The translations under genes and the position numbers were made by a program. A DNA stretch of 20,349 nucleotides from a virus, in the IMG/VR virus record IMGVR_UViG_3300035665_001758, positions 1 through 20,349 of that record, one strand, 5' to 3'. Positions within the stretch are counted from its first letter, which is position 1. Every line of letters begins with the position of its first letter. The notes under the pieces are model-generated. The model made no database searches, was not told where the DNA came from, and saw nothing but the letters and a program-made list of their open reading frames with translations. Positions 1 through 20,349 of this stretch are shown here, in pieces.

Positions 1-208
1 CCGCGCGGGCAGACGCAAACCCCGTGGGCAGCGTTCCAGAGCCATCGGTCACGGTCACGGTGCCGGTCGTCTCGAAGCCTTGCAGCTTCAGCACGCGCTG
101 CATTTCCGATTCCGCGAGGTCAATGAACGTGTCCACGACCGAGGACAGGTCGTTGCGCTCGTAGAAGTCCGCGATCTCAGTCTTTAGCGCGCTGTACGTC
201 GTCGCCAT
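1..208 (-). CDS. Head-tail adaptor protein, SU10/P22-gp4-like (partial, C-terminus beyond window)
   Basis: My own translation of the minus strand from ATG at 208 runs open to the window edge (69 codons) and begins MATTYSALKTEIADFYERN. This start, followed by helical text with V-V-D-T-F-I-D-L-A-E-S-E-M-Q-R and then a G-T-L-P-x-G-F turn, resembles the phage adaptor family that docks under the portal in P22-like and SU10-like heads (family knowledge). A purine-rich AAGGAAG lies about 7 nt before the ATG. The start overlaps the 3' end of the upstream methyltransferase gene by 32 nt, so the two are probably co-translated. Its presence after the sugar-modifying genes shows that those genes sit inside the structural operon and not at its end. 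The C-terminal part cannot be judged. Confidence 0.75.
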   Translation of the reverse strand, partial: MATTYSALKTEIADFYERNDLSSVVDTFIDLAESEMQRVLKLQGFETTGTVTVTDGSGTLPTGFASARA

Positions 209-728
209 GGGGCTTCCTTGCAGTGATTCGCATGTCTCGCGCGGGTTGATGGGTCAGGGGTTCGCAGACTTCGATGTCAACGAATCCGAGCATTTCCAAG
301 CCGATGGCAAGCTCCTGCTCGGAGTAGCACCACCGATGGCACATGGCCTCGCTTTGGTACGAGGGGTCACCGAACAGGCCGAGGATCGTCAGGCGCGGAT
401 TCGGTGCTTGGCCCGACTCCATTGCCTCGGCGTACAGGCCGACGATCTTGTCTAAGCACGGCATCTCCAGCACCAGCAGACCGCCAGGCTTCAAGACGCG
501 GAACCAGTCCTTTAGGATGCTCGGCGCCTGCCACCGATAGAAGTGCTCCAGCACATGAATCGCGTGCGCCTCGTCCGCGTAGCCGTCGGGCAAGGGCAGC
601 GGCTTTGTCAGGTCGCACTCGATGTCTGGCTTGGTGCCCGCCCAGTTCCCGGGCAGGTCAATATTGACGAACCCGGGCAGCAGCTTCGCCCCGCAGCCGA
701 TGTTCAGCTTGACAGGGCCGCTATCCAT
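177..728 (-). CDS. SAM-dependent methyltransferase, class I (Methyltransf_11-like)
   Basis: 183 residues. A SAM-binding motif I is visible as LNIGCGAKLLPGF (residues 8-20) followed by the acidic strand VNIDL; further motifs are HVLEHF (58-63) and LKPGG (79-83) before a hydrophobic strand. This order is typical of small class I methyltransferases found in polysaccharide and glycan clusters. The substrate is not visible in the sequence. Because three glycosyltransferase genes lie directly upstream in the same transcription direction (its ATG overlaps the GT4-like gene by 25 nt), methylation of a sugar or of a glycosylated product is the most economical inference. Alternatives are a protein or small-molecule methyltransferase. 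It is not a DNA methylase: there is no DPPY/SPPY-type motif IV. Confidence 0.85.
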   Translation of the reverse strand: MDSGPVKLNIGCGAKLLPGFVNIDLPGNWAGTKPDIECDLTKPLPLPDGYADEAHAIHVLEHFYRWQAPSILKDWFRVLKPGGLLVLEMPCLDKIVGLYAEAMESGQAPNPRLTILGLFGDPSYQSEAMCHRWCYSEQELAIGLEMLGFVDIEVCEPLTHQPARDMRITARKPHGDDVQRAKD

Positions 729-1492
729 TGCTCGCCGATCCTTTCGGGGCTGTAGGTCTGTGCAACGTAGGCTTGTGATGCCTTGATGCGCCGCATCACT
801 TCATCCTGATTCGACAGCGCCCACTTCACGCCATCCTCGATGTCGCCGATGTACACACCGAGGTCTGCATAAGCCGGCAGGAACCCCGCCACCACGAACA
901 GGCCCCGGCGAATGCTCTCTATCGCCCGGTTGCCTGACTTGCACAAGCTCTTGCCGGTCGGAATCACGACGATGCCCGCGCGGTCGAAGGCCCGATCCAT
1001 CGTCTCAGGCGACCATTGCGTGATCCCGTGGACAGCCGGCAGCGTGGTGACGATCTCCAGCTTCTCCAGCCGGCTCATCCACGGCATGAGGTCGCCGAGG
1101 TTCGACTGATGCCCGAACCACAACAGCGAGTCATGCACCCGCGCCTCTTTCTCAGGCTGCTCGAACGGGTCAGGGATCACCACCGCCTTACGTCCAGTCC
1201 GCTCATAGACTTTGCGGGCCATCTCGTCTGAGTTGACCGTCACCACGTCAGCAAGCCGACAGCCGCTCACGTAGTGGTCAGCGTGCGGGCCGTCAAAGTG
1301 GTCGTCGCACACGTCGAAGCACACATTGTCGAAGCCGGCCACTTGCTGCCGCCATGACCAGCCGTGTTTCCCAATCACGAGCCAGTCAGTGCCGATCCCG
1401 TGGCCGGCTTTCTGTAGCTGCTGTGCCGGGATGATCGACCGATACCGGCTCGACGCCAAGTGCGCGCCGAAGTGCCTGAACGTCACGTTCAA
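704..1492 (-). CDS. Glycosyltransferase, GT4-like fold (GT-B)
   Basis: 262 residues if translation starts at TTG 1492. That codon overlaps the stop of the preceding gene (TTGA) and has a good GGAGG seven bases upstream, which is why I prefer it to the GTG two codons later. The N-terminus (NVTFRHFGAHLASSRYR, then IIPAQQLQKAG) is the first half-fold of a GT-B enzyme. The middle holds CDDHFDG...ADVVTVNSDEMARKVYERTGRKAVVIPDPFE, which is the acceptor/donor interdomain pattern of GT4 proteins. The C-terminal half has GIVVIPTGKSLCKSGNR-A-I-E-S-I-R-R-G, resembling the donor-nucleotide site with the conserved E. It is short for GT4 (usually 350-400 aa), so some of the fold may be reduced. Donor and acceptor are unknown. 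It is third in the sugar cassette. Confidence 0.75.
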   Translation of the reverse strand: MNVTFRHFGAHLASSRYRSIIPAQQLQKAGHGIGTDWLVIGKHGWSWRQQVAGFDNVCFDVCDDHFDGPHADHYVSGCRLADVVTVNSDEMARKVYERTGRKAVVIPDPFEQPEKEARVHDSLLWFGHQSNLGDLMPWMSRLEKLEIVTTLPAVHGITQWSPETMDRAFDRAGIVVIPTGKSLCKSGNRAIESIRRGLFVVAGFLPAYADLGVYIGDIEDGVKWALSNQDEVMRRIKASQAYVAQTYSPERIGEQWIAALSS

Positions 1493-2169
1493 ATCAGAAC
1501 CTCCGTGGCCTGGCGCTTGGTTTCCAGCCATTCCGCGCCGTGCTCGCAGTCGCGGTAGTGCGCGATGTCAGGAACGCCCAACGTGTAGTGCGCCAGCTTC
1601 GCGCCCGGGTCGGCGGCCTGCTCGTTGACGAGGTGGTTCCACTCGGCCGGCAGCGCTCCGATCTCATCGTCCGTCAGATGCTCGAAGCGGTGCAGCTTGG
1701 CGCCTGTTGCGTCCATCACATAACGCGGCGTAAGCAGCCGATTCGACGGGTGCCCGCAGTTCCAGAGGATCACGCTGCTCCAGTTCTTCCGCGGGTAGCT
1801 GGCGTTAATCGTTTCCATTGACGTGCCCCGGTACTTCAGCGGGTGCCGCGTCTTGTAGTCATGCTGAACAACCTGCACCGCGCACTGTTCGTCGCGCATG
1901 TTCCAGAGCTTGGTGATGTCGTCCCTGACCAGCATGTCGCCGTCAGCAAAGATCGCCCATCCCTCGTACCCCATCAAGTGCGGGACAAGGAAACGCGAGT
2001 AGATGAATGCGTTGGAGCCGTCTGTGTGCGTCTCTTCGTAGTCATGCAACAGCGACAGCGCCAGCGGGTGAAACGCCACACGACTTGACGAGTGGTTGAT
2101 CACTGACTGGCAGAAGACGTGATACGCCACGGCTTCCCTCGGGTCGAAACCCACAAACAAGGGGATCAT
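1489..2169 (-). CDS. Glycosyltransferase, GT8-like (GT-A, DXD-containing)
   Basis: 226 residues from ATG 2169. The start was chosen because the protein then begins MIPLFVGFDPREAVAYHVF, the usual opening of this family. The metal/nucleotide-sugar motif is ADGDML (residues 75-80, DXD-type DGD at 76-78). Downstream are RKNWSSVILWNCGHP (127-141), LPAEWNHLV (173-181) and KLAHYTLG (191-198), whose histidine fits the third metal ligand of GT8 enzymes. Similar proteins are known from bacteria and from cyanophage genomes (established knowledge, not searched here). The reaction is expected to be transfer of a hexose from a nucleotide sugar with retention; the acceptor is not visible. The upstream TPR-glycosyltransferase frame reads 128 nt into this gene, an overlap far longer than any other here. 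Confidence 0.85.
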   Translation of the reverse strand: MIPLFVGFDPREAVAYHVFCQSVINHSSSRVAFHPLALSLLHDYEETHTDGSNAFIYSRFLVPHLMGYEGWAIFADGDMLVRDDITKLWNMRDEQCAVQVVQHDYKTRHPLKYRGTSMETINASYPRKNWSSVILWNCGHPSNRLLTPRYVMDATGAKLHRFEHLTDDEIGALPAEWNHLVNEQAADPGAKLAHYTLGVPDIAHYRDCEHGAEWLETKRQATEVLI

Positions 2170-3493
2170 TGATGAGCCTTTCAATGGTTGATTTCCAAGA
2201 CTCGCCCTCCCGTTGTTTGAACAACGAGGCCGAGCGATACCAGGGCATCGAACCATCCGGAAGACAGTAAATCCAGATCGTCCGTGAAGGGACCAAGATG
2301 ATCCCGGGGACACCCAGCGCCCCCGCTAGGTGATGGGCGGTTGTGTGTACGCCAATCACCATGTCCAACTCGGCCACCATCGCGGCCGTGTCGTCATAGT
2401 CGTCTGTTTCACAGGCCCGCTTGTAGTGGCGGATCGGCAGTCCAAACTCCTTGATTTCCGCGGTCGGGTCTTTGTATTGCAGGCTGATCCAATCTGCGTC
2501 AATTGATTCGATCAGGCCACGCATCGCCTCCAGGCCGATGGCGCGTTCCTTTGGCTTGTTGTGCTTCGACCCACCTGACCAGCAAATGCCGATCTTTGGC
2601 TTTGGCCCGAATGAGTCGAACAACGCCCGCCACTGCGTTCGCCGTTCGGGATCAGCGATCAGATACGGAGTCCCGGGGCAGTCCTTCGGGCTTGGCCGGC
2701 AGAACTGCGGCATCTGGCCCACCGGCAGGGAAGCGTCAACCTGCACGCCCTCAAGCCACGGCACCGCTTCATCGCGGCGGGTGCCATGCACCTCGATGCC
2801 AGGGAACGAGCGGCGGAACAGACCTTCCAGCCGTTTGTCGCAGTCCACGATCACACGACCGCAGGCTTTCTCCATGTCCGGCAAGCACGAGGCGTACATG
2901 ATCTCGTCGCCTAGCCCCTGCTCACCGTAGAACACCACCGTTTGACCCGGTGACCCATCCCACATGCCCTCATCGGCGTACTGGATCTGCTTGCGGAACT
3001 TGCCGCCGACACTGCTGCTGTACTGCTTCCAGCCCTCGGACCAGTTCCCGAGCGACAGGTTGCACATGCCAAGCGTGTTGGTTGCTGACTTGCCATTCGG
3101 CTCAATGGCTAAAGACTTGTTGCACCACTCGGCCGCTTTCTTAAAGTCGCGGTCGGCGAAATAGGTCATTCCCACGTTTGCCGAGAACAGCGGGCTTCGC
3201 TTGTTGCGGTTGTGCGCTTCAAAGAACGCACCCCGGGCCTTGCCGTTGTTGCCAAGCCCGGCGTAGCACATTCCGAGATTGTTCCAAGGCTCGGGACGCT
3301 CGGGCTTCAGTTGCGTGATGCGCGTGTAAAGGTTGACCGCCACGCCGAAGCGCTCGGCACGCGAATACACCTCCGCGATGACAAACAGCGCCAATGCGTC
3401 GTCGGGGTTCTTGTCAAGCGACAGCGCGGCGCGGCGGCTGGCCTCGTCGGGGTCGTCGTCGATAAGCTGCGAAAGCTCGTCAAACGAAGTCAA
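2042..3493 (-). CDS. TPR-repeat protein fused to GT9-like glycosyltransferase domain
   Basis: 483 residues from TTG 3493, which overlaps the preceding stop as TTGA; no ATG or GTG lies near. Residues about 33-165 are tetratricopeptide-like helical repeats (for example PEPWNNLGMCYAGLGNNGKA and SATNTLGMCNLSLGNWSEGW). Residues about 183-440 look like a GT9/ADP-heptose-transferase GT-B domain: VVFYGEQGLGDEIMYASCLP (186-205), KIGICWSGG (300-308) and DMVIGVHTTAHHLAGALGVP (377-396). In TPR-GT proteins such as O-GlcNAc-transferase relatives, the repeats bind a protein acceptor, so protein glycosylation is a fair inference, here perhaps of a virion protein. The last 40 or so residues (after about 443) lie in the overlap with the next gene and look like out-of-frame low-complexity text. 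The functional protein may naturally end near residue 443. Confidence 0.8.
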   Translation of the reverse strand: MTSFDELSQLIDDDPDEASRRAALSLDKNPDDALALFVIAEVYSRAERFGVAVNLYTRITQLKPERPEPWNNLGMCYAGLGNNGKARGAFFEAHNRNKRSPLFSANVGMTYFADRDFKKAAEWCNKSLAIEPNGKSATNTLGMCNLSLGNWSEGWKQYSSSVGGKFRKQIQYADEGMWDGSPGQTVVFYGEQGLGDEIMYASCLPDMEKACGRVIVDCDKRLEGLFRRSFPGIEVHGTRRDEAVPWLEGVQVDASLPVGQMPQFCRPSPKDCPGTPYLIADPERRTQWRALFDSFGPKPKIGICWSGGSKHNKPKERAIGLEAMRGLIESIDADWISLQYKDPTAEIKEFGLPIRHYKRACETDDYDDTAAMVAELDMVIGVHTTAHHLAGALGVPGIILVPSRTIWIYCLPDGSMPWYRSASLFKQREGESWKSTIERLINDPLVCGFRPEGSRGVSRLLPVSDQPLVKSCGVSPAGAVAVA

Positions 3494-3819
3494 AACGCAC
3501 CCCGCGTTGTGAAAAGAGAGCCGTACTTTTCCTTATGCCGGCTGAGGAACTTGCGCACCTCTTTGGCGGGGGCTGAATAGACGTTGAACCCGTCTTCGGT
3601 CAGCATCTTGAGGGCGATTGCCTCGGGAATGTGGACGCAGTGCCAAAAGTTGGCCTTGATGCCTGCGGCGCTGTAGTCATCCGCATTCCGAAGGCTTGTC
3701 GCGTGATCGAGCGATGGCGACACGTCTTGCTCGGTCTGCACAACCAGCTTGCCATCCTGGGCGCCGATGGTTGTCTTCAGCCCGGTCAGCCGGTCAACGC
3801 TAGATTCAAAAATTCGCAT
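3490..3819 (-). CDS. Small conserved-type head protein encoded just after the major capsid gene
   Basis: 109 residues from ATG 3819 (MRIFESSVDRLTGLKTTIG). The ORF could be extended upstream on paper, but that would run through the terminator hairpin and the capsid gene, so this start is preferred. The shape (short N-terminal strand pair, QTEQDVSPSLDHA, a FWHCVHIPEAIALKMLTEDG segment and a charged basic tail) resembles the small proteins that many podoviruses and siphoviruses encode immediately after the capsid gene. Their function is unproven; a role in head completion or host takeover is unknown. The ATG lies one base after the T-tract of an intrinsic terminator and has no Shine-Dalgarno outside the hairpin, so expression from the capsid transcript should be low. 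It may start as a near-leaderless product or need read-through. Confidence 0.7.
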   Translation of the reverse strand: MRIFESSVDRLTGLKTTIGAQDGKLVVQTEQDVSPSLDHATSLRNADDYSAAGIKANFWHCVHIPEAIALKMLTEDGFNVYSAPAKEVRKFLSRHKEKYGSLFTTRGAF

Positions 3820-3820
3820 G

Positions 3821-3853
3821 AAAAAAGGGGCCGAGCTTGTTAGGCCCGGCCCC
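3821..3853 (-). terminator. Strong intrinsic terminator after the major capsid gene
   Basis: On the minus strand a 10-bp stem (GGGGCCGGGC with GCTCGGCCCC, one G-U pair) closes a 7-base loop and is followed directly by six Ts (positions 3826-3821). It lies 33 nt downstream of the capsid stop codon, and its T-tract ends one base from the ATG of the next gene. It probably sets the capsid transcript apart from the genes that follow. Confidence 0.85.
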
Positions 3854-3861
3854 GAAGGCAA

Positions 3862-3875
3862 CTGCCCGAAGGCAG
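3862..3875 (-). other. UUCG-tetraloop hairpin 3' of the capsid gene
   Basis: On the minus strand CTGCC-TTCG-GGCAG forms a perfect 5-bp stem with a C(UUCG)G-type loop, 11 nt after the capsid stop codon and 8 nt before the terminator stem. Such hairpins are very stable and can protect a transcript 3' end from exonucleases; that role here is an inference. Confidence 0.6.
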
Positions 3876-3886
3876 CAGGGAGGAGA

Positions 3887-4864
3887 TCAGGAAGCGTCCT
3901 GCACCTTCGAGTGAGCGTCGGGGTTGCCGACGACCAAGCACCACTCGGCGAGGATTTCGCCCCGCGTTGCGTCACCCGTTTTCGCGCGTTCCTCGAACTT
4001 GATCGGACGCAGGAACGCCGTCGCCAAGTACTCGGGGTCCAGGCACAGCACCGTGCGGGTCCGCATGTAGCGGTTCAGCATGATCTTGTGCTCGCCGAAG
4101 TCGCTGATGTAGAGGTCAACGCCACCCAGCACCACAGCATTGCTGTTGCGGCCTTGGTTCTGGTTGACGCTCACGCCTGCGAACTTCGACGCACCGCCGA
4201 AGGTGGCGACCTTCCGCTTCAGCGCGGCGCCCATCATGATCACGCTCGGGTCGCCGCCGTCTTCCCATGCGGCCTGCAGCGCTTCCACGAACGCCGTTTC
4301 CGTCAGCGCAGCGGTCGTGCCGTCCACCGGTGCCGTCCAGGCGCCCGCGGCAAAACCAGCAGTCGTGCCGACGCTGTTGGTCGTGGCGGCGAGGACGCGG
4401 TTGCCCGCAATCATCGATTCCAGGCCAGCAGACGAGCGAGCCACCGAGGTCGAGCCAGCAGACGAGCCCTGGTTGCCGACCATTGCGGCTTCGATGTCGC
4501 GCTTCAGTTCGCGGCCACGCTTGGCGATCTGGTACGCGAACTCCTCCTTGCGACCGTACTTGCGCACAGCGTCGGCGGTGCCCGACACCATCACGGTCTT
4601 CCTGGAAATCTGCGTGTAGTTCGACAGCATGGTCGTCGGCGCTGCCGTCGCATACGTCGAATCGTCGCCTTCAACAGCGCGGTTTGCGCCGGTCGCGGCC
4701 AGCGAATCCGTCTGCCACTGGTGATTCACCGCCGAAGCCTTGATGCGCTTCGCCATCGAAAAGGCGGGCGTCTCGGTCGGGGTGATGTTGTAGATGACGT
4801 CCTGCACGTCTTCGGCAAGGCCGATGAGGTCGAAGGTGTCAGTGGTTCCAGCTACTTGTGCCAT
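3887..4864 (-). CDS. Major capsid protein, SU10/DUF5309 type (HK97 fold expected)
   Basis: 325 residues from ATG 4864 (MAQVAGTTDTFDLIGLAEDVQDV); GGAAG stands about 7 nt upstream. The earlier in-frame start at 4936 would only add arginine-rich text from inside the scaffold gene. Family hallmarks are NITPTETPAFSMAKRIKA near the N-terminus, then HQWQTDSLAA, KRGRELKRDIE, a middle with VIMMGAALKRKVATFGG, and VDLYISDFGEHKIMLNRYM followed by VLCLDPEYLATAFLRP. It is expected to assemble the icosahedral shell. It follows a scaffold gene by one base and is followed by a stable hairpin and a strong terminator, which fits a very abundant product. Confidence 0.9.
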   Translation of the reverse strand: MAQVAGTTDTFDLIGLAEDVQDVIYNITPTETPAFSMAKRIKASAVNHQWQTDSLAATGANRAVEGDDSTYATAAPTTMLSNYTQISRKTVMVSGTADAVRKYGRKEEFAYQIAKRGRELKRDIEAAMVGNQGSSAGSTSVARSSAGLESMIAGNRVLAATTNSVGTTAGFAAGAWTAPVDGTTAALTETAFVEALQAAWEDGGDPSVIMMGAALKRKVATFGGASKFAGVSVNQNQGRNSNAVVLGGVDLYISDFGEHKIMLNRYMRTRTVLCLDPEYLATAFLRPIKFEERAKTGDATRGEILAEWCLVVGNPDAHSKVQDAS

Positions 4865-4865
4865 T

Positions 4866-5837
4866 TCATTTCTTCCTTGCTTGCGACCGCGCGAGGAGGG
4901 CCATCGCTGCATCAGCGGTGGAGCCCGTCTTGGCAAGGCGCGTCATTGCGTCCTGTGCCTTCACAGCGGCCTTCGGTTGTGTGGTTGAAGCCCCAGGCTT
5001 CAGCGTTGGTTGGGCCTGCACGACCCGTTTGTCGAGCGTGGACTTGTGCTCACGCATTTGCCGCCCATAGGCAGCGTCCTCGAGGATTTCCACCATCCAG
5101 GGCTCGGTGATGCCGTTCAGGGCTTCAGCCGGCGCACCACGAGCGATGGCGTATTCCGCGAGGGATTTCGCCTTCTCAGGCCCCCAGCCCTTGATCTTCT
5201 GCGAGACAACCTTCTCGGCGTGTTCCTGACGCGCACGGAGAGCCTCTGTTTGCTTCTCCTCTAGCTGTGCGACGTTGGTCTTGTACGTCTGCTCGATCCG
5301 GCCGCGAGCGGCTTGGAGCTGGTTGTATTCCGCATTGAGGCGGGTCAGGGTGTCAGTATCGACACTGTTGATGTCGATCTGCTCCAACTGCGACAGGCGC
5401 CGCGTCACCATCTTGTGATCCGCCAGCAGGTCTGCTTGCGACTCAGCGACAGCGCGCAACTGCGAGATAGCAGCACGTTCGGCGTCAATGGCCTTCCGAG
5501 CGTCGGCAGCCTCCTGAAACTTGCGAGTCGCACCTGCCTCAACCTCTTTGGCCTTGGCTTCGATGCGCTTTGCAACGTCTCGGAGAGCAGCGGGGAGCTT
5601 GATCTTCTCGCCCGCGATGTCGATCTCGGTGTCAGCCTCCGCTTCCGGTTCCGCCTCGGCTTCTTCCGGCTCCGGCGCGTCGGCTTGTTCAGCCTGCTCC
5701 GGTGCGGGTTCTTCCGTGGTTTCCTCTTCGGGCGGCTGCTCGGCCTTGGCCCACTTGCCGAGCAGTTCTTGCACAGCGCCCTCTTCTGAAAGGCCGCTGG
5801 TTCCGACTTCCGTTTCCGGCGTGGTCGTTTCGTTCAT
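4866..5837 (-). CDS. Scaffolding protein
   Basis: 323 residues from ATG 5837. The composition is that of a podovirus scaffold: a very acidic, Glu/Pro-rich stretch at residues about 33-75, a mostly helical, coiled-coil-prone middle (about 85-230, rich in A, E, K, R, Q) and a basic C-terminus ending in RSQARKK that could contact the capsid subunit. It lies immediately before the capsid gene (one base between TGA and ATG), the usual place. Residues GWGPEKAKSLAEYAIARGAP resemble the conserved C-terminal segment of many phage scaffold-like proteins. A weak GGAA precedes the start. Its role would be to guide procapsid assembly and leave or be cleaved afterwards. No protease motif is visible. Confidence 0.8.
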   Translation of the reverse strand: MNETTTPETEVGTSGLSEEGAVQELLGKWAKAEQPPEEETTEEPAPEQAEQADAPEPEEAEAEPEAEADTEIDIAGEKIKLPAALRDVAKRIEAKAKEVEAGATRKFQEAADARKAIDAERAAISQLRAVAESQADLLADHKMVTRRLSQLEQIDINSVDTDTLTRLNAEYNQLQAARGRIEQTYKTNVAQLEEKQTEALRARQEHAEKVVSQKIKGWGPEKAKSLAEYAIARGAPAEALNGITEPWMVEILEDAAYGRQMREHKSTLDKRVVQAQPTLKPGASTTQPKAAVKAQDAMTRLAKTGSTADAAMALLARSQARKK

Positions 5838-5848
5838 GTGTGTTCCGG

Positions 5849-6118
5849 TTAATAGCCCGCAGGACGGGGCCGCTTCTCGTCAATCGCCGCCTTCGCCATC
5901 TTTCCGTCAGTGACGGCAGAACGAAGGAATGCGAGGTACTTCTGATGCGTGTACTGCATCCCCTTCACTTGAGCCAGCCCGTCCACGTCAGTGGGGGCCA
6001 ACTCGCGGAACAGGCGCCAGCACTCGGCCTCGATGTGCGCCTCGGCCTCCGCGAACAGCGGGTCGGCCAGCAGGGCAACAGCGCGATCAGCGCGGCGGAT
6101 GCGTTCGTCTGGTGTCAT
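5849..6118 (-). CDS. Small helical protein of the head gene block, function unknown
   Basis: 89 residues from ATG 6118, which overlaps the previous stop as ATGA; the longer reading from 6154 would only add residues from the preceding gene. The protein is mainly alpha-helical and charged (MTPDERIRRADRAVALLADP, then AEAHIEAECWRLFRELAP). Its C-terminal half, GLAQVKGMQYTHQKYLAFL, resembles small proteins that sit before scaffold and capsid genes in several podovirus-like phages and that are often simply called hypothetical. Its position just before the scaffold gene argues for a head assembly or morphogenesis role. No catalytic motif is visible. Confidence 0.6.
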   Translation of the reverse strand: MTPDERIRRADRAVALLADPLFAEAEAHIEAECWRLFRELAPTDVDGLAQVKGMQYTHQKYLAFLRSAVTDGKMAKAAIDEKRPRPAGY

Positions 6119-6453
6119 AGCAGCAGCATCGCGGCTTCTTCCTCGTCGTCCCATTCAGGCTTAGGAGCCTGCTTGACGATCCGAGCAAAGTCCCCGCGAC
6201 TCAGCTTCCGGGTTGGTTTGTCGTTGACCACGTCGCGCACTTCCGAGCGGGTGGCGTATTCCTGCGCGATGACTTGCGCTAGTTCTTCTTCCGTCAGGTC
6301 GAAGTAGCGCCGACCTTTGACGATGTAGTTCCGGCGGCCTCGGTTGTTGAACCAGCCGGTTTTGAGCCGCGTGACTGTCTCGGTCAGCCGCGTGAACGAG
6401 AAGACCCGATCAGCGCCGGCGCGCGTCAGACTAAATACGCGGTCGGTTGCCAT
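6115..6453 (-). CDS. Small basic/acidic phage protein, function unknown
   Basis: 112 residues from ATG 6453, sharing the A of the previous gene's stop (TAATG). The upstream extension to 6570 lies inside the previous gene. Two near repeats stand at the N-terminus (TDRVFSLTRAGADRVFSFTR), then a basic stretch (KTGWFNNRGRRNYIVKGRRYF) and a long helical, acidic end (WDDEEEAAMLLL). No known domain is recognised. The short internal repeat DRVFS(L/F)TR is the most distinctive feature. It is probably co-expressed with the head genes. Confidence 0.55.
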   Translation of the reverse strand: MATDRVFSLTRAGADRVFSFTRLTETVTRLKTGWFNNRGRRNYIVKGRRYFDLTEEELAQVIAQEYATRSEVRDVVNDKPTRKLSRGDFARIVKQAPKPEWDDEEEAAMLLL

Positions 6454-7040
6454 TAGTCCACCGTCGCGGTATCGATCAAGCTGCGCGAACTGTCGCCGTC
6501 CATCAAACGAAGGAACAGAAGGCCATCTTGTCCCGAGGTGCGAGACGATGACGGCAGCGACAGCACGCAAACCCCGCCGCTCACGCTTTCCGATGAGCCG
6601 CTATCGGTCGGCGTGGTCGCCAGCGCCTGAAGCATCGTCAGCGTGGGGTCGTCCCACCACGCCCATTCGACGCCGGTGATGTCAGGCACCACAGTGCGCC
6701 CTGATTCTGACTTGTCGAACAGCGTGAGCGTGACGGTCGGAGACGAAGGCGGCGGCGGGGGCGGTGAACCCGTCTCCAGCAGCAGGCCGATATGCGGCAG
6801 GTACGCGGCGCCACCAGAGCCACCAGAGGCAGGCGGGGGCGGGGGCGACACCTCGTCGCGGTTTGCCACCAGCACGCCGAGGGCATACCACGCATAGGCC
6901 GAGGCATGGCCCGGGTCCACGCTCCAATGAGCCGGAACCGGGTGATCGGTGCTGCCCTGCCTGTCGTCTACAGGGGTTGCGGGCTCCCCTAGACCGTCCA
7001 GCAGCCCTAGCGACGGCAGCGGCGCCGGGGTGCTTGCCAC
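6453..7040 (-). CDS. Proline-linker virion-type protein, function unknown
   Basis: 195 residues from GTG 7040, with GAGG about 8 nt upstream. Two poly-proline linkers (SPPPPPAS near residue 65 and SPPPPPPSSP near 91) separate a glycine-rich strip from two short globular parts. The C-terminal part TVTLTLFDKSESGRTVVPDITGVEWAWWDD looks like an all-beta module that could be a carbohydrate or tail-attachment domain. Such Pro-rich joints are common in phage fibres and decoration proteins. No family is recognised. The gene lies in the block of surface-type proteins between the portal and scaffold genes. Confidence 0.6.
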   Translation of the reverse strand: MASTPAPLPSLGLLDGLGEPATPVDDRQGSTDHPVPAHWSVDPGHASAYAWYALGVLVANRDEVSPPPPPASGGSGGAAYLPHIGLLLETGSPPPPPPSSPTVTLTLFDKSESGRTVVPDITGVEWAWWDDPTLTMLQALATTPTDSGSSESVSGGVCVLSLPSSSRTSGQDGLLFLRLMDGDSSRSLIDTATVD

Positions 7041-7043
7041 GGG

Positions 7044-7547
7044 TTAAACCTCGATGTAGGTCAGGCTTCCGTCAACGGACACCGCGCCGGACAGTTCCAG
7101 ATTGAGCAGCGTGTTTGAGCCCGTCTCGAACCAGCCGGCGGGGTTGTAAGGCAGGACAAAGCCGGTGTTCGCCACTAGGTTCATCTGCCCCGTCAGCGCC
7201 GTGCCACCCGCGCCCGACTCAAAGCGCACGTTTACCGTGCCAGCCGCGACGAGGAGCGCCGACAGCACGCGGATTTTCTTGCCGGTGACGGCAGAAACAA
7301 GCGTGTTATCGCCCGAGGTCGCCGCGTCGATGACTGCGTACTTCGGCGTTACCACCGTGCCGCCTGCGGTCATTTGGTTGGATTCGAGCGAAGCCTGCAC
7401 CGGCATGGGCGCGGCCACGCTGGTGTCGGTCGCGGAGCCATCGGCGCCCCACGACGGCTTCACGCGCGGGTATTGGACGCTGCTAATGTCGTCGGATGCG
7501 AAGGTCGCGCCGCCGCTCCCGGCGTTGGCTACGAAGTTGTCGGCCAC
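7044..7547 (-). CDS. Virion structural protein, fibre/decoration type
   Basis: 167 residues from GTG 7547, with CAGGAG about 8 nt upstream. The opening MADNFVANAGSGGATFASDD, followed by VQYPRVKPSWGADGSATDTS, is a pattern I recall from many phage structural proteins of unknown exact place. The remainder is Gly/Ala/Thr/Val-rich, beta-strand-like text with no Cys. It lies two genes from a jelly-roll protein and one from the Pro-linker protein, in a block that looks like surface or receptor-contact modules. No enzymatic motif is visible. Whether it decorates the head or sits on the tail cannot be decided from the sequence. Confidence 0.65.
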   Translation of the reverse strand: MADNFVANAGSGGATFASDDISSVQYPRVKPSWGADGSATDTSVAAPMPVQASLESNQMTAGGTVVTPKYAVIDAATSGDNTLVSAVTGKKIRVLSALLVAAGTVNVRFESGAGGTALTGQMNLVANTGFVLPYNPAGWFETGSNTLLNLELSGAVSVDGSLTYIEV

Positions 7548-7562
7548 TTTGTTTCTCCTGTG

Positions 7563-8144
7563 TCAGCCCACGCCAAGCAGCGTTGAGCGAGGGGTGAACG
7601 AGCCGCCGCCAAGGGCCACGGTCGAAAAGTCGTCAAAGGTCGTCGTGGTGTCGGAGTTAGACCCGATGCCGTGCTTTACCGCGGTCGATTGGAAGGCGTC
7701 GGTTACTGGCCCAACTTTGCTAACGCCGCCCACGAGCAGCTCGATGGAACTGCCGTTTGCCACGACGGTGATAACGTGCGTCCCGGCCGCCAATGTGCCC
7801 GATCCGGTGGAGCCCACTTGCGTGAAACCGCCGCTCACCCGCTTGAACAGGCGCGGCCCGTCGCCAGAGCCGCAAACCGCAATCCAATAGTTTGCGTCAT
7901 CGACAAAGCGAAACGGGATCCAAATGTCCGACGACGCGCCGGTGACGCAAGTCACCTCAAGTTCAAAGTTTGAAAGCGTGTCAGTCAGCACCGCCAGCGC
8001 CTGAGCGCCGCCCGTGCTCTTGGCCTTGTTGCTGGCGATCTGAAAAGTGGTGCTGCGGTCGTCCCAAGTACCGCCCGCATCGCTCGGTGTGCCGAGGCCG
8101 CCTGCGCCAGTGTCCGCGCGGTTGAAGTTGTCGCTGCGTGCCAT
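7563..8144 (-). CDS. Jelly-roll (LamG-like) surface protein, putative carbohydrate binding
   Basis: 193 residues from ATG 8144, two bases after the previous stop. The N-terminal DNFNRADTGAGGLG, followed by W-D-D and an A-S-N-K-A-K step, is the usual opening of a concanavalin/laminin-G-like beta sandwich found in phage fibres and glycan-binding proteins. Following strands are LEVTCVTGASSDIWIPFRFVD, YWIAVCGSGDG and THVITVVANGSSIELLVGG. It has no visible catalytic residues. Its neighbour on the upstream side is an SGNH esterase, so the pair could form a glycan-binding plus deacetylating unit acting on a host surface polysaccharide (inference). Confidence 0.65.
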   Translation of the reverse strand: MARSDNFNRADTGAGGLGTPSDAGGTWDDRSTTFQIASNKAKSTGGAQALAVLTDTLSNFELEVTCVTGASSDIWIPFRFVDDANYWIAVCGSGDGPRLFKRVSGGFTQVGSTGSGTLAAGTHVITVVANGSSIELLVGGVSKVGPVTDAFQSTAVKHGIGSNSDTTTTFDDFSTVALGGGSFTPRSTLLGVG

Positions 8145-8146
8145 GC

Positions 8147-8977
8147 TTACACCGTGATGGTTGCGGCGTCCAAGCAGAACGCATACGTATCAAACGCCGT
8201 TTGCACCATGCCCCGCGCGTTGAAGTGCAGGTTGTCGGGCTCCATGTATAGCTGCTGCATGATGGCCTCCAGAAGCCCGCCGCTTCCATCAGCGACGGCC
8301 TGCTTCGCGTCGTTCATGCCCGGGCCGTAGCGGCTGTGCCCATCGGGAATCAGTGTTATGACGCCGCGATATGGGAGGATGCCTTCAACGACGCAGGCGT
8401 CGGCCAAGTCTTGCAGGCGCGGCTGATACCACGACTGCGGCTGCGTGTATTCCGCTTCGCCCTGGCTCCAGAACCAGAAGGTCTTTTCGTCGTCAATGCT
8501 CACGCCGTTGGTTGCGAGCCATGCGTTTTGGGCGGTGTGACTGTCGACACCATCCAGCCATCGCGCCGCACTCGGGGGCGCAAACAGTTCGATTGATGTG
8601 CCGCCGAAAGCGTTTTTGCTCATGTAGAGCACGCCAGTCGTCGTCTCGCGCATCCAGCGAACCGCAAATCCGAACTCAGGCCCTAGAAGGGTTGAGTCGG
8701 TGCCGTGATTGGAGCCGGGCACGTAAGTGGCGTAGGCCGTGCCGTTCCAAAACATCACGCGGTCAAACGTCAGTGTGCCGTCGTCCCAGTCGACTAGCTC
8801 TGTATCTGCGGTGATGTCTGCAACGCCAGAGCGCAGGGCAGCGCCGGCTGCGTTGGATTGGCCCCAGAAGCTGATGCGGGCATTGTTCGGCGGCGGCTCC
8901 ATCGCGCCCACGCGCATAGGCCCACGGCCGCCACGCTTGACGGCACGCAAGGGCGGGCGCAGGGCGCGCGGGATCAT
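8147..8977 (-). CDS. SGNH/GDSL hydrolase, sialate-O-acetylesterase-like (SASA/DUF303)
   Basis: 276 residues from ATG 8977, sharing the A of the preceding stop (TGATG). Catalytic blocks are visible: ISFWGQSNAAG (35-45) with the nucleophile Ser41, KNAFGGTSIE (121-130) with the block II glycine, FWSQGEAE (169-176), and DNLHFNARG (248-256) with the Asp248/His251 pair. Enzymes of this family remove O-acetyl groups from sugars such as sialic acids or xylan. In a phage virion the likely target is an acetylated capsular or O-antigen polysaccharide. There is no signal peptide; the N-terminus is basic (RPPLRAVKRGGRG), which could be a virion-attachment tail. It sits in the surface-protein block, between the portal and scaffold genes. 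Confidence 0.85.
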   Translation of the reverse strand: MIPRALRPPLRAVKRGGRGPMRVGAMEPPPNNARISFWGQSNAAGAALRSGVADITADTELVDWDDGTLTFDRVMFWNGTAYATYVPGSNHGTDSTLLGPEFGFAVRWMRETTTGVLYMSKNAFGGTSIELFAPPSAARWLDGVDSHTAQNAWLATNGVSIDDEKTFWFWSQGEAEYTQPQSWYQPRLQDLADACVVEGILPYRGVITLIPDGHSRYGPGMNDAKQAVADGSGGLLEAIMQQLYMEPDNLHFNARGMVQTAFDTYAFCLDAATITV

Positions 8978-9417
8978 CAGCCGTCCACTTCCTCAATCAG
9001 CATCGACAACACGACGTTTGACGTGCCCGAGGCGCTGCGGATGGACAGTTGCCCGCTGACCGGCACTTGCACTTCAGCGCCCGGGATCGCCACGAATTTG
9101 TCGATGCCGCCGTTCGCGTTCACGCCAAAGCGCCAGAGGGTGTCTCCGAGCGTCGGCTGCGAACTCCACGTCGTCGCCACAGTGAACGAAGCCGAGCCGC
9201 TGCCGCTGTTGACTTTCGCGGGGGTGATGGCACCGCCAGAGGTCGTGCCGCCGGTCGAGCGGGACAGCAGCACTTCGTTCGCCGCTGACGCGGTGCCCAT
9301 GCCCTTCAGGTCCACGATGTAGACCCGTAGCGGCTTCGTGCTGCTGGCCGTGATCGTCACAAGGTCGTTGGACGTGGACAGCGCGGCAGAGGTGCGGGTG
9401 ACGGTATAGAGGGGCAT
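8977..9417 (-). CDS. Small virion structural protein, beta-rich
   Basis: 146 residues from ATG 9417, two bases after the portal stop. The text is Ser/Thr/Gly/Val-rich, free of Cys and probably all-beta: MPLYTVTRTSAALSTSNDLV, TKPLRVYIVDLKGMG, then EVLLSRSTGG and DTLWRFGVNANGG, ending in VVLSMLIEEVDG. This is a common style among phage structural proteins that decorate heads or join fibres; no precise family is recognised. It opens the surface block and is translationally coupled to the esterase gene that follows by TGATG. Confidence 0.6.
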   Translation of the reverse strand: MPLYTVTRTSAALSTSNDLVTITASSTKPLRVYIVDLKGMGTASAANEVLLSRSTGGTTSGGAITPAKVNSGSGSASFTVATTWSSQPTLGDTLWRFGVNANGGIDKFVAIPGAEVQVPVSGQLSIRSASGTSNVVLSMLIEEVDG

Positions 9418-9419
9418 GG

Positions 9420-11759
9420 TCAGTCCTGAAGTTCAGAGTGCGTCGGTTTGCCGTCAGGTCCGCGGACAAGCACGCGCTTGGCCTTTACAGCCTTAGTCAA
9501 CTCGGTCTGATTCGCCGCCAGCGTCTCAAGCGCCTTGGCGACCTGGCCTAGCGCCCTTTCTTCCCCGGCTTCTTCTTTCCGGGGCTTTTCTTTGGCTTGC
9601 TGGGCTTGGGATACACGGTCGGAGTCCTTCTGCGCAGCGTCGTGCGCGATTTGCAGGGCTTGTGACTGGCTCGACTGCTCGGCACTCATGCCAGCAATCT
9701 GCAGCTTGGTGGCGTTGTCCTGATCGGTTTTGTACTTGGTGATCTGCGCTTCGAGGTCGGCCTTTTCGCGGTCGAACTGCAGCTTCATGGCGTCGATTTG
9801 CGCCTGCTGTTCAGCACGAAGGCGCTCTCGCTCTGCATCGCGCACGTCGTTGGACTGCTGCAACTGCAAGTTAGCCTGTAGCTCCTGCATCTTGAGCCCG
9901 AACTCTTCGCGCTTCAGTTGCAGCTCGGCGCCGATCCGCATCTGTTCAAGCTGCGATTGGCTCTGCGCCTTCATTTGCTCAATCTGAGCCTGGCCCTGAA
10001 CCTTTGCCTGCTCCTTCAGCACTTCAGGAGGCGGGCCGGGAGGCTGCGGCGGATTCATAGAGGGGTCTGACCAAAACTCGTTAGGGTCTTTGAAGCCACC
10101 CGCCTGAGTCAGTCGCTTGAGGGTGTTGTAGATCTTGTCCGGGCCGGTCAGACCGAACTGGAGCGCTTGGGTCTGAATGCCCAGCACTTGCATGAGGAAC
10201 GCGATCTGCTGCGGCCTGTCACCAGTGCCGAGGCCGACGCTGATGCTCATGTTTTCGCGCTTCTTCCACGAGCGCGGGTCGACAGGCACCCACTGATTGC
10301 GAAGCTGCACGATCTCAGCCTTGCGCGCGTTCTTCAGCGTCAGGGCGTGGACGACGCGGAACAGGGCCTTCACACCAGTCTCAGCAAAGATGCGGGCGAT
10401 GAACTTGATCCGCTGTTGCGCGGCGCCCATGAGCATTTGCGCGCCCGTGGCGGTCTTGTTCAGCGTGTTGGGGTCAAGCCCCTGGCTCTGCTCGTTGACG
10501 CCCGTCCGCTTCTGGCTGATGCGGTCCATGTACTCCATCATCGGCACAGCGATGTCGCCGGCTGCGGAGTGCGTCAGCGGCATGATCGCGTCGGCCATCG
10601 AAACGCCGGCTTTCTTGCGCACCACGCCGCCCGGACGACTGACGAGCATGTCGTCGAGGTTGATCGCGTCTTCGTCGATAACGTGGCGACCGTTGTTCGC
10701 CAAGTACAGGTTGTCCAGCGAGCCACGGAGCAGCGCGGTCTTGATGCGCTGCAGGTCCATGACCGCTTCAGCCATTGAAAGGCCGGCGTGCTGGTGCGGC
10801 AGAGGCACGGGACACAGCGCGACCAGCGTGACCTGATCGCACTCTTCGTCCGACAGGACCGTCGTGCCGACCACAACAACCCGGCGCAGTTCGGTTAGGC
10901 CGTCGTCGTCGCTGTCGAAGCGAATCCAGACGTTCCGCACCTTCAGGCGACGCGCTGCGGGGCTGCTCTCGTCGCCTTCGCTGTTGCGCCACGGATTCAG
11001 CGCATCGCGGCGCTCGTCTTCCCAATCCTGCGCGCCGTCAGCGTGGTCCGACAGGTCGTCGTCAACCTTGAACCCCTCGTCTCGGAGTTCGCTGATCGTC
11101 TTGTATTCCCAGTATTCGCAGAAGTCGAGGCGGGGATCTTGCAGGTTCAGGCCGCGGGCGTTGTGGCTGATAAGCACACGCTCAGGCGCGACGTTCTCAA
11201 ACTTGACGCAGCCGTAGGACGCGACCCGCTCAATCGTCAGATTGAACGTGAGCCCGTACTCTGTCGGCACCTGCTCGGCTTCGACAATCGAAACCGACGA
11301 GTCTTGCAGCATCAGCGCGGCTTCATCCTCTGACAGCCCCTGATACTTTTCCTTCGTCCGGTCCTCGCGGTCTTCGTAGTAGGCAATGACGTAGCCCACT
11401 TTCTGAAGCAGCGCGTCATGACTCCAGCCGTACCACGTCGTGAACCAGTCGTTCTTCTCGGTGATGATGTGGTTGACAAACTCCGTCTCTTGCTCGGCGG
11501 CCTTCACGTCCTCCGGGCCGGTCGGGCTGAACATCACCACCTGATCGCCGCCGCAGAAGATGTCGGCTAGTTGCGGCTTGATCCATTCCACCGTGTCCCA
11601 CACGTCGCGGGAGATGACGGCCGAGCGCCCCTCTACCTCGTTGCCAAGCGGCTTGCCGAGGTAGTAATCAAGCGCAGTCGAGCGCTCGTCGCTCAAGTCC
11701 CCGTAGGAACTGGCGAGCGTTTCGTGGCGCTCAATGGCTGCGAGAAGGGTGTCGTTCAC
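9420..11759 (-). CDS. Portal protein, P22-like/podovirus type, with long coiled-coil C-terminus
   Basis: 779 residues from GTG 11759, overlapping the previous stop as GTGA. The N-terminal MNDTLLAAIERHETLASSYG, then ALDYYLGKPLGNEVEGRSAV and DTVEWIKPQLADIFCGGD, is the recognised opening of large podovirus portals. The core includes GTTVLSDEECDQVTLVALCP, LLRGSLDNLYLANNGR and RPGGVVRKKAG, followed by GLDPNTLNKTATGAQMLM (the portal wing/stem segment). From about residue 575 it is Pro-rich and then a long Gln/Glu/Lys coiled coil to about 720, like the helical barrel of P22-type portals. It would form the dodecameric DNA gate at one head vertex. The size (779 aa) fits the large-portal class. Confidence 0.9.
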   Translation of the reverse strand: MNDTLLAAIERHETLASSYGDLSDERSTALDYYLGKPLGNEVEGRSAVISRDVWDTVEWIKPQLADIFCGGDQVVMFSPTGPEDVKAAEQETEFVNHIITEKNDWFTTWYGWSHDALLQKVGYVIAYYEDREDRTKEKYQGLSEDEAALMLQDSSVSIVEAEQVPTEYGLTFNLTIERVASYGCVKFENVAPERVLISHNARGLNLQDPRLDFCEYWEYKTISELRDEGFKVDDDLSDHADGAQDWEDERRDALNPWRNSEGDESSPAARRLKVRNVWIRFDSDDDGLTELRRVVVVGTTVLSDEECDQVTLVALCPVPLPHQHAGLSMAEAVMDLQRIKTALLRGSLDNLYLANNGRHVIDEDAINLDDMLVSRPGGVVRKKAGVSMADAIMPLTHSAAGDIAVPMMEYMDRISQKRTGVNEQSQGLDPNTLNKTATGAQMLMGAAQQRIKFIARIFAETGVKALFRVVHALTLKNARKAEIVQLRNQWVPVDPRSWKKRENMSISVGLGTGDRPQQIAFLMQVLGIQTQALQFGLTGPDKIYNTLKRLTQAGGFKDPNEFWSDPSMNPPQPPGPPPEVLKEQAKVQGQAQIEQMKAQSQSQLEQMRIGAELQLKREEFGLKMQELQANLQLQQSNDVRDAERERLRAEQQAQIDAMKLQFDREKADLEAQITKYKTDQDNATKLQIAGMSAEQSSQSQALQIAHDAAQKDSDRVSQAQQAKEKPRKEEAGEERALGQVAKALETLAANQTELTKAVKAKRVLVRGPDGKPTHSELQD

Positions 11760-11944
11760 GTCTGGGCTTTCGGGGGTCGGCCTGGGCCTTTGCGTTCTTC
11801 CACGGTACGCAGACGCTCGGACAGGTCTGCGTATGAGTCGATGAGGTTCTGCACGACGCGCTCGCGCTCTTGCTCGCGCTGCTCAATGGCGGCTTGGCGC
11901 TCGCGCAGGTTCTTCAGTTCGAGTAGCTGGCCGATGCGGCTCAT
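11756..11944 (-). CDS. Small coiled-coil protein between terminase and portal
   Basis: 62 residues from ATG 11944, overlapping the terminase stop as ATGA. Most of it is one amphipathic helix rich in Glu, Arg and Gln (LLELKNLRERQAAIEQREQE) that predicts a coiled coil. It ends in a basic GPGRPPKAQT tail, which contains the GRP core of an AT-hook. A role in bridging the packaging motor and portal or DNA is possible but only inferred from position and composition. Confidence 0.6.
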   Translation of the reverse strand: MSRIGQLLELKNLRERQAAIEQREQERERVVQNLIDSYADLSERLRTVEERKGPGRPPKAQT

Positions 11945-13188
11945 ATGACCCCGTTCTTTGGGTACACGATGGGCTTCAACTCTTCGTTGACCATCTGCGC
12001 GGCAGACACGGCGATGTAGCGGTAGTTGTCCGCGCCGTGGCTGTTGATGTCGTGAACTGGGGCGCCAGGCTCTCCGGTTGACTCAGGAATGCCGCGCTTG
12101 TACCGCTTGAGGCGGCTGACCAGCAGCGCGGCCTTGGTCTTGTCGAAGTACGTGCGGGACAGAGCCGCTCGCGCCTCCTTGATTCCGGTTTCGATGGCTT
12201 TGTTGGGGGCCTGGAAGACCGACCATTTCAGGTCGCGCATGATCTGAATCGCGCTCTTGCCGGTCTTGTAGTCGCCGTGCGCGCCGTCGTGGGGGAGGAA
12301 CATCTTTCCCCAGTTGAGGTGCCTGTTCCGCAGCTCGGCGCTGATCCAGTCAAGCGTGCGGTGGTCTTCCTCGAAGTATTCGATCACCCGCAACTCGGAC
12401 AGTTGGCGCTGAACGATGGACACGGCCATCAGGTCGTTCCAGCCCAGGTCGAGGATGACGTGAGCCTTTAGCTTCGGCTCATACGGCACATTGCAGATGC
12501 GCCCGTTCTCGGTGGCGTCTCTGATCTCGTCGGCATAAATCGCGCCATCAACCGCTGCCTTGCAGTCGCCTTCCCAGATGTTCCGGTACTCGTCGCTCGG
12601 CAGCGTGCGTTCAGCGTGCGCCCGCTCGTCTTCAAGTACGGAGGGAAACCACGGGTTGTCGCTGTAGTTGACCTTGACGACGTGCGCGCTTGGCGGCGTG
12701 TTGACCACAAACCGCTGATACGTCTCGTCGTCGTCAAGCTCCGGGTTGAAGCTGACCCATATCTCTGACAAGTCCTTGCGGATCGTCGGAATCAGGATCG
12801 TCCAACTGCGCTTAGTGACCTTCTGAGCCTCTTCGACCCAGCAGCGATCAATGCCTTCGTAGCTCTTGATCGACTCGACCGTCTGCGTGGACAAGCCAGC
12901 AAACAGGAACTCACTGCCGTTGCGGCCCCGGATCGTGGTTTCCAGAACCTCGAAAAACTGCCCCAGCCCAAGCGCCTGGATCTGGTCACTCAGCAGCTTG
13001 TGAACAGAGTCCTTGATGGACTTCTGCACTTCTCGCGTGCATAGGACGCGGATCTTCTGAGTCGCAGCCTGGATCAGCAGCGCCCTGGCGTAGCCCCATG
13101 ACTTGCCGGAGCCGCGACCGCCGTATGCGATCTTGTAGCGCTTGGGGTGGAAGAGGAACCGGAGCTTCTCGGGGAACTCTGCGTTCAC
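11941..13188 (-). CDS. terL: Terminase large subunit (PBSX/Terminase_3 type)
   Basis: 415 residues from GTG 13188, overlapping the small-subunit-like gene as GTGA. The ATPase domain shows Walker A GGRGSGKS (23-30), Walker B CWVEEAQ (116-122, Glu at 119/120) and a SFNPE motif (146-150) after it. The nuclease domain has the three acidic residues expected of an RNase H-like fold: Asp247 in ILDLGW, Asp301 in PHDGAHG and Asp387 in HGADNYR. The length is near the usual 410-480 for PBSX-type enzymes. It packages DNA into the procapsid through the portal and cuts it. The small subunit lies directly upstream. Confidence 0.95.
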   Translation of the reverse strand: MNAEFPEKLRFLFHPKRYKIAYGGRGSGKSWGYARALLIQAATQKIRVLCTREVQKSIKDSVHKLLSDQIQALGLGQFFEVLETTIRGRNGSEFLFAGLSTQTVESIKSYEGIDRCWVEEAQKVTKRSWTILIPTIRKDLSEIWVSFNPELDDDETYQRFVVNTPPSAHVVKVNYSDNPWFPSVLEDERAHAERTLPSDEYRNIWEGDCKAAVDGAIYADEIRDATENGRICNVPYEPKLKAHVILDLGWNDLMAVSIVQRQLSELRVIEYFEEDHRTLDWISAELRNRHLNWGKMFLPHDGAHGDYKTGKSAIQIMRDLKWSVFQAPNKAIETGIKEARAALSRTYFDKTKAALLVSRLKRYKRGIPESTGEPGAPVHDINSHGADNYRYIAVSAAQMVNEELKPIVYPKNGVI

Positions 13189-13466
13189 TTGAAGCTGACG
13201 GTCAGGCTCAGGCCGACCGGGTTGTCAGGGTCGCCGGCCAACTGCACCGGGATCAGCTTCGGGTAGATCGTGGCCCAAAAGGCGCGTTCGTTTAGCGGGT
13301 CTTCCCTCGCCCAGCTCACCAAGCGATCAACCCCGCCAAGCCCCTCGGCAGCCATTGCGATAGCGTCCTTGGCTGCGGCGGTCTGCCGATTGGGCACGCC
13401 TTTCTTGCGGCCTGGGCCTGGAGTGCCCTTACCGATACCGAGCGATTGTTTTTCAGATGGTGGCAT
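13185..13466 (-). CDS. Terminase small subunit-like protein
   Basis: 93 residues from ATG 13466; the reading from 13550 would be a longer version without a better signal, whereas GAGGGAAG lies 3-10 nt before this ATG. Text runs MPPSEKQSLGIGKGTPGPGRKKGVPNRQ, a basic linker, and then AIAMAAEGLGGVDRLVSWAR and ERAFWATIYPKLIPVQL. This GxPNKxT-then-IYPKLLP pattern is common for small proteins encoded just before terL in podovirus-like phages. A role in DNA recognition for packaging is inferred from position. No classic HTH is seen, so an unrelated motor accessory is possible. Confidence 0.7.
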   Translation of the reverse strand: MPPSEKQSLGIGKGTPGPGRKKGVPNRQTAAAKDAIAMAAEGLGGVDRLVSWAREDPLNERAFWATIYPKLIPVQLAGDPDNPVGLSLTVSFK

Positions 13467-13498
13467 GACTTCCCTCGCGGGCGTGGTCAGTGAGCCAC

Positions 13499-13524
13499 AA
13501 AGCAAAACGCCCCATCCCGGGGCG
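13499..13524 (-). terminator. Intrinsic terminator between early and late regions
   Basis: On the minus strand CGCCCC-(GGGAT)-GGGGCG gives a 6-bp G/C stem, followed by TTTTGCTTT. It lies in the 164-nt gene-free gap (13467-13630) between the last early gene and the small terminase gene, exactly where a phage late-gene terminator would act. The neighbouring putative late regulator upstream fits an antitermination role (inference). Confidence 0.75.
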
Positions 13525-13540
13525 CTGCTACGTGCAGCCT

Positions 13541-13553
13541 GCAGTGACACTGC
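13541..13553. promoter_or_regulatory. 13-nt perfect inverted repeat upstream of the late terminator
   Basis: GCAGTG-A-CACTGC is a perfect 6-bp inverted repeat around one base, 17 nt upstream of the leftward terminator in transcription order. It could be a binding site for a late regulator, a Q-type utilisation site or a short RNA hairpin. The rest of the gap at 13467-13630 holds no gene and no clear promoter. Confidence 0.35.
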
Positions 13554-13630
13554 CGCCTCCGAAATGGAAGGCGCGTCCTATGCCACTGGCTCACACGTTG
13601 CCCGAAGCGTGCCACAGTTCGGCGGGTGCG

Positions 13631-13834
13631 TCAAGCCCTCACAAACGTTTCTTGAAGCGCCTCTTCTAAAAACCGATGCCACCGATACCGCTCTTCCGGC
13701 TCTTGTTCTAGATCCACCAGCAGTTCCAGCATTGCGTAAGCAACGGCCGCCATATCCCCCGGCATAACCGTTCCTTCGAGCTTTGCGCGACACAGCGCAA
13801 TATCTGCTTCAAACTTTGCGTCGTCCTCGTCCAT
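13631..13834 (-). CDS. Small acidic protein, function unknown
   Basis: 67 residues from ATG 13834, sharing the A of the preceding stop (TGATG). It is strongly acidic and helical: MDEDDAKFEADIALCRAKLE, then MPGDMAAVAYAMLELLVDLE and EERYRWHRFLEEALQETFVR. No domain is recognised. It is the last gene before the early/late gap. The tandem position after the putative late regulator is reminiscent of small partner proteins, but this is only a guess. Confidence 0.55.
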   Translation of the reverse strand: MDEDDAKFEADIALCRAKLEGTVMPGDMAAVAYAMLELLVDLEQEPEERYRWHRFLEEALQETFVRA

Positions 13835-14202
13835 CACGCCCCCCTGTTCTTCAGCATGTCCCGCGCATCAATCACCGTCTGCTTGAGCCCGTCCAGCGTC
13901 AGCCCCAGCGCCTGCGCCATCCGCCGCGGAGCCACGGGATAGACGTAGTGCCACTGAATCGCGTGCCTATGCAGCTCGGGCAGCGTGACAAACACCTTTT
14001 GCAGCCGCACGGCTTCCCGCGTGTCCACCGGATCGCTGACGCTGTGGCCGGTGTATTGGTCGGACGAGCGGTAGTTGCGAAACATCGGATTAACTGACCG
14101 ATGACCCGAGGACTTACACCACCGCGCCCAGTTGCGCAGCCGCTCATCAACCGGCCACTGGCGCTCGGGGATTGCGTGGAAGTCGATCTCGTCTCGTGTC
14201 AT
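13834..14202 (-). CDS. HTH protein, putative late-gene regulator (antiterminator Q or sigma-region-4-like)
   Basis: 122 residues from ATG 14202 with AGGGGA upstream. The C-terminal part, LPELHRHAIQWHYVYPVAPRRMAQALGLTLDGLKQTVIDARDML (residues 74-117, read in pieces), has the LP-x3-x-ALxLHYV start and the HTH of sigma region 4-like regulators such as phage Q or ArpU-type activators. The N-terminus (PVDERLRNWARWCKSS) is helical with a Trp-rich strip. Its place at the end of the early region, directly before a terminator and the packaging genes, is where such regulators sit in temperate phages. That it lets polymerase pass the terminator at 13499-13524 is an inference, not shown. Confidence 0.6.
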   Translation of the reverse strand: MTRDEIDFHAIPERQWPVDERLRNWARWCKSSGHRSVNPMFRNYRSSDQYTGHSVSDPVDTREAVRLQKVFVTLPELHRHAIQWHYVYPVAPRRMAQALGLTLDGLKQTVIDARDMLKNRGA

Positions 14203-14210
14203 CGCATCCC

Positions 14211-14276
14211 CTACAAGCTGCGCGCCAGCGCGGTCGTTATCTCGGCAGTGACTGTTTTTGCGGTCAAGGCGTTCAC
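14211..14276 (-). CDS. Possible 21-residue mini-ORF in the gap before the late regulator
   Basis: GTG 14276 overlaps the resolvase stop as GTGA and reads 21 codons (MNALTAKTVTAEITTALARSL) to a TAG just upstream of the next gene's Shine-Dalgarno. There is no other gene in this 70-nt space. It may be only a translation bridge that keeps ribosomes loaded, or chance. A similar 26-residue mini-ORF occurs at 18139-18219. Confidence 0.3.
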   Translation of the reverse strand: MNALTAKTVTAEITTALARSL

Positions 14277-14623
14277 GGCCACCCCATCAACTTCTCGCGG
14301 ATGGCACAAGCCGCCTGCTCCACGCTGATATCGCAGCCTTCCTTGATCCACACGCGCCAAGGCTCTTTGTTGCGCCTGTAGGCAAGCATCGGCTGAACAC
14401 CCTCGCGCTCGGCCTGCTCGACGGCTTGACGCCACCATGTCGGCCGGCTCAGGCTCTCGCAGCGCTTCACCTCGATGGCCCAGCCCTTGACCATGAGGCA
14501 GTCGGCACCGCCGCCGCGCGTCTGCTGCAAGTTGCGGGTCAGCATCTCGCCCAGCTCGGCGCCGAGCATTGCCAAGAACTCGCGTTCACCGCGGGCGCCT
14601 TTGTTGCGGCTCATGCGGCCCAT
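14273..14623 (-). CDS. Holliday-junction-resolvase-like nuclease (PDDEXK fold)
   Basis: 116 residues from ATG 14623 (TGATG overlap with the HTH gene; a GTG one codon earlier is also possible). The opening RNKGARGEREFLAMLG is typical of archaeal-type Hjc and related phage nucleases. Candidate catalytic residues are Glu13 (GERE), Asp41 (GGGADCLM) and Glu51-x-Lys53 (AIEVKRC), the E-D-ExK arrangement of PDDEXK enzymes. Trp-rich text follows (RPTWWRQAVEQAEREG). In phages such enzymes resolve branched DNA during replication or before packaging. The context (replication genes upstream, packaging genes downstream) fits that. RusA is an unrelated alternative family and does not match. Confidence 0.75.
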   Translation of the reverse strand: MGRMSRNKGARGEREFLAMLGAELGEMLTRNLQQTRGGGADCLMVKGWAIEVKRCESLSRPTWWRQAVEQAEREGVQPMLAYRRNKEPWRVWIKEGCDISVEQAACAIREKLMGWP

Positions 14624-14823
14624 CACACCGCCTCCGCCATCAGCAGCCGCTCAAGCGCCAGCGCCAGCGCGACCCGGCTGCCTGCCTGGTGCCGCTGCTG
14701 CAGCGTCCTGATGTCGTGCTCTACCGTGTGGCGATGCACGCCGAGGGCTGCGGCGATTTGGGCGTTGTTCTTGCCGTCGAGTAGCAAAGCGGCTACTCCT
14801 GAGCGGCGGGCTTCGGTGTTCAT
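14623..14823 (-). CDS. Small HTH protein, LuxR/sigma-type helix-turn-helix
   Basis: 66 residues from ATG 14823, which overlaps the preceding stop as ATGA. Almost the whole protein is a tri-helical HTH: LLLDGKNNAQIAAALGVHRH then TVEHDIRTLQQRH (residues about 13-45). This is the pattern of the GerE/LuxR-like helix-turn-helix. A helical tail (SRVALALALERLLMAEAV) may dimerise. The longer reading from 14928 lies within the upstream Cys-rich gene and is not preferred. It probably regulates phage transcription; the target is unknown. Confidence 0.65.
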   Translation of the reverse strand: MNTEARRSGVAALLLDGKNNAQIAAALGVHRHTVEHDIRTLQQRHQAGSRVALALALERLLMAEAV

Positions 14824-14996
14824 GCTGCCCTCGCCACAAACCCCGGGCACCTTTGCGGCAACTGCGCCAGCGCTGGCCCGACGACTGGCGCACCGATGCG
14901 GGCTTGCCGGAAGTTGCCGCACTGCCACGGGCGGAAGTGGCGGCAGTCCACGCAGCGCACGCGCGTATCGAACGGATCGCGCTCAGGTTCGCTCAT
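14820..14996 (-). CDS. Small Cys-rich protein, putative zinc-binding
   Basis: 58 residues, found by reading the minus strand by hand. ATG 14996 overlaps the replication gene's stop (ATGA), and its own stop overlaps the next gene's ATG (ATGA). It holds VRCVDCRHFRPWQCGNF, that is Cys15-x2-Cys18 with His20 and Cys26, and a final RCPGF with Cys50, a likely zinc knuckle. Similar tiny CxxCxHF proteins are common in early regions of beta- and gammaproteobacterial phages with unknown function. Both exact overlaps support it as a real gene. Confidence 0.7.
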   Translation of the reverse strand: MSEPERDPFDTRVRCVDCRHFRPWQCGNFRQARIGAPVVGPALAQLPQRCPGFVARAA

Positions 14997-15790
14997 ACGG
15001 TCCTCACGGCTTGTTTAACGCGCGCCAGCAGCTCGGCAGGCGCTTTGGTGGCCTTGTGCTCTCGCTGGCGCTGTAGCTCGGCCTCGGCAAGGGCTAGGCC
15101 GGTCGGTGGTGGCGCGTCCACACGCTGCGCCGGCAGTTCATCGGGCTTCAGCCATGCAGCTTCCAGCCCCTGCGAACCCCGCCGACACCAGACGCGCAGA
15201 AACGCCTCCAGGGTCATGCCTGCCTTGCCTGCCTCGGTCACTGCCCCGTCGAGCGTGGTCTGCGTCACCGGGGCGCGCTTGGCTTTGCGTAGGTGCAGCC
15301 AGTCGGTCCAAACCTGTTCGGCAACATCAGGAGGACGCGCCACCGGCGCTGCGCGCTTGCGCGCCTTATCGCCTTCGTCTACGTCTCCGAATACGAATAC
15401 GTCTAGGCGCGCATCCGCTTCTCCCTTGCTTGGCACTTGCGTAGCATCTGCTGCGCATTCACTTGCAGGCGATGGGAACTTGCTTTCCTTTGCCCGCAAC
15501 TGCTGGCGGAAGTCGAGCAGTTCTAGGTAACGCTCCCCGTCCTTAGCCGGGTACACCCTTACAAGGGCCGCTTCGACCAGCACGGTCAGCCACTTCCCTA
15601 CGTCCGAGTCGGAAACCTTGCTTAACTGCCGCGGGTAGCAGGCCGCCCGCAGCATTCCGTGGTCGGCGTAGTACCGACCGAAGTCATCAACGACAGACAT
15701 CAGCCGCCGATAGAACACCTCTTCTGCCCAGCCCAGGCGCGCAAGGCGCGGGCTTGTCAGGATGCCTTCGCGGAGGATGCGGTTAGGCAC
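14993..15790 (-). CDS. Replication-initiation-like protein (winged helix plus C-terminal phage replication domain)
   Basis: 265 residues from GTG 15790, preceded by GAGGG with an 8-nt spacer. The start gives MPNRILREGILTSPRLARLG, the usual opening of this group. Residues about 1-95 form a winged-helix-like module with FYRRLMSVVDDFGRYYADHG. A charged linker of about 50 residues follows, and then EQVWTDWLHLRKAKRAPVTQ and LEAFLRVWCRRGSQGLEAAW, a C-terminal piece common in phage O-like replication proteins. It probably marks the origin and recruits the host helicase or the phage helicase encoded upstream. The linker region at DNA level has a few short repeats (15371-15404) that could be a weak origin candidate. 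Confidence 0.65.
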   Translation of the reverse strand: MPNRILREGILTSPRLARLGWAEEVFYRRLMSVVDDFGRYYADHGMLRAACYPRQLSKVSDSDVGKWLTVLVEAALVRVYPAKDGERYLELLDFRQQLRAKESKFPSPASECAADATQVPSKGEADARLDVFVFGDVDEGDKARKRAAPVARPPDVAEQVWTDWLHLRKAKRAPVTQTTLDGAVTEAGKAGMTLEAFLRVWCRRGSQGLEAAWLKPDELPAQRVDAPPPTGLALAEAELQRQREHKATKAPAELLARVKQAVRTV

Positions 15791-16766
15791 TCTCGGCGCC
15801 CTCGAAGTCGAATGCTTCGGAGGTTTCGATGTCCTTCCGGCCAGCCGCCGCCATCTGCACATTCTTCACGGCCTGGCGGTAATAGCTCGGCTTCAGTTCA
15901 GCCCCCATGCCGCGCCGACCAAGCAAAACCGGGCTGTAGACTTCGGAGCCGACGCCCATGAACGGGGTAAAGACTGTTTCTCCCGGGTTGCTGAACAGTT
16001 CGACGCAACGGTCGATCACGTCGAGCTGCAGCGGGTGAACGTGCTTTTCGTCTTCGCCATCCCGCGCCTCACGGAACGGAAGCACGCGGTTCATCCGCAC
16101 GTCGTCCCACATGCAATCCGCATACTGGCGCCAAATCCAGTGCGACCAGCGGTTTTCTGTTTGCTTGCCCGTCCAGCCGCGGTAAGGCAGCAAGTCAGAC
16201 GGCGGCACGCGCTCCCCGGCGTAGTCGAAAAGTCCTTCTGGATGGCGCACCGGTACCGGGTTCGTGCCGGCCCTGCGGAACGTCAGCAGCATGTCGCCGC
16301 TTGCCACCCCGCAGTCGATGCTATCGGCGCACAGAGAAGCATGTGCGAGGTTCTTCTGCATGGTCCGCAGGCGCACCGCGAGAGGCTCTTTCCAGATCAT
16401 GCGCCGGCCGGTGTAGCGCCAGCCCTCGCGCTCGTGCAGTCGGATGATGTCGCCGGGAAAGTCGATCAGCGAATCGGTGCCGCTATTGCTGCGCGGCACG
16501 TCCATGCAGTGAACCGCCGTCACCCGGCCCGACATAGTGATCCTGGCCAGCTCGCGCACCACAAAAGCGTAGTGCTCAAAAAACGAATCGTAGTCGTCGC
16601 AGTTCGACAGATCGCGCTCACTGCTGCTGTAGTGATACAGCCCGCCAAACGGTGGCGAGTAGATCGAGTGGTGAACGCTGCCCGTAGGCAGAGCCTGCAT
16701 GACTTCCATGCAGTCGCCGTTAAAAATGGCGAACTTGTCGGTAACGAGTTGGTCAATCACAGCCAT
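15783..16766 (-). CDS. DNA (cytosine-N4/adenine-N6) methyltransferase, beta class
   Basis: 327 residues from ATG 16766, overlapping the helicase stop by 10 nt, with GGAG upstream. Motif IV is SPPF (37-40), which is more common in N4-cytosine than in N6-adenine enzymes. Motif I comes late, VFTPFMGVGS (265-274), giving the IV-to-I order of the beta class (PF01555 type). The N-terminal IFNGDCMEVMQALPTGSVH is a typical target-side strand. No restriction partner is encoded nearby, so this is an orphan phage methylase. It could protect phage DNA from host restriction or mark replicating DNA. A later, hydroxymethyl-type modification role is not supported. Confidence 0.88.
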   Translation of the reverse strand: MAVIDQLVTDKFAIFNGDCMEVMQALPTGSVHHSIYSPPFGGLYHYSSSERDLSNCDDYDSFFEHYAFVVRELARITMSGRVTAVHCMDVPRSNSGTDSLIDFPGDIIRLHEREGWRYTGRRMIWKEPLAVRLRTMQKNLAHASLCADSIDCGVASGDMLLTFRRAGTNPVPVRHPEGLFDYAGERVPPSDLLPYRGWTGKQTENRWSHWIWRQYADCMWDDVRMNRVLPFREARDGEDEKHVHPLQLDVIDRCVELFSNPGETVFTPFMGVGSEVYSPVLLGRRGMGAELKPSYYRQAVKNVQMAAAGRKDIETSEAFDFEGAESA

Positions 16767-18139
16767 GCGGGGATCTCCACTGTCTTCGTTGCGTTGTTTG
16801 CGCGTTCGATGCGAAGCGCGTTGTTCATCTCGGCCACCAAGCGCGAAAACATCTCGTCGGCTTGATCCGCCTTGCGCTGAAGGTTGCGCGTGATTCCGCG
16901 CTCGCCCTCAGTAGTCACAATGTCCACCCGTACCGGGCGCTGTTGCCCGAAGCGCCAGCACCGCCGCACCGCTTGGTAGTACTGCTCAAAGCTGTGCGAG
17001 GGGAAGAAGACGACGTGATTGCAGTGTTGGAAGTTAAGACCCCATGCGCCGATCTTCGGCTTCGTGATCAGAATCCGAGCCTTGCCCTCGGCAAAGGCTG
17101 TAAGCCGCTCCTCCTTGACTTCTTCCGAGTCGCTGCCGCTGACCTGCACGCCATCGGGAATCAGCTTTTCCAGCAGATCGCCTTCGTCGTTCAGGTGGCA
17201 CCAGACGATTGCAGGCTGCCCCGTATGGTTGACCAGCGAGGCCACCTTTTCACAGCGCTCCTGCACCGTGCGGCGTCGTTCCTCGCGCTGTTCCTTCAGC
17301 CCGACAGCCGGCAGCGCAAACAACATGCCATCGGCCAGCGAGTTGACTTCGATCAAGTGCTCGACCTCGTGCAGCGGCGGCAGCACAAAGCGCGCGTCAT
17401 CAAACCCCAGGTCTGACGGCCGCCGCGTTGCCCGAGCCCATGAACACACCCAACGCCAAAACGGCTGTTCCGCGTGGCCCTTCAGCCGCCACTTGATGAC
17501 CTCGCCGCGCATTCGGCCCTGCGCGCTGTTGTTCAGGTCGTTCTTAAAAAAGCGGTTGAGCATGTCCATGTAGCCCATGTACCCAAGCGCCTCGGAAGAC
17601 GTGCCCAATTCGATGTAGTCGTTCGGCGCAGCCGTGGCCGTTTGCAGCAGCCGATACGGCACCTTGCGCATGAACGCGGTAATCTCGCCGCGGCGCTGGC
17701 CGGCAAAGCTCTTAAGGATGCTCGACTCATCGCACACCACGCCGGAGAAGTCGGCCGCGCTGAACAGGTGCAACTTTTCGTAGTTCGTCACCACGATGTG
17801 CCCGCTCGAGTTGCCGTCGCGTGAGTGCCGGCATTCAATGCCGAACTTCTCACCCTCGCGGATCGTCTGTGGCGCAACGGCAACCGGCGTCAGGTACAAG
17901 ACCGGCTTGCCCGTCTTGCGCGCAACATTCGACGCCCAGGTCAGGCCCATCAAGGTCTTGCCAAGCCCGCAGTCGGCCATGTTGGCAGCGCGGCCCTTGC
18001 GGATGGCCCACTCTGCTAACGACTGCTGGAAGTCGATCAACGCATCCGGCATCCAGACAGGGGCGAACCCACTATCAGCCCCGGCTTGGCTCTTGGACAA
18101 CAGGAACGCCCCGTAGTCCCCTACACTTTCACTAGTCAT
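16757..18139 (-). CDS. SNF2-like superfamily 2 helicase, putative phage replication helicase
   Basis: 460 residues from ATG 18139. Helicase motifs are visible: Walker A ADCGLGKTL (55-63), a DESS box in place of DEAH (137-140), TATAAP (167-172) as motif III, and a C-terminal RecA-like half with GAWGLNFQHCNHVVFF (364-379) and QAVRRCWRFGQQRPVRV (389-405) as motif VI. The order and size fit small phage SNF2-like helicases, which often stand next to a DNA methylase. It probably unwinds or remodels DNA during replication. There is no DnaB-type helicase in the window, so it may be the phage's main helicase, or the phage may use the host DnaB. It lacks the extra domains of chromatin remodelers. Confidence 0.85.
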   Translation of the reverse strand: MTSESVGDYGAFLLSKSQAGADSGFAPVWMPDALIDFQQSLAEWAIRKGRAANMADCGLGKTLMGLTWASNVARKTGKPVLYLTPVAVAPQTIREGEKFGIECRHSRDGNSSGHIVVTNYEKLHLFSAADFSGVVCDESSILKSFAGQRRGEITAFMRKVPYRLLQTATAAPNDYIELGTSSEALGYMGYMDMLNRFFKNDLNNSAQGRMRGEVIKWRLKGHAEQPFWRWVCSWARATRRPSDLGFDDARFVLPPLHEVEHLIEVNSLADGMLFALPAVGLKEQREERRRTVQERCEKVASLVNHTGQPAIVWCHLNDEGDLLEKLIPDGVQVSGSDSEEVKEERLTAFAEGKARILITKPKIGAWGLNFQHCNHVVFFPSHSFEQYYQAVRRCWRFGQQRPVRVDIVTTEGERGITRNLQRKADQADEMFSRLVAEMNNALRIERANNATKTVEIPAWL

Positions 18140-18219
18140 CAGTCAGCACTCCTATGCTGGTTGGTGATAGAGCCCGGGACGGTTACCGCCGTCTCCGGGT
18201 TCGCTTTTTTGTAGTTCAC
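18139..18219 (-). CDS. Possible 26-residue mini-ORF between winged-helix protein and helicase
   Basis: GTG 18219 overlaps the previous stop as GTGA, and its TGA overlaps the helicase ATG as TGATG. The 26-residue product (MNYKKANPETAVTVPGSITN...) fills exactly the 77-nt space between the two genes. Part of the same DNA folds into a hairpin (18173-18199). It may be a leader peptide or a coupling device. Coding capacity alone is not proof. Confidence 0.35.
   Translation of the reverse strand: MNYKKANPETAVTVPGSITNQHRSAD
18173..18210 (+). terminator. Hairpin with a T-run facing right (weak terminator candidate)
   Basis: On the plus strand CCCGGGACGG pairs with CCGTC-T-CCGGG (10 bp with one bulged T) around a 6-base loop, followed 6 nt later by six Ts. 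Its orientation would stop rightward, antisense transcription. The 5-nt spacing before the T-run is longer than ideal. In the minus direction it could shape the leader of the helicase gene. Confidence 0.35.
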
Positions 18220-18452
18220 GCCCCCACCTCCTGGCGCAGCACCGGCCCGGCCGAGTACACCGCGAGCTGCCCCGGCCGCCAGTTGCAGGCGATGACGCCC
18301 TGACGCACGGCATAGCGCAGGCTGTTGCGCACGATGCGAACATCGGAGATGCCCCACTTGGCGAGCACGTCGTGAGACGTAAGCTCTTCGTCTGGGTTGC
18401 GGCCGAAGTAGAGAACCACGCGCTCGCGCAGGGTCATCGGGCTGTTGCTCAT
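18216..18452 (-). CDS. Small winged-helix protein
   Basis: 78 residues from ATG 18452, overlapping the upstream stop as ATGA. A winged-helix fold is suggested by LRERVVLYFGRNPDEELTSH, then DVLAKWGISDVRIVRNSL and RYAVRQGVIACNW, where the last strand pair would be the wing. It resembles, and is adjacent to, another small winged-helix protein, so these could be a diverged pair. Either may bind DNA at the origin or a promoter. No further domain is present. Confidence 0.6.
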   Translation of the reverse strand: MSNSPMTLRERVVLYFGRNPDEELTSHDVLAKWGISDVRIVRNSLRYAVRQGVIACNWRPGQLAVYSAGPVLRQEVGA

Positions 18453-18709
18453 GCGTCATCCCGCCACGAAGAGGAAAGCGCGAACTCTTCCGGCGCAGGC
18501 CCTGACTTGCCCCAGGGCTTCACACGCTTTCGGCTGTCGAGGATGCCCTCGTCTTCCAGCAGGCGCAGCAGCTTGAGTTGATCGCCATTGCGCGGCACGT
18601 CCAGAGCCGTCATCAGCTCGTCGCGCGTCATCCAGCCGTAGCGGCGGATGGTCTTGAGAATCAGGCAGATGCGGCGCGTGTGGTGGCCGGTGTAGTGCGG
18701 GCTCGTCAT
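18449..18709 (-). CDS. Small winged-helix protein, putative DNA-binding
   Basis: 86 residues from ATG 18709, which shares the last A of the HNH gene's TAA (TAATG). The body RRICLILKTIRRYGWMTRDE-LMTALDVPRNGDQLKLLRLLEDEGIL reads as helix, helix-turn-helix and wing. A basic, Gly/Pro segment (RKRVKPWGKSG) follows. The first residues have two His (HYTGHHTRR). Such proteins in early phage regions often serve as transcription or replication modifiers; none is recognised by name here. Confidence 0.6.
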   Translation of the reverse strand: MTSPHYTGHHTRRICLILKTIRRYGWMTRDELMTALDVPRNGDQLKLLRLLEDEGILDSRKRVKPWGKSGPAPEEFALSSSWRDDA

Positions 18710-19218
18710 TACTCGCCACCTGTGCGCAGTGTGTTTCCGCCGAGCGAGCGCTCCATCGCCAACCGCTTCTCTTGCTGGTACTGCTGCACTGCTTCCTCAA
18801 TCGTTGGGTACAACCCAACGTAGTTCAAGCGGCCGGCATAGCCAAGGTAGACGGCAAACTTGCGGCCATGCTTGCGCACTCCTGTTGCTGGCCTGCTGCC
18901 TGTTGGGCGCGGCAACTTGTTCTGGGCGTTTATGAGCGCATCAGCATCGCGCAGGTTCTCAAGGCGGTTGTCGTCCCTAACGCCGTTGATGTGGTCAATG
19001 CAGCCAACGGGCCACTTGCCATGCACCATGAGCCAAATCACTCGGTGCGCCATGAACTGGCGTCTTGCAAACTTGACCACCACGTATCCGTCAGAATTTC
19101 GGGTCTCACAAAACTTCGCTTTGATGCGCGGGCTTGGCCTCTGCCAAAGCCGCCCCGATGCGGGGTCATAACTAAACCTCTCGCGCGCAGCATCAGCCGT
19201 CAGGTTCGTCACGGCCAT
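18709..19218 (-). CDS. HNH homing-type endonuclease with AP2-like DNA-binding tail
   Basis: 169 residues from ATG 19218, preceded by AGGAGAG at a good distance; the longer reading from 19389 runs through the previous gene. The HNH_3-type core is at residues 58-100: H58 in MAHRVIW, then GKWPVGCIDHINGVRDDNR (68-85) and NLRDADALINAQNK (88-101), giving the H-D-H and N residues. The C-terminus (ATGVRKHGRKFAVYLGYAGR, then YVGLYPTIEEAVQQYQQ) is the AP2/ERF-like module often joined to phage HNH enzymes. It is free-standing, with no intron or intein visible in its neighbours, and probably acts on DNA of competing or related phages, or is a self-spreading gene. Confidence 0.85.
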   Translation of the reverse strand: MAVTNLTADAARERFSYDPASGRLWQRPSPRIKAKFCETRNSDGYVVVKFARRQFMAHRVIWLMVHGKWPVGCIDHINGVRDDNRLENLRDADALINAQNKLPRPTGSRPATGVRKHGRKFAVYLGYAGRLNYVGLYPTIEEAVQQYQQEKRLAMERSLGGNTLRTGGE

Positions 19219-19463
19219 GCTTGCTCTCCTGTACGGGCGGACATCACCCGCTCGGACGATGCGTGCAGGGGATGGTCTGCGGCGGCCGGGGCTGCGACAG
19301 TCTCGGCATGGATGAACTTGTCGCCCTGCTCGCACACGCTCAGGTAAAACGGGCTGGCCGGTCCGCTTTTCGCCAGCCATCGGGCGCACTGGTCGCGCCG
19401 TTGGCAGCGGTCAGCGGTGAACGGCTTGCGACCCGCGCAGCGGGCTACGTCGAGCGGCAGCAT
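19209..19463 (-). CDS. Small Cys-rich protein after cro
   Basis: 84 residues from ATG 19463, which shares the A of the cro stop (TGATG); a longer form from 19514 would overlap cro by 52 nt. The front half holds four Cys in the pattern C9-x10-C20-x5-C26-x17-C44 within VARCAGRKPFTADRCQRRDQ, CARWL and LSVCEQGDKF. This suggests a small metal-binding protein of a type common behind cro in phages of betaproteobacteria. The tail is Ala-rich and unstructured. Its stop overlaps the HNH start by 10 nt. Function unknown. Confidence 0.6.
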   Translation of the reverse strand: MLPLDVARCAGRKPFTADRCQRRDQCARWLAKSGPASPFYLSVCEQGDKFIHAETVAAPAAADHPLHASSERVMSARTGEQAWP

Positions 19464-19654
19464 CAGGCGACAGCCTTCGACGTGACCCCCGGGCGACCTT
19501 GAGCCATGCGCCACAGCGCAGCCTGCACACGGTCAGCAATCCGCGGCGGCAAGTCCTCGGGCCACTGCGCGATTGCCTGCACGGACACCCCGACAGCAGC
19601 CGCAGCCGCCGCAGGCGTACCCCCCAAAAGTCGGATAGCTTCGGTCTTGGTCAT
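19463..19654 (-). CDS. cro: Cro-like repressor (YdaS/Cro family)
   Basis: 63 residues from ATG 19654 (MTKTEAIRLLGGTPAAAAAA). The small HTH is AAAAAAVGVSVQAIAQWPED (residues 15-34), then LPPRIADRVQAALWRMAQ, as in short Cro/YdaS proteins. The recognition helix GVSVQAI-Q is nearly the same as that of the divergent repressor, so both should bind the same operators. A promoter with -10 ATTAAA (plus-strand reading, 19660-19665) ends 5 nt before the ATG, so the mRNA likely begins at or next to the ATG (leaderless). It should start the leftward early transcript and shut down the repressor. Confidence 0.85.
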   Translation of the reverse strand: MTKTEAIRLLGGTPAAAAAAVGVSVQAIAQWPEDLPPRIADRVQAALWRMAQGRPGVTSKAVA

Positions 19655-19659
19655 GCGCC

Positions 19660-19688
19660 ATTAAAGCATGCTTCCCGAATGCGCGCAA
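19660..19688 (-). promoter_or_regulatory. Early leftward promoter (PR-like, drives cro)
   Basis: On the minus strand TTGCGC (19688-19683), then a 17-nt spacer, then TTTAAT (19665-19660). The operator AAGCATGCTT overlaps the last bases of the spacer and the -10, and a second copy overlaps the -35. It closely matches the rightward promoter at 20178-20206 in -35, spacer length and operator position. The predicted start falls at the ATG of cro. Confidence 0.75.
19664..19673. promoter_or_regulatory. Operator copy 1 (AAGCATGCTT)
   Basis: Perfect 10-bp palindrome overlapping the -10 and spacer of the leftward promoter. The same word is exact at 20193-20202 and nearly exact at 19687-19696. Likely binding site of both the repressor and Cro. 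Confidence 0.8.
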
Positions 19689-19696
19689 GCATGCTC
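19687..19696. promoter_or_regulatory. Operator copy 2 (AAGCATGCTC)
   Basis: One mismatch from the palindrome, centred 23 bp from copy 1, which is about two helical turns and suits cooperative binding. It overlaps the -35 of the cro promoter. Confidence 0.75.
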
Positions 19697-19710
19697 AGCG
19701 GGCACCCTGT

Positions 19711-19716
19711 GAAAAT
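19711..19716 (+). promoter_or_regulatory. Weak repressor-maintenance promoter (-10 candidate GAAAAT)
   Basis: A GAAAAT -10-like hexamer lies 7 nt before the repressor ATG (19724), with no clear -35 and no Shine-Dalgarno between them. A start there would give a leaderless repressor mRNA, as for lambda cI from PRM. A -35 region near 19688-19693 would lie inside operator copy 2, which fits activation by a bound repressor. Confidence 0.4.
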
Positions 19717-19719
19717 TCC

Positions 19720-19729
19720 AAGCATGAGC
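19720..19729. promoter_or_regulatory. Operator-like half-site overlapping the repressor start codon
   Basis: AAGCATGAGC keeps the AAGCATG half of the operator and covers the repressor ATG (19724-19726). It is centred 33 bp, about three turns, from copy 2. It could be a weak third operator for self-repression, or chance. Confidence 0.45.
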
Positions 19730-20134
19730 TTTCAGGACCGGCTGCAAGCGGCGATTGCCCGTGCCAACGCCACGCCTAAGACCCTCGCAAGCGCGCTGGG
19801 TGTTAGCGTGCAGGCTATTGGTCAGGTGCTGAGCGGCTCAACTAGAGCACTGACAGCAGAGAACTGCGTCAAGGCGGCGCTGTTCCTCGGCGTCAGAACT
19901 GAGTGGCTCGCGGCTGACCTAGGGGATATGGCCCTAGAGAAGGCTGAGCGAGAAATGTCACTGTCACCGCAAGAGCGCGACCTGATCGTCGCCCTGCGCG
20001 TCCTGCCCGAAGCTGAACGGCTGAAAGTCACCGCATCGGTGATGCACCAGGCACGCGCCCAACTCGACCAGCTATCCGCGCTGATCGACCGCAACCCCCC
20101 GACCCCCGGGACTGTCATTCCCTTGCGTCGGTAA
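19724..20134 (+). CDS. cI-like repressor, HTH type without a peptidase domain
   Basis: 136 residues from ATG 19724; a 75-codon longer reading would run back through cro and its promoter and is rejected. The HTH is at residues about 18-40 (TPKTLASALGVSVQAIGQVL), followed by SGSTRALTAENCVKAALFLG. The C-terminal 65 residues (SLSPQERDLIVALRVLPEAE, then LKVTASVMHQARAQLDQLSA) are helical and probably dimerise. There is no LexA/S24 autocleavage domain, so RecA-driven self-cleavage is not expected; induction may need an antirepressor or other signal. Its operators flank it on both sides. Confidence 0.85.
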   Translation: MSFQDRLQAAIARANATPKTLASALGVSVQAIGQVLSGSTRALTAENCVKAALFLGVRTEWLAADLGDMALEKAEREMSLSPQERDLIVALRVLPEAERLKVTASVMHQARAQLDQLSALIDRNPPTPGTVIPLRR

Positions 20135-20177
20135 CCCTCCGTTGCCTAAGTAGTTTCCCTAGGGATGCAAAGAATAC

Positions 20178-20206
20178 TTGCGCCTTTTTGTGAAGCATGC
20201 TTAAAT
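20178..20206 (+). promoter_or_regulatory. Rightward promoter with repressor operator over the -10
   Basis: TTGCGC (20178-20183), 17-nt spacer, TTAAAT (20201-20206). The spacer ends in GAAGCATGC, just as in the cro promoter, and an exact AAGCATGCTT spans into the -10. It lies 44 nt past the repressor stop and would give a leader of about 50 nt before the next ATG (20264). Confidence 0.75.
20193..20202. promoter_or_regulatory. Operator copy at the second promoter (AAGCATGCTT)
   Basis: Exact match to operator copy 1, 525 bp away from it, placed at the same point relative to its promoter -10. A bound repressor should block this promoter. Confidence 0.8.
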
Positions 20207-20263
20207 CCTTTCATCGGCCCACAGAACCCCGCGATCTTGCGGAGGGCCGGGAAGGACAAGGCG

Positions 20264-20349
20264 ATGAACGGCTACGCGATCTTCGGCCAGCCCCCGCAGT
20301 TCCACAACACCCGCGGCGGCGCTGGCTACATCAGCGCCGGCAAGCCCAG
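20264..20349 (+). CDS. Start of a rightward repressor-controlled gene (partial)
   Basis: ATG 20264, with GAAGGA about 8 nt upstream, opens a frame to the window edge (28 codons; begins MNGYAIFGQPPQFHNTRGG). I do not recognise the product; the visible piece is Gly-rich and non-helical. The operator-overlapped promoter upstream shows it is switched with the lytic genes, so it may be an antirepressor, excision or other early lytic function. The rest lies outside the window. Confidence 0.6.
   Translation, partial: MNGYAIFGQPPQFHNTRGGAGYISAGKP

Follow-up and report, generated by a model that had tools for sequence, protein, structure and literature searches.

The window analyzed here is the whole stretch of 20,349 bases, a complete IMG/VR record of a phage fragment. 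Across the compared overlap, its sequence is identical to a section of a 42.4-kb contig (L093/L002). It contains a late operon on the minus strand in the order terminase, portal, scaffold, capsid, a gene for a 109-amino acid protein, a four-gene cassette, and adaptor. The terminase gene (11941-13188) is followed by an SU10-type portal gene (9420-11759; Pfam SU10_portal, 5.4e-188), and the scaffold gene is located between the portal and capsid genes. The major capsid protein is encoded at 3887-4861, with the gene start set at the conserved N-terminus, and is identified by Pfam SU10_MCP (1.6e-94) and by capsid trees. In the gap between the capsid gene and the 109-amino acid gene is a strong intrinsic terminator (3827-3853, minus strand) composed of 10 pairs, nine of them G-C, followed by TTTTTT. 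Pseudomonas phage tf has an annotated terminator at the equivalent position. Such a terminator would favor the capsid over the genes downstream of it. The conserved 109-amino acid gene ('pMCP2', 3490-3819) matches phrog_3982, weakly for the window protein and strongly for its counterparts in phages tf and Clew-1. At the other end of the cassette, the head-tail adaptor gene (2-208; Pfam SU10_adaptor, 2.3e-9) is cut by the contig end and is complete in L002 at 9965-10558.

The cassette encodes, in order of transcription, a TPR-GT9-like glycosyltransferase (TPR-GT; 2042-3493, TTG start), a GT8-like glycosyltransferase of the GT-A type (1489-2169, ATG start), a compact 262-amino acid GT-B glycosyltransferase that is GT4-like (704-1492, TTG start), and a SAM-dependent methyltransferase (177-728). 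The four co-oriented, overlapping genes that the first-pass annotation described at 177-3493 are real; all are on the minus strand and each overlaps its neighbors. The 109-amino acid gene overlaps the TPR-GT gene by 4 nt, TPR-GT overlaps GT8 by 128 nt, GT8 overlaps GT4 by 4 nt, GT4 overlaps the methyltransferase by 25 nt, and the methyltransferase overlaps the adaptor by 32 nt. The TTG start of the GT4-like gene overlaps the GT8 stop codon. The cassette does lie between the capsid and adaptor genes, as had been proposed, but the 109-amino acid gene separates the capsid gene from TPR-GT.

TPR-GT is composed of an N-terminal TPR array fused to a C-terminal GT-B domain, as indicated by Pfam TPR models and an AlphaFold2 model (pLDDT 92.5, with a disordered tail). 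The C-terminal tail was considered as an extra domain and rejected; it is disordered in the model, and its last 43 codons overprint GT8. Among relatives of TPR-GT, Pfam TPRs are found in 69 of 70 and Glyco_transf_9 in 20 of 70 (best 2.6e-4), a model that does not match the window protein itself. The best PDB matches of the predicted structure in Foldseek are SPINDLY (1.2e-11) and bacterial OGT (9.5e-10), though whole-chain TM values to OGT and SPINDLY are low (~0.33), so that the match rests on local alignment. OGT (GT41) and SPINDLY, both TPR-bearing protein O-glycosyltransferases, share the TPR plus GT-B architecture with TPR-GT, but the GT domain of the window family is GT9-like by Pfam, and the GT41 Pfam model does not match the window protein. 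Ten residues are invariant in 69 TPR-GT sequences: W178, Q192, G193, G195, D196, G302, G307, G308, R317, and Y340. The protein lacks hydrophobic segments (its highest Kyte-Doolittle value over a 19-mer is 1.48), as expected of a soluble, cytoplasmic enzyme.

The GT8-like protein scores just under the Pfam cut-off for Glyco_transf_8 (5.9e-5; 23.2 bits against 24.3), and the model matches 28 of 32 members of its family, with a best value of 1.8e-10. The DXD metal site (D-G-D, residues 76-78) has D76 and D78 invariant across the family. The GT8 C-terminal motif is HxxGxxKPW; H194 and G198 are invariant here with the spacing H-x3-G. For the GT4-like protein, no Pfam family matched. Its AlphaFold2 model (pLDDT 96.9) has a two-domain GT-B fold, and the Foldseek matches to this model are GT4-type GT-B enzymes, starting at 1.1e-10 (7qsg). 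These matches include Gtf3 and GtfC, the second-step enzymes of serine-rich adhesins, which differ in having ~10% sequence identity to the window protein and an unrelated context. The GT4 family motif is EX7E. In the family alignment this motif is not kept: the stretch reads K185-S-x-N-R, and E192 is present in only 19 of 37 sequences, and thus the protein is named GT4-like only. When the GT8 and GT4 proteins were compared with PDB sequences by phmmer, nothing useful emerged. The methyltransferase matches Methyltransf_11 (7.9e-8; 33.3 bits against a cut-off of 21.2), carries GxG, HxxEH, and LKPGG motifs, and has invariant G11, G13, and D24 in the alignment, which assigns it to the class I SAM methyltransferases. 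The three glycosyltransferases had been described as three different folds; they are three families but two folds, with GT-B used twice and GT-A once. Of the features reported earlier, the DXD site, the TPRs, and the SAM motif stand, as does the GT-B assignment. The structural comparison suggested at that time was done on predicted models and points to SPINDLY and OGT for TPR-GT and to GT4-type enzymes for the GT4-like protein.

IMG/VR was scanned with GT8, capsid, TPR-GT, and GT4 (best 80 matches each, from partial contigs), yielding 278 sequences for gene-order analysis. TPR-GT is present in at least 583 stretches in IMG/VR. Among the 95 unique TPR-GT loci, 77 extend more than 700 nt upstream, and in 75 of these 77 the 109-amino acid gene is the upstream neighbor (73 assigned directly by script; in L154 the two frames overlap, and in L206 GT8 is interposed). 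The adaptor is downstream in 85 of 95 loci. The partners of TPR-GT are more variable. The complete order of the window, TPRGT-GT8-GT4-MT, recurs in 25 unique loci, and other loci have substituted partners: TPRGT-MT2-GT8 (11 loci), TPRGT-GT8-MT2 (11), and TPRGT-MT2 (6), where MT2 is a different methyltransferase from that of the window. Some loci carry a radical-SAM/SPASM protein, and in others TPR-GT is paired with a GT9-like gene, an FkbM methyltransferase, or other genes. In one lineage, GT8 is found upstream of the terminase while TPR-GT is still behind the capsid gene. TPR-GT is the fixed part of the cassette, and the remaining genes are interchangeable. The proposal of a complete short glycan pathway is therefore overstated, since GT8, GT4, and the methyltransferase can be swapped or missing in relatives.

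The distribution of TPR-GT was followed on the capsid. A capsid-only scan, independent of TPR-GT, recovered 29 loci with TPR-GT, 36 without, and 14 undecided. The capsid tree includes these and the earlier loci (115 rows) and was built by a quick method with SH-aLRT support and no bootstrap. In this tree, all TPR-GT carriers fall on one side of one branch (63 against 52 rows; one change; SH-aLRT 98). The distances of TPR-GT correlate with those of the capsid (r 0.83) and the portal (r 0.87), correlations as strong as those among the core head genes, and GT8 correlates less (0.47). In this respect TPR-GT follows the capsid much as the core head genes do. The tree indicates a single origin, with no loss seen within the sampled clade. 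Phages tf, Clew-1, and HTVC106P have the capsid, the 109-amino acid gene, and the adaptor without the cassette. In a related cassette-free clade, the same slot is occupied by an unrelated phrog_1574 protein that has weak glycosyltransferase matches and a DSD motif.

Selection was estimated by comparing the window with relatives at 53-79% identity. The dN/dS values of the cassette genes are 0.11-0.29 and those of the capsid are 0.20-0.31; comparisons of TPR-GT and GT4 with L083 had saturated dS and are not counted. Absence or random replacement of the cassette in relatives, with no conserved active sites, was looked for as evidence against a functional system and was not what was found. The cassette is neither random nor decaying, as seen from its invariant catalytic residues, purifying selection where computable, and recurrent gene order. 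These data bear on whether the genes are accessory cargo with no virion role, repeatedly acquired at a permissive insertion slot. The contents of the slot do differ between phages, as cargo would, but the single origin without loss in the sampled clade, the purifying selection, and the congruence with the head genes make this explanation highly unlikely.

Relatives of TPR-GT, GT8, and MT2 are also clustered in bacterial genomes. In the TPR-GT tree, the phage proteins, together with metagenome-bin contigs L280 and L333, are split from 75 bacterial sequences with support of 96. In 9 of 22 bacterial genomes that have both genes, TPR-GT lies within 10 kb of a flagellin gene, where random placement predicts 2.0 (none of 20,000 simulations reached the observed count), an excess that is somewhat inflated because the genomes were partly picked from loci with flagellin already seen. 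This linkage applies to the bacterial relatives of TPR-GT and not to the phage acceptor. The closest characterized analogue is FlmG, a flagellin O-glycosyltransferase of Caulobacter, whose TPR domain binds flagellin and whose GT-B domain glycosylates it in the cytoplasm (PMC7591256). The window TPR-GT is likened to FlmG by architecture and by the setting of its relatives: it also has N-terminal TPRs and a C-terminal GT-B domain, is soluble and cytoplasmic, and has bacterial relatives near flagellin genes. It differs from FlmG in residing in a phage head operon, where the acceptor would be a virion protein.

The flagellin linkage can also be read another way, since host flagellin itself could be the target. 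The cassette would then modify the host surface (LPS, capsule, or flagellin), resulting in a superinfection block or serotype shift. The phage does look temperate, as such a role would suit: genes for a repressor and a Cro-like protein lie at 19463-20134, and the longer contig encodes an integrase. But no membrane segment is found in any of the four cassette proteins, the cassette has no flippase, and it sits in a late head operon, where a promoter-like site was sought near the cassette and none was found. Its one-to-one association with a single capsid clade further argues against a host-surface role, which we consider unlikely. A seroconversion gtr system, which calls for a membrane glucosyltransferase and a flippase, was also considered and rejected, given the lack of membrane segments in the cassette proteins. 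The first-pass annotation had left the target of the methylated glycan as either a virion protein or a host surface molecule. The host-surface half is disfavored, and the virion-protein half has strong comparative support: TPR-GT is locked beside the capsid and 109-amino acid genes, its bacterial relatives are near flagellin, FlmG offers an analogue, and an unrelated glycosyltransferase-like gene takes the same slot in another clade.

Some phages do encode GT-B enzymes that act on DNA. For this cassette, a T-even-like glucosylation of modified bases is nevertheless extremely improbable. The frames searched with Pfam include no hydroxymethylase or thymidylate synthase-like gene, neither TPR-GT9 nor GT8 is a family of DNA glucosyltransferases, and there is no link to replication genes.

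A virion acceptor that is not part of the head, for instance a tail fibre or a spike, has a minor but appreciable chance of being the target, in which case the head-operon site would serve late expression only. In phage CcrColossus, only a few genes separate a GT8 relative from the putative tail protein that precedes it, and a GT9 gene and a sialyltransferase-like gene are close by. In nearly all loci of the family studied here, however, TPR-GT stays by the capsid and 109-amino acid genes, upstream of the adaptor and the tail region.

Taken together, the cassette is best explained, with reasonable though not high confidence, as a phage-encoded, late-expressed, cytoplasmic system that glycosylates a protein of the virion, most likely one in the head. 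TPR-GT would recognize the virion protein through its TPR superhelix and would add the first sugar from a host nucleotide-sugar. A Pfam search of the other larger frames on the 42-kb contig found no sugar-nucleotide synthesis gene, so the host must supply the donor. GT8 and the compact GT-B enzyme would then extend the sugar, and the methyltransferase would cap the chain. The expected product is a short methylated glycan, probably O-linked, on the particle. It may shield the particle, alter surface charge or adsorption, or stabilize the head. The most likely acceptor would be either the capsid protein or the 109-amino acid protein encoded just upstream of TPR-GT. Group-specific conserved residues were sought in the capsid, 109-amino acid, adaptor, and scaffold proteins of cassette-positive and cassette-negative phages, and this yielded no more than one loop and some isolated residues in the capsid, together with a C-terminal Thr in the 109-amino acid protein. 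The loop is the clearest capsid feature, a short Thr/Pro/Gly stretch, TTPG[FY], which the alignment places near residue 161 in the capsid protein of the window; it is common to cassette-positive capsids and rarer in cassette-free relatives, and the C-terminal Thr has the same distribution. These patterns are inseparable from descent because the cassette has a single origin. The position of the cassette may likewise reflect operon history instead of the acceptor.

To our knowledge, documented examples of sugar-coated phage particles are confined to a few mycobacteriophages. The mycobacteriophages Che8, Corndog, and Myrna use their own glycosyltransferases to modify capsid and tail proteins, according to Freeman 2023 as cited in PMC12363180. 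These systems share with the cassette the phage-encoded glycosyltransferases and the proposed virion-protein target, whereas the system here is TPR-guided, has several enzymes and methylation, occupies a fixed head-operon slot, and is conserved lineage-wide. In tblastn searches, no mycobacteriophage was among the TPR-GT and GT8 matches, and for GT4 no phage was matched. Across 50,697 phage records, TPR-GT finds a single full-length relative, which itself derives from an environmental assembly. No description of a phage TPR-GT or GT8 capsid cassette was found in the literature searched, which is weak evidence of novelty as many journals lie outside it. Virion glycosylation is already known from mycobacteriophages, and the cassette would represent a new, lineage-defining form of it.

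More tentatively, TPR-GT glycosylation of a head protein might be an obligate, ancestral trait of this lineage that serves assembly or stability, while the genes behind the outer glycan (GT8, GT4, methyltransferase, and radical-SAM) would pass from phage to phage and so diversify surface chemistry; the related clade might have met this need by placing an unrelated glycosyltransferase at that position. This broader scheme is possible but doubtful. Comparison across relatives points to a system that is guided by TPRs, works in several steps, and is clonal with the capsid in a widespread, almost wholly uncultivated phage lineage, and it identifies specific genes, possible acceptors, and a set of accessory genes. 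The particles of these viruses probably carry a methylated sugar chain made by the viruses themselves, and the cassette could explain how virions become protected, acquire charge, or adsorb in new ways.

The enzyme content of the cassette varies among the compared sequences (L-numbers). Seven of them (L086, L087, L014, L152, L173, L175, and L218) encode a radical-SAM/SPASM protein within the cassette, in which the CxxxCxFC motif and the C-terminal cysteines are invariant. Its substrate may be the sugar or else the acceptor. The IMG/VR relative L082 (IMGVR 3300034012_000767) is ~98% identical to the window over 6.1 kb and carries the same TPR-GT, GT8, and GT4. Because this phage is near-identical to that of the window and yet its methyltransferase is merely 79% identical, sequence comparison of the two points to recombination within the cassette. 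HNH homing endonucleases are repeatedly inserted near the capsid and cassette genes (L083 9012-9596 and similar).

The TPR-GT and GT8 frames share 128 nt at window 2042-2169. An overlap of ~121-154 nt is recurrent in many window-type relatives, whereas the two frames are flush-ended in other lineages. The TPR-GT tail encoded by the overlap is predicted to be disordered in the structure model.

In cassette-free relatives (L398, L400, L401, L414, L417, L420, L426, L427, L429, L432, and L436), a gap of 580-713 nt separates pMCP2, the 109-aa gene that follows the capsid gene, from the adaptor. In all four loci inspected (L398, L400, L414, and L417), this slot encodes a GT-A-like protein that contains the motif DSDMRFP. 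The slot proteins of L414 and L417, the two that were searched, both match phrog_1574, which is catalogued as 'unknown function'.

A sialic-acid-type acetylesterase (SASA; window 8147-8977, minus strand, 3.4e-6) is encoded in a block of small genes, with the portal on one side and the head genes on the other. Glycans could be its substrate.

The phage is probably temperate, since Cro-like and repressor genes (window 19463-20134) and, in the compared sequence L278, an integrase gene (492-1478) are present. The TPR-GTs of two metagenome-bin contigs, L280 from an Aquincola bin and L333 from a Thiotrichaceae bin, are placed inside the phage clade of the tree. L333 also carries MT2 (the alternative methyltransferase of relatives), GT4, the cassette-type methyltransferase, GT8, and an adaptor, a hint that the host is pseudomonadotan.

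Follow-up and report, generated by a model that had tools for sequence, protein, structure and literature searches.

The window analysed here, a 20,349-nucleotide stretch of viral DNA, carries near its right-hand end a cro-like gene and a cI-like repressor gene that diverge from each other, with the first gene of a rightward early operon beyond the latter. Four predicted operators and two predicted early promoters lie in the gaps on either side of the repressor gene. The features are, by position:

19463 to 19654, minus strand: cro-like gene, 63 aa; matches P22_Cro at E 8e-7, just under the Pfam curated cut-off, and a PHROG transcriptional regulator family
19660 to 19665, minus strand: predicted -10 element of the cro promoter, TTTAAT, after a 17-bp spacer
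19664 to 19673: predicted operator OR1, AAGCATGCTT; shares bases with the -10 of the cro promoter; top matrix score, placed alike in 22 of 23 relatives
19683 to 19688, minus strand: predicted -35 element of the cro promoter, TTGCGC; TTG kept in relatives
19687 to 19696: predicted operator OR2, AAGCATGCTC, one mismatch to AAGCATGCTT; shares bases with the cro -35 and lies 23 bp away from OR1
19720 to 19731: tentative degenerate third operator or half-site, AAGC-ATGA-GCTT, covering the cI start codon; the half is AAGCATGA
19724 to 20134, plus strand: cI-like repressor gene, 136 aa, HTH_3, without an S24 peptidase domain
20170 to 20179: predicted operator OL2, AAGAATACTT; shares bases with the rightward -35; matrix rank 3 in the window
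20178 to 20183, plus strand: predicted -35 element of the rightward early promoter, TTGCGC
20193 to 20202: predicted operator OL1, AAGCATGCTT; shares bases with the rightward -10; distance to OL2 23 bp
20201 to 20206, plus strand: predicted -10 element of the rightward early promoter, TTAAAT, after a 17-bp spacer
20264 to 20349, plus strand: opening gene of the rightward early operon, truncated where the window ends

The repressor gene thus lies between two early promoters, as in lambda and P22. The leftward operon runs from cro through an HNH protein, a helicase, a methylase and a replication protein to the head genes, while the rightward operon, followed on a longer contig (L003), encodes a Sak-like annealing protein (E 1.6e-4, just under the cut-off), an HNH/YbcO-like nuclease and NinB. 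A 42.4-kb contig of the identical virus, which matches the window over 9.6 kb without a difference, carries a tyrosine integrase. The head genes are of the SU10 type (3887-4936 and 9420-11759, both on the minus strand; portal E 5e-188, major capsid E 2e-94) and co-occur in this one phage with the integrase and the lambdoid switch. At 136 aa, CI belongs to the size class of an HTH plus a short tail and has no C-terminal S24 domain for self-cleavage and oligomerisation; across the 42.4-kb contig no S24 peptidase was matched and one narrow LexA-box pattern was not found. In the predicted CI model the HTH resembles those of 434 Cro and P22 C2. A Foldseek search with this model returned HTH matches, none with a significant E-value (best 5.9e-3), and a sequence search of the PDB gave chance-level matches only.

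A sequence scan of the window locates AAGCATGCTT exactly at 19664-19673 and 20193-20202. The first-pass annotation had listed these two copies together with a one-mismatch copy at 19687, which differs from the word at one outer base, and a half at 19720, with spacings of 23 and 33 bp; all four positions and both spacings are borne out by the sequence. As an operator set the list needs revision: 19664, 19687 and 20193 stand, the half at 19720 is weak, and a fourth site at 20170 had been overlooked. Its inclusion gives two pairs of sites, 19664/19687 and 20170/20193, and in both the distance is exactly 23 bp. A symmetric weight matrix trained on the sites of relatives, with the window left out, gives its three highest scores anywhere in the window to 19664, 20193 and 20170 and puts 19687 in fifth place. 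The half at 19720 scores -5.3 and ranks 137; on this matrix we reject it as a full third operator, and it may at most be a degenerate one. The same annotation had proposed that a shared word controls three promoter sites of the switch. This proposal survives in outline: one word is present at the divergent cro and cI promoters and at a predicted third promoter downstream of cI, in a layout that is that of lambda and P22 and is kept in relatives. For OR3 control of the repressor promoter the window offers only the degenerate half-site at 19720, and most relatives have a third site.

Both pairs are built into a single promoter design, TTGCGC-N17-TT[TA]AAT, predicted to read leftward into cro in one case and rightward in the other. 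In either promoter the last bases of the distal operator are the TT of the -35 (TTG), and those of the proximal operator are the TT in the -10. The hexamers match the consensus at 8/12 and 7/12 positions in the two promoters, and a generic sigma-70 promoter scan reported no site at its threshold. The cro ATG (19654) sits where transcription would start, which suggests a nearly leaderless cro mRNA; leaderless mRNAs have been reported for paaR2 and lambda cI (PMC8630535).

The arrangement is conserved. Nine viral relatives of CI were compared (HTH identity 51-54%), and every one has two sites 23 bp apart in the cro-cI gap and a further pair downstream of cI. As an out-of-sample set we added, after these nine, 14 prophages of named Burkholderiales genomes. 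The cro-cI pair is present in 13 of the 14, spaced by 23 bp in 12 and by 21 bp in the other, and pairs downstream of cI were seen in seven within the DNA examined; one prophage (L225) looks identical to a member of the first set (L005), so the two sets are not fully independent. The cro promoter, TTGNNN-N17-TTTAAT, is fixed relative to the operators in all except L221 and L222. Most relatives have a third site just before cI, mostly AAGTANNCTT at about 21 bp from OR2 (34 bp in L233). In two Pigmentiphaga litoralis prophages (L223 and L224) the same operators and HTH go with a CI of 288 residues, so the operator class is independent of the C-terminal domain; judging from the sequences, the C-terminal half of CI is exchanged here and the operator code retained. 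DNA searches of phage records, near and distant, with the immunity region of the window gave no match, nor did a DNA search with that of L007. Relatives of the helicase with up to 82% identity (besides contigs that are 94-100% identical) mostly have nothing recognisable as this type of CI/Cro in the helicase's neighbourhood and are therefore of no use as footprints. HK639, YP3, UPF_BP1 and Mcat13 were considered as operator relatives and rejected: the HTH family is common to them, the operator word absent.

We also scanned IMG/VR for pairs of AGCATGCT with 12-18 bp between the two copies. Among the matches listed, 69/110 non-identical cases are 23 bp apart, a figure that is not a tally of independent events, since many of these pairs come from one Pseudomonas-type family; a control palindrome of like composition gave 4/56 at 23 bp and favours 21 and 24 instead. 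Most of the listed 23-bp pairs include, on one strand, a promoter of the form TTG...N17...TTNAAT, and many of those inspected sit between CI-like and Cro-like genes.

The spacings of 23 and 33 bp had been taken as a sign of cooperative binding, with CI dimers on one face of the DNA setting the distance. The 23 bp does resemble the OR spacing of P22, whose repressor, a well-studied member of the lambdoid group, is described as binding OR1 and OR2 cooperatively (PMC3317979). Yet 23 bp is also the distance between the starts of the -35 and -10 hexamers (6 + 17 bp) in both promoters, so that the spacing by itself is no evidence for cooperativity: promoter geometry alone can account for it. Moreover, 23 bp amounts to 2.2 helical turns, the third site at +33 is weak by the matrix, CI has no C-terminal domain, the related short repressor GfoR is a dimer in solution (PMC3121763), and the 933W repressor has been reported to bind non-cooperatively. 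Cooperative binding may occur, but we regard it as an unlikely origin of the distance. Offered tentatively, and less likely than not, is the possibility that in this large class of phages operator pair and promoter form one composite element, in which the 17-bp spacer sets the 23 bp and a minimal repressor lacking an oligomerisation domain would act by simple double occupancy. Were this so, many otherwise unrelated Burkholderiales and Pseudomonas phages would have one operator code, possibly with cross-immunity.

The two putative regulators have closely similar recognition helices, VQAIGQV in CI and VQAIAQW in Cro, a near-identity that the first-pass annotation had already seen. We compared 15 unique CI/Cro helix pairs from 71 loci, 46 of which have one same pair, at four positions presumed to contact DNA as in the 434 and P22 repressors. 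Within phages 3.0/4 of these positions are identical vs 2.45/4 between phages (p ~0.0004 by permutation, ancestry uncorrected). At one locus (L129, near 3646) the stretch PSAVTMWGDKIPLLR is present unchanged in both CI and Cro, which would fit partial copying of either gene into its neighbour; gene conversion or an assembly artefact is possible.

Very probably, then, this is a temperate, lambdoid-type immunity region in which AAGCATGCTT, of the class AAG-N4-CTT, is the operator read by both CI and Cro, two copies to each early promoter. The sites, the paired promoter design and its conservation, the layout, the matching helices and the lack of a self-cleavage domain are read from the sequences; operator binding by the two proteins, and repression, are inferred. 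In a lysogen CI would occupy the sites over the -35 and -10 and close both early promoters; because the operators end in the TTG of the -35 and in the -10, a bound dimer is expected to block RNA polymerase. In lytic growth Cro would take over these sites as its own targets and, at a later stage, lower early transcription. With no cleavage domain in CI, induction is likely driven by an antirepressor, instead of RecA-stimulated cleavage, by analogy with the DicA/Rem and Gifsy systems (PMC10448788, PMC3121763).

An operator function has to be weighed against a word that is merely promoter-associated, either as a conserved part of the promoter or as the site of a host regulator. The word's ends furnish both the -35 TTG and the -10 TT, and the promoter could drive part of the conservation. 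Promoter needs, however, leave a 10-bp palindrome unexplained; on the 42.4-kb contig the word is confined to the immunity region, with 19664, 19687 and 20193 as the only sites at one mismatch or fewer; most relatives have the extra AAGTANNCTT site near the cI start; and the word matches the annotated C2 operators of P22. We consider this explanation improbable.

By count alone the word is only moderately convincing: the window has three copies of AAGCATGCTT with at most one mismatch vs 0.57 expected, and at least three occurred in 2/100 shuffles. A repeated palindromic 10-mer somewhere in the window is frequent (249/300 shuffles), but a perfect 10-bp palindrome common to both gaps flanking the repressor gene arose in 1/20,000 dinucleotide shuffles, in a test framed after the word had been seen; the placement is thus the significant part. 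The phage also encodes an N6/N4 DNA methylase (15783-16766, minus strand), and the operators contain a GCATGC core. That the palindromes arose by chance, or serve some other purpose, for instance as sites of methylation or restriction with this core, is nevertheless scarcely credible given their rare sharing between the two gaps and the retention in relatives of placement, spacing and the outer AA/TT bases, beyond GCATGC alone.

Among known systems, P22 is similar in its operators of the AAG-N4-CTT class, in a repressor gene set between two early promoters and in its P22_Cro-type Cro. Its annotated OR operators, AAGTCATCTT, AAGATTCCTT and AAGTGTTCTT, fit AAG-N4-CTT, with OR1 and OR2 23 bp apart, and its helices, NVAISQW and DAAVSQW, have A and Q at the same places as those of the window. 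It differs in that C2 has 216 aa and is RecA-cleavable, vs the 136-aa CI, in having three annotated operators per side where the window has two good ones, and in the central bases. In DicA/DicC of the cryptic prophage Qin and GfoR/GtgR of Gifsy, by contrast, the likeness lies in a short, non-cleavable repressor (135-136 aa) divergent from cro and in a further regulated promoter that follows the repressor gene. CI fits this short DicA/GfoR class (about 135-150 aa, HTH and a short helical tail): the alignment of CI with DicA spans 123 residues, takes in the C-terminal LSP-E..LPE segment and has 23% identity (E = 2e-7 when the two sequences were compared alone). The dic region has GTTAGTCATAACTAAC-type repeats, another operator word, and BLASTP found no match between DicC and Cro. 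PaaR2/YdaS of CP-933P is alike in that repressor and Cro-like protein bind overlapping operators and in having a leaderless repressor mRNA and a PL/OL-like site (PMC8630535); it differs in its operator consensus of GTTTAGTAA palindromes and in the toxin-antitoxin pair after the repressor gene.

The predicted operators are thus P22-like, the putative repressor DicA/Gifsy-like and the layout lambdoid. In the titles and abstracts of the open-access literature we found no relevant description of AAGCATGCTT, GCATGC or AGCATGCT in a phage switch, and we view the locus as a well-supported, previously undescribed example of a known switch type, not new in principle. For a group of Burkholderiales phages and prophages, on whose switch the open-access literature searched yielded no description, it provides an operator prediction and an independent set to test it on. 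The weight matrix locates sites in other prophages, cross-immunity between unrelated phages becomes predictable, and promoter-forced spacing is separated from spacing chosen for cooperativity.

A further likeness comes from Pseudomonas phage vB_PaeP_YA3 (L217; sites at 2431, 2465 and 3295), where AAGCATACTT and AACCATGCTT occupy the cro-cI gap and AAGCATGCTT follows cI on its downstream side. It differs in the size of CI, annotated at 711 bp and hence about 236 aa, and in its first two sites being 34 bp apart, a spacing that resembles those of 33-34 bp in the window and in L233.
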